A program made the translations under genes and the position numbers. DNA of 64,000 nucleotides, from the NCBI RefSeq assembly GCF_022842045.1, contig NZ_JALHQI010000002.1, positions 1-64,000 on the forward strand. Reading direction: 5' to 3'. How positions within the stretch are numbered: the first letter of the stretch is position 1; the number at the start of each line of letters is the position of its first letter. This DNA is from Arenimonas sp. GTDB taxonomy: Bacteria > Pseudomonadota > Gammaproteobacteria > Xanthomonadales > Xanthomonadaceae. A model generated the notes under the pieces. That model made no database searches. It had not been told where the DNA came from and saw only the letters and a list, made by a program, of their open reading frames with translations. This document shows, piece after piece, positions 1 through 64,000 of the stretch.

Positions 1-1
1 A

Positions 2-670
2 CCGGCCGCGACGCCGGCCCCCGCGTCGCCCGCGCCGAAGCCCGCCGCCAGTGAAGCCACCCCGCCCGCCGCACGGGTGACGTCCGAGCAGCCCGCCTTC
101 GTCCCGCCGCCGGCCGATCCGCGCCTCGTGGACTACCTTCGGCCGGGCGCCCTGTCCGGGCCGGTGCGGCTCCAGCTCACGGGTGCGCCGGACCTGGTGC
201 TCGATCCCGGCACCCAGACCTACCTGTCGGGTTCGGCGCTCAAGCCGCTGCTGCCCTACTGCAGCGCCGTGATCCGCGAAGCCGACCTGGTGCCGGTGCC
301 CGCCGCCGACCTGCCGGCGCTGGCCACCGCCCTCGGCGGCAGCCAGCCCTGGTCGCGCCTGGCCTGGCTGTGCGCGCTCAGCGGCGGCAACGGCGCGCTC
401 GCCCCGGGCTTCGGCCCGAACGAGAAGTACAAGCTGCTGCGCTGGCCGCAGACCGAACGCGAGTTCCCCAAGCACTTCCGCATCGCCACGGTGATGATGA
501 AGGGCCCCGCCCTGCTCACCGACATCGCCGAGCAAAGCGGCGTGACGCTGGCCGAGGTCATCGACTACGTCAACGCCTGCCTCGCCACCGGCGTGGCGGA
601 GCCGGAAAGCGGCCCGCCGCCGGCCACCGATGCCGCGAAGGGCGGCCTGCTGGGCCGTTTCCGCCGCTGA
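2..670 (+). CDS. Hypothetical protein, 5'-truncated by window edge, Pro/Ala-rich linker then globular C-terminal region
   Basis: The frame is open from base 2 with no stop upstream of the GTG at 77, so the ORF probably starts outside the window. Confidence 0.6.
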   Translation, partial: PAATPAPASPAPKPAASEATPPAARVTSEQPAFVPPPADPRLVDYLRPGALSGPVRLQLTGAPDLVLDPGTQTYLSGSALKPLLPYCSAVIREADLVPVPAADLPALATALGGSQPWSRLAWLCALSGGNGALAPGFGPNEKYKLLRWPQTEREFPKHFRIATVMMKGPALLTDIAEQSGVTLAEVIDYVNACLATGVAEPESGPPPATDAAKGGLLGRFRR

Positions 671-811
671 TGCCCCGGGGCCGGTCGCGAGACCGGCCCT
701 CGCTCTCCATACCCTCGAAAGCCGCCAGCCTGAACGCGGGCCGCGCCTTCGCCTTGCTCCCCCGGGGCGGGTGCCGGACAATTTGCGCCTGACTCCCACG
801 CCCGAGCCCTG

Positions 812-2713
812 ATGGACTCCCAGCGCTACCCGCGCCTTTCGAAGATCACGCACCCGGCCGACCTGCGCCAGTTCCCCGAAGCCGAACTGCCCGCGATCGC
901 CGACGAGCTGCGCGCCTACCTGATCGAGACCGTGTCCCAGTCGGGCGGCCATTTCGGCGCCGGCCTCGGCGTGATCGAGCTGACCGTCGCCCTGCACTAC
1001 CTGTTCGACACGCCGGTGGACCGCCTGGTCTGGGACGTCGGCCACCAGTGCTACCCGCACAAGATCCTCACCGGCCGCCGCGACAGCATCCACACCGTGA
1101 AGCAGAAGGACGGCGTGGCACCGTTCCCGCGCCGCGAGGAAAGCGAATACGACACCTTCGGCGTCGGCCACAGCTCCACCTCCGTTTCCGCCGCGCTCGG
1201 CATGGCGATCGCGCTGCAGGCCCGCGGCGACGAGCGCAAGGTGGTCGCCGTGATCGGCGACGGTGCGATGACCGCCGGCATGGCCTTCGAGGCGCTCAAC
1301 CACGGCGGCGGCATGGACCCGGAGCCGAACCTGCTGGTGGTGCTCAACGACAACCGCATGTCGATCTCCGAGAACGTGGGTGGCCTGACCCGCATGCTTG
1401 GACGCCTCTCGGGCAGCCGCACGCTGAATGCGATCCGCGAGAGCGGCAAGAAGCTGCTCGGCGACAAGCGCCGCCCGGCCGCGCGCTTCATGCGCCGCTG
1501 GGAAGAGCACTGGAAGGGCATGTTCGTGCCCTCGACGCTGTTCGAGGAAATGGGCTTCCACTACACCGGCCCGATCGATGGCCACGACATCCCGGCGATG
1601 GTGTCCGCGCTCAAGACGCTCAAGGGCCTCAAGGGGCCGCAGCTGATCCACGTCATCACCACGAAGGGCAAGGGCTACGAACTCGCCGAAGGCGACCAGA
1701 TCGAATACCACGCGGTCGGCCCCTTCGACCCGACCGTTGGCATCGTCAAGAAGGCGGCGCCGGCCAAGCCCACCTACACCCAGGTGTTCGGCGACTGGCT
1801 TTGCGACATGGCCGCGGCGGATGAGTCGCTGATGGGCATCACCCCGGCGATGCGCGAAGGCTCGGGCCTGGTGCGCTTCAGCAAGGAATACCCGGCGCGC
1901 TACTTTGACGTCGCCATCGCCGAGCAGCACGCGGTGACGCTGGCCGCGGGCATGGCCTGCGAAGGCGCCAAGCCCGTGGTGGCGATCTATTCCACCTTCC
2001 TGCAGCGCGGATACGACCAGCTGGTGCACGACGTGGCGCTGCAGGGCCTGGACGTGCTGTTCGCGATCGATCGCGGCGGCGTGGTCGGACCGGACGGCGC
2101 CACCCATGCCGGCAGCTTCGACCTCAGCTTCCTGCGCTGCATCCCCAACATGGTCTTGATGGCACCGGCGGACGAGAACGAGTGCCGGCAGATGCTCAGC
2201 ACCGGCTACCGCCACCCCGGCCCGGCCGCGGTGCGCTACCCGCGCGGCACCGGCCCGGGCGTGGCCGTTCAGCCCACGCTCGATGGGCTGCCGATCGGCA
2301 AGGCCGAACTGCGCCAGCGCGGCGGCCGCATCGCGCTGCTCGCCTTCGGCGCGCTGGTCGCCCCGGCCGAGAAAGTCGGCAAGGAACTGGGCCTCACCGT
2401 CGCCAACATGCGCTTCGTCAAGCCGCTCGACCGCACCCTGGTGCTCGAACTCGCGCGCAGCCACGAAGCCATCGTGACGCTCGAGGACAACGCCATCATG
2501 GGCGGCGCCGGCAGCGGCGTGGCCGAGCTGCTGGCCAACGAGGGCATCACTTTGCCCGTTCTGCACCTGGGCCTGCCGGACCGCTACCAGGAGCACGCCA
2601 GCCGCGAACAGCTGCTGGCCGAGGCCGGCCTGGACGCCGAGGGCATCCGCGCCACGCTGCTCGCGCGCTGGCCCGCCCTCGCCGCGGCGGCGCCGCGGGT
2701 ACAGGCCGGCTGA
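812..2713 (+). CDS. dxs: 1-deoxy-D-xylulose-5-phosphate synthase
   Basis: Full-length 633 aa; TPP-enzyme motifs ([34 protein letters not shown]) typical of DXS. Confidence 0.97.
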
Positions 2714-3556
2714 TCAACCGGCGTCGCGCGGCCTGCGGCCGAGCGTGACGCGGTCGCGGTGCTCGAGGTCGCGCTCGGTCGCCACCTGCTCCAGCCCCGC
2801 CGCACGGAACAAGGCGCGCACGGCCGCGCCCTGTTCGAACCCGTGTTCGACCAGCAGCCACCCGCCCGGCGCCAGGTGCGCGGGCGTGCCGGCGCAGATC
2901 GCGCGGATGGCGTCCAGGCCGTCGGCACCCGAGGCCAGCGCGGCGCGCGGCTCGAAGCGCAGGTCGCCCTGCTGCAGGTGCGGGTCGTCGTCGGCGATGT
3001 AGGGCGGGTTGCTCAGCACCAGGTCGAACTGCTCGCGCGGCACGGCGGCGAACCAGTCGCCCGGCAGCAGGCGCACCGGCAGCCCGGCATCGCGCGCATT
3101 GCCCGCGGCCACGGCCAGCGCGTCGGCGCTGGCATCGGTGGCGGTGACGTCGGCCAGCGGGCGCTCGCTGGCGATGGCCAGCGCGATCGCGCCGGTGCCG
3201 GTGCCCAGGTCGAGCACGCGCATCGGCTCCGAGCGCGGCATCCGGTCCAGGGCCAGCTCGACCAGCAGCTCGGTTTCCGGGCGCGGGATCAGGGTGTCGG
3301 CGGTGACGGTGAGTTCGAGCGACCAGAAGCCGCGCTGGCCGGTGATCTGCGCCACCGGTTCGCCGTGCAGGCGGCGTTTCACCAGCGCCTCGAACGCCTC
3401 CGCATCGGCCGCATCCAGCACGTCGCTGGCGTGCGCGTAGAACCAACTGCGCGGGCGCTGCATCGCGTGCGCCAGCAGCAGCTCGGCTTCGAGCCGCGCG
3501 GCGTCGCCGGGCAGTCGCGACGCGGCGTCGCGGATGGCGTTGGCGAGCGTCGTCAC
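2714..3556 (-). CDS. prmC: Peptide chain release factor N(5)-glutamine methyltransferase
   Basis: SAM-binding [16 protein letters not shown] and NPPY motif ([16 protein letters not shown]). Confidence 0.95.
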
Positions 3557-3557
3557 C

Positions 3558-4124
3558 TCAGCCCGCCAGCAGGCTGGCGACCTGGACCACGCAGGCCAGC
3601 AGGAACCCGGCGAGGAAGAAAATGTAGGAAAGCCGCAAGTACCGATACTTGTGGTGCGCCAGGTACCAACCCAGCGCGTAGGTATCGCGCGCCATGGTCT
3701 CGTACACCGAGCCGTCCGACTTCAGCGCGCCGGCGATCTCGGCCAGGAAGCGCTCGCGCGGCAGCTCGGCGAAGTGGCCGAAGAACAGCAGGTTGAACTG
3801 CGGCGGGATCTTGTCGTCCACCAGCCTCAGCGGCCGGTACTTGGGCAGCACCGCCAGCACGGCCAGCAGCAGCGCCAGCAGGGTGAAGGCGGCCAGCGTC
3901 AACGAGGCGGTGCGCAGCACCGGATCGCTCAGGCGACCCAGCACCAGCGTGAGCACGATCGAGGACATGGTGATGATGATGTTGGCCTTGGTGTCGGCCA
4001 TGGCCGACAGCTGCACGTGGTGCATCTGCATCGTGCGCAGCAGGGTGTCGCCGGTGTTGCGCTCGGGCACGGCCGCGAACAGCTTCTCGACCTCGGCTGG
4101 CGTGGGTGTTTGGGCGGGGGGCAT
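3558..4124 (-). CDS. DUF5706 / Pycsar-effector-type (PycTM-like) membrane protein
   Basis: 188 aa with N-terminal signature [22 protein letters not shown], further hydrophobic segments, and FFGHFAEL...[12 protein letters not shown]...[16 protein letters not shown] as in DUF5706. Confidence 0.75.
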
Positions 4125-4189
4125 GGGCGCGATCCTCTCGGGACCGCGCCATCATAGCGCCGGCCACGGGGCCGGCACGAATGCGGGGC

Positions 4190-5779
4190 TCAGGCCGCGG
4201 CGGACAGCGTGCCGCCGACGGCCTTCAGCGGCGCGCGGATCAGGTGGTCGAAGGCGCCGAGCGCGGCGGTGGAGCCGGCGCCCATCGCGACCACGATCTG
4301 CTTGTACGGCACCGTGGTGGCATCGCCGGCCGCGAACACGCCGGGCATCGAGGTCTGGCCGCGCTCGTCGATGACGATCTCGCCGCGGGCGCTGAGTTCG
4401 ACCGTGCCCTTGAGCCACTCGGTGTTCGGCAGCAGGCCGATCTGCACGAAGATGCCCTCGAGCTCGAGGCGGTGCTCGCTGCCCAGCAGGCGGTCGCGCC
4501 AGGCCAGGCCGTTGACCTTGCCGCCGTCGCCCAGCACCTCGGTGGTCTGCGCGTTCACCAGCACGGTGACGTTGGCCAGGCTGCGCAGCTTGCGCTGCAG
4601 CACCTCGTCGGCGCGCAGCTTCGAGTCGAACTCGACCAGGGTGACGTGGGCCACGATGCCGGCCAGGTCGATCGCCGCCTCGACGCCGGAGTTGCCGCCG
4701 CCGATCACCGCAACGCGCTTGCCCTTGAACAGCGGGCCGTCGCAGTGCGGGCAGTAGGCCACGCCCTTGTTCCGGTACTGGTCCTCGCCGGGCACGCCCA
4801 TCTGGCGCCAGCGGGCGCCGGTACCCAGCACCACGGTGCGCGACCTGAGCACGGCGCCGCTAGCGAGCTCGACGCGGATCAAGCCGTCGTCGCCCGCAGG
4901 CAGCAGCTTCGCCGCGCGCTGCCCGTTCATCACGTCGACGTCGTTGGCGCGCACGTTCTGCTCCAGCGCGGCGGCGAGCTTCGGGCCCTCGGTCTCGGCG
5001 ACCGAGATCAGGTTCTCGATGCCCATCGTGTCCAGCACCTGGCCGCCGAAGCGCTCGGCCGCGACGCCAGTGCGGATGCCCTTGCGCGCGGCGTAGATGG
5101 CCGCGGCGGCGCCGGCAGGGCCGCCACCGACCACCAGGACGTCGAACGGCGCCTTCTCGTCGAGAATGCGCGCCTCGCGGGCGGCGGCGCCGGTGTCGAG
5201 CTTGCCGACGATCTCGGCCAGGCCCATGCGGCCGGCGCCGAACACCTCGCCGTTGAGGTAGACCGAGGGCACGGCCATCACCTGGCGCGCCTCGACCTCG
5301 TCCTGGAACAGCGAGCCGTCGATCGCGACGTGGGTGATGCCCGGGTTCAGCACCGCCATCAGGTTGAGCGCCTGCACCACGTCGGGGCAGTTCTGGCAGG
5401 ACTGCGAGAAATAGCTCTCGAAACGGTACTCGCCCTCGAGCGCGGCGATCTGCGCCAGCAGGTCCTGCGATTCGCGCGAGGGATGGCCGCCGACCTGCAG
5501 CAGGGCCAGCACCAGCGACGTGAACTCATGGCCCATCGGGATGCCGGCGAAGCGCACCGCGGTGTTGGTGCCGGTGCGCGCGATCTCGAACGACGGACGG
5601 CGGGCGTCGTCGTCGGTGCGCGCAAAGCGGATCTTGTCGGAAAGCGAAGCAATTTCCTCGAGCAGCGCCTGCAGCTCGCGCGAAGCGTCGCCGTCGTCGA
5701 GCGAGGCGCGCAGTTCGATCGGCAGCTGCAGCTTCTCGAGGTAGGCGGAAAGCTGCGTCTTCAGGGTGGCGTCGAGCAT
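4190..5779 (-). CDS. ahpF: Alkyl hydroperoxide reductase subunit F
   Basis: 529 aa; double thioredoxin-like N-terminus (CQNCPDVV), FAD/NAD motifs, redox CPHC; adjacent to ahpC. Confidence 0.97.
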
Positions 5780-5906
5780 GGCATGACTCCGGGAAGTGGG
5801 GGCTTTCGCGCGCCGCCAGGCCGCGCCGGGCAGTGCGCGAAAGCAACCTCGGGGGAAACGGCCCCCGGGATCTCCCGGGGGCCGCGGAACAACGCGTCGG
5901 CTTCGC

Positions 5907-6470
5907 TCAGATCTTGCCGACCAGGTCCAGCGACGGGGCGAGCGTCTTCTGGCCTTCCTTCCACTTCGCCGGGCAGACCTGGCCGGGGTTGGCGGCGATG
6001 AACTGCGCGGCCTTGAGCTTGCGCAGGGTCTCGGTGACGTCGCGGGCGATGGCGTTGTCGTGGACCTCGGCGGTCTTGATCACGCCCTCCGGGTTGATGA
6101 TGAAGGTGCCGCGCAGGGCCAGGCCCTCCTCCTCGATGTGCACGTCGAAGGCGCGGGTGAGCTGGTGGGTCGGGTCGCCGACCAGCGGGAACTTCGCCTT
6201 GCCCACGGCCGGCGAGGTCTCGTGCCAGACCTTGTGCGAGAAATGGGTGTCGGTGGTGACGATGTAGACCTCGGCGCCCGAGGCCTGGAACTCGCCGTAG
6301 TTCTCGGCCGCGTCCTCGACCTCGGTCGGGCAGTTGAAGGTGAAGGCGGCCGGCATGAAGATCAGCACGGACCACTTGCCCTTCAGGCTGGCCTGGGTCA
6401 CTTCGACGAACTTGCCGTTGTGGAAGGCCTGGGCCTTGAACGGCTTCACTTCGGTATTGATCAGGGACAT
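5907..6470 (-). CDS. ahpC: Alkyl hydroperoxide reductase subunit C (peroxiredoxin)
   Basis: Starts [40 protein letters not shown] and VCPAKWKEG Cys motifs. Start trimmed from the longer ORF. Confidence 0.97.
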
Positions 6471-6541
6471 GGGGGTTCCTTGGTTTGGGAGACTGAATCG
6501 AAACTTGCGTGAATGGTAGACAAAACCTATCAATGTGCAAA

Positions 6542-6578
6542 CTAGATTGATTCTATCGCTTTGATAGCCATAGTCTAT
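6542..6578. promoter_or_regulatory. OxyR operator in the ahpC-oxyR intergenic region
   Basis: Reads CTAG-N7-CTAT-N7-ATAG-N7-CTAT, one base off the ATAG-N7-CTAT-N7-ATAG-N7-CTAT OxyR consensus, between ahpC and oxyR. Confidence 0.8.
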
Positions 6579-6646
6579 TTGCGGCTCGACAAACCGATTT
6601 CCAAGGCGCATTACTGGCCCAGCATCCATAGGCAGCGGCAATCCCG

Positions 6647-7597
6647 ATGAACCTTCGCGACCTGCGGTACCTGGTAGCCCTGGCGGAACTGCGGCATTTC
6701 GGGCGCGCGGCCGATGCCTGCCACGTCAGCCAGCCCACCCTGTCCACCCAGATCAAGAAGCTCGAGGACGAGCTGGGCGTGTCCCTGGTCGAACGCGCCC
6801 CCCGCCACGTGATGCTGACGCCGGCCGGGCACGACATCGCCGCCCGCGCCCGCCGCGTGCTGGCGGAAGTCGAGCAGATGCGCGAAACCGCGCGCCGCAC
6901 CAGCGACCCGGAAGCCGGCAGCGTGCGCATCGGCTTCTTCCCCACGCTCGGGCCCTACCTGCTGCCGCACGTGGTGCCGCGCATCCGCGCTCGCTTCCCG
7001 CGCCTGGAGCTGCTGCTGGTCGAGGAAAAGACCGAAGTCGTGCTGCACCTGCTGCGCGACGGCAAGCTTGACGCCGCCGTGCTGGCGCTGCCGCTGCACG
7101 ACGACTGGCTGGAGACCGAGTTCCTGTTCGAAGAGCCCTTCATGCTGGCGGTACCGGAGGGCCACCCGCTCGCCGGCCAGCGCAACCTGCGCCTGGCCGA
7201 ACTCAGCGACCAGCACCTGTTGCTGCTCGAGGAGGGCCACTGCCTGCGCGACCAGGCGCTGGCCGTATGCAGCCTGGCAGGCGCCGGCGAGAAGGAAGGC
7301 TTCCGCGCCACCAGCCTCGAGACCCTGCGCCAGATGGTCGCCGCCGGCGTCGGCGTGACGCTGCTGCCGATGCTCGCGGTGAAGCCGCCGGTGTCCCCGT
7401 CGGAAAACATCCGCCTGCTCGAATTCGGCAATCCGCCGCCGACCCGCCGGCTCGCGCTGGCATGGCGCAAGAGTTCGGCGATGGGCGGCTTCCTGCACCA
7501 GCTGGCCGACGTGTTGCGCGACCTGCCGCCAGGCCTGCTCGACCCACCGAAGCAAACCAGCGCCGCCGCGCGCGGCAAGCGCCGCGCCGGGGCTTGA
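6647..7597 (+). CDS. oxyR: LysR-family hydrogen peroxide-inducible activator
   Basis: MNLRDLRYLVALAELRHFGRAADACHVSQPTLSTQIKKLE; EEGHCLRDQALAVC contains the redox Cys; divergent from ahpC. Confidence 0.95.
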   Translation: MNLRDLRYLVALAELRHFGRAADACHVSQPTLSTQIKKLEDELGVSLVERAPRHVMLTPAGHDIAARARRVLAEVEQMRETARRTSDPEAGSVRIGFFPTLGPYLLPHVVPRIRARFPRLELLLVEEKTEVVLHLLRDGKLDAAVLALPLHDDWLETEFLFEEPFMLAVPEGHPLAGQRNLRLAELSDQHLLLLEEGHCLRDQALAVCSLAGAGEKEGFRATSLETLRQMVAAGVGVTLLPMLAVKPPVSPSENIRLLEFGNPPPTRRLALAWRKSSAMGGFLHQLADVLRDLPPGLLDPPKQTSAAARGKRRAGA

Positions 7598-7692
7598 ACC
7601 CCACCGCCGCGCGGGCTACGGTAGCTCCACAATTCGTGAATCCCCGGGCGGTGCGCCAAGCGCGCCGCCCGTTTCCTTTTTTGGAGGACACC

Positions 7693-8115
7693 ATGCAACC
7701 GCAGCCCATCCTGCCCCCGATCACGCTCGGAAGCCGTGACCTTGCCCGCCTCGAGCAGCTGTTGGATTCGCCGGCCCTGCGCCGCCTGCCCGCGGCGCAG
7801 TCGCTGGGCGCCGAACTCGAGCGCGCCAAGGTGCTGCCGGCCGAGCAGGTGCCGGGCGACGTGGTGACCATGAACGCCAGCGTCACCTGCGTGGACGAAG
7901 TCAGCGGCGAACGCCACCACTTCACCCTGGTCTACCCGCAGGACGCCGACGTGACCACCGGCCGCGTTTCGGTGCTGGCACCGGTGGGCAGCGCCCTGCT
8001 CGGGCTGTCGGTGGGCCAGGTGATCGACTGGCAGGCGCCGGGTGGCCGGGCGCTGCGGTTGCGGGTGACCGAAGTGGCTGCCGCGCCGGAATCGGCCAGC
8101 GTCTTGCATCGCTGA
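7693..8115 (+). CDS. rnk: Nucleoside diphosphate kinase regulator (GreA/GreB-like)
   Basis: 140 aa; GreA/B C-terminal pattern LVYPQDAD...VSVLAPVGSALLGLSVGQVIDW. Confidence 0.85.
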   Translation: MQPQPILPPITLGSRDLARLEQLLDSPALRRLPAAQSLGAELERAKVLPAEQVPGDVVTMNASVTCVDEVSGERHHFTLVYPQDADVTTGRVSVLAPVGSALLGLSVGQVIDWQAPGGRALRLRVTEVAAAPESASVLHR

Positions 8116-8176
8116 CCCGGCACGGCAATAGTCGGGGCCTCCGGGCCCCGCCGCGGCCCCGCGAACAGGTGACACG

Positions 8177-8608
8177 ATGACGCCCAAGGGTTCCCGCACC
8201 GAGGAAAACCTCAAGCTGGCCTTCACCCGCGAGGCCGAGGCCAACCGCCGATACCTCTACTTCGCGCAGAAGGCCGACGTCGAAGGGTTCACCGACGTGG
8301 CGTCGGTGTTCCGCTCCACCGCCGAGGGCGAGACCGGCCACGCCCACGGCCACCTCGAATACCTCGAGTCCTGCAGCGACCCCGCCACCGGCCTGCCCTT
8401 CGGCGGCACGCTCGACAACCTGCGCTCTGCGATCGCGGGCGAAACCCACGAATACGCCGACATGTACCCGGGCATGGCCCGTACCGCGCGCGAGGAGGGC
8501 TTCGACGAGATCGCCGACTGGTTCGAGACCCTGGCCAAGGCCGAACGCTCGCACGCCAACCGCTTCCAGAAAGCGCTCGACGAGCTGGCGGCGCAGGCCA
8601 CGCCCTGA
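8177..8608 (+). CDS. Rubrerythrin family protein
   Basis: [30 protein letters not shown] and E..H diiron motifs. Confidence 0.85.
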
Positions 8609-8616
8609 GCCTCCCG

Positions 8617-9198
8617 ATGCAGAAGCTCACGCGCGCCGGCCTGCTGTCGCCCGAGGCGTATGCGGCGGTGCGCCCGGGGCTGCGCGCACGCCTGGCCGCG
8701 CACAAGCAGCGGCGCCGCGTCGCACTGGGCGAGCACGCCACGCTGCTGTTCGAAGACCGGCTGACGGTGCTCTACCAGGTGCAGGAGATGCTGCGGGTCG
8801 AACGGCTGTCCGACGCCGGCGACATCGACGCGGAGCTCGCCGCCTACAACCCGCTGGTGCCCGACGGCGGCAACCTCAAGGCGACGCTGATGTTCGCCTT
8901 CGCCGATACCGTTGCGCGCCGGGAGGCGCTGGGCGCGCTGGGCGGCGTCGAGCACCGCGTCTACGCCCGGGTCGGCGCGCGGGCGCCGGTGTTCGCGGTC
9001 GCCGACGAGGACCTGCCGCGCAGCGACGGCGGCAAGACCTCGGCCGTGCACTTCTTGCGCTTCGAGTTCACGCCGGCCGCGATCGCCGCGATCCGGGCCG
9101 GCGATGCCCTCGCCTTCGGCATCGCCGACGACCGCCTGCCGGTCGAAACCACGCTGGACGCGATCACGCGCGAAGCCCTGGCCGAGGATTTCGACTGA
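8617..9198 (+). CDS. DUF3501 family protein
   Basis: Directly downstream of rubrerythrin; pattern [33 protein letters not shown] recognised as DUF3501. Confidence 0.75.
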
Positions 9199-9836
9199 TG
9201 CCGCGCTGGCTCTGGATCCTGCTCGCCTCGTCGCTGGCGGCGCTGCTGTGGGCCACCACGCGCGACGATTACGCGCCACCGGCCATGCGCGAAGGCGCCG
9301 CGGTGCGCTGCGTGCCGCCGGAGGGCAACGTGGACATCCGCGTGCCGCTGCAGACGCCCGCCTCGCCGGCGATGCCGCCGTTCAGGCTGGCCGACCACGA
9401 GGTCACCCCGCTCGCCGGCTTCGCGATCGAAGCCAGGGTGCTGGCCCGCGAGGATTATCGCTTCGACCGCAACGCCGCCATCTCGCCCACCGACCTGGCG
9501 CTCGGCTGGGGCCGGATGGCGCGCGAGGAGTTCTACGAGCCGCTGCGGATCTCGCAGTCGGGACGCTGGTACTTCTACCGCTGGGGCAGCGAAGGCCCGC
9601 CGCTGCCGCTGGACGAGATCATCGCCAGCAGCGCCAACATGCACATGATCCCCGCGGATGCCGGCGTCGCCGAAGCGCTGTCGCGGGTGCGGCCGGGCCA
9701 GACCGTGCGGCTGCGCGGCTGGCTGGTGGAAGTGCGCGGCGCCGATGGCTGGACCTGGCGCAGCTCGCTCAGCCGCGAGGACAGCGGCAATGGCGGCTGC
9801 GAAGTGGTTTACGTGTGCGCTCTGGCGTCGTACTGA
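9198..9836 (+). CDS. Hypothetical membrane-anchored protein
   Basis: ATGA overlap with DUF3501 gene; N-terminal hydrophobic anchor [19 protein letters not shown]. Confidence 0.65.
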
Positions 9837-9837
9837 C

Positions 9838-9942
9838 TCAGTAGCGCAGCGTGGCCACCCGCAGCGGGCTGATGTCCTTGAAGCGGATGCCCGGCTTGGG
9901 GAAATCGGCGATCTCCCGGACCAGCGACGCGAACGGCGCCAC
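9838..9942 (-). pseudogene. apt: Remnant of adenine phosphoribosyltransferase (N-terminal fragment)
   Basis: 34 codons from a GTG: (V/M)APFASLVREIADFPKPGIRFKDISPLRVATLRY*. REIADFPKPGIRFKDISPL matches the conserved APRT N-terminus, then the frame stops. Confidence 0.7.
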
Positions 9943-9946
9943 CGGC

Positions 9947-10597
9947 TCAGGCCTCGTCCGCGCCCACGCGTTCGGTCTCGGCCAGGCCCGCGGCTTCCCA
10001 CTCGCGCATCGCCGGCAGCGCGAAGACGGCGTCCATGAACGCGCGCGCGGTGTCGTCCACCTCGACGCCGTAGCCGCGGAAGCGGACGCAGACCGGCGCG
10101 AACATCGCATCGACGATGCCGAACCGACCGCACAGGAACGGCCCGCCCGCGCCGAACCGGCTGCGCAGCTCGCGCCACAGCCCCTGCACGCGGGCGATGT
10201 CGCGATCGGCGTCGGCGTCCCAGTGCTTGCCGCGCGGCTGGCGGCGCAGGTTCATCGGCAGCTGGGCGCGCAGCGCGCCGAAGCCCGAATGCATTTCCGC
10301 CGCGGCGCTGCGCGCGACGGCCCGCGCCGCGACCCCGGCCGGCCAGCCTTCGCCGGCCAGCCAGCGCTCGTTGGCGTATTCGCAGATCGCCAGCGAATCC
10401 CAGACCGCCAGGTCGCCGTCGTGCAGCACCGGCACCCGCCGGGTGGGCGACCAGCGCCCGACCTGGTCGCGGAACTCGGGCGTATCCAGCGGCAGCCGCA
10501 CCTCGTCGAAGGACACGCCGGCGTGGCGCAGCAGCAGCCAGGGCCGCAGCGACCAGGACGAGTAGTTCTTGTTGCCGATCACGAGCGTGGTGGACAT
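9947..10597 (-). CDS. Glutathione S-transferase family protein
   Basis: MSTTLVIGNKNYSSWSLRPWLLLRHAGVSFDEVRLPL...RRVPVLHDGDLAVWDSLAICEY is a GST N-terminal domain. Confidence 0.88.
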   Translation of the reverse strand: MSTTLVIGNKNYSSWSLRPWLLLRHAGVSFDEVRLPLDTPEFRDQVGRWSPTRRVPVLHDGDLAVWDSLAICEYANERWLAGEGWPAGVAARAVARSAAAEMHSGFGALRAQLPMNLRRQPRGKHWDADADRDIARVQGLWRELRSRFGAGGPFLCGRFGIVDAMFAPVCVRFRGYGVEVDDTARAFMDAVFALPAMREWEAAGLAETERVGADEA

Positions 10598-10605
10598 CGA
10601 TGGCC

Positions 10606-12801
10606 TCAGCTGAAGATCTGGTTGCCGCCGTTCTTGTTGGCGATCTGGGCGGCGCGGGCCGCGCGCTCGACGATGCCGGCGGGGTCGCGCTCGTCGGGAC
10701 CGGCCTGGGCGACGCCGACGCTGACGCTGAGGCTGGGTGCGATGCGTGGGTCGATGCGCACCCGGCTGATGGCGGCCCGCAGGCGCTCGGCGTACTCGCG
10801 CGCCTGCAGCAGGCGGCGGCCGGGCGCCAGCACCAGGAAACCCTCGGGGCCGGAGCGACCGATCACGTCGCCGTATTCGATCTCTTCCAGCAGCAGCTCG
10901 GCCACCGGGCGCAGGCCGGCGGTAGCGCCCGCTTCGCCGCTGCCTTCGCGCAGCGCCGCGGCCTGGTCGAGCTGGATGCAGAGCAGGCTCAGCGGCACCT
11001 GCGTCAGGCGCGCGGTTTCCATGTGCTTGTCCAGGCGCTGGCGCAGGGCCTCGACCCGGAGCACGCCGGTGGCGGGGTCGGTATCGGCCGACTTTTGCGC
11101 CTTCACGGCGCCGGCGGCCTCTTCGCCGGCCATGATCGCCATCGCCGCGAACTCCGCGCACAGCGCCAGTTCGGCGTCGCTGTAGGTGACGTCGGCCTGG
11201 CGCTCGATCAGCAGCGCGCCCCAGCCGGGTTTCGGAATCGGGAGCGGGATCACCGCCAGCTGCACCTGTTCGAGCGGACCGGCCGGCCCGTCGAAATCGA
11301 TGCCCAGCTGCTGCGGCGCGCGCAGGCGGCTGAGGTTCTTGAGCAGGGTCGTGCGCTGGGCCAGCAGCTCGCGGTAGCGGCCCTCGGCCTCGGGCGGCTC
11401 GACCTGGATCATGTCCTCGCCGTGGAAGTGCATCGCCACCACCGCCGCCGACGTCTGGGTCAGCACCGGCTTGAGGCCATCGAGCAGGCGCCGGAACGCG
11501 ATCCACTTCAGGTCGCCGTCGGCCGCCGACTTCAGGCCGGCCTGCAGGCTTTCCACCAGGCGTTCGCGGGCCTGCTGGATTTTCTCGGCGGCCGTCGGCT
11601 CCGGCACCTCGGCCCGCTTTCGCATCGACCAGCGCTTCAGCCCGGCGCGTATCCAGGGCAAGGCCAGGTAGAGCGCGACGGTGACGGCCAGCATGGGCTG
11701 CCAGCCGTAGAGGTTGAACAAGGTGGGCGGCAGCACCTGGGCATCCGCCAGCACGCGCAGCACCACCGCGACCGCCGCGGCCAGCAGCGTCAGCAGCGGT
11801 GCCCAACGGTAGCTGCGCGAATCGAGCAGCAGCATCAGCAGGCAGGCCGCCAGCGCCACGCCGCTGCCGATCCAGGCCAGCCACTGCGTCATCAGCGGCG
11901 TCAGCACCCCGCCCAGCATGGCCCAGAGCGCCAGCAGCACCAGGCTCCAACCGAGTCCGCGCGCCCAGGGCACCAGGCCGGGCGCGGCCTTGGCCAGGCC
12001 ACTGTAGTAGCGCGTCGCCAGCACCATCGGACCCGCGCAAAGCAGCAGCAGGCCCTGCGGCACCGTCGCGCCGCGATCCGCCAGCAGCGACAGCTCCGGC
12101 AGCGAGTACAGGTGGCCGTTGATGCCCAGGCAGGCCAGCCAGATGCCCAGCGCCGCGCCGCCGACCGCCGGCGCGCCGGACCGGCTGTCTTCCACGTGGC
12201 GCACCAGCGAAAGCACCGCCACCAGCAGCAGCAGGCCGTAGGTGAGGCGGAAGAAGCGGCGCGCCTCGTCTTCGGCGGCGCGGGCGGTGGCGGGGTCCTG
12301 CAGGCGCAGGTGCAGGCCGCCATTCACCTTGCCCTGCAGGTGCAGGTAGAACTCGCTCTTGCCGGCCAGCTCGGCGGGAAGCGGCAGCAGGAAGTTGGCC
12401 GGCCAGGGATTGTCCTCCCCGGCGGGCCGGAAGAAGCTGTCCTCGGCCACCACCCGGGCGTCCGGCAGCAGCTTGAGCTGCAGGCGGTCCAGTGGCGCGC
12501 GGACGATGGCGAGCTGCCAGTTGGGGCCGCCGTCCCCGGGAAGTTCGGTGCGGATGCGGACCCAGATGTCGCGGCCTGGCCGGGCCTGGAACGAGAACCC
12601 GGGCGTGAGCACCGGCGTGAAGCCCGGCTGGGCCCGACCGGTGAGGATGTCGTCGAGGGTGGTGCCGACCGGCGTTTCCATCACGGCCAGGTCAAGCGCA
12701 GGCGCCGGGCCGGCGGCACGCACGGGCGCCGCCGACAGCGACAGGGCCATCAGGCTCGCGATCAGGAACGCCGGCAGATAACGCAAGCTGGAACTCCCCA
12801 T
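10606..12801 (-). CDS. 7TM sensory protein with C-terminal degenerate GGDEF domain
   Basis: Signal peptide, extracellular domain, several TM helices, cytosolic GGDEF-like region (DPATGVLRVEALRQRL...GRSGPEGFLVLAPG...SLSVSVGVAQ). Confidence 0.75.
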   Translation of the reverse strand: MGSSSLRYLPAFLIASLMALSLSAAPVRAAGPAPALDLAVMETPVGTTLDDILTGRAQPGFTPVLTPGFSFQARPGRDIWVRIRTELPGDGGPNWQLAIVRAPLDRLQLKLLPDARVVAEDSFFRPAGEDNPWPANFLLPLPAELAGKSEFYLHLQGKVNGGLHLRLQDPATARAAEDEARRFFRLTYGLLLLVAVLSLVRHVEDSRSGAPAVGGAALGIWLACLGINGHLYSLPELSLLADRGATVPQGLLLLCAGPMVLATRYYSGLAKAAPGLVPWARGLGWSLVLLALWAMLGGVLTPLMTQWLAWIGSGVALAACLLMLLLDSRSYRWAPLLTLLAAAVAVVLRVLADAQVLPPTLFNLYGWQPMLAVTVALYLALPWIRAGLKRWSMRKRAEVPEPTAAEKIQQARERLVESLQAGLKSAADGDLKWIAFRRLLDGLKPVLTQTSAAVVAMHFHGEDMIQVEPPEAEGRYRELLAQRTTLLKNLSRLRAPQQLGIDFDGPAGPLEQVQLAVIPLPIPKPGWGALLIERQADVTYSDAELALCAEFAAMAIMAGEEAAGAVKAQKSADTDPATGVLRVEALRQRLDKHMETARLTQVPLSLLCIQLDQAAALREGSGEAGATAGLRPVAELLLEEIEYGDVIGRSGPEGFLVLAPGRRLLQAREYAERLRAAISRVRIDPRIAPSLSVSVGVAQAGPDERDPAGIVERAARAAQIANKNGGNQIFS

Positions 12802-12924
12802 GTGGTCATGCCGCCCCCCGGCCCGCCCGATTCTATACTCGGCCCGGCCCCCGCGTTCAGCCCGGGAACGCCGGGGCGCCCGAGCCGGTAAACTGGGCGA
12901 CCCCAGCCAGCCCTCCCCGGACGC

Positions 12925-14673
<1,749 letters not shown>

Positions 14674-14674
14674 C

Positions 14675-15232
14675 ATGCTGTACGCCCAGCTGCACCTCAC
14701 CCTGCCGGCCTGGATCCACGAGGAAGTGGACACCCAGCGCCGCTACCCCGACGCCGACAGCCGCATCGCGCTCGCGATCCAGCTCTCGCGCCGCAACGTC
14801 GACCACCGCAGCGGCGGCCCCTTCGGCGCCGCGGTGTTCAACGAGGAGGGCCGGCTGGTCGGCGTCGGCGTGAACCGGGTGGTGCCGCACAACTGCTCGG
14901 CCGCGCACGCCGAAGTGATGGCGCTTGCCACCAGCCAGCAGCGCATGCAGAGCTTCCGCCTGAACCAGGCCGGCGGCCGCATCACCCTGGCCACCTCGGC
15001 CCAGCCCTGCAGCATGTGCTATGGCGCGCTGGTATGGGCCGGCATCGACGAACTGCTCATCGGGGCGCGGGCCGACGACGTGCAAACGCTCGCCGGCTTC
15101 GACGAAGGCCCGCTGCCGGCCGACTGGAAGGGCGAGCTGGAGAAGCGCGGCATCGCCGTGCACACCGACCTGATGCGCGACCACGCGCGCGACGTGCTGC
15201 GCGACTACGGGGAATCCGGACTTGTCTACTGA
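14675..15232 (+). CDS. Nucleoside deaminase (CMP/dCMP/guanine deaminase fold)
   Basis: HAEVMAL and PCSMCYGAL zinc-binding deaminase motifs. Confidence 0.88.
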   Translation: MLYAQLHLTLPAWIHEEVDTQRRYPDADSRIALAIQLSRRNVDHRSGGPFGAAVFNEEGRLVGVGVNRVVPHNCSAAHAEVMALATSQQRMQSFRLNQAGGRITLATSAQPCSMCYGALVWAGIDELLIGARADDVQTLAGFDEGPLPADWKGELEKRGIAVHTDLMRDHARDVLRDYGESGLVY

Positions 15233-16268
15233 CGGCCTGCTGGCCTACTGCCGCCCGGGCTTCGAGCCCGAGCTCGCCGCCGAACTCAGCGAACGCGCCG
15301 CGATCGCCGGCTTCCCGGGCTATGCCCGCACCGAGCGCAACGCCGGCTACGTGGAGTTCCTGGGCGTCGAGGACGGCGCTGGATTGGCCAAGGCACTGCC
15401 CTGGTCGACGCTGATCTTCGCCCGCCAGAAGCTGCGGCTCCTGGCCGACCTGCCCGGCATGGACCCGAAGGACCGCATCGCGCCGATCATGGAGGCGCTC
15501 GGTGGCCGCGGCCGGCACGGCGACGTCTGGGTAGAGCATCCCGACTCCGACGAGGGCAAGCAGCTCGCCGGCCTCGCCCGCGCGCTCGGCAATGCGCTGC
15601 GCCCTGCGCTTCGCCAGCGCGGCCTGATCACCGAGAAGGAAGACCGGCGCCTGCCGCGCCTGCACGTGCTGATGCTCGCCGGCGACCACGCGATGCTCGG
15701 CAGCGCCGACCCGAAGGACGCCTCGCCCTGGCCGCTGGGCGTGCCGCGCCTGCGCGCGCACGCCGATGCGCCCAGCCGCTCGGCGCTCAAGCTCGAGGAA
15801 GCGCTGATGATGCTGCTGACCGACAAGGAGCGCGCCGAGTTCATCAAGCCCGGCATGTTCGCCGCCGACCTTGGCGCGGCCCCCGGCGGCTGGAGCTGGG
15901 TGCTGGCGCGCCAGCACGTGCGGGTGTTCTCGGTCGACAACGGTCCGATGGCGCAGAGTGCGCTGGACATGCCGGTGATCGAGCACATCCGCGCCGACGG
16001 CTTCCGCTGGCAGCCGCCCAAGCCGCTGGACTGGATGGTCTGCGACATGGTCGAGTCGCCGCGCAAGGTGGCCGACCGCATGGCCACCTGGTTCCGCGAA
16101 GGCTGGTGCAAGCACGCCATCTTCAACCTCAAGCTGCCGATGAAGAAGCGATGGGACGAAACCCGCGACTGCCTGCAGCACTTCGTCGACCACGCCGGCC
16201 GCCCGCTGACGCTGCGCGCGAAGCAGCTCTACCACGACCGCGAGGAGATCACGGTGTATGCGGGCTAG
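15222..16268 (+). CDS. rlmM: 23S rRNA C2498 2'-O-ribose methyltransferase
   Basis: LLAYCRPGFEPELAAEL start; SAM motif DLGAAPGGWSWVLAR; NLKLPMKKRW. Confidence 0.93.
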   Translation: MSTDGLLAYCRPGFEPELAAELSERAAIAGFPGYARTERNAGYVEFLGVEDGAGLAKALPWSTLIFARQKLRLLADLPGMDPKDRIAPIMEALGGRGRHGDVWVEHPDSDEGKQLAGLARALGNALRPALRQRGLITEKEDRRLPRLHVLMLAGDHAMLGSADPKDASPWPLGVPRLRAHADAPSRSALKLEEALMMLLTDKERAEFIKPGMFAADLGAAPGGWSWVLARQHVRVFSVDNGPMAQSALDMPVIEHIRADGFRWQPPKPLDWMVCDMVESPRKVADRMATWFREGWCKHAIFNLKLPMKKRWDETRDCLQHFVDHAGRPLTLRAKQLYHDREEITVYAG

Positions 16269-16578
16269 CCTCGCCCTGCTTGCGCTGCTGCTGGCCGCGC
16301 CTGTCGCAGCCGCCGACGACTATTTTTCGCAGGTCGACACCGACGGCGATGGCCGGGTTTCGCTGCCCGAGTTCCTGGAACGAATGAGTTTCGCGTTCCG
16401 GCAGATGGACACGAACCTCAACGACATCCTCGAACCCGGCGAGCAGCACATCCCGGACGCGCCCACGATCACGCTCGCCGAGCACCACGAGCGCTTCACG
16501 GCACAGTTCCACCGCCAGGACGCCGACGGCGACGGCCACCTCTCCCCCGCCGAACTCCTCGCCCCACCCCGCCGCTGA
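16258..16578 (+). CDS. EF-hand domain secreted protein
   Basis: Signal peptide then Ca-loop candidates DTDGDGRVSLPEF and DADGDGHLSPAEL; overlaps rlmM end by 11 bp. Confidence 0.8.
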   Translation: MRASLALLALLLAAPVAAADDYFSQVDTDGDGRVSLPEFLERMSFAFRQMDTNLNDILEPGEQHIPDAPTITLAEHHERFTAQFHRQDADGDGHLSPAELLAPPRR

Positions 16579-16608
16579 ACGCCACGTGCGCCTTGCGCAC
16601 GCCGGGGG

Positions 16609-16998
16609 TCAGGGAAGTTGGGTGATGAAGCCGGCGATGGCGAAGAGGGCCATCGCGATCATCAGCAGCAGCGTGAGCAGCGTGCCGAGGAAGCGGCCGG
16701 GACTGACGCCCCCGCTGCGGCTCAGGCCCCACGCGTGCAGGATGCGCGAGACCAGCAGCGTCGCGCCGAAGCCATGGATGACCGCGTCCGAGTAGCCGTT
16801 CAGCTCCATGCCGCCGAGCAGGATCAAGGCCAGCGGCAGGTACTCGACGGCATTGGCGTGCACGCGCACCCGCCGGTTGAGTTCGCCGTGGCCACCGTCG
16901 CCCAGCCCGACCCGATGCTTGACCCGATAGGCCATCACCCGGCCGGCGAGGAAGAGGACAAGCAGGGTGCAAAGCGCGGCATACAGCAGGGTGATCAT
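16609..16998 (-). CDS. MAPEG family membrane protein
   Basis: 129 aa hydrophobic; RVHANAVEYLPLALILLGGME motif typical of MAPEG. Confidence 0.85.
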   Translation of the reverse strand: MITLLYAALCTLLVLFLAGRVMAYRVKHRVGLGDGGHGELNRRVRVHANAVEYLPLALILLGGMELNGYSDAVIHGFGATLLVSRILHAWGLSRSGGVSPGRFLGTLLTLLLMIAMALFAIAGFITQLP

Positions 16999-17065
16999 CG
17001 GCGGTCCATCCCGTGGGCGTGGCCGCCATGATCCGCCGGGTCGCTGGCGGATCGCAATGCCGCGG

Positions 17066-18466
17066 TCAGATCAGGCCGTTTCGCCAAGGGCCGGTGATCG
17101 CCACGGTGAAGCCGGGCGCGTAGACGTTCGCAAACAGCCAGCGGCCATCGGGAGAGAAACAGGCACCGGCCCACTCGGCGTCGCGGAAGTCGCCGGCGAA
17201 TCCCATCTGGCCCTCCAGGCGGACGTGGTTGCGGCAGAATTCGAACAGGCCGCCGTCGCGGGTCAGCCCGTAGAGGCGCTGCACCGGCTGGTCGGAGTCC
17301 TCGCAGATCACCAGGCCGCCGCGCGGGCTCAGCACCACGTTGTCGGGGTAGTCGAGTTCGAGTGGATCCGGTGACTCGTAGGCCAGCTCCAGCACCTCGG
17401 CACCGGGGTGGTAGGCCCAGACCTGGCCGCAGGCAGCGTCGCCGCCATTGGTGGCGGTGAAGTAAACGCGGCCATCGCCGACGATCACGCCCTCGAGCCG
17501 CGTGAAGCGCGAGCCGCCGGCCGCAAGGCCCTGGCGCAGCACGCCCAGGCCCTCGCCGTAGGTATCGGCGCCCGCCAGCGGATCCGGGATGTCCACCCAC
17601 TGCACGCGCAGCCGCTCGCCCACGCGGCGGCCGCTGCGCAGGTCGGGCGCGCCGACCGCGCGCAGCATCTGCAGGCGCCCGCCGCGCACCGGCTGGCCGG
17701 GCACCTTCGGGATCATCCGGTAGAAGCCGGCCTCGGGATCGGTGTCCTCGGTGAGGTAGAAGATGCCGGTCGCGGGATCCACCGACACCGCCTCGTGCTT
17801 GAACTGGCCCATCGCCAGCAGCGGCTCGGCGCGCGAGACGCCGTCGGCCGGCACTTCGAACACGAAGCCGTGGTCGCGCGCGAGCACGTGGTCGGCATTG
17901 GACAGCGTGACCGGCCCGGCCGCGCTGACGAACTCCTCGCAGCTCAGCCAGGTGCCCCAGGGCGTGGTGCCGCCGCCGCAGTTGTTGACGGTGCCGCCCA
18001 GCGAGGGCCGCGACTCGAGCAGCTTGCCGCTGGCGGTGTCGAAGCGAAGGGTCGCGGTGCCGCCACTGCAGCGCGCGTCGTAGGTCGCGCCGGCCGGCGC
18101 GAAGCTGCCCCACGCGGCCTTCACCTCGTGGTTGCGCACCAGCGTCACCACGCCGCCCTCGGCGCGCACCACGCCCATGCCGTCGTGCGAATCGGGCGTG
18201 CGCTCGCCATCGGACATCGGCTCGTTGGCCCAGCCGAAGGTGGTGTAGCTGAAGCCCGCCGGCAGCTGCAGCAGCGGCAGCCCGGTATTGAGGTCGCGCA
18301 CCGGCCGCAGCGGGCCGTAGCCGGCATGGGCGGCGCCCGGCGCACCGGCCTGCGCCAGCAGTTGCCCGATCGGGCTCAGCCCCAGCGCGACCGCGCCAAG
18401 GCCCAGGCCGCCGGCCTTGAGCAGGCGGCGGCGCGACAGCAGCGAATCATCCTTGAGGGAATCCAT
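17066..18466 (-). CDS. PhoX/DUF839 family protein with Tat signal
   Basis: LSRRRLLKAGGLGLGAVALG Tat signal; VRNHEVKAAWG, GGGTTPWGTWLSCEE and LEGVIVGDGRVYFTATNGGD typical of PhoX-like proteins. Confidence 0.88.
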   Translation of the reverse strand: MDSLKDDSLLSRRRLLKAGGLGLGAVALGLSPIGQLLAQAGAPGAAHAGYGPLRPVRDLNTGLPLLQLPAGFSYTTFGWANEPMSDGERTPDSHDGMGVVRAEGGVVTLVRNHEVKAAWGSFAPAGATYDARCSGGTATLRFDTASGKLLESRPSLGGTVNNCGGGTTPWGTWLSCEEFVSAAGPVTLSNADHVLARDHGFVFEVPADGVSRAEPLLAMGQFKHEAVSVDPATGIFYLTEDTDPEAGFYRMIPKVPGQPVRGGRLQMLRAVGAPDLRSGRRVGERLRVQWVDIPDPLAGADTYGEGLGVLRQGLAAGGSRFTRLEGVIVGDGRVYFTATNGGDAACGQVWAYHPGAEVLELAYESPDPLELDYPDNVVLSPRGGLVICEDSDQPVQRLYGLTRDGGLFEFCRNHVRLEGQMGFAGDFRDAEWAGACFSPDGRWLFANVYAPGFTVAITGPWRNGLI

Positions 18467-18537
18467 GCGAAAGAGGCCCTTGCAACCAGGCCGTCATTGC
18501 ACCAGCGCCAGGTATCAGCGATGTGACAGCACTGGCT

Positions 18538-18951
18538 TCAGTCGAGGATCTCGATCGCGGTGGCGACGATGCGCAGCTCGCGCTCGGCCGGCGGCGCGGC
18601 GCCGTCCTCCTCGACCAGGTGGCGGGCGTGCTCTTCGCTGATCGGCTCGATCTGCAGCTGGCCATAGGCGACCGCGCGGCCGCTGGCGCCCTTGGGCACC
18701 TCGAAGCCGTGGTCCTTGGCCATCACGCGGGCGCTGCTGCCGGCGTCCTCGAGCACGACCCAGCAGCCCTTCTTCTGGCAGACCTGGGTGATGCGGCCGC
18801 TGAACTTGGCGGGCGCATCGGCATGAACGGCCGGATCGGCGGCGGCGGCCGAGATCGCCACCGGCTCGCCGGCGGGCATGGGCTCGCCGTAGTTGGCGGC
18901 CATCGCGGCCGGGGCGGCGCACAGCATCAACAGGCCAAGCAGCTTCTTCAT
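18538..18951 (-). CDS. DUF4920-like exported protein
   Basis: Signal peptide MKKLLGLLMLCAAPAAMA; FSGRITQVCQKKGCWVVLED pattern recognised as DUF4920. Confidence 0.72.
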   Translation of the reverse strand: MKKLLGLLMLCAAPAAMAANYGEPMPAGEPVAISAAAADPAVHADAPAKFSGRITQVCQKKGCWVVLEDAGSSARVMAKDHGFEVPKGASGRAVAYGQLQIEPISEEHARHLVEEDGAAPPAERELRIVATAIEILD

Positions 18952-18961
18952 CGTGGTGTCC

Positions 18962-19852
<891 letters not shown>

Positions 19853-19862
19853 GGCCTTGCTC

Positions 19863-21820
<1,958 letters not shown>

Positions 21821-21860
21821 TCACGCGCGCCCCGGCCGGAGCCGGGACGCGCGTCGTTTC

Positions 21861-22364
21861 TCACTTGGCTTCGACGAAGACGTAGGTCGCGCCCGAGGCC
21901 TCGACCACCGGCTTCACGCGCTCGCTGTCGGCCGGGGTACCGATGAACAGCACGATCGAGCCCTTCAGCGCAGTCGGCTCGGCGCCGGTGAACGCGGTGA
22001 CGATCAGGTCGGCCATCTTGGCGCTGTCGGGCGAACCGAAGGCCAGCATGTTGCCCGGCAGCACGGTGCGCAGCACGACGGCGCTGACGTTCTCGAGCTG
22101 GCGCGCGTACTGGGTGCGGCCGTCGGCATCGCCCTCGGTCAGCGTGTCGCTGTTGGCCGGCAGGTAGTACGGGAAGATGCGGTCGGTGACGCCGGCCTGG
22201 TTCTGGGCCACGACCTTGCCCAGGTATTCCTTCCAGGCCATGTCGTCGCCGTCGGCCGGGGCGACCAGCGCGGCCGGGGCCGGCGCGGCCTCTTCTTCCT
22301 TCTGGCAGCCGGCGAGCAGGGTGAGCGAGAGCAGCAGGGCAAGCGGAGCAAGGATGCGGTTCAT
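21861..22364 (-). CDS. Hypothetical lipoprotein
   Basis: MNRILAPLALLLSLTLLAGCQKEEE lipobox. Confidence 0.8.
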   Translation of the reverse strand: MNRILAPLALLLSLTLLAGCQKEEEAAPAPAALVAPADGDDMAWKEYLGKVVAQNQAGVTDRIFPYYLPANSDTLTEGDADGRTQYARQLENVSAVVLRTVLPGNMLAFGSPDSAKMADLIVTAFTGAEPTALKGSIVLFIGTPADSERVKPVVEASGATYVFVEAK

Positions 22365-22389
22365 GGTGTTGCCTCTCTTGTAATGGGTA

Positions 22390-23510
<1,121 letters not shown>

Positions 23511-23566
23511 CGGGGAGCGAGGGGGCCGGGTGGTAACATCCGCGCATTGTCCGCGAAAGCAGCGCG

Positions 23567-24640
23567 ATGTTCGATTTCCTGAAGAAGAAACCCGAGAAAC
23601 CCGAGCCGGCCAAGCCCGCCGAGGCGCCCACGCGCGCGGGTTTCAGCCCCGAGGACCTGGCGCGCGCGTTCACCGTGCACCAGGAGGAGAAGCAGGCCCG
23701 GCTGGAGGCCGAGCGCGCCGAGGGCCGCGAGGCCATGCGCGGCACCTTGGGCGGCACGCTGTTCGCGCGCAGCCTGGGCGGTCTGTTCGCGCGCAACCCG
23801 AAGCTGGACGAGGACCTGCTCGACGAGATCGAGACCGCGCTGATCACGGCCGACGTCGGCGTCACCGCCACCCGCGAGATCGTCGAGCGCATGCGCAAGC
23901 GCATGAAGGCGCGCGACTTCGCCGACGCCCAGGCCCTGCTGACCGCCCTTCGCAACGACCTGCTGGCGATGCTCAAGCCGGTGGCCAAGCCGCTCGGGAT
24001 CGACGCCGAAGCCAAGCCCTTCGTCATCCTCACCGTCGGCGTGAACGGCGTCGGCAAGACCACCACCATCGGCAAGCTGGCGCGCCGCTTCCAGCTCGAC
24101 GGCCATACGCTGATGCTCGCCGCGGGCGACACCTTCCGCGCCGCCGCGGTCGAGCAGCTCAAGATCTGGGGCGAGCGCAACAACGTCGCCGTGATCGCCC
24201 AGGGCCAGGACGCCGATCCGGCGTCGGTCGCCTTCGACGGCCTGCAGGCGGCGAAGGCGCGCGGCGTGGACGTGCTGATCGCCGACACCGCCGGCCGGCT
24301 GCACACCCAGCAGGGCCTGATGGCCGAGCTGGGCAAGATCCGCCGCGTGCTGGGCAAGGTGGATGCGCGCGCGCCGCACGAGGTGCTGCTGGTGATCGAC
24401 GGCACCACCGGCCAGAACGCACTCAACCAGTTGCGCCAGTTCCACGCCGCGGTGAACGTGACCGGCCTGGTCGTCACCAAGCTCGACGGCACCGCCAAGG
24501 GCGGCGTGCTGTTCGCGCTGGCGCGTGAGTTCGGCATCCCGATCCGCTTCATCGGCCTGGGCGAAAAGCCCGAGGACCTGCGCGTGTTCGATCCCGAGGG
24601 CTTCGTGGACGCGCTGCTGCCCGGCACGCTCGGGGCCTGA
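23567..24640 (+). CDS. ftsY: Signal recognition particle receptor
   Basis: SRP-GTPase motifs GVNGVGKTTTIGKLA, DTAGRLHTQ, TKLDGTAKGG. Confidence 0.97.
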   Translation: MFDFLKKKPEKPEPAKPAEAPTRAGFSPEDLARAFTVHQEEKQARLEAERAEGREAMRGTLGGTLFARSLGGLFARNPKLDEDLLDEIETALITADVGVTATREIVERMRKRMKARDFADAQALLTALRNDLLAMLKPVAKPLGIDAEAKPFVILTVGVNGVGKTTTIGKLARRFQLDGHTLMLAAGDTFRAAAVEQLKIWGERNNVAVIAQGQDADPASVAFDGLQAAKARGVDVLIADTAGRLHTQQGLMAELGKIRRVLGKVDARAPHEVLLVIDGTTGQNALNQLRQFHAAVNVTGLVVTKLDGTAKGGVLFALAREFGIPIRFIGLGEKPEDLRVFDPEGFVDALLPGTLGA

Positions 24641-25866
24641 TGGCGGACGCGCCGCGCAAACGCCGCTGGCCCTGGATCCTGGCGGCCCTCGTCGCCCTGG
24701 CCGGGCTGGCTGCTGTCTGGGTCAATCGGCAGCTCGAACCCAACCGGCTCACGGCCACGGTGCTCGCGCGCGCCGGCGAGGCGATGGGGCTCGAGTTGAC
24801 GATCGAAGGCACGCCCGAGTACGCGCTGCGGCCCGAGCCGCGGTTGGTGTTGCCGGGACTGAAGGTGCGGCAGCCCGGTGCCGCCGCGCCCTGGATACTT
24901 CGCGCCGAGCGCGCCGAGGTTTCGCTGCCCTGGGACACGCTGACCGGCGGCGACTCGCGGGTGATCACGCGCCTGGAGCTGCAGCGGCCCGAGCTGGACC
25001 TGGACGCGTTCGAAACCTGGCAGGCATCGCGGCCGCCTTCCGCCGCGCCCTTCGAGTTACCTACGTTCACCGATGGGCTGTTGCTGCGCGACGGGCGAAT
25101 CCTTGGCACGGACTGGGCGATCGAAGCCTTCGCGCTCGAACTGCCCGAACTGGTGCCGGACGCGCCGGCGAGCGCCGAACTCTCCGGCCGCTTCGTGCAG
25201 CCGACGACAGAGATCGTGTTCGCCGGCCGGCTGGATGCCGATCGCGCCGGTCTCGCGACCCCGCTTGCGCTGGATGCGAACGGACGCCTGCGCAGCGGCG
25301 ACACCGACGTGCCCTGGACCCTGGCGATGGCCGGCCAGCTCGACGCGACCGGCGAGCCGCTGTCGATCTCTTTCGACAAGCTGCAGTGGCGCTCGGAGTC
25401 CCCGCTGCCCGACCTGGACGGCGCTGGCCGCGTGGACTACGGCGAGGCGCTGTCGCTGCAGCTCAAGGGCGAACTGCCGCGCTGGCCCGCCGGCTGGCCG
25501 GCCCTGCCCGAGCCGCTGGCTTCGTCGACGGCGGCCTTCGGATTCGCGCTGCAATACGACGGCCCGCCCGACGCCAGCGGGCCGTTTGCGCTGCTGCTGC
25601 GCCGGGACGAGACGGTGCTGGAAACCACGCTGGTCGTTCCCGGACTGATGGCCTGGCTCGACGCCGACGCCGCCAACCCGCTGCCGCCGCTGTCGGGCAC
25701 GCTGCAAGCGCCGCGCCTCGACGTCGGCGGCGCAACATTAGAGGGCGTGCGCATTACCCTCGATGACGAGGCAACCGACACCGCCCCTGCAGGAGGGACT
25801 TCAGTCCCGAACGCCGCGGCGATCGGGACTGAAGTCCCTCCCACAAAAGGCGACGGCGATGAGTGA
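24640..25866 (+). CDS. AsmA-like membrane-anchored protein
   Basis: N-terminal TM anchor; AsmA-type repeat architecture; upstream of mutY, where asmA-like genes are often found. Confidence 0.7.
   Translation: MADAPRKRRWPWILAALVALAGLAAVWVNRQLEPNRLTATVLARAGEAMGLELTIEGTPEYALRPEPRLVLPGLKVRQPGAAAPWILRAERAEVSLPWDTLTGGDSRVITRLELQRPELDLDAFETWQASRPPSAAPFELPTFTDGLLLRDGRILGTDWAIEAFALELPELVPDAPASAELSGRFVQPTTEIVFAGRLDADRAGLATPLALDANGRLRSGDTDVPWTLAMAGQLDATGEPLSISFDKLQWRSESPLPDLDGAGRVDYGEALSLQLKGELPRWPAGWPALPEPLASSTAAFGFALQYDGPPDASGPFALLLRRDETVLETTLVVPGLMAWLDADAANPLPPLSGTLQAPRLDVGGATLEGVRITLDDEATDTAPAGGTSVPNAAAIGTEVPPTKGDGDE
25788..25845. repeat. Near-palindromic dispersed repeat, copy 1 (in the AsmA-like 3' end)
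   Basis: tgcAGGAGGGACTTCAGTCCCGA...TCGGGACTGAAGTCCCTCCcaca; arms also match copy at 50358-50421. Confidence 0.88.
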
Positions 25867-26899
25867 TTTCGCCCAGCGCCTGCTGCAGTGGTTCGACCGC
25901 GACGGCCGCCACGACCTGCCCTGGCAGCACCCGCGCACGCCCTACCGCGTCTGGCTGTCGGAAATCATGCTGCAGCAGACCCAGGTGCAGACCGTCATTC
26001 CGTACTACCTGCGGTTCCTGGACGAGCTGCCCACCCTGCCCGACCTCGCCGCCGCCGACACCGACCGCGTGCTGGCGCTGTGGGCGGGCCTGGGCTACTA
26101 CGCCCGCGCGCGCAACCTGCACAAGGCCGCGCGCGTTTGCGTGGCGGAACACGGCGGCGAGCTGCCCCGCGATTTCGAGGCGATGGCCGCCCTGCCCGGC
26201 ATCGGCCGCAGCACCGCCGGCGCAATCCTGGCGCAGGCGCACGGCGACCGGTTCCCCATCCTCGACGGCAACGTGAAGCGCACGCTGGCGCGCTACCACG
26301 GCATCGGCGGCTGGCCCGGCAGCAGCGCGGTGGAAAAGCAGATGTGGGCGCTGGCCGAACAGCACTTGCCCGACAAGCGCCTGGCCGACTACACGCAGGC
26401 GATCATGGATTTCGGCGCAACCCTGTGCACGCGCCACGACCCCGCCTGCGTGCTGTGCCCGCTGCAGGACGAATGCGTCGCGCGGCGCGAGGGCCGGGTC
26501 GAGCAGCTGCCCGAGGCCAAGCCCGGCAAGCCGCTGCCCGAGCGCCGCACGCTGATGCTGCTGGTGCGCGACGCGCGCGGCCAGGTGCTGCTGGCGCGCC
26601 GCCCGGAGACCGGGGTTTGGTCGGGGATGTGGTCGCTGCCCGAGGCCGCCAGCCACGACGAAGCGCGCGATTTCCTGCGCCCGCACGCGCTCGACTTTGA
26701 TGCCGCCGAGCCGCTGCCGCTGATCGAGCACACCTTCAGCCACTACCGCCTGCGCATCGAACCGATGGGCTGGCGCGTGGCCGAGCCCGCCGCCACGATC
26801 GGCGTGGATGCCGGATTGCGCTGGCAGCCCCTCGACCGCCTGCACGAGGTCGGCCTGCCCGCCCCCGTCAAGAAACTACTGGGAAGCCTGACGCCATGA
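25859..26899 (+). CDS. mutY: A/G-specific adenine glycosylase
   Basis: Hh[21 protein letters not shown], Fe-S cysteines [17 protein letters not shown]. Start trimmed to MSDFAQRLL. Confidence 0.95.
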
Positions 26900-27168
26900 G
26901 CCGCACCGTCTTCTGCGAAAAACTCCAGCGCGACAGCGAAGGCCTGGCCTTCGTGCCCTGGCCCGGCGCGCTGGGCAAGCGCGTGTTCGAACACATCGGC
27001 CGCGAGGCCTGGCAGCAGTGGCTGGCGCACCAGACCATGCTGATCAACGAAAACCGCCTCTCGCCCATGGACCCCAAGCACCGGGCCTTCCTGGAGGCCG
27101 AGATGGAGAAATTCCTGTTCGCAGGCGGCGCCGAGAAACCCGCGGGCTACGTGCCGCCCGAGGCCTGA
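26896..27168 (+). CDS. yggX: Oxidative damage protection / Fe(2+)-trafficking protein
   Basis: [43 protein letters not shown]. Confidence 0.96.
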
Positions 27169-27173
27169 AGACA

Positions 27174-27202
27174 CGAAGCCCGCGCAACTGGCGCGGGCTT
27201 CG
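27174..27202. terminator. Bidirectional hairpin between convergent genes
   Basis: CGAAGCCCGCGC-AACT-GGCGCGGGCTTCG inverted repeat. Confidence 0.6.
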
Positions 27203-27226
27203 CGGTGAAGCACGGACGACCGGGGA

Positions 27227-27682
27227 TCAGCTGGCGCTGGAGGCCACGGCGTTTTCCCGGGCGGCACGCATCGCGGCCACGTCCACCTTGCGCAAACCTT
27301 CGATCTTGCAGCGCTCGCCCTGGCTGCCGACGATGTAGCCGTTCGAGGTGTTCATGGTCTGCATCTCGTTGACCATGTCGATGCGGATCGACAGCGAGTT
27401 GGACATGCGGCGGCAGCCGGCGTCCTGCTTGAGGTCGACCAGCCAGGCGGTGCGCTGGTTCTGCCACACGAGCAGGTGGTGGTTGCCCAGCACTTCGTAC
27501 TTGTAGGGCTCGTTGAGGAAGCGGACCTTCTCGACCGGCTCGCCGGCGTGGGCGCGGGCCAGTTCGAGGTTCTCGGCGTAGCGGGCCTCGCGCTCTTCCT
27601 TCGATTCCCGGGCCATGGCCGGGGAGGACAGGGAAACCACGAGGGCGGCGGTGATTGCGGCAAGCACGGGGCGGACGGACAT
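27227..27682 (-). CDS. Hypothetical exported protein (DUF6491-like)
   Basis: Signal peptide; QRTAWLVDLKQDAGCRRM...DRC-like conserved Cys pattern. Confidence 0.6.
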   Translation of the reverse strand: MSVRPVLAAITAALVVSLSSPAMARESKEEREARYAENLELARAHAGEPVEKVRFLNEPYKYEVLGNHHLLVWQNQRTAWLVDLKQDAGCRRMSNSLSIRIDMVNEMQTMNTSNGYIVGSQGERCKIEGLRKVDVAAMRAARENAVASSAS

Positions 27683-27876
27683 TGCACAGCTCCTGGTTCG
27701 GACCCCAAGCGGGCCACGTCCCTACCCTAACCTCGACCACGGCCGACGCGTCCCCACCCCCGGCCAGGCGTTCATAAGGAATTTAGGGCCCTGAACCGGC
27801 TTGCCCCGGCCAGCCGGGTTCCGCTATGATTCGCCGCTCGCCCGGGCCCGCCCGGTGCGCATGCCAGCCAAATCCT

Positions 27877-27952
27877 GGCCGAGTAGCTCAGTTGGTAGAG
27901 CAGGGGATTGAAAATCCCCGTGTCGGCGGTTCAATTCCGTCCTCGGCCACCA
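27877..27952 (+). tRNA. tRNA-Phe (anticodon GAA), encoded CCA
   Basis: Cloverleaf with acceptor GGCCGAG/CTCGGCC, anticodon loop TTGAAAA, TTCAATTC T-arm, 3' ACCA. Confidence 0.95.
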
Positions 27953-27966
27953 TATTCGTCAAGCAC

Positions 27967-28995
27967 TTACGAAAGCCGCACTAGTTGCGGCTTTTGTTTG
28001 TGTGTCAAAAACGTGCCATCGATGCGGCTGGCCGCGCCCCGCAGGTGATCGGCCGCCAGATGCGCGTACCGAAGCACCATCTCGTAGCTCGCCCAGCCTC
28101 CCAGCTCCATCAGCTCCTGCAGCGGCGTGCCGTTCTGGACGTGCCAGGACGCCCAGGTGTGCCGCAGGTCGTGCCAACGAAAGCCGGGCTCGATGCCCGC
28201 CCTTTCCACCGCTTGCTTCCATGCCCTGGTCGAACACCGGGCGACGGGCTGGCCTTGGTAGGCGAACACGTATTCCCGATGCCCTCCCAGACGCCGACGC
28301 AACACGTCGAACGCGTCCTCGTTCAATGGAACGCCAATGGCCCTGCCGGCCTTGGCCTCGTCCGGATGGATCCACGCGACGCGACGGCTCATGTCCACCT
28401 GGTCCCATCGCAGGTAAGACACGTTGCGCTGCCGGAGCCCCGTCGTAAGCGCCAGCTGCGCCATATCCCGTAGGTGGAGCGGCAACTCGGTCAGGAGCCG
28501 CCGCGCCTCGTTCGGGGAAAGGAAGCAAATACGCTTCTTCGGTTCCCGGAAGAGCCGGACCTTGGGAATGTGATCCACCCACTCCCAATCGTCCTTTGCC
28601 CGTCGCAAGATCGACCGCACCAAGGCCAAGGTGCGATTGGCGGTGGAAGGGCTCGACTGAGCGGACTTCTTCTCGCCAATCTTCTCGACCACCTCCCGCG
28701 TCACCTGACTCAACATCAGGTGGCCCAGGAAGGGATGCAGCCAACGCAGGTTGGCCACATCCTTGTCGTGCGATCGCTTGTGGCTGGTTTCCTTCACCCA
28801 CCTCACAGCGGCGTCCTGCCAGCTGCGATCAGGCTTCACGCCTAACCGCTGTTCTTCCCAGTACCTGACCTTCAATCGGTCGAGGAATTCCTGGGCTGCG
28901 GTTTGGTCGGGAGTCCCAGCAGAGCGGCGTATTCTTTCGCCGTTCGGCGTGGTGAAGGCGACCCACCAGACGTCACCCCGTTTTGATAGCCCCAT
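27967..28995 (-). CDS. Tyrosine recombinase (phage-type integrase)
   Basis: Catalytic motifs TTGLRQRNVSYLRW, HDLRHTWASWH, LGGWASYEMVLRYAHL; immediately 3' of tRNA-Phe. Confidence 0.93.
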   Translation of the reverse strand: MGLSKRGDVWWVAFTTPNGERIRRSAGTPDQTAAQEFLDRLKVRYWEEQRLGVKPDRSWQDAAVRWVKETSHKRSHDKDVANLRWLHPFLGHLMLSQVTREVVEKIGEKKSAQSSPSTANRTLALVRSILRRAKDDWEWVDHIPKVRLFREPKKRICFLSPNEARRLLTELPLHLRDMAQLALTTGLRQRNVSYLRWDQVDMSRRVAWIHPDEAKAGRAIGVPLNEDAFDVLRRRLGGHREYVFAYQGQPVARCSTRAWKQAVERAGIEPGFRWHDLRHTWASWHVQNGTPLQELMELGGWASYEMVLRYAHLAADHLRGAASRIDGTFLTHKQKPQLVRLS

Positions 28996-29135
28996 GAAGA
29001 TTTCTCCTCGTTGGAGCCACTTAACGGCGCTTGCCTGTGGGCAGCGTAAAGCTGACCGAGATACGTAGCAAGTGAATCGCCCCGGGTTCTCTAGACATCT
29101 CCAGGCCGTACATTACGGCAATTACGGAGGTGGGT

Positions 29136-29408
29136 ATGGGTACCAAGCAGTACACGGACGAGTTCAAGGCCGAGGCGGCCCGGCAAGTGATCGAGCACGG
29201 CCGTTCAGTGCGTGAAGTCTCGACCCGGCTGGGAGTCAGCATCGATTCGATGTACGCCTGGGTCCGGCAGCACCGCAAGGCGCCGGTGGAACGGCAGGCC
29301 GATGCCGGGCTTGCCGCCGAGAATCGGCGGCTGCAGGCCGAGGTGAAGCGCCTGACCGAGGAGCGCGACATCCTAAAAAAGGCCGCAGCGTACTTTGCCA
29401 AGGGGTAA
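29136..29408 (+). CDS. IS3-family transposase OrfA
   Basis: HTH_Tnp_1 type: KQYTDEFKAEAARQVIEHGRSVREVSTRLGVS...LTEERDILKKAAAYFAKG. Confidence 0.93.
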   Translation: MGTKQYTDEFKAEAARQVIEHGRSVREVSTRLGVSIDSMYAWVRQHRKAPVERQADAGLAAENRRLQAEVKRLTEERDILKKAAAYFAKG

Positions 29409-29425
29409 GGGCGAAGTACGCGTTC

Positions 29426-30280
29426 ATGAAGGCGCATCAGCAGGAGTTCCGCGTGACCACGATGTGCCGAGTGCTGGGCGTCCAGCGCGCCGGCTTCTAC
29501 GCGTGGCTGGCGGCGCCTGTCAGCGACCGGGCGAAGGAAGATCGCCGGCTCTCGGGACTGGTCAAGCAGGCCTGGCTCGAAAGCGGCACGGTCTACGGAT
29601 ATCGCAAGGTGGCCGGTGATCTTCGGGACTTGGGAGAAACCTGCGGCAAGCATCGGATCTATCGTCTGATGCGGGCGGAAGGGCTCAAGGCGCAGGTCGG
29701 CTATGGTCGCCGACCGAGGCCGCGAGGCGGCCTGCCGTCGACGGTGGCGCCGAACCGGCTCGACCGGCAGTTCACGGTGCCGGCTGCGAACACGCACTGG
29801 GTTACCGACATCACCTATATCCGAACCCACGAAGGTTGGATTTACCTGGCTGTCGTCTTGGATCTGTTTTCGCGCCAGATCGTCGGTTGGGCCACGCAGG
29901 GCCACATGCAGGCCGACCTGGTGCTGCAGGCGCTGACGTCGGCCGTATGGCGTCGCAAACCGGAGTCGGGGCTGATGCTTCACTCGGACCAGGGCAGCCA
30001 GTTCACCGGAGGCGACTGGCAGGCCTTCCTCAAAGCCCATGGCATCGTTTGCAGCATGAGCCGACGCGGTAATTGCCACGACAACGCGGTCGCTGAGAGC
30101 TTCTTCCAGCTGCTGAAGCGGGAGCGGATCCGTCGCAAGATCTACCTGACCCGGGCAGCGGCCCGGAGTGATCTGTTCGACTACATCGAGATGTTCTACA
30201 ACCCCCGCCGCCGCCACGGCTCCAACGGAGGCTTGTCTCCGGTAGAGTTTGAAAGGCGGTCGGGACATTCAGGCCAGTAG
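29426..30280 (+). CDS. IS3-family transposase OrfB (DDE integrase core)
   Basis: VTDITYIRT...HSDQGSQFTG...NCHDNAVAESFFQLLKRE DDE motifs; A6G slippery run (cctAAAAAAGgcc) near orfA end. Confidence 0.95.
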   Translation: MKAHQQEFRVTTMCRVLGVQRAGFYAWLAAPVSDRAKEDRRLSGLVKQAWLESGTVYGYRKVAGDLRDLGETCGKHRIYRLMRAEGLKAQVGYGRRPRPRGGLPSTVAPNRLDRQFTVPAANTHWVTDITYIRTHEGWIYLAVVLDLFSRQIVGWATQGHMQADLVLQALTSAVWRRKPESGLMLHSDQGSQFTGGDWQAFLKAHGIVCSMSRRGNCHDNAVAESFFQLLKRERIRRKIYLTRAAARSDLFDYIEMFYNPRRRHGSNGGLSPVEFERRSGHSGQ

Positions 30281-30560
30281 ATGTCTACGAAACCCGGGGC
30301 GATTCAAACAGACTAGCCTGCGCGATACAGCTGAATCAGGTGAGATTGGACTCCAAATAGCACCGCTATTGAAATTGGGGGACTCGGTGGAGCCCCGTCT
30401 CGGCGCCGTAGTACTACCCCGGGTAGCTCAGGGTCGTTAACCAGCCGAGCCAGGCGGCCAGGCACGAGGCTCCCAACGAATCAACGGTACCTGCTGCCCC
30501 CCTCCAGCGCTTAATCGTGAGGCATGGGAGAGCTGCGGCGTATCGATAACGTGCGCGTGT

Positions 30561-31013
30561 CTATTCGGACCTGTACTCAGCGCAACTCTCTATCCGCTCA
30601 TTCACCGGCTGATCGACTTCGAAGTCGGGATCGGAATCTTCTCCAATGAACTGAAACGTCTTAACAAGGCAACTTTCGATTTCTCCGTCCGTAACACTGA
30701 CCTCGATAACCCGTTGAATGACGTTGTGGGTGGACGCCTCCGGAAGACCGCAGCCGCTCAAAGTGGCTGTTCGTCGGGAAACTGCAACCCAAGTGAACTT
30801 CGCATTCACTCCCTGGCGCTCTGCATCAGAAGGAGGCCCTAAGGCCTCTAAACCCGCGGCGTTCGAACCCAACCGTTGGAACTCGGAAAAACCGTCCTTG
30901 AGCTCTTGCCCGACGACCACTTCCGGCATGCCTTCGATGACCACAGGTTTGCAGTCTACATTGGTGTCTTGGCAACCAAGGAGCAAGAGGACTAAAAAAG
31001 TAGTAATCCTCAT
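30561..31013 (-). CDS. Small Cys-containing lipoprotein; candidate immunity protein
   Basis: Lipobox MRITTFLVLLLLGC; ATG begins 4 bp after the stop of the upstream RHS-tip ORF; AT-richer than flanking genes. Confidence 0.65.
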   Translation of the reverse strand: MRITTFLVLLLLGCQDTNVDCKPVVIEGMPEVVVGQELKDGFSEFQRLGSNAAGLEALGPPSDAERQGVNAKFTWVAVSRRTATLSGCGLPEASTHNVIQRVIEVSVTDGEIESCLVKTFQFIGEDSDPDFEVDQPVNERIESCAEYRSE

Positions 31014-31017
31014 CTCA

Positions 31018-31537
31018 TCACCATCCTAAGTTATTGCAGTTGAAGCATTCAAATTCGTAGTTGTAAATCTGACTGTGAGTAAATGTCCCATGCCCCACCT
31101 CATGGGCGAGCAGAGACGCCAGTGAACAGGGGAACTTAGAAAACGCAATTGGATAGATCGCTACGCGGCCACTTCCCAGGTACTGGCCGTACATCGCAGG
31201 GATCGGCTTGCCAGCTGCGTCCCGAAGGAGCTTACCCTTTGCGTCTCCTTTGTACGTCTGTGGATGGTACTCAAACTGAGCGTTCTGGAGGTCCGTAATC
31301 AAGTCCTGCTTCTCAAACGGATCAATACAATAGTTCTTCTTTCGATCGCCTTCACCACAGTCCATGCACTTTGTGCAAGTCTTCATCGTAGCGACAGCAT
31401 CGTCCAGAGCGCGCCTCATCAGCATTTCTTGGTTTTTATCAAACCCGATGAACGTAGCAAGCCCGAAGACATCGATGTTCCGCGTTGGACTTCCCTTCCC
31501 GTAAAGATAAGTAGCCGTGCTGACCTGAGACGGATCG
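31018..31537 (-). pseudogene. Displaced RHS C-terminal tip with HExxH metallopeptidase-like toxin domain, 5' end lost at IS boundary
   Basis: Frame open from the IS edge: ...[29 protein letters not shown] (end-of-RHS-core-like) then KTCTKCMDCGEG... and LLAHEVGHGTFTH. ORF track shows only the internal ATG part 31018-31425. Confidence 0.7.
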
Positions 31538-31589
31538 TGTAGCCAGTTGGCTGGTGAGTTCTCTACCCTTAACAGGCAAGGAGAGCTCC

Positions 31590-31853
31590 ATGAAGAAGCG
31601 ATTCACCGACGAGCAGATCATCGGCATCCTGCGCGAGGCCGAGGTCGGCGCCATGTCGATCAAGGCCCTGTGCAAGAAGCACAACCTGACCGAGCAGACC
31701 TTTTTCCGCTGGCGCAACAAGTTCGGCGGCCTGGACGTGCCCGACGCCCGGCGGCTCAAGGACCTCGAGTCCGAGAACGCCCGGCTCAAGCGGCTGGTGG
31801 CCGAGCAGATGCTGGTCATCGACGGGATGAAGGAGATCGTCCGAAAAAAATGA
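31590..31853 (+). CDS. IS3-family transposase OrfA
   Basis: [47 protein letters not shown]. Confidence 0.95.
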
Positions 31854-32689
31854 TGACCCCGTCGGAACGACGCGACACGGTCCAGGTGCTGGTCCGTCGG
31901 GGACTCTCGCAGCGAAAGGCCCTTCATTACCTGGGCCTGAGCCGCCGCATCGCCAGCTACGCCCCGCGCCAGGCCGCCAAGGACCAGGCGGTGGCCGAGC
32001 GACTGCTCGCCGCGTCGCCGAAGGTGCCGCGCTTCGGGTATCGCCGGATGGCGGCGTGGCTGGATCTGGGCGAGGCCCGGGTGCGGCGTCTGTGGCGCCA
32101 GCTGGGGTTGAACATTCCCCGCCGCCGGCCGCGTCGCCGCCGTTCCGGCAACGACATTCGCCTGCCGGGCGCGGTTCGCCCGAATGCGGTTTGGAGCTAC
32201 GACTTCGTCCACGACCAGATGGTCGACGGGCGCGCCCTGAAGATGCTGTGCGTGATCGACGAATACACCCGCGAATGCCTGGCCATCGAGGTCGGGGCCA
32301 GCCTGCGGGCGCAGGACGTGATCCTGACCTTGTCGCGGCTGATGCGGATCTACGGCAAGCCGGCTTTTGTCCGCTCCGACAACGGCGCCGAGTTCACCGC
32401 GGCTAAGGTGATGCGCTGGCTGCGCGACGCGGCGATCGGTCCGGCCTTCATCGCGCCGGGCAGCCCTTGGCAGAACGGGTTCGTCGAGAGCTTCAACGGC
32501 AAGCTTCGGGACGAGTTGCTGAACCGGGAATGGTTCCGCAGCCGCGCCGAGGCAAAGGTGCTGATCGAACGCTGGCGGCAGTTCTACAACGAGCAGCGAC
32601 CGCACAGCGCCCATGGCTACAAGCCCCCGGCGACCATTCGCCGGAACTGGTCGGAACCCGATACCATCCACCCCGGACTCACTGGCTGA
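31850..32689 (+). CDS. IS3-family transposase OrfB
   Basis: DDE core WSYDFVHDQ...[10 protein letters not shown]...[21 protein letters not shown]; overlaps orfA (ATGA) after an A7 run. Confidence 0.95.
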
Positions 32690-32732
32690 TTGGCTACAAG
32701 TTCCATACTCAGGTCACCCGCCCTCAAGAAAA

Positions 32733-32757
32733 AGGCCCGGCCAAAACGGCCGGGCCT
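32733..32757 (-). terminator. Intrinsic terminator of the S8 peptidase gene
   Basis: AAGGCCCGGCC/GGCCGGGCCTT hairpin with T-run on the minus strand. Confidence 0.75.
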
Positions 32758-32776
32758 TGGGGTCACGCAGGTACGG

Positions 32777-35284
32777 TCAGTCTTCGGCCGACTGGTACTG
32801 CACCTGGAACCGGCTGGCGGCCACGGCGTAGGCGGCGCGCGTCACCGCCTGGCCCGGATCGAAGTAGGCCTTGATGGTCGGCTGCAGGTCGAACGGCCCC
32901 TGCACCAGCGCGAACCGTGCGTTGATCACGCCCGTATCCAGCGCGTACTGCACGTAGCCGCGCTGGCTGGCCGGGATCGCGCCGGCGTCCTCGAGGGCGA
33001 TGCGCTGGCCGTTGAACAGCACGGTGAGCGGACCATTGAACGACGTGGCGAGATCCTGCAGGCCCTGGGCCTGCACCAGCGCATAGGCCAGGTCGAGGCG
33101 GCTCACGTTGGCACCGGGCTTGAACTGCCCGTTCACCAGGCGCATCACGCCGGCGTCGTCCTGGCCCAGGTCGCGCAGCGGCGCACCCTTGGCGATGGCC
33201 GCTTCGGCGTAGGCGTACTCCCGGGTGCTGGGCGACACGTCGCCAAAGCTCGGCACGCCCGACAGCGGCAGCGACTGGCGGATGCTGGCGCCCATCAACA
33301 GGTACTGTGCCAGCTCGGCCCGCTTGAGCTGCTGGTCGGGGCGGAACTTCCTGTCCGAGTAGCCGTCCACGAGGCGATTGGCGACGGCGAACTCGATCGC
33401 AGTGCGCGCCGGATGCGAGTGCACGTCGTCAAGGCCCGTGTAGCCGCCGCTGTTGATGAAGCTGATCTCGCCCTCGATGATGCCTGGCGCGGCGACGCCA
33501 TTGGTGCTGCGGGTCGGATCCACCGCCACGCCGGACACAGAACCGATGCCGCTCACCGAGATCTTCCAGGTGCCGGCCTTGCCGGGCGCGCCGGTGGTGA
33601 TGGTGCTCCCGAGCACCGGCAGCGCGATCGACGAACCGTAGCGAACGCCATCCGGATCGGTCAGCACGATCGCCACCGTGTTGGTGTCGGTGGTGGCGCG
33701 GGCCGAGACGAAGGCCACTTCCGGGCCAACTTCGAACGCAACTTCCTCCGGCTCGCCGACCGGCGAGAACAGGATTGAGAACGGCAGCGGCTCGCCGCCC
33801 GGGGCCAGCAGCGCATTGCTGTTGAACTCGCGCAGGACGTTCACGGTACGGCCGTAATCGGTGCGCAGCCCCTGCGCCGCCGCGACCGCGGCATACGCGT
33901 TGACGTGGCCGGCACCGGCCTCCCAGGCCAGGCGGCCGGTCATGTTGGCGGCGGTTTCCTCGAGGATGGACTTCGCCTCCATGGGCGTGAGGTTCGGGTT
34001 GGCCTCGAACATCAGGGCGAGGATGCCCGACACGTGCGGAGTCGCCATCGAGGTGCCGCTGGAGTGGGTGTAGAACGGCAGGTGCGCCGGCGCCATCGCC
34101 GCCGCGTCCTGCTCCGCCGACAGCGCGCCCAGTGCGCTGGTGCTGGCGCGGGTGGAGATGATGTCCACGCCGGTGGCGACGACGGTGGGCTCGTTGAAGT
34201 AAGTCCACGACTTGCCGTCCGGCATCGTGAAGGTGCCGCTCTCGCCGCGGTTGCCGCGCGAGGAGAACGACGTGAGCACGCCATCCTTCTCGCCCGCGCC
34301 GACCGAGATCACCCAGGGCGCCTGCGCGTACGGGTTGTGGGTGTCTTCGCCCGGGCCGTCATTGCCGGCGGCGAAGACGCTGACGATACCGCGCTTGTAG
34401 AGCTCGTACGTCGCGATGCTCACCGGGTGCATCGGATCGAACTTTCCCGAGGTGCCCCAGGAGTTGCTGGTGACGCGGATCGGGTGGTCGAAGCTGAACT
34501 GGTGCGTCGCCGCATAGTCCAGGCCGCCGACCGCGTCCAGGATGAAGAGTGCGCCGCCCGAGCCGTAGCCCACCAGCTTCGCGCCGGGCGCCACGCCGCG
34601 GTACAGGCCGCCCGAACGCTCGCCGGTGCCGCCGACGGTGCCGGCGACATGGGTGCCGTGGCCCGAGCCACCGAGGTCGGTGTTGAGCTGGTCCTCGACA
34701 TACAGCATCGGCGAGATGCCCGGGCCCGCGAGGTCGTTGGCCAGGCTGGCGAGGATGTTCTGCGCGGCCTGGACGTTCTGCACGACGTTCTCGCCGAACT
34801 TCAGGTCCTCGTGGGTCGCGTCGATGCCGGAGTCGTTCACCACCACGGTCACGCCGCGGCCGCTGTAGGGAATCGCGCGGCTGAAGTCGGCCGGGTTCTC
34901 GACCACCCGCGCGGCGCCGCTGATCTCGCGCTGCTCCTTGTTGAAGAAGCGCAGCGGGGCGTTGAAATAGATCGAAGCAACGTCGTCGCGCGCGGCCAGA
35001 GCGCGGATCTCGGCGGGGGTCGCCAGCGCGCCGGCGATCGGCAGGGTGTGCATGTGCACGCCGCGGTCGATGCCCAGGTCGCGCAGCGCGGCGATCTGGG
35101 CGGCGGTGACCGGTCCGGACTGCTCGTAGCTGATGACGATCTGCAGGTCCTCGGTGGCCGGGGTGCTGGCGAGCAGGCGGGTGAGTTCAGGGTCGATCCG
35201 GGCCTCGGCGACCGCGAGGCCGCTGGCGAGCATGCCGACCGACAGGGCCGACAGGCGGGCAATACGTGAAATGGTGACAGGCAT
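32777..35284 (-). CDS. Secreted S8 (subtilisin-like) serine peptidase with C-terminal SLH-like repeats
   Basis: Asp VVNDSGIDATH, His GSGHGTHVAGTVGG, Ser SSGTSMATPHVSG; C-terminus with IEFAVANRLVDGYSDRKFRPDQQLKRAELAQYL SLH signature. Confidence 0.92.
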   Translation of the reverse strand: MPVTISRIARLSALSVGMLASGLAVAEARIDPELTRLLASTPATEDLQIVISYEQSGPVTAAQIAALRDLGIDRGVHMHTLPIAGALATPAEIRALAARDDVASIYFNAPLRFFNKEQREISGAARVVENPADFSRAIPYSGRGVTVVVNDSGIDATHEDLKFGENVVQNVQAAQNILASLANDLAGPGISPMLYVEDQLNTDLGGSGHGTHVAGTVGGTGERSGGLYRGVAPGAKLVGYGSGGALFILDAVGGLDYAATHQFSFDHPIRVTSNSWGTSGKFDPMHPVSIATYELYKRGIVSVFAAGNDGPGEDTHNPYAQAPWVISVGAGEKDGVLTSFSSRGNRGESGTFTMPDGKSWTYFNEPTVVATGVDIISTRASTSALGALSAEQDAAAMAPAHLPFYTHSSGTSMATPHVSGILALMFEANPNLTPMEAKSILEETAANMTGRLAWEAGAGHVNAYAAVAAAQGLRTDYGRTVNVLREFNSNALLAPGGEPLPFSILFSPVGEPEEVAFEVGPEVAFVSARATTDTNTVAIVLTDPDGVRYGSSIALPVLGSTITTGAPGKAGTWKISVSGIGSVSGVAVDPTRSTNGVAAPGIIEGEISFINSGGYTGLDDVHSHPARTAIEFAVANRLVDGYSDRKFRPDQQLKRAELAQYLLMGASIRQSLPLSGVPSFGDVSPSTREYAYAEAAIAKGAPLRDLGQDDAGVMRLVNGQFKPGANVSRLDLAYALVQAQGLQDLATSFNGPLTVLFNGQRIALEDAGAIPASQRGYVQYALDTGVINARFALVQGPFDLQPTIKAYFDPGQAVTRAAYAVAASRFQVQYQSAED

Positions 35285-35504
35285 CACACTCTCTCCGTTC
35301 TGGGTTAGCCGCTTTCGGGTTTGTGCGGCTCGCCAAGCAGCTTCTGCCCGCCCCCCGCCGCCACCAATCCGGCAGAGCCCCCAACCGGCGTGGGGGAAAA
35401 CCCCTAGAGACTTGCGGCCGGCTGCTGGCCTAAGATGCAGCGGTCGCCCGGCACAGGCGCGACGAAATGACGCATCGGACGCGCACCCACCCACGGAGTT
35501 CCCG

Positions 35505-36335
35505 ATGACTGCCGTCGCTCGAAAGCTGTTCGCCCTCTTGCTCGCGCTGTCGCCGTTGCCGGCGCTGGCGCAGCCCGTCCCCGTCACCGTCGAGGTTTCC
35601 GGGAACTCCGCCATGGTGCGGATCGGCGGAAGCGTCGCGCCGCTGGCCGACCTGCGCCTCGATTTCGACGACGCCAGCGGTCTCAGCGCCGCCTCGCTGG
35701 GCGTCAGCGCGGAGTTGGTGAACCCGGGTGCCGCCTCGGTGCTGTCGCGCTTGCCCGTGGGCGGCGGCGCGCTCGTGCCGGCGGAGCTTCCGCTGATGAT
35801 CACCATCGAACCTGCCTCGCTCGGCGGCCTGTCGTTCCGCCGCCTGGTGCACGTCGAGCTGCACACCCACGCCCTGGTCTACACCGCGGGCTCGCGGTAC
35901 CGCTTGCTCAAGGCACCGCTGGGCGGCGGCTTCCGGGACATCACCGGCTCCGTCAGCCCCGGCAGCGTGCGCACGCGCGGCACCACCGGCGGCTTCTCGC
36001 AGTTCCTGGTGGTGCTCGACGCGCGCCCCACGCTCGACGTCGTCTCGGCCAAGCTGGCCCGGCTGCGGGCCGAGGCGGCCAAGCTGCCGGCGCTGGAGGC
36101 GGCGCCACTGCAGGCGCAGCTGGATGCGATCGAGTCGGGCCTGGGCGACGAACGCTACGCGGACGCCATCGGCGCGGCCGAGGCGATGCGGCAGCGGGTG
36201 TCGGCGCGGGCGGGCCTGGCCATCCCCCAGGAGTGGCGTGCGCTGCGTGACCGCGACAACGTCGCGGGCGAGCTCCTGGCCGGCCTCGACACCCTCGTCT
36301 TCAGCATCGGCTACCTTCGCGACCACGGCGACTGA
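35505..36335 (+). CDS. Hypothetical exported protein
   Basis: Signal peptide MTAVARKLFALLLALSPLPALAQ; divergent from S8 peptidase. Confidence 0.75.
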   Translation: MTAVARKLFALLLALSPLPALAQPVPVTVEVSGNSAMVRIGGSVAPLADLRLDFDDASGLSAASLGVSAELVNPGAASVLSRLPVGGGALVPAELPLMITIEPASLGGLSFRRLVHVELHTHALVYTAGSRYRLLKAPLGGGFRDITGSVSPGSVRTRGTTGGFSQFLVVLDARPTLDVVSAKLARLRAEAAKLPALEAAPLQAQLDAIESGLGDERYADAIGAAEAMRQRVSARAGLAIPQEWRALRDRDNVAGELLAGLDTLVFSIGYLRDHGD

Positions 36336-36397
36336 CGCCCCATGGACCGCGCCCCAGCGCTGGCGCCGCCGGCCACCGGCGGCGCTAAGATGGGGCC

Positions 36398-37258
36398 ATG
36401 CCCGCGCGCCTGACCGCCTACCTACCCGAGTGCGCCGCCGAACGGTTCGTGCTGTCCGGGGACGGCCCCCATCCGATCGGGCGCGCCGACGGTTGCGCGG
36501 TGCAACTGGCCCACGCGTCGGTGTCGCGCCGGCACGCCACGCTGGCGTTCGCCGGGGATAACTGGATCCTCGCGGACGCGGGCAGCAAGAACGGCAGCTT
36601 CATCGATGGCGTCGCGTCCGACGGCCTTCCGCGGCGCGGCGGCGCCTGGCTTCGATTCGGTGACGTCGCCTGCGAGCTGGAAATCATCGACGACGCGACC
36701 CTGGCGCGCACTCGCCTCGAATCGGGCCAACGCCGGGACGCCGCCACCGCACTCACCCTCGCCCTCGCGCGCGAACCCGCGCGCGTCGGACTGCTGGAGG
36801 CAACGCTGGACGCGATCATCGACCTGGCCGGCGCCGAGCGCGGCATGCTGCTGCTGCCCGGGAAGGATGGCTTCACTCCGCAGGCGTGGCGGGGATTCGC
36901 CGCGGGCACCGACGCGGCGAAATTCGCCGGCAGCACCACGGCCCTCGCCCAGGCCCTCCGCACGCGCCGGCCGGTCGTCGCCCACGACCTGTCGCTCGAG
37001 TCGGCGCTGGCGGGCCAGGCATCGGTCGTCTCGGCCGGACTTCGCGCGCTGGCCTGCCTGCCGCTGGTGCTGGGCGAGGACGTCCTGGGCCTGGCCTACG
37101 TCGACAGCCGCCGCCCGGGCGCCGCGATCACGCGGATCGACCTGGAGCTGCTGGAGGCCTTCGCGGAGCGCGCAACGCTCTGGCTGGCCGCGCGGCGCAA
37201 CCAGGCAGCGCTCGCGCCCGGCGCGGCCGCGTTGCCGCCGGGCGGAGGCGCGGCGTGA
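36398..37258 (+). CDS. FHA-GAF domain protein
   Basis: FHA core IGRADGCAVQLAHASVSRRHATLAF...GSKNGSFIDG; C-terminal GAF-like region. Confidence 0.88.
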   Translation: MPARLTAYLPECAAERFVLSGDGPHPIGRADGCAVQLAHASVSRRHATLAFAGDNWILADAGSKNGSFIDGVASDGLPRRGGAWLRFGDVACELEIIDDATLARTRLESGQRRDAATALTLALAREPARVGLLEATLDAIIDLAGAERGMLLLPGKDGFTPQAWRGFAAGTDAAKFAGSTTALAQALRTRRPVVAHDLSLESALAGQASVVSAGLRALACLPLVLGEDVLGLAYVDSRRPGAAITRIDLELLEAFAERATLWLAARRNQAALAPGAAALPPGGGAA

Positions 37259-40200
37259 GCGATGCTCTTCTTCCAGGCGACGACCCAACGCTGACCGGCT
37301 CCGGCGCGGTCGTGGACCTCGCGCCCGGCACGCGGCTCGCGGATCGCTTCACCATCGAACGGCGCATCGGCACCGGCGGCATGGGGGTGGTCTACCGCGC
37401 CCGCGACGAGGATTTGGGCATAACGGTCGCGCTGAAGCTGCTGCGCAGCGAGCTGGCCGCGCGTCCCGAGGCGTTCGAGCGCTTCCGGCAGGAACTGCTG
37501 CTCGCGCGACAGGTATCGAGTCCGCGCGTGGTCCGCATCCACGACATCGCGCGGGACGGAGATCGCTGGTTCATCAGCATGGATTTCGTGGACGGCCAGT
37601 CGCTGGACCAGTGGCTCGACCACCGCGGCCCGGTGGACGTCGAACAGGCCCTGGCCATCGCACGGCAGATCGCCGAGGGACTGCGGGCCGCGCACGCGAG
37701 CGGCATCGTCCATCGGGACCTCAAGCCCGCCAACGTCCTGATCGACGCTGAGGGCAACGCGCTCATCAGCGACTTCGGCGTGGCGCGCTCGCTCGGCGCC
37801 ACCGGCATCACGCACACCGGCGCCATCGTCGGCACACCCGACTACCTGGCCCCGGAACAAGCCCGCGGCGGTACCGTGGATGCCCGGGCCGACCTCTACG
37901 CGTTGGGCCTGATCCTCTACGAAATGCTGGCGGGCGAGCCCGCGTTTGCAGGTGCGACCGCCGCCGAGTCCATGGCGCGGCGGATGGTCTCCGGCCCGCC
38001 CCCCATCGAGTCCCGGCGCGCCGCGCTGCCCCGTTGGGTAGCCCGCCTGGTGGCGCGCATGCTTCGCCCCACTCCGGCCCATCGCTTGCGCGATGCCGAA
38101 GCCGTGATCCAAGCCATCGACGCACGCCAGGTCCCGGCGGCGCTGCCGCGCGCGGCGTGGCCGCTGCTGGGCCTTGCCGCGGCAGGCGCCCTCGCCGCGC
38201 TGGCGCTGCTGGCGCCCTGGCGGGATCCGGTCCCGGCCATTCCCCCGGCGCCACCACGGATCGTACTGATGGCGGAAGCCGGTGCCGACGATCCGGTGCT
38301 GGGCGGTGCCGCCGAGGCACTGCGGCTGGGCCTGGAAGGCCAACCGGGCGTCGCCGTCGCCGATGGCGAGCGGATCCAGTTGGCCCTGGCCCAATCCGGG
38401 CTGGCCGGCAAGGGCGCCGCGGACGACGTGGCGCTGCGAAGGGCGCTGCCTGCGGATCGCATCGTGCGCCTGCGGTCAGTGCGATCCGGCGACGGCCTGG
38501 CGTTCGAAGCGGTGATCAGTGGCGACGGCCGGGCGCCACAGGTGGTGGCCGGCCCGTCGCGCAGCTCTCCGGCGGCGGCCGCGAGGGACCTGCTGCCGCT
38601 GCTTGCGGTCGAACTCTCGGTTCCGGCCGCTGGCCCGGTGCTGGCGGGCGACGAGGACCTCGAGGCCTACGGGCAGGCACTCGCCCTGCTGCGCGCCGGC
38701 CGCGCCGAGGCCGCCGCCGATGCCCTCGAAGAGATCGCCGAGGCCAATCGCGACCATGCCCCCGCACTCGCCGCGCTGGTGGAGGCGGCACGCATCTCGG
38801 GTCGCCGCGCGCTGGCGCTCGACACCGCCCGCCTCGCCGACCAGCTTCCTGGCCAGCCGCTGGGCGAGCCGCTGGCGGCCTGGCGCGCCGCGCTGGAGGG
38901 CGACACCGAGCGGGCCATCGCGTTGGCCACCGCGGCGACGCCGGGCCTTGAAGGTGATCCTGGCCACCAGCTGCGGATCGCCGAGATCGCCCTGGATGGC
39001 GGCAGCCTCGAGGTCGCCGAAGCGAGCCTCGCGATCGCCGCAGCGAACGACCAGCAGGATCCGCGCGCCTGGTTCCTGCGGGGAAAGACCGCGATTCTCA
39101 GGGGTGAGCACCGGGTTGCGGTCGAGGATCACCTCGTGCGCGCGCTGGTGCTGTTCAAACGCTCGCGCGACCTGCGCGGCGAGGCCGAGACGGTGAACGC
39201 CCTCGGCGTCGGCTACGCCCGCCTGGGCCAGACCGGTGACGCGCAGGAGAACTACGAAAAAGCCCTGGCGCTGCGCCGCGATCTGGGGGATCGGCGCGGC
39301 ATCGCCAGCAGCCTGCGAAACCTCGCCCAGATCGACGTTTTCAGCGGGCGTCTCGACCAGGCCGCCACGCGACTGGCGGAAGCACGCGGCCTGTTCACGG
39401 ACCTGGGCGACAACCCGGGCATCGCCGCCGTCGAAAACGAACTCGGCCTGCTGGAAGAGGAGCGCGGCAACTACCCGGCGGCGCTGGCGGCCTATCGCCG
39501 GGGCCTGCGCAGCCGCGAGCGCAGCGGCGATCCCCTCGGCATGGCCGAGAGTCTGAACAACGTCGGCTTCGCGCATTTCCAGCTCGGCGACTATGACAAC
39601 GCGCGCGCGCTCTGGCGGCAGGCGCGCGATGCCTTCGCCGGCCTCGACGACGCCAATGGCGTGGTGCGGGCCGAGCAGAACCTGGGCTTGCTGGAGACCG
39701 CGCGCGGTGACTGGAAACGGTCCCGCCTGCTGCTTGAGGAGTCGCTGCAAACGGCCGAGCAGCGGCAGATGCTGGAGGAAGCCGCAGTGAGCCTGCGCAA
39801 CCTGGTGGAGCTGGAAATCCTCGAAGGCAACCTGGACACCGCCGAACAACAGCTCGATCGGGCCAGCCGCCTGTTCGAGTCGCGGCAGGACCAGCGCGGG
39901 CGCACCGATGCCGCCCTGCTCGCGGCGAGGATCGCCCTGGCCCGCGGAAACCCCGCGGATGCGCTGGCCTTGATCGACACGCTGCCCGACGGCGCCGGGA
40001 CCGGAACGCCGGAGCAGGCCACGCTCGCGCAACTGCTGCGCGCGCGCGCGCTGGCGGGCACGGATCGCGATGACGACGAACGGCAGGCGCTCGACGACGC
40101 CGCGGCGCTGGCAGACCGCGCCGGCATCCGCGTGCTGCAGCTCGAGGCACGCGTGCTGTCTTCACGGGCGCCGGACGCCGCGCTCGACGACGCGGTGCGC

Positions 40201-40401
40201 CAGTTGGGCCATCTCCCGCTGCAATTGGCCTGGCTCGAGCGCCGCGCCGGGCTGGCGCTCGCCGCCGGCGACCTGGCCGGCGCAGGCGCCGCGCTGGACG
40301 AAGCACGGGAGCTTTTGGCCGACGGCCGCGCCTACTATCGCCGGACGCACCTTGAAGCGCTGGCGCGGCAGGCCGGCGCCGACGGCTGGCAGTCGCCATG
40401 A
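37255..40401 (+). CDS. Serine/threonine protein kinase with TM segment and TPR repeats
   Basis: IGTGGMGVVYRARD, HRDLKPANVLI, DFGVAR, GTPDYLAPEQ; TM at AAWPLLGLAAAGALAALALLAPW; TPR array. GTG start overlaps FHA gene stop. Confidence 0.92.
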   Translation: MSDALLPGDDPTLTGSGAVVDLAPGTRLADRFTIERRIGTGGMGVVYRARDEDLGITVALKLLRSELAARPEAFERFRQELLLARQVSSPRVVRIHDIARDGDRWFISMDFVDGQSLDQWLDHRGPVDVEQALAIARQIAEGLRAAHASGIVHRDLKPANVLIDAEGNALISDFGVARSLGATGITHTGAIVGTPDYLAPEQARGGTVDARADLYALGLILYEMLAGEPAFAGATAAESMARRMVSGPPPIESRRAALPRWVARLVARMLRPTPAHRLRDAEAVIQAIDARQVPAALPRAAWPLLGLAAAGALAALALLAPWRDPVPAIPPAPPRIVLMAEAGADDPVLGGAAEALRLGLEGQPGVAVADGERIQLALAQSGLAGKGAADDVALRRALPADRIVRLRSVRSGDGLAFEAVISGDGRAPQVVAGPSRSSPAAAARDLLPLLAVELSVPAAGPVLAGDEDLEAYGQALALLRAGRAEAAADALEEIAEANRDHAPALAALVEAARISGRRALALDTARLADQLPGQPLGEPLAAWRAALEGDTERAIALATAATPGLEGDPGHQLRIAEIALDGGSLEVAEASLAIAAANDQQDPRAWFLRGKTAILRGEHRVAVEDHLVRALVLFKRSRDLRGEAETVNALGVGYARLGQTGDAQENYEKALALRRDLGDRRGIASSLRNLAQIDVFSGRLDQAATRLAEARGLFTDLGDNPGIAAVENELGLLEEERGNYPAALAAYRRGLRSRERSGDPLGMAESLNNVGFAHFQLGDYDNARALWRQARDAFAGLDDANGVVRAEQNLGLLETARGDWKRSRLLLEESLQTAEQRQMLEEAAVSLRNLVELEILEGNLDTAEQQLDRASRLFESRQDQRGRTDAALLAARIALARGNPADALALIDTLPDGAGTGTPEQATLAQLLRARALAGTDRDDDERQALDDAAALADRAGIRVLQLEARVLSSRAPDAALDDAVRQLGHLPLQLAWLERRAGLALAAGDLAGAGAALDEARELLADGRAYYRRTHLEALARQAGADGWQSP

Positions 40402-41159
40402 CCACGCCGGATGCCGACGCTGAACTGGCGCGGCTGGGCCGCGAGTACGCCGACCTGGTGGCGCGCCTGGAGTCGAACCAGGCTAGGTTCCAGCGCCTGG
40501 CCCGCGCCATGTACCGGGTACAGGAGGACGAGCGCCGGCGCCTGGCACGCGACCTCCACGACGGGCTTGGCCAGAACCTGACCGCGCTCAAGCACCAGCT
40601 GATGCTGCTCCAGGGCAGTCTGGGCCAGACGGAGCCTGCGGGCGCACGGCTATCCGACGCCATCACCCTGTGCGAACAGACCCTGGCCGACACCCGGCTG
40701 CTGTCGCGCCTGCTCCGCCCGCAGGTGCTCGACGACCTGGGATTGGTGCCGGCACTGCGCTGGCTGGGCCGCACGCTCGCGCAACCTGCGGGGGTTTCCG
40801 TGGAGATCGAGGCGGGCGAGGTTCCGGAACCGGACGAGGACACCCGGACGCTGGTGTTCCGGGTCGCGCAGGAGGCCCTGACAAATTCGATCCGGCACGC
40901 CGCGGCCGAGCACGCCGGTTTCCGCCTCAGCGTCGAACGCGGGCGCCTTCGATTCGAAGCCTGGGACGATGGCCGGGGCTTCGACGCCGAACAGGCGCGC
41001 CAGGCCGGGCATTCCGGCGAGGGCAGCGGCCTGGGCGCCATGCGCGAGCGCGCGGCGCTGCATGGCGGGACGCTGCAGCTGGTGACGCATCCAGGCGCCG
41101 GGACACGGCTCAGGCTCGAGGTGCCGCTGGCCGGCGATGCTGGCAGACTCGCGCCATGA
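40398..41159 (+). CDS. Cytosolic NarL-type sensor histidine kinase
   Basis: HisKA_3 motif ERRRLARDLHDGLGQNLTALK; HATPase NSIRHA, DDGRGFD, GSGLGAMRERA. Confidence 0.92.
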   Translation: MTTPDADAELARLGREYADLVARLESNQARFQRLARAMYRVQEDERRRLARDLHDGLGQNLTALKHQLMLLQGSLGQTEPAGARLSDAITLCEQTLADTRLLSRLLRPQVLDDLGLVPALRWLGRTLAQPAGVSVEIEAGEVPEPDEDTRTLVFRVAQEALTNSIRHAAAEHAGFRLSVERGRLRFEAWDDGRGFDAEQARQAGHSGEGSGLGAMRERAALHGGTLQLVTHPGAGTRLRLEVPLAGDAGRLAP

Positions 41160-41815
41160 GCGACGCCGCCGCGCCCAGCATTCGCGTCCTGATCGCCGAT
41201 GACCACCGGATGGTCCGGGAAAGCCTGGTCGCGGTGCTCGAGTCTGCCGGCTGCTGCCGCATCATCGGCCAGGCCGCCGATGGCCAGGAGGCCATCACGC
41301 TGTGCATGGAGCTGGCCCCGGACGTCGCCGTCATCGACCTGTCGATGCCCGGCCTCAATGGCCTGGAGGTGGTGCGCCGCCTGCGCGAGAAGTGCCCCGC
41401 CACCCGAACCCTGGTCCTGACGATGCACGAGGACGAGGAATACCTGCTGCAGTCCGTTCGCGCCGGTGCATCCGGTTTCCTGCTCAAGGACAGCCCCGCG
41501 AGTGAACTGATCGAGGCCATCCGCGGCATCGCGCGGGGCCGCGGCCATTTCAGTGCGGACGCCAGCCGCCTGCTGGCCGCACACCTGCAGCAGCCCGAGC
41601 GCGGACTCGAGGATCCCTACCGCGACCTCACGCCACGCGAACGCGAGGTCTTCCACCTGATCGCCGACGGTCTGACCACGAAGGAGATTGCCCGGCGCCT
41701 GGACATCAGCACCAAGACCGCGGAGAACCACCGCGCCCGCGTTCTTCACAAGCTGGGCGCGCGCAATACGGCGGAAGTGGTGCGCTACGCGATCAGGCGC
41801 GGCCTAGCGCGCTGA
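41156..41815 (+). CDS. LuxR/NarL-family response regulator
   Basis: Receiver domain VLIADDHRMVRESL...VIDLSMPGLNG; HTH LTPREREVFHLIADGLTTKEIARRLDIS; ATGA overlap with kinase. Confidence 0.95.
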   Translation: MSDAAAPSIRVLIADDHRMVRESLVAVLESAGCCRIIGQAADGQEAITLCMELAPDVAVIDLSMPGLNGLEVVRRLREKCPATRTLVLTMHEDEEYLLQSVRAGASGFLLKDSPASELIEAIRGIARGRGHFSADASRLLAAHLQQPERGLEDPYRDLTPREREVFHLIADGLTTKEIARRLDISTKTAENHRARVLHKLGARNTAEVVRYAIRRGLAR

Positions 41816-41901
41816 CGCGCCGACGGCGGCGCGCAACTGGGCTACCCTGTGCACGGCGCCGAGGCGCCCTGACCCACCCCACCGCGCGAACCGGAAGCAC
41901 C

Positions 41902-42258
41902 ATGCCCAAGCCCACCCGCCCGCCTGCCGGGCGCGCCACCATCCCGCCGGAAAACCTCGGCGAACCCCACGCCCAACTGCGCGATGCCGCGGGCAAGCTG
42001 CTCGGCGGCATCGTCCGCAAGGACGGCGAGTGGGTGCTGGGGCTGGACGGCAGGATCGCCGGCACCTCGCACAGCGCCGCGCACGTGCTGGCCATCCTCA
42101 AGCGCGCGGCGGCGCTGCTGCGGGCCGAAGGCAAGCAGGTCGACCTGGTGTTCTCGGCGCCGCTGCGCGAGGCCGCGCACGCAGAAGCCGCCGCCGAGGG
42201 CCTGGATTTCGAGGCCTTCCAGGAAAAACTGGCGCGGGACATGGCCAGCGGCCGCTGA
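41902..42258 (+). CDS. Hypothetical protein
   Basis: 118 aa ORF between annotated genes in coding orientation; no family recognised. Confidence 0.6.
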   Translation: MPKPTRPPAGRATIPPENLGEPHAQLRDAAGKLLGGIVRKDGEWVLGLDGRIAGTSHSAAHVLAILKRAAALLRAEGKQVDLVFSAPLREAAHAEAAAEGLDFEAFQEKLARDMASGR

Positions 42259-42326
42259 GCCGGTTCACGGTCCATCCATCCCCGGCGGCGTTACCCTGTG
42301 CCTCCCGGTTGGATGGAGCCCGCGCC

Positions 42327-42872
42327 ATGAAAACCTTCCCCTCCCTAGCGCTGCTGCTCGCGCTCGCCGCCCCCGCGGCCGCCGACGAGCCGGCGCCGCT
42401 GCAGGCCGTGCCCGAGCTCGACCTCCAGCGCTATTCCGGCACCTGGCACGAAATCGCCCGGCTGCCGATGTACTTCGAGCGCCGCTGCGTCGGCGACATC
42501 ACGGCCACCTATGTTCCGCTCGAAAGCGGCCGCGTGCAGGTCACCAACGCCTGCCTGCGCGACGACGGCGTGCGCATGAAGTCGGTGGGCATGGCCCGCC
42601 GCCCCGGCGACGCGCCGGCCAAGCTCGAGGTGCGCTTCGCCCCGGGCTGGCTGTCCTTCCTGCCGATGGTCTGGGCGGACTACTGGGTGATCGCGCTGGA
42701 CGAGGACTACCGGTGGGCCCTGGTCGGGGAGCCCGACCGGGAGTACCTCTGGTTCCTGTCGCGCGAGCCGTCCATGGATGCCGAAACCTTCGAACGGCTG
42801 AAGGCCCGGGCGCGCGAGCTGGGCTATTCGCTCGACGAGTTGATCGTGGTCGTCCCGCCCCGGGCCGACTGA
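42327..42872 (+). CDS. Bacterial lipocalin (Blc-like)
   Basis: DLQRYSGTWHEIARLPMYFERRCVGDITATY lipocalin GxW motif; DYWVIALDEDYRWALVGEPDREYLWFLSR. Confidence 0.92.
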   Translation: MKTFPSLALLLALAAPAAADEPAPLQAVPELDLQRYSGTWHEIARLPMYFERRCVGDITATYVPLESGRVQVTNACLRDDGVRMKSVGMARRPGDAPAKLEVRFAPGWLSFLPMVWADYWVIALDEDYRWALVGEPDREYLWFLSREPSMDAETFERLKARARELGYSLDELIVVVPPRAD

Positions 42873-42929
42873 CCCCGCAACGTACGGGCTGGTATGCTCA
42901 GCCGGTTCCCCACGCTTCCGGTGACCTTG

Positions 42930-43394
42930 ATGCGAAACGTGAAAATCCTGGCCCTGCTGCTGCTCGCCGCCCTGCTCGCCGCCTGCGCCGGCGGCCCGCC
43001 CAAGCGCATCTTCCCGCCCCAGGCCAGCCTGCAGGAATTGCGCGTGCAGCCCGATGGCCAGTGGGCCGCCAGCATCCGCATCCAGAACTTCAGCACGGTG
43101 CCGATGCGCTTCTCCAGCCTCGACGCGACGCTGCTGGTCAACGGTGGCGAAGCCGCGCGCTTCACCCTCGACCCCGGCCTGAGCGTCGGCCCGGGCTCGA
43201 ACGAGCTGGTGACCCACGTCTTCCGTCCCTCCGACGCCGCGCGCGCGGCCGTCGACGCGGCGCTGGCCAGCCGCGGCAGCGTCCGCTACGCGCTGTCGGG
43301 CCGCATCGCCGCCAGCGAACCCAAGACCGACCACCCCTTCGACTACCAGAGCGGCCTGAACCCGGTCCCGGGCCTGGCCGGCGTGCTGCGCTGA
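42930..43394 (+). CDS. LEA14-like lipoprotein
   Basis: Lipobox LLAALLAACAGG; SLQELRVQPDGQWAASIRIQNFSTVPM. Confidence 0.65.
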   Translation: MRNVKILALLLLAALLAACAGGPPKRIFPPQASLQELRVQPDGQWAASIRIQNFSTVPMRFSSLDATLLVNGGEAARFTLDPGLSVGPGSNELVTHVFRPSDAARAAVDAALASRGSVRYALSGRIAASEPKTDHPFDYQSGLNPVPGLAGVLR

Positions 43395-43413
43395 CCCCAC
43401 AGGAATTGAACGA

Positions 43414-45204
43414 ATGAATCGCTACACCGCCCCCGTGCGCGACATGAAGTTCGCGCTCTACGACGTCATCGGCGCCGACAAGCTGTACGCAAAGCTGGGC
43501 ATCGAACACGCCCAGCGCGACCTGCTCGATGCCGTGATGGAGGAAGCCGCGAAGTTCACCCAGTCCGTCCTGGCCCCGCTCAACGGCGTCGGCGACGAGC
43601 ACGGCTGCGTGCACGACAAGGACACCGGTGCCGTCACCACGCCGCCAGGCTTCAAGGAGGCCTACGCGCAGTTCGTCGACGGCGGCTGGGCCGGCATCAC
43701 TGCGCCCGAGGCCATGGGCGGCCAGGACCTGCCGGAAAGCTTCGGCGCCGCGCTCAAGGAAATGATCGACGCGGCGAACCTGAGCTGGGGCAACTACCCG
43801 CTGCTCTCGCACGGCGCCACCGAGGCGCTCAAGCACCACGGCGAGGACTGGCAGAAGGAGGTCTTCCTCAAGAAGATCATCGCCGGCGAATGGACCGGCA
43901 CCATGTGCCTGACCGAGCCGCACTGCGGCTCCGACCTGGGCCTGCTCAAGACCAAGGCCGAGCCGCAGGCCGACGGCAGCTACAAGGTCAGCGGCACCAA
44001 GATCTTCATCACCGGCGGCGAGCACGACTTCACCGACAACATCATCCACCTGGTGCTGGCGCGCCTGCCGGACGCGCCCGCGGGCGTGAAGGGCATCTCG
44101 CTGTTCATCGTGCCCAAGGTGCAGGTGGCGCGCGACGGCACCGTCGGCGCGCGCAACGCGGTGCGCTGCGGCTCGATCGAACACAAGATGGGCATCCACG
44201 GCTCGGTCACCTGCGTGATGAACTTCGACGGCGCCCAGGGCTACCTGATCGGCCAGCCGAACAAGGGCCTCAATGCGATGTTCACCATGATGAACACCGC
44301 GCGACTCGCCGTCGGCCTGCAGGGCCTGGCGCTCATCGACCGCGCCTTCCAGAACGCGCTCGACTACTCGCGCGACCGCCTGCAGGGCCGCGCGCTGTCG
44401 GGGGCGAAGAACCCGGACAAGCCGGCCGATCCGCTGATCGTGCACCCCGACATCCGCCGCATGCTGCTCACCTGCAAGGCGCTGGCCGAGGGCGGCCGCA
44501 TGCTGGCCCTGCACGCCGCCACGCTGGTGGACGTGCTCGAGCGCTCGAAGGACGAGGACGAGCGCAAGGAAGCCGACGTGCTGCTGGGCTTCCTCACCCC
44601 GATCGTCAAGGGCCTGCTGACCGAGTGGGGCAACGAGTGCACCTACCACGCGCTGCAGTGCTTCGGCGGCCACGGCTACGTGCGCGAATGGGGCATGGAG
44701 CAGCTGGCTCGCGACGCCCGCATCACCACCATCTACGAGGGCACCACCGGCATCCAGGCGCTCGACCTGCTGGGCCGCAAGACCATGCAGCTCCAGGGCG
44801 CGGGCCTGCAGCAGTTCCTGAAGATGATCCAGGGCTTCTGCACCGAGCACGCCACCGATGCCTCCATGACCGAGTTCGTGCTGCCGCTGGCCGAGATCGC
44901 CAAGCAGTGGGGCGAGCTGACCATGGAAGTCGGCAAGAAGGCGATGGCGAACGCCGACGAAGTGGGCGCGGCCTCGGTCGACTACCTCTTCTACTCCGGC
45001 TACGTCGCGCTGGCGTTCTGGTGGGCCAAGGCAGTCGCCGCGGCCGAGGCGGGCTCGCATCCGGCGGAGTTCAAGACTGCCAAGCGCGAGACCGCGCGCT
45101 TCTACTTCGCCCGCATCCTGCCGCGCACGCAGACGCATGCCGCCGCGATGCGCAGCGGCAGCGGCAACCTGCTGGCGCTCGACGCCGCGCTGTTCGACAG
45201 CTGA
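43414..45204 (+). CDS. Acyl-CoA dehydrogenase
   Basis: MCLTEPHCGSDLGLLKTKAEPQADGSYKVSGTKIFITGGEHD; QCFGGHGYVREWGMEQLARDARITTIYEGTTGIQALDLLGRK. Confidence 0.94.
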   Translation: MNRYTAPVRDMKFALYDVIGADKLYAKLGIEHAQRDLLDAVMEEAAKFTQSVLAPLNGVGDEHGCVHDKDTGAVTTPPGFKEAYAQFVDGGWAGITAPEAMGGQDLPESFGAALKEMIDAANLSWGNYPLLSHGATEALKHHGEDWQKEVFLKKIIAGEWTGTMCLTEPHCGSDLGLLKTKAEPQADGSYKVSGTKIFITGGEHDFTDNIIHLVLARLPDAPAGVKGISLFIVPKVQVARDGTVGARNAVRCGSIEHKMGIHGSVTCVMNFDGAQGYLIGQPNKGLNAMFTMMNTARLAVGLQGLALIDRAFQNALDYSRDRLQGRALSGAKNPDKPADPLIVHPDIRRMLLTCKALAEGGRMLALHAATLVDVLERSKDEDERKEADVLLGFLTPIVKGLLTEWGNECTYHALQCFGGHGYVREWGMEQLARDARITTIYEGTTGIQALDLLGRKTMQLQGAGLQQFLKMIQGFCTEHATDASMTEFVLPLAEIAKQWGELTMEVGKKAMANADEVGAASVDYLFYSGYVALAFWWAKAVAAAEAGSHPAEFKTAKRETARFYFARILPRTQTHAAAMRSGSGNLLALDAALFDS

Positions 45205-45230
45205 TCGGCGGCACTACCCCGGAAACGACG

Positions 45231-45252
45231 AAGCCCGCCGATTGGCGGGCTT
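45231..45252 (+). terminator. Intrinsic terminator
   Basis: AAGCCCGCC-GATT-GGCGGGCTT then tctt-rich tail. Confidence 0.7.
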
Positions 45253-45296
45253 CTTCTTTGCGCCGGGCCCCGGGGTCCGGGCCGGGCTGACACGAT

Positions 45297-45373
45297 TGGT
45301 CGGGACGGTGAGATTCGAACTCACGACCCCTAGCACCCCATGCTAGTGCGCTACCAGGCTGCGCTACGCCCCG
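45297..45373 (-). tRNA. tRNA-Pro (anticodon GGG), encoded CCA
   Basis: CGGGGCG acceptor, CTAGC-ATGGGGT-GCTAG anticodon arm, GTTCGAATC T-arm, 3' ACCA. Confidence 0.93.
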
Positions 45374-45428
45374 ATCGTTGGTGTTTCCCGGCCGGAGCCG
45401 GGCTCACGATTATACGGAATTATTTGGC

Positions 45429-45785
45429 TCAGCGGCGCAGCAGCTGGAGGACTTCTTCCAGCTCCATGCGGACCTGCTTGACGATCTGGGCCGACATGCT
45501 GGTCTCGACCCGGCCGACCTCGCCTTCCAGACGCTGGCGGGCGCCGGAGATGGTGTAGCCCTGTTCGTACAGCAGGCCGCGGATCTGGCGGATCATCAGC
45601 ACGTCGTGGCGCTGGTAGTAGCGGCGGTTGCCGCGGCGCTTCACCGGCTTGAGGCTGGTGAACTCGGTTTCCCAGTAGCGCAGCACGTGCGGCTTGACGT
45701 CGCAGAGCTCGCTGACCTCACCAATGGTGAAGTAGCGCTTCGCCGGGATCGGCGGAAGTTCCCGATTACTGCCCGGATCCAGCAT
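45429..45785 (-). CDS. MerR family transcriptional regulator
   Basis: [28 protein letters not shown]; downstream of ihfA. Confidence 0.93.
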
Positions 45786-46065
45786 ACGCCTCCACTCGCT
45801 CCTTCAGCTTCTGTCCTGGACGGAAGGTGACGACGGTGCGGGCGGAGATGGGGATCTCCTCGCCGGTCTTGGGGTTGCGGCCGGGCCGCTGGTTCTTCTG
45901 GCGCAGGTCGAAATTCCCGAAGCCCGACAGCTTTACCTGCTGCCCACGCTCCAGCGCTTCCCTCAACGCATCGAAGAAGGAGTCGACGAATTCCTTGGCC
46001 TCGCGCTTGTTCAAGCCAACCTGCTCGAACAGCCGCTCCGCCATCTCGGCCTTTGTCAGTGCCAT
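45766..46065 (-). CDS. ihfA: Integration host factor subunit alpha
   Basis: [31 protein letters not shown]...[28 protein letters not shown]. Confidence 0.97.
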
Positions 46066-46099
46066 AACATCCCCTGTACCCCGCCGTTGCCGGCGGCCA

Positions 46100-49924
<3,825 letters not shown>

Positions 49925-49937
49925 GGTTCAGTCCTCC

Positions 49938-50141
49938 TCAGAGATAGGGCAGCTGGCGCATCAGGCGACCGGAATCCTCGGCGCGGACGTGGTTCGTCTG
50001 GCGGAGGTTACGCTTACGCTTGGTGGCCTTCTTGGTGAGGATGTGGCTACGGTTGGCGTGGCCAGCCTTGAACTTGCCGGAAGCAGTTTTCCGGAAGCGC
50101 TTGGCGGCCGCCCGATTGGTCTTGATCTTGGTCTTGGCCAT
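49938..50141 (-). CDS. rpmI: 50S ribosomal protein L35
   Basis: [38 protein letters not shown]. Confidence 0.97.
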
Positions 50142-50357
50142 GGGAGATCCCTTCTTGGGTTCGTTGTTTACTGACCTGGGCGGTGGCTTGCGCCACGCTT
50201 TCCTTCCTGCCCTTGTCGGCTTATAAGTCTATGATTTCCCTACGGAAACCATGACAGGTCCATGACGGCTTCGCCCGATGAACCGGGCCCGGATGCCGCA
50301 CCGGGTGCCCGCCGGAAGCCGGCGAGCCGCGAATTATGCAACAAAATGAGCGACTTG

Positions 50358-50421
50358 TGTAGGAGGGACTTTAGTCCCGAAGCTCTCTGCGGGAGACTTC
50401 GGGACTGAAGTCCCTCCTACA
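50358..50421. repeat. Near-palindromic dispersed repeat, copy 2 (infC-rpmI intergenic)
   Basis: TGTAGGAGGGACTtTAGTCCCGA...TCGGGACTGAAGTCCCTCCTACA; same arms as 25788-25845. Confidence 0.92.
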
Positions 50422-50425
50422 GGGG

Positions 50426-50962
50426 TCATTTCTTCTTCGGGGCGACCATCATGATCATCTGGCGGCCCTCGAGGCGGGGGCGCTGCTCGATGACCACTTC
50501 ATCGGCCAGGTCGGCCTCGATGCGCTTGGCCATTTCCATGCCCAGCTCCTGGTGGGCCATCTCGCGGCCCTTGAAGCGGATGTTGACCTTGACCTTGTCG
50601 CCTTCCTCGAGGAAGCGACGCAGGTTGCGCAGCTTGATGTTGTAGTCGCCGTCGTCGGTGGTCGGGCGGAACTTGAGTTCCTTGATCTCGACGATCTTCT
50701 GCTTCTTCTTGGCCGCGTTGGCCTTCTTCTGCAGGTCGAACTTGTACTTGCCGTAATCCATGATCCGGCACACCGGCGGATCGGCGGTGGGCTGGATTTC
50801 CACCAGGTCCACGCCCGATTCCTCGGCCAGCGCGATCGCTTCGTCGCGCGTCAGCACACCGACCATCTCGCCGTCCAGGCCGATCACGCGCACGCGCGGG
50901 ACCCGGATCTCGAGGTTCTTGCGGTTGCCCTTGTCTGTAGATGAAGTATTGATTCGATTGAT
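50426..50962 (-). CDS. infC: Translation initiation factor IF-3, non-ATG start
   Basis: Coding extends upstream of the called [33 protein letters not shown]; no in-frame ATG, ATC at 50962 and 50953, the latter preceded by AGGA. Confidence 0.9.
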
Positions 50963-50995
50963 CCTATTGAGTGAAACCCGAACCGGACGCCTGCA

Positions 50996-52903
50996 TCAGG
51001 CGACCGGGCCATTCTCCGCGCGCAGCTTGTCGAGGAAGCCCTGCAGCGACATCGTCCCCAGGTCCTCCCCGGACCGCGTGCGCACCGCGATCATCCCATT
51101 TTCCTTCTCGCGGTCGCCAACGACCAGCAGGTAGGGGACTTTCTGCAGCGTGTGCTCGCGGATCTTATAGCCGATCTTCTCGTTCCGCAAATCGGCCTGG
51201 ACCCGGAAGCCTTGATTCACAAGGGTTTTCCGGACCTCCTCGACCCAGTCGGCCTGGGCGTCGGTGATGTTCATCACCACCGCCTGCACCGGGGCCAGCC
51301 AGGCCGGGAAGGCGCCCGAGTGGTTCTCGATCAGGATGCCGATGAAGCGCTCCATGGAGCCCACGATGGCGCGGTGCAGCATCACCGGGTGCCGCTTGGT
51401 GGAGCTTTCGTCCACGTACTCGGCGCCCAGGCGGGCCGGCATCATGAAGTCGACCTGCATGGTGCCCAGCTGCCAGGTGCGGCCGATGGCGTCCTTGAGG
51501 TGGTACTCGATCTTGGGGCCGTAGAAGGCGCCCTCGCCCGGCAGCTCCTCCCAGGCCACGCCGCAGGCCGACAGGGCGGCGCGCAGGGCGGCCTCGGCCT
51601 TGTCCCAGGTGGCGTCGTCGCCCAGGCGGTTCTCGGGGCGCAGGGCGATCTTGATCTGCACGTCCTGGAAGCCGAAGTCCTCGTAGACCTTCAGGGCCTG
51701 GCGGTGGAAGGCGGTGACCTCGGCCTCGACCTGGTCCGGGGTGCAGAACACATGGCCGTCGTCCTGGGTGAAGCCGCGCACGCGCAGGATGCCGTGCAGC
51801 GCGCCCGAGGGCTCGTTGCGGTGGCAGGCGCCGAACTCGCCGTAGCGGATCGGCAGGTCGCGGTAGCTGTGCAGGCCCTGGTTGAACACCTGCACGTGGC
51901 CCGGGCAGTTCATCGGCTTGAGCGCATAGGTGCGCTTCTCGGACTCGGTGAAGAACATGTTCTCCTTGTAGTTGTCCCAGTGGCCGGACTTCTTCCACAG
52001 GGAAACGTCGAGGATCTGCGGGCAGCGCACTTCCTGGTAGCCCGACGCGCGATACACGCGGCGCATGTACTGCTCGACCACCTGCCAGAGCTGCCAGCCC
52101 TTGGGATGCCAGAACACCAGGCCCGGGGCCTCCTCCTGGATGTGGAAGAGCTCGAGCTGCTTCGCGATCTTCCGGTGGTCGCGCTTCTCGGCTTCCTCGA
52201 GCTGGGTCAGGTAGGCCTTGAGGTCCTTGTCGTTGAGCCAGGCGGTGCCATAGATGCGGCTGAGCATCTGGTTGTTGTGGTCGCCGCGCCAGTAGGCGCC
52301 CGCTACCTTCATCAGCTTGAACGCGCGCAGCTTGTCGGTGCCCGGCACGTGCGGGCCGCGGCAGAGGTCGGTGAACTCGCCCTGCGAGTAAAGCGACAGG
52401 TCCTCGGTGGCCGGGATGGATTCGATGATCTCGGCCTTGTAGTGCTCGCCCAGGCCCTTGAAGAAGGCCACGGCCTCGTCGCGCGACTTCACGCTGCGGG
52501 TGACCGGCAGGGCTTCCTTGACGATCTTCTGCATCTCCGCCTCGATGGCGGGCAGGTCTTCGGGCGTGAACGGGCGCTCATAGGCGAAGTCGTAGTAGAA
52601 GCCGTTGTCGATGACCGGGCCGATGGTGACCTGGGTGCCCGGGAACAGGCGCTGCACGGCCTGGGCCAGCAGGTGCGCGGTGGAATGGCGCAGCACGTCC
52701 AGCGCGTCGGGGTGCTTCTCGGTCACGATCTCGAGCGAGGCGTCGCTCTCGATGCGGAAGCTGGCGTCCACCAGCCTGCCGTCGACCTTGCCGCCGAGCG
52801 CGGCCTTGGCCAGGCCGGCGCCGATGGAGGCGGCGACTTCGGCGACGGTGACCGGGTGTTCGAACGGACGCTGGCTGCCGTCGGGTAGCGTGATCTTGAT
52901 CAT
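50996..52903 (-). CDS. thrS: Threonyl-tRNA synthetase
   Basis: [24 protein letters not shown]; class II motifs [40 protein letters not shown]. Start trimmed. Confidence 0.97.
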
Positions 52904-52940
52904 GGGTCTCTCATGCGGTCGCGCCCCGGGGGCGGACATG

Positions 52941-52963
52941 AAAAAAGGGCGCCGGGCGCCCTT
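52941..52963 (-). terminator. Terminator-like hairpin in thrS leader (candidate attenuator)
   Basis: Minus strand AAGGGCG-CCCGG-CGCCCTT followed by T-run, 38 bp upstream of the thrS start. Confidence 0.65.
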
Positions 52964-52990
52964 CGCGGATGGCGAGGCGCGGCGGGTCGG

Positions 52991-53014
52991 TCAGTGGGCG
53001 GCGGTAGTGCTCAT
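52991..53014 (-). CDS. Candidate leader peptide MSTTAAH upstream of thrS
   Basis: ATG AGC ACT ACC GCC GCC CAC TGA with tandem Thr codons, between a promoter-like pair and the hairpin. Confidence 0.35.
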   Translation of the reverse strand: MSTTAAH

Positions 53015-53070
53015 GTCGCACGCTCGGCGCCGGTTTCCCGGGGCCACCTTGCGGTTTCGTTGACGTGGCA

Positions 53071-53099
53071 AAGGTAGGCTCCGGCGCCCGCCAAGTCAA
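53071..53099 (-). promoter_or_regulatory. Sigma70-like promoter for the thrS leader
   Basis: TTGACT-N17-TACCTT on the minus strand. Confidence 0.55.
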
Positions 53100-53129
53100 T
53101 GAATCCGCGGCTTCCGGGGCTGCAAGCAA

Positions 53130-53155
53130 AACGGCCAGGCGGGTGCCTGGCCGTT
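53130..53155 (-). terminator. Terminator downstream of tRNA-Val
   Basis: AACGGCCAGGC...GCCTGGCCGTT inverted repeat with T-rich flank on minus strand. Confidence 0.6.
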
Positions 53156-53183
53156 GCGTCCGTCGTGCACCTTCCGGGGAAGG

Positions 53184-53258
53184 TGGTGGGCGATACAGGG
53201 TTCGAACCTGTGACCCCTACCATGTCAAGGTAATGCTCTACCGCTGAGCTAATCGCCC
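53184..53258 (-). tRNA. tRNA-Val (anticodon GAC), encoded CCA
   Basis: GGGCGAT acceptor, TTACC-TTGACAT-GGTAG anticodon arm, GGTTCGAACCC T-arm, 3' ACCA. Confidence 0.94.
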
Positions 53259-53315
53259 ACGAGGCCGCGCAGTATAACAAGGGGCCCCGGGCGGGCCAAG
53301 CCCCCGGGCTGGCCT

Positions 53316-53570
53316 TCAGCGGCACTCGCGCTCGCGGTCGGCGGCGGTGCGCAGGTCGCTGCGGGTGGCCGCGACGCTGATCTGGCAAGCCCGGTGCATC
53401 ACGCGCTTGAACAGCCCCTCCCCCGGCCCGCCAGAGGTCGCTTCCACCCCGGCCGGCGCCGCCTCGCCCCCAGGCAGCGACGCCATCCCGGTCAGCAGGC
53501 CGCTGGACGCGATCAGGGCGACGGCCAATACGCCCCGCATTTCAATGGTTCCCATGGCACTCCCCGGCAT
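53316..53570 (-). CDS. Small exported hypothetical protein
   Basis: 84 aa with signal-like N-terminus MRGVLAVALIASSGLLTG; no family recognised. Confidence 0.45.
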   Translation of the reverse strand: MPGSAMGTIEMRGVLAVALIASSGLLTGMASLPGGEAAPAGVEATSGGPGEGLFKRVMHRACQISVAATRSDLRTAADRERECR

Positions 53571-53680
53571 GGGCGCCTGGCGGGGGCAACGAAGCCCGGG
53601 CCGATGGCGCTGGAACGGCGGGTCCCCACCCGCCTGGGTCCTGTTTTAGACCCCTGCCGGAAGTAATGCAAGCGCCCCGC

Positions 53681-55699
53681 TCAGGCCATCAGGCCCTGGG
53701 TACGCAAGCGGTGGATCTCGTCGCGGACCCGGGCCGCTTCCTCGAACTCCAGGTCCTGGGCGTGCTTGTGCATCCGGGCCTCGAGCTGCTTGAGGCGGGC
53801 CGCCAGCTGCGCCGGATCCAGCAGGGCGTAGTCGGTGCCGGCCTCGGCCACCTTGCGGCCCTTGCCCCGGCCCTTGGCCTCCTCGGGTTCGCTGCGGGCG
53901 CCCTCCATCACGTCCATGACGGCGCGCTGGATGCTGGTCGGGGTGATGCCGTGCTCGAGGTTGTACTCCTCCTGGCGCTGGCGCCGGCGGTCGGTCTCGT
54001 CGATCGCGGCCTTCATGGAATTGGTGATGCGGTCGGCGTAGAGGATGGCCTTGCCGCGCACGTTGCGGGCGGCACGGCCGATGGTCTGGATCAGCGAGCC
54101 GGTGGAGCGCAGGAAGCCCTCCTTGTCGGCGTCCAGGATCGCCACCAGCGAGACCTCGGGCATGTCCAGGCCCTCGCGCAGCAGATTGATGCCGACCAGC
54201 ACGTCGAACACGCCCAGGCGCAGGTCGCGGATGATCTCGACGCGCTCCACCGTGTCCACGTCGCTGTGCAGGTAGCGTACCTTGACGTCGTGCTCGGCCA
54301 GGTAGTCGGTGAGGTTCTCGGCCATCTTCTTGGTGAGCGTGGTGATCAGCACGCGGTCGCCCTGCTTCACCCGCGCGTGGATCTCGGACAGCACGTCGTC
54401 CACCTGGGTGGCCACCGGCCTGATCTCGACCTCGGGGTCGACCAGGCCGGTCGGGCGCACCAGCAATTCGACGATCTGGTCGCCGGATTTTTCCAGCTCG
54501 TATTTGCCGGGCGTGGCGGAGACGTAGATGCTGCGCGGCGCGCGGCGCTCCCACTCCTCGAATTTCAGCGGCCGGTTGTCCAGCGCCGACGGCAGCCGGA
54601 ACCCGAACTCCACCAGGGTTTCCTTGCGCGAGCGGTCGCCCTTGTACATGGCGCCCAGCTGCGGGATGGTCACGTGCGATTCGTCGACCACCAGCAGCGC
54701 GTCCGGCGGCAGGTAGTCGAACAGGCAGGGGGGCGGCTCGCCCGGCATCTGGCCGGTGAGGTGGCGGCTGTAGTTCTCGATGCCCGAGCAGAAGCCGACC
54801 TCGGCCATCATCTCGATGTCGTACATGGTCCGCTGCTGCAGGCGCTGGGCCTCGAGCAGCTTGTTGGCCTTGTACAGCTCCTCCATGCGGGCGCTGAACT
54901 CGACCTTGATGGTCTCGATCGCGTCCAGCACCGTGCGGCGCGTGGTGACGTAGTGCGACTTCGGGTAAAGCGTGTAGCGCTGGAGCTTGCGGGTGACGTG
55001 GCCGGTCAGCGGGTCGAACAGCGACACGCCTTCGATCTCGCCGTCGAAGAGCTGGATGCGCAGCGCCTCGATCTCGGATTCGGCCGGGTGCACGTCGATG
55101 GTTTCGCCGCGCACGCGGAAGGCGCCGCGCACCAGCTCGGTCTCGTTGCGGCTGTACTGCATCTCGGTGAGGCGCCGGATCAGCTCGCGCTGGTCGATGC
55201 GGTCGCCCTTGACCAGGTGCAACACCATCCGGAAGTACTCGTTCGGGTCGCCCAGGCCGTAGATGGCCGAGACGCTGGCCACCACCACCGCGTCGCGCCG
55301 CTCGAGCAAGGCCTTGGTCGCGGACAGGCGCATCTGTTCGATGTGCTCGTTGATGTTGCTGTCCTTCTCGATGAAGGTGTCGGTGCTGGGGATGTAGGCC
55401 TCGGGCTGGTAGTAGTCGTAGTAGCTGACGAAGTACTCGACCGCGTTGTGCGGGAAGAAGGACTTGAACTCGCCGTAGAGCTGGGCGGCGAGGGTCTTGT
55501 TGGGCGCCAGCACCAGCGTGGGCTTCTGCACGGCCTGGATGACGTTGGCGATGGTGTAGGTCTTGCCCGAGCCGGTGACGCCGAGCAGGGTCTGCTGCGC
55601 CAGGCCGGCCTCGAAGCCCTCGACCAGGCGCGCGATGGCCTGCGGCTGCTCGCCGGCGGGCTGGTAGGGCGCAGTCAACTGGAAACGATCGTCGGACAT
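53681..55699 (-). CDS. uvrB: Excinuclease ABC subunit B
   Basis: [34 protein letters not shown]-terminal UvrB/UvrC motif. Start trimmed to MSDDRFQL. Confidence 0.97.
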
Positions 55700-55749
55700 G
55701 CTCAGGGGGGCCTGCGGGGATCGGGGGGATTGTCGTCGAGGCGACGGGT

Positions 55750-56784
55750 TCAACGGCCGCCGGACAGCGGAAGGCCCAGGACACAGGTGTAGTGGGTGCC
55801 CGTGGCCAGGCTTTCAAGCCGCGCGCCCGGCCCGAAGTAATACGCCAGGCGCTGTGAAATCGAGCGCAGCGCGTGCCCGTTGCTCGGCGCATCGCGCCGC
55901 GGCAGGGTCGGGTTGCCGATGCTGATCTCGATCGAATCACGCTCGACGCGCGCGTCCACGGTGATGCGGCCGCCCGCCGGCAGGCGGGCGATGCCGTGGT
56001 TCACGGCATTTTCCAGCAGCGGCTGGACCAGCAGCGAAGGCATGCGGTAGTCCAAAGGCAGGGCCGGGTCGAGTTGCCAGTCCACCTGCATCCGCTCGCC
56101 CAGGCGCAGGGCTTCGATGGCCAGGTAGCGGCGCGACAGCTCCAGTTCCTCGCCCAGCGTGGTGTCGCGGTCGCCGGCGGCCAGCGCCGCGCGGAACAGG
56201 TCGGACAGGTTCTCCACCGCGCGCTCTGCGCGCACCGGGTCGATGCGCACCAGGCTGGCGATGGAGTTGAGCGAGTTGAACAGGAAATGCGGGCGGATGC
56301 GGGCCTGCAGGGCATCGAGCGAGGCGCGGGCACTGGCCTCCACCTGCGCGCTCCATTGCTCGAGCACGTAGAAATAGCGAAGGACGCAGGCGCCGAGGAT
56401 GCCCGCCAGCAGCGTGATGCTGGGGATGCCTGCCGGGCCCTGCCCCGCCGAGAACGCCGGCAGCAGGCTGCCCGACGCGAGCTCGCGCACGGCCCACGCG
56501 AAGCCCGCGGTGACGGCCATTGGCAACGCCACGGCGGCAGGCACACCCAGCGCCCGCGGCCAGTTCGACAGCGGGCGGCGCAGTTGGCACAGCAGCACGC
56601 AGCTGACCAGGGTGGTCCAGAGCGCGAAGGCGCTGGCCGCCAGGAAACGGTCGGCATCGAATCCGGCGGGGGCGGTCGAGGCCAGCGCCACGGCCACGAC
56701 GATCAGTTCGGTGGCGAACAGCACCGTCAGCAGCCGCGGTAACCGGCAAAGGTCGGGAAGCCAGGGCTCGGCGGAGGGACGCAT
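55750..56784 (-). CDS. LytS/AlgZ-type sensor histidine kinase
   Basis: His_kinase motif [30 protein letters not shown]-terminal TM helices. Confidence 0.9.
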
Positions 56785-56947
56785 GGCCCGATTATGCCCG
56801 GTCGGCCCGGCGAATCGACTGACGCCGGGTCGGCCACGTGCGTGGCCCTGCCGCGGAAAACCCGTGCCCGTGCGCGCGGCACCTGCCGATGCCGCGCCAG
56901 CGCCGCCCGGCCAAGACTGGCGGCCTCCGCACCCTGTCGAGGACGCC

Positions 56948-57478
56948 ATGCCCACCGACCCAAGGGGCTTCAGCCTGCTTGAACTGATGACGGCGCTGGT
57001 CGTGTCGGCCGTGCTGATGGCGGCGGCGGCTCCGCCGCTGGCCGCGCTGGCCGAACAGCAGCGCGCCAGCGCCATGGCCAACCAGGTGCTGGGGCTGCTT
57101 CATGCCGGCCGGCTGCAGGCGATCACCCGAGGGCAGACGGTGTCCGTGTGCCCCAGCCGGGACGGCCGCCACTGCGGGGCAATGGATCTGTGGTCGGATG
57201 GGATGCTGGTGCAGGTCGAGCCCCGCGGCGCCCGCGCATCGCCGCAGGTGGTCCGCAGCCTGGGGGCGGCCGAATTGCGCGGCCTGCGACTGGTGGCCTC
57301 GCGGGGCCGCACGGCAGTTGCGTTCCGGCGGGACGGGCGCGCCGCGGGCACCAACCAGACCCTGAGCCTGTGCAGCCGCGATGGCCGGCTGCTGCGCGAG
57401 ATCATCGTCAGCAACACCGGCCGCGGCCGGGTGGGCACGCCTGCGCCAGGCACGCGCTGCCCGGGCCCGCCCACCTGA
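56948..57478 (+). CDS. fimT: GspH/FimT-type pseudopilin
   Basis: Prepilin cleavage motif GFSLLELMTALVVSAVLMA; GspH-like C-terminal region. Confidence 0.85.
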   Translation: MPTDPRGFSLLELMTALVVSAVLMAAAAPPLAALAEQQRASAMANQVLGLLHAGRLQAITRGQTVSVCPSRDGRHCGAMDLWSDGMLVQVEPRGARASPQVVRSLGAAELRGLRLVASRGRTAVAFRRDGRAAGTNQTLSLCSRDGRLLREIIVSNTGRGRVGTPAPGTRCPGPPT

Positions 57479-57536
57479 GAGCGCGTCGCGGCGTTTTCCT
57501 TGACCCCGGGCGCTGGCCGGGTAAAATGCGCATCCC

Positions 57537-57613
57537 GCCCGAATAGCTCAGCCGGTTAGAGCACTTGACTGTTAATCAGGGGGTCGTTGGTTCGAGTCCA
57601 ACTTCGGGCGCCA
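57537..57613 (+). tRNA. tRNA-Asn (anticodon GTT), encoded CCA
   Basis: GCCCGAA/TTCGGGC acceptor, TTGACTGTTAATCAG anticodon arm, GGTTCGAGTCC T-arm, 3' GCCA. Confidence 0.95.
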
Positions 57614-57619
57614 CATGCG

Positions 57620-57647
57620 AAAAGGCCTGCCAGTCGGCAGGCCTTTT
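57620..57647. terminator. Bidirectional terminator between tRNA-Asn and pilE
   Basis: AAAAGGCCTGCC-AGTC-GGCAGGCCTTTT. Confidence 0.8.
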
Positions 57648-57670
57648 CTTTTGCGCCGGGCGTGGCCCGG

Positions 57671-58075
57671 TTACCAGCATTCGCCCACCGAAGCCGCGCT
57701 CACGCCCTTGGTGCCGGCCTGGTTGAGCGTGAAGTTGCCGCAACGGTCACCCGTCTGGTTGTTCACCGGGGTGGCGGTCAACGTGAAGGTGTTCTGCGCC
57801 CGCACCGCCGCGATGTTGTAGAAGGCCGCGCCTTGTTGGGGCGAGCGGGTCAGCCTGGCGGGGATCACGTAGGTGGTGTAGTTGGCGTTGATGGTGTGCC
57901 AGCGCTCGAGGTTTTGCGCCAGCTCCGCCAGATCGGCGGTAGCCTGCGCCCGCCGCGCCTTGCGCACGCTCTCGACGTAACTGGGATAGGCGATGGCGGC
58001 CAGCACGCCGATCACGATGATCACGATCATCAACTCGATGAGGGTGAATCCGCCTTGGGGCCTAAGCTTGTTCAT
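57671..58075 (-). CDS. pilE: Type IV minor pilin PilE
   Basis: GGFTLIELMIVIIVIGVLAAIAYPSYVESVRKARRAQA; last gene of pilVWXY1E order. Confidence 0.92.
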   Translation of the reverse strand: MNKLRPQGGFTLIELMIVIIVIGVLAAIAYPSYVESVRKARRAQATADLAELAQNLERWHTINANYTTYVIPARLTRSPQQGAAFYNIAAVRAQNTFTLTATPVNNQTGDRCGNFTLNQAGTKGVSAASVGECW

Positions 58076-58101
58076 TCGTCGCTCCTCTCAAGTCAGGCAA
58101 G

Positions 58102-61100
58102 TCAGCGGATCTGGCGCCAGGACTGCCGGCCGCAGGCGCGCGGCAGGTAGTAGGTGGGCGCACCGGGCACGCTGACCACCAGGTCGCAGGTGCGGCCCAG
58201 GGCTTCGCCAATCTCGGCAACGGTGGCCGCCGCACCCGGCGGCGCCGGCGGCGGGGCCAGCAGCACCGCCACGTTGCGCACGGGAATGTCGCCACCGGTA
58301 TCGAGCGCCTGGCCAACGGTACCCGCCGGAGCGGCCGTGCCCGTGGGCGAGTCGATGCGCAGGCCGCTCAGGCCGGCCGCACCGCTGACCGCGTTGAAAG
58401 CGTACAGCCAGTTGGTGCCGCCAGTCGCGCAGGGGTCGGTAGCGGCGCCGCCCGGCTCGAAGGTCGGGAACAGCACCAGGCCGCTCTGCAGGCGCGGGTT
58501 GCCGACGAAGCGCTCGCCACGCAGCACCTGGGTGGGGCCGGTGCCCGTGGCCAGGTCCATGTACCAGCCGCTCTGCGTCACGTAGTTGATCTGCGAATTC
58601 GACAGCACGCGGGTGCCGCCGGCGCCGGCCGCCAGGGTCTGGGCACCAAGATTGCTGCGCGTGACCGTGGCCGGGGTGGCCGGCGAGCGATCCAGCACGG
58701 CGTACAGCGTCTGCAGGCTGCCATCCGAGGTGTCGTCCTCGAAGGCATAGCTGCCGGTGCCGAAGTAGATCATCACGCCGCCGCCGGGACCGGCCGCGAC
58801 CTCGAGACCGCCGGTGATCGGCTGGCGTACGCCGCCGACGATGGCCGAGAAGATGGGCTGGCCACCGTTGGCCACGGTGTTGTTGCGCAGGTCGAACTTC
58901 CAGATGTTGCCCAGCTGGTCGGCGGCGTAGGCGGTGTCGGCGTAGCCGTCACGGCCGACTTCGTTGGTGTTGCTGATCCAGCGATCGATAAGGGCCACGC
59001 TGGAGAGGCCGTTGGGCAGCGCCGGCAGCGAGGCGTGGGTAGCTTCGATGGTGGTGACGGCCCGGGTGTTCATGTTGACCACGTAGAGCGCGGCACGGCC
59101 ATCGGCGCTGCCGAAGCCATTGCCGAACACGGCCTTCCACACCGGCGCAGAGGTTCCCTCGCGGGTCGGCACGACGATGGGCTTGCCCAGCACGTTGCCC
59201 ATGCGCGAGCCGGTGGTGCCGGCGTTGTGGCGGCTGACCTCCCAGAGCACGTCGCCGGAGGTGAAGGCACCCGGGTTGGAGACGTTGAGCGCGAACACGC
59301 TCTTGCCGCCGGCGCCGCTCGAACCGACCAGCACCGTACGCCAAGTGCCGTTGATGCGGGCATCGGACACGGTGATCGGGCCGTCCACGAAGTAGCGGTG
59401 CTGGAACTTCTGGTCGTTGCCCAGCAGCGGGTTGTACGGGAACAGCAGGTTGCCCATGTGGCCCAGGGCCGTGCTCGGGATGTAACCGAACAGCTCGGTG
59501 CCGTTCTCGCCGTCGAAGGCGTGCAGCATGCCGTCGTTGGCGCCCGCGTACACCACCGGCCGGCGGGTGGACTTGGCGGTCAGGTAGGCCTGGTAGCCCC
59601 AGGGATCGCTCTCGGCCAGGGTGGCGCCGCGCAGCGTGCGGTAGCCGTAGTTGTCCTTCGGCGAAGAGATCTCCGGGTTGGAGTTGATGATGTCGCCCAG
59701 CACGCTGGTACGGGTGCGCAGGCGGGTTCCCTCGAGCGTGCGTTCGCCGCGCAGGTAGTTCACGGCCTGGGTCGTGGTCACGTTCAGGCCCAGCGCACCG
59801 GTGATCTCGGTGGCGGTGCAGCGCGAGAGTTCGCTGTTGCACAGCGAGGCGGCATTGGTGACGTTGGCGGGCGTGAACAGGTTCACCGCCGGGTTCACCA
59901 GGCTGTTCGGCTGCGCGTACAGGATGCGGCGTGCGGCAGGGGCCGGGATCTGGGTACTGGCCTCCCACAGGTTGTTGAAGGACAGCACGCCGGCGGTGCT
60001 CACGGTGACCCGCTCGGCGCGCAGCTGGCCGTACCAGTCGGTGCCGCGGTTCTCGGCCGCGTAACCCGGCACGACCGTGAACGATGTGTCACCCACGCGG
60101 GCGCCGGTCAGCGCAATGCTGCCCGAGGGACCCGCGCCCTGGCCGACCGCGGCCAGGATCTCGCGCATGGCGGTGGTGATGGCGGCCGGCGACTGCGCGT
60201 TGATGAACTTGCCGCGACCGTTGAGGGCGGCGTGCCAGATCTCGTCGACGGTGCTGGGCGCGTCGTCCTGACGGGGGCCCCAGGCCGGCGGGTTGGCATA
60301 CGGGTCGGCGGTCGCGGCCGTATCAACGCCGTAGATGTCACCCCGTGCGCCGAGCGTGACCCCATAGAAGTTCATGTGCAGGTTGGGATTGCAGTCCACG
60401 CGCGGATCGGTGCTCGGGCAGGTCGCAGGCACCGGCACGCGGCCCGCCGGAAGGTCCGGGCGCAGGTTCTTGGTGTAGAACTCCGCGGCCAGGTCGGCGA
60501 GCGTGTTGCTGTGGGCATCGGCCAGCGGCGACGGGAAACCGCCGTCGGCGTTCTGTGGATCCGCGTTGGGACCACCACCGTTGCTGTAGCCGTCGGTGAA
60601 GAGCATGCCGGCGTTGCGCTGGCAGGCCAGCCGGACCGGCGCGCCTGCACCGGTGCGCTGGAACTGGGTGCCGATGTGGTCCACGGCGAAGCGGTTCGGC
60701 GTGCCACCCGCGGCCGGCAGCGCCAGCAGGTTGTCGTAGAGCTGGCTCTTCTCGGCGGCCGCCGCCATGTTGCGCATGTTGACCGCGACGCGATTGTTGA
60801 TGGTGAAGAAGCCGACGTACATGTTGGTCACGTCCACCAGCGACCGCGTCATGCCGGCGATCATCGCGCGGTTGCGGTTGCCGTAGTAGGTGAACCAGTT
60901 GGCGAAGCTCTGGATGGCGGCGTCGTAATCCGCCGAGTTGGCATAGTTGCCCGGCTTGATCTCGTACTTGTACATGTCCACGCCGTTGCCGCCGGCGTTG
61001 GGCGACAGGATGCGGTTGGCCACGTTGAAACCCGCCGGCGCCGGGGTGTTGATGCCCAGGTAGAAGGACGCCGGGAAGTACTCGATGCCGACGTTGTCGC

Positions 61101-62049
61101 AGTTGGCGGTCGTGGTGAGGTCAGTGGTCTGGTAGGTCCAGTTGTTGAGCCGGAACGCCGTGGTGCCGAGGCCGCCGCAGCTCGCCCCGATGTAGTACCA
61201 GGTGCCCGCCGGCACCAACGTGCCGATCGGCAGGCGGAAGCGTTCGTCGTTCTCCGGGGTATCGCGCCGCGCACGACGCACGACCACGGTGGCGCAGGCA
61301 CCGGAGATTTGCCGGTCGGCGGTCAGGGTGGCGAATGCGTTGCCGCTGGAGGGGAACGTCAAGTTGCCCGCCGTGGTGGCGCATGTCTGGTTGGTGTTCT
61401 CCACGTTGCGGATCTGCCAGCCCGCCTGGAGGTAGTCGCCCGCCGCCAGGGCGCCGCTGTAGTCCGTCACCGCATCGCCGTCGTCAACGCGGTCGCGATG
61501 GTTGGCCGTCATGTTGAAGGCGGGCGAGCCCGCGTTCCGGGGGTCGGCACGCGTGGCGGTGATGCTGGCCTGGGGGAACTCCGCACCGTTGCGGTCGATC
61601 CACGGCGGATACTCCGTGGCCGGATTGAAGTAGGACGCGTTGAACTCGGGGGATCGCGCGAAACCGTACATGGGCAGCGGCGGGATCGAGTAGCGATTGG
61701 TGCCGATCCGGTGCCCCGGATACGGCATGACGTGGTGGAAGTTGCAGACGCCGTTGGCGCCGGCGTTGGTGCGAAGCTCGTTGCTCGCATCGAAGAACGG
61801 GTTCGTGGTGCCGGTGCCGGTGCAGCCGTAGCCATCGCGACCCGGGAACAGCGTCTCGAAAGTCATCGAGCCGGAGTCGTCCACGGCCATGATGAAGGCG
61901 GGCGGCACCTGCTGGCCAAGCTGCAGCGGCGCCTGGGCCAGGGTGCCCTGCCCCTGTGCGGCGACTACGGCGCCGGGCGTGGAGAGGCCGGCGACCAGGG
62001 TCAGTACGGCGACGGAAAGGGGCAGCAGCGGAGTGCGATTCATTGTCAT
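58102..62049 (-). CDS. pilY1: Type IV pilus tip/biogenesis protein PilY1
   Basis: 1315 aa; N-terminal AVDDSGSMTFE (vWA-like), C-terminal PilC/PilY1 beta-propeller (VYAGANDGMLHAFDGENGTELFGYIPS). Confidence 0.95.
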   Translation of the reverse strand: MTMNRTPLLPLSVAVLTLVAGLSTPGAVVAAQGQGTLAQAPLQLGQQVPPAFIMAVDDSGSMTFETLFPGRDGYGCTGTGTTNPFFDASNELRTNAGANGVCNFHHVMPYPGHRIGTNRYSIPPLPMYGFARSPEFNASYFNPATEYPPWIDRNGAEFPQASITATRADPRNAGSPAFNMTANHRDRVDDGDAVTDYSGALAAGDYLQAGWQIRNVENTNQTCATTAGNLTFPSSGNAFATLTADRQISGACATVVVRRARRDTPENDERFRLPIGTLVPAGTWYYIGASCGGLGTTAFRLNNWTYQTTDLTTTANCDNVGIEYFPASFYLGINTPAPAGFNVANRILSPNAGGNGVDMYKYEIKPGNYANSADYDAAIQSFANWFTYYGNRNRAMIAGMTRSLVDVTNMYVGFFTINNRVAVNMRNMAAAAEKSQLYDNLLALPAAGGTPNRFAVDHIGTQFQRTGAGAPVRLACQRNAGMLFTDGYSNGGGPNADPQNADGGFPSPLADAHSNTLADLAAEFYTKNLRPDLPAGRVPVPATCPSTDPRVDCNPNLHMNFYGVTLGARGDIYGVDTAATADPYANPPAWGPRQDDAPSTVDEIWHAALNGRGKFINAQSPAAITTAMREILAAVGQGAGPSGSIALTGARVGDTSFTVVPGYAAENRGTDWYGQLRAERVTVSTAGVLSFNNLWEASTQIPAPAARRILYAQPNSLVNPAVNLFTPANVTNAASLCNSELSRCTATEITGALGLNVTTTQAVNYLRGERTLEGTRLRTRTSVLGDIINSNPEISSPKDNYGYRTLRGATLAESDPWGYQAYLTAKSTRRPVVYAGANDGMLHAFDGENGTELFGYIPSTALGHMGNLLFPYNPLLGNDQKFQHRYFVDGPITVSDARINGTWRTVLVGSSGAGGKSVFALNVSNPGAFTSGDVLWEVSRHNAGTTGSRMGNVLGKPIVVPTREGTSAPVWKAVFGNGFGSADGRAALYVVNMNTRAVTTIEATHASLPALPNGLSSVALIDRWISNTNEVGRDGYADTAYAADQLGNIWKFDLRNNTVANGGQPIFSAIVGGVRQPITGGLEVAAGPGGGVMIYFGTGSYAFEDDTSDGSLQTLYAVLDRSPATPATVTRSNLGAQTLAAGAGGTRVLSNSQINYVTQSGWYMDLATGTGPTQVLRGERFVGNPRLQSGLVLFPTFEPGGAATDPCATGGTNWLYAFNAVSGAAGLSGLRIDSPTGTAAPAGTVGQALDTGGDIPVRNVAVLLAPPPAPPGAAATVAEIGEALGRTCDLVVSVPGAPTYYLPRACGRQSWRQIR

Positions 62050-62060
62050 GTCAGGTCCCC

Positions 62061-62564
62061 TCAGGGGATGAAGATCGTGTCGATGACCGCTTCGGCGGTA
62101 CGCTCGTCACCCACGTTGGCGACGTCGGTCGCGAACGCGGTGACCTGGAACTGCAGGTTGGTGTTCTCGCTTTCGGGGCGGACGCCAAGCGCCAGGCCGC
62201 CACCGGGCAGGCACTGGTCGATGCGCTGGACGAACGTGCCGTCGATCTCGCCGTTGTCGAGTTCATCCTCGGCCCACTCGGCGGCGTCGAAGCCGGCGCA
62301 ACGCTCGTCGTCCGGATTGGCGGCCGCCGGCGCATTGGCGATGGCCATCTCGCGCTCGCGGTTGGCCGACTCGGAGTTCTGGAAGGCGATGTTGCTGGCG
62401 CGCCAGGCCGAGGCCATGCGCTCCTGCATGGAGGCCACCTGGACGCCGGCCACGCCCAGCAGGGTGAGCAGCAGCAGGAGGATCAGGGCCACGTACAGGA
62501 CCACGCCGCGCTGGTGGCGCGGATGGCCGGACAGGCGGGGTTGCCGGATCGGATGCGAGGTCAT
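62061..62564 (-). CDS. pilX: Type IV pilus minor pilin PilX
   Basis: QRGVVLYVALILLLLLTLLGVAGVQVASMQERMA; position between pilW and pilY1. Confidence 0.93.
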   Translation of the reverse strand: MTSHPIRQPRLSGHPRHQRGVVLYVALILLLLLTLLGVAGVQVASMQERMASAWRASNIAFQNSESANREREMAIANAPAAANPDDERCAGFDAAEWAEDELDNGEIDGTFVQRIDQCLPGGGLALGVRPESENTNLQFQVTAFATDVANVGDERTAEAVIDTIFIP

Positions 62565-62567
62565 GGC

Positions 62568-63752
62568 TTAGTTCCCGAACAGCCGGTTGCGGAGGGCGAC
62601 GGTGTTTTCATAGGCCGCGCGCACGCGGCGGTCGTTGGGCGGCGTCACGGCCACGCCCAGCGAGCTGAAGGGATTGGCGCGGGCTTCGGCCTGTGCCTGG
62701 TTCGGGCTGCGCACCACGAAGCCGACCTGGGTAACGCCGACCAGGCGCCAGTTCGCGCGGGCCGCGGCATTGGCCACCGGGTCGCCGATGACGGCCGCGG
62801 TGCGCACGTCCTGGATGTAGCCGGTGGGACGGCCGTTGGCGACGCGGCTGACGCCGTACACCAGCTGCATGTTCTCGACGCCCTCCACCAGCTCTTCCTG
62901 CACGCAGCCGGCCGCAGTGGTGGTGGCGCGGCAGCGCATCAGGGCGGGCTCGCCGCTGGCACCGATGCCGATGTAATAGGCCACGCTCTCGGCGCGATGC
63001 AGGGTGGCGCGGCCCGGCTCGTAGATCTCGCGGAAGCCGATGGCGGCACCGGCATTGGTGGCCACGACCTGGTTGCCGGGCACCAGTGCGCGGTTGCCGG
63101 GGAAGATGGTGACGTTGGAGCAATCGGTGACGGCGAACAGGCCGGGCGCAGCGACGCCACTGGCCAGGATGGGCCAGCGCGCCGCGTCGAAGGTGATGGT
63201 CGGGGCCAGGCCCACGGTGATCGCGTCGATGGTGACGCTCTCGGGAACGATGTAGCGCAGCACCACCACGTCGCTGCCGGGTACCGCACGGGCGGCCAGG
63301 TCGGCCGGCAGCGCCGGGGTCCAGTTGCCGCCGGCGGCGGCGCCGGCGACGGCGGGAATGGCCGGCAGCGCGACCGCACCGCCCGGCGCGGTGCCGTTGG
63401 CCTCGTAGCCCTGCAGCGAGATGTGGAACCGCAGTGGCCAGGCCTGGGTGTCATAGGCGGCCTCGGTGCCGGCATTGGCATAGCTCAGGGTGAACTGGTT
63501 CGCGTTCTCCAGCAGGCGGGCCTGGTCATTGACGCAGCCGAAGTGGCCGGCCAGGCGCAGGTCGCGCTGCAGGACGTCCATGGCGAAGCGGCCGTTCTCC
63601 TGCGTGCGCGACAGGCCTTCCGCGGTGGCATAGGCGCTGCGGGAGGCGCCGAAAATCTGCACCAGGCCTGCCAGCAGGATGGTGCCGATGACCAGCGCGA
63701 TCATCAGCTCGACCAGGGAGAATCCCCGGTGGGCGGCAGTGTGGCGGCTCAT
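62568..63752 (-). CDS. pilW: Type IV pilus minor pilin PilW
   Basis: RGFSLVELMIALVIGTILLAGLVQIF prepilin motif. Confidence 0.94.
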   Translation of the reverse strand: MSRHTAAHRGFSLVELMIALVIGTILLAGLVQIFGASRSAYATAEGLSRTQENGRFAMDVLQRDLRLAGHFGCVNDQARLLENANQFTLSYANAGTEAAYDTQAWPLRFHISLQGYEANGTAPGGAVALPAIPAVAGAAAGGNWTPALPADLAARAVPGSDVVVLRYIVPESVTIDAITVGLAPTITFDAARWPILASGVAAPGLFAVTDCSNVTIFPGNRALVPGNQVVATNAGAAIGFREIYEPGRATLHRAESVAYYIGIGASGEPALMRCRATTTAAGCVQEELVEGVENMQLVYGVSRVANGRPTGYIQDVRTAAVIGDPVANAAARANWRLVGVTQVGFVVRSPNQAQAEARANPFSSLGVAVTPPNDRRVRAAYENTVALRNRLFGN

Positions 63753-64000
63753 AGCGTGGTCACCAGTTCGAATACGGCCTGTTGGTCGGCGGCATTGGCT
63801 TCCCAGCGGGCATCCGTCCAGCGGATGCGCACGGTGGCCACGTCTCCGTTGACGCTGATCTGGGATTCGCCACCGGGCAGCTGCTGGCTGACCTGGCAGT
63901 GCCAGCGGGCGATGTTCGGGCCCGGATCGAAGGTGGCGGCGATGGCGCAGGCATTGGGGGTGCCGCCGCTGACGTAGCCGGCCTCGGCGTAGGTTCGCTT
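63749..64000 (-). CDS. pilV: Type IV pilus minor pilin PilV, truncated by window end
   Basis: Manually read minus frame ...NACAIAATFDPGPNIARWHCQVSQQLPGGESQISVNGDVATVRIRWTDARWEANAADQQAVFELVTTL*; TGA overlaps pilW ATG. Confidence 0.85.
   Translation of the reverse strand, partial: KRTYAEAGYVSGGTPNACAIAATFDPGPNIARWHCQVSQQLPGGESQISVNGDVATVRIRWTDARWEANAADQQAVFELVTTL

Follow-up and report, generated by a model that had tools for sequence, protein, structure and literature searches.

Orphan rhs-CT/rhsI modules have been described in Salmonella LT2, where they lack translation starts and where one was revived by recombination across 522 bp of 95% identity (PMC3967940). Metallopeptidase toxins are likewise known from interbacterial competition: VgrG2b/Tpe1 acts in the periplasm as a metallopeptidase toxin, and its immunity proteins are either periplasmic proteins or lipoproteins (PMC6899460), and zincin toxins carried on RHS proteins have already been catalogued (PMC3482391). 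In a 64,000-nucleotide stretch of Arenimonas sp. DNA (hereafter the window), we identified a locus that is in all probability an orphan RHS C-terminal (RHS-CT)/immunity module, in which a severed toxin domain, likely an envelope zinc protease, is followed by the gene for a lipoprotein that would protect against it. The original prediction, made from the DNA letters, had proposed a displaced RHS-CT toxin/immunity cassette at this position, and the proposal is supported by fusion of the domain to RHS proteins elsewhere, by a recurrent partner gene and by a predicted zincin fold.

The minus-strand reading frame of the toxin is open from upstream of position 31536 and ends with a stop codon at 31020-31018; reread on that strand, its translation, including the HEVGH motif and the Cys-rich stretch, is identical to the one first quoted. 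The terminal inverted repeat of an adjoining insertion sequence, IS-B (TGACCTGAG...TGTAGCCA, ends read by eye), runs on to 31521, and the DPSQ(V) residues in this frame are therefore IS-encoded. Genuine RHS core sequence starts at about 31520 (exact ends by eye) with TATYLYGKGSPTRNIDVFGL, and the last ~20 codons of the core (31459..31520, minus strand) align with the core end of RHS homologues (..DPIGL..STYSYV..PL.SFD..GL). The claim that an RHS core end precedes the domain thus stands for this remnant, the 'DPSQ' residues belonging instead to the end of IS-B. The toxin domain itself, a predicted zincin metallopeptidase of ~146 residues assigned by homology, AF2 and Foldseek, occupies 31018..31458 on the minus strand with its stop codon included, so that core end and domain together span 31520-31021. 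With a family HMM built solely from five other members, the window sequence being excluded, the toxin frame was the only one of the 894 window frames to score significantly (E 1.6e-30; next frame 0.72).

These five other members come from five genomes, all of the host order. Three strong relatives were found among 199 genomes sampled from the host family: Lysobacter sp. cf310 (locus L012/L029), the Xanthomonadaceae MAG KatS3mg126 (L013/L028) and Thermomonas flagellata SYSU G04041 (L014/L030). Two more (L026 and L027) came from a profile search covering 399 genomes of the order. Scanning genome contigs with the window domain alone confirmed no relative, whereas alignment A3 recovered three; the broader alignment A4 proved too heterogeneous to be searched with patterns. 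The class sample yielded no more than three partial matches, all weak, no further member was found in a phylum sample of 399 genomes, and neither the plasmid and phage collections nor PADLOC gave a match. Two additional weak candidates, L005 and L006 (E 0.004-0.007), showed no readable RHS C-terminus on inspection and were dropped. All five relatives terminate RHS proteins with RHS_repeat matches, and fusion of the domain to RHS proteins elsewhere, which had been set beforehand as a test of the prediction, was accordingly found at five other loci. Downstream of the Thermomonas flagellata member (L014:10000-13925) lie two more RHS C-termini with HEQSH and HEATH motifs; the second of these cassettes (HEATH...SCVSC) matches the family HMM only weakly (E 0.12) and is a possible distant relative that we do not claim.

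Within the family, the window domain shares 31-41% identity over the aligned part with four of the RHS C-termini and 23% with the fifth, with pairwise z values of 7.9-39.7 to the C-termini of L012, L013, L014, L026 and L027. The HExxH and CFxC motifs are common to all six members in the alignment, and the four closest members additionally share CxxCxxCG and seven invariant Cys residues. A candidate column for the third zinc ligand, inferred from the alignment, is occupied by His in four of the members and by Glu in the other two. An AF2 model of the domain, obtained with the six sequences in the alignment, reached a pLDDT of 85.6 and a pTM of 0.82, placing HExxH on a predicted helix at residues 113-122 ahead of a final helix at 128-139. 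The top Foldseek matches to this model in the PDB were deuterolysin (E 0.0056), GfMEP and AsaP1, all of them zinc endopeptidases; the five best matches had probabilities of 0.98-1.00, yet E values of only 0.006-0.012 and TM-scores of about 0.5. A zincin fold, also set beforehand as a test, is thus what AF2 predicts, with zincin peptidases as the closest structural matches. The original prediction had not recognised the domain as a named family, in agreement with which it gave no significant match in Pfam or NCBIfam; a sequence search of the PDB returned nothing meaningful, and our literature search for a comparable RHS toxin, whether aspzincin or from Lysobacter, brought up nothing relevant. 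The likeliest role of the domain is that of a small, disulfide-rich zinc peptidase, which would bind zinc and cleave protein in the envelope of a competing cell.

Deuterolysin and AsaP1, of the M35 family, are the best structural neighbours of the AF2 model. M35 aspzincins use an Asp as third ligand, within a GTxDxxYG-type motif. Assignment of the domain to this family was rejected, since no Asp of that kind follows HExxH and the Pfam M35 model gave no match. The family resembles Tox-MPTase1-5 and other catalogued zincin toxins in placing a zincin-like HExxH domain at RHS C-termini (PMC3482391). It differs from Tox-MPTase1-5 in its Cys-rich CxxCxxCG and CFxC motifs and in having a recurrent partner, whereas no immunity partner is given for them in the table of that catalogue (PMC3482391). 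The domain has no Pfam-A or NCBIfam match that would place it in Tox-MPTase1-5, although these libraries may not model all five. VgrG2b/Tpe1 is, by analogy, the nearest functional parallel: it too has a C-terminal HExxH domain with the immunity gene directly downstream, and the immunity protein of Tpe1-Tpi1 is likewise exported, being a lipoprotein in some members (PMC6899460). The carrier of the window family is, however, RHS and not VgrG, the domain has no match to Pfam DUF4157, and VgrG2b is absent from the 28 Foldseek matches.

The lipobox protein said to begin 4 bp after the toxin stop was found as described: the ORF at 30561..31013 on the minus strand encodes 150 aa with LLGC at residues 11-14, and its product is homologous to the partners in L012, L013 and L014. 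A small ORF adjoins the toxin at all six loci, and in the five relatives it carries a lipobox or an apparent signal peptide (judged by eye) and lies no more than ~50 bp from the toxin stop or overlaps it. In four of the six loci these ORFs form one homologous family. The window lipoprotein is related to the L014 partner (pairwise z 15.3) and the L013 partner (z 9.5), and the L012 partner is tied to it mainly through those two, by alignment and profile search; pairwise comparison, which covered the partners in L012, L013, L014 and L026, detected no homology with the L026 partner. A profile of the four partner proteins also retrieved stand-alone copies in other genomes, where no toxin accompanies them. 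One (L059:4071-4517, genome G157) follows an RHS gene whose toxin is a different one and has its own lipoprotein-like partner, another (L061) lies in an unrelated context, and a third (L060) has an internal stop. The proposal that the adjacent lipoprotein is the partner of the toxin is consequently backed by homologues downstream of three relatives' toxins and by stand-alone homologues elsewhere, and the lipoprotein would neutralise the toxin. AF2 modelled the window lipoprotein with modest confidence (pTM 0.62), and Foldseek returned nothing significant for that model. A BamE fold for the immunity protein was considered and is not supported, the Pfam BamE model being matched by the L026 partner alone and below threshold (E 0.0013, 18.9 bits; cut-off 23.2), with no significant Foldseek match.

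A different reading takes the domain for a processing peptidase or a eukaryote-directed effector instead of an antibacterial protease toxin. Metallopeptidase domains of polymorphic toxins can indeed be releasing peptidases (PMC3482391), and the Foldseek neighbour AsaP1 is an extracellular toxic endopeptidase according to its PDB title. Here, however, the domain follows the RHS core at the very end of the protein, which is the toxin position, with nothing further to release, and the adjacent gene for an exported partner argues for an antibacterial target; we therefore hold that reading to be distinctly improbable and retain that of an antibacterial envelope protease. The four RHS carriers whose start could be read (all but that of L013) each open with what looks by eye like a Sec signal peptide, and in intact relatives a Sec-type signal peptide seems to direct export of the carrier. 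Delivery by a type VI secretion system (T6SS) was set aside: the RHS homologues have no match to a PAAR domain, VipA occurs in four of the six host assemblies and is absent from that of the window and from G074, and the window carrier is lost. Under the proposed mechanism, an intact RHS carrier would leave the cell by way of its Sec-type signal peptide, its C-terminal domain would attack the envelope of a competitor, and the envelope-anchored lipoprotein would bind the toxin domain, protecting the producer and its kin. Immunity would be needed in the periplasm of the producer because a Sec-exported toxin, if such it is, passes through there.

The module is bounded by two IS3-family-like elements, both on the plus strand and both with inverted ends and transposase-like ORFs. 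IS-B (31521..32716) severs the RHS gene, and a search of its own assembly found no second close copy, returning partial matches of 71-73% only. IS-A (29073..30306) lies on the downstream side, with transposase-like ORFs at 29130-29408 and 29426-30280 and related copies in the genome. No target duplication was seen at either element. In another species of the genus (L050:12204-12439, genome G043), a segment 91% identical to the end of IS-A lies ~5 kb from the corresponding S8 peptidase locus. Between IS-A and the lipoprotein gene, a second RHS unit has left a decayed piece of its core on the minus strand at 30387..30432 (..LSYPG*YYGAETGLH.. versus NLRYPGQYFDAETGLH). This piece matches, at 83% over 46 bp (E 1e-6), an RHS core that the same genome carries on contig C37, with an alignment score of 52 against a shuffle maximum of 26. 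As this decayed core lies downstream of the lipoprotein, the module would derive from an RHS array and not from a single last gene. Contig C37 itself (L017:8891-12560) has a second array broken up near IS elements: its RHS core fragments lie in tandem, differ in their C-termini and have IS3-family-like transposases on either side (7762-8595 and 12590-13375).

Next to IS-A lies a tyrosine integrase (27967..28995, minus strand; Pfam Phage_integrase, E 1.9e-32), which adjoins the tRNA-Phe gene (27877-27952) and marks an integration site. The GC content is 0.50-0.54 locally, against ~0.70 in the surroundings. A same-genus relative aligns on both flanks (24658-27954 and 32726-40000, 89-91%) and has between them a different 8-kb insert with a duplicate of the tRNA end, from which we conclude that tRNA-Phe is a variable island site. 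The module is low-GC cargo at this site, which looks like a hotspot for conflict genes. The window belongs to a MAG contig, and assembly could have produced some of the IS arrangement; one might go further and attribute the whole locus to chance resemblance or misassembly, given the two IS elements and the lack of target duplications. Such an account is scarcely credible: the homology is far beyond chance at the E of 1.6e-30 given above, the order and spacing of toxin and partner are the same in other genomes, including cultured strains, and both flanks match the same-genus relative. In that relative (L048:7300-15800, genome G165), the 8-kb insert at this tRNA-Phe site includes a HipA-like ORF of 444 aa and a primase/helicase-like ORF of 796 aa (names assigned by eye).

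The open toxin frame offers its earliest ATG, GTG or TTG codon at 31425, a position already inside the first of the long helices predicted for the domain, and with no start codon ahead of that helix the window toxin is probably silent. The carrier and export signal are absent from this copy, IS-B standing in place of the rest of the gene. A fragment without start codon, carrier or export signal is an orphan in the rhs-CT/rhsI sense, and the locus resembles the Enterobacteriaceae modules in being a displaced C-terminal fragment with a linked immunity gene and no start or export signals (PMC3967940). Unlike those modules, it follows no main rhs gene at the locus; IS elements enclose it within a tRNA-Phe island, and it retains much less of the core (PMC3967940). 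The lipoprotein gene retains its own start and lipobox. We thus infer that a silent toxin beside a possibly active immunity gene is the likeliest state of the window copy, and the lipoprotein may protect against relatives that carry the toxin.

A closely related account, which we rate at a little under even chances, treats the toxin remnant as pure debris, the lipoprotein alone being kept as an orphan immunity gene against relatives with the full toxin. It is compatible with the explanation preferred here and differs by giving the toxin part no role. A whole domain lacking start codon and carrier fits it, as do the immunity homologues found free of a toxin (L059, L060, L061); against it, the toxin frame is free of stops and frameshifts and the motif residues are kept, so that either the loss is recent or the frame has been preserved, and the candidate immunity gene may not be expressed. 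Use of the module as a silent reservoir, recombining onto a full-length RHS gene and then deployed like the Salmonella orphan, seems unlikely. The mechanism has been demonstrated in Salmonella LT2 (PMC3967940) and RHS cores are present on contigs C32 and C37 of the same genome, but recombination in Salmonella used 522 bp at 95% identity (PMC3967940), whereas only ~60 bp of core are left here and the remnant core has no DNA match to C37 or C32. In the preferred reading, an RHS toxin C-terminal domain and its immunity gene would have been stranded between two IS elements on a low-GC island at tRNA-Phe; having lost carrier, export signal and start codon, the toxin would be silent, and the immunity gene left behind may still guard against toxin-bearing relatives.

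What is new here is an unnamed zincin domain family with a recurrent envelope partner, a toxin/immunity family that the searched Pfam and NCBIfam libraries lack and of which three examples lie in named genomes. A more comprehensive description, which we offer tentatively and think somewhat doubtful, would unite a disulfide-rich zincin family whose third ligand switches between His and Glu, Sec-exported RHS carriers devoid of PAAR, and a diverging family of lipoprotein immunity proteins. The module also exemplifies the stranding of such cassettes by IS elements that insert at a tRNA island, with immunity genes left behind. It leads to the specific prediction of an envelope protease with a lipid-anchored antidote, and the apparent Sec signals on the RHS carriers raise the testable question of delivery without a T6SS, which, if true, would mean that Gram-negative bacteria can deliver an envelope protease on RHS proteins independently of the T6SS.
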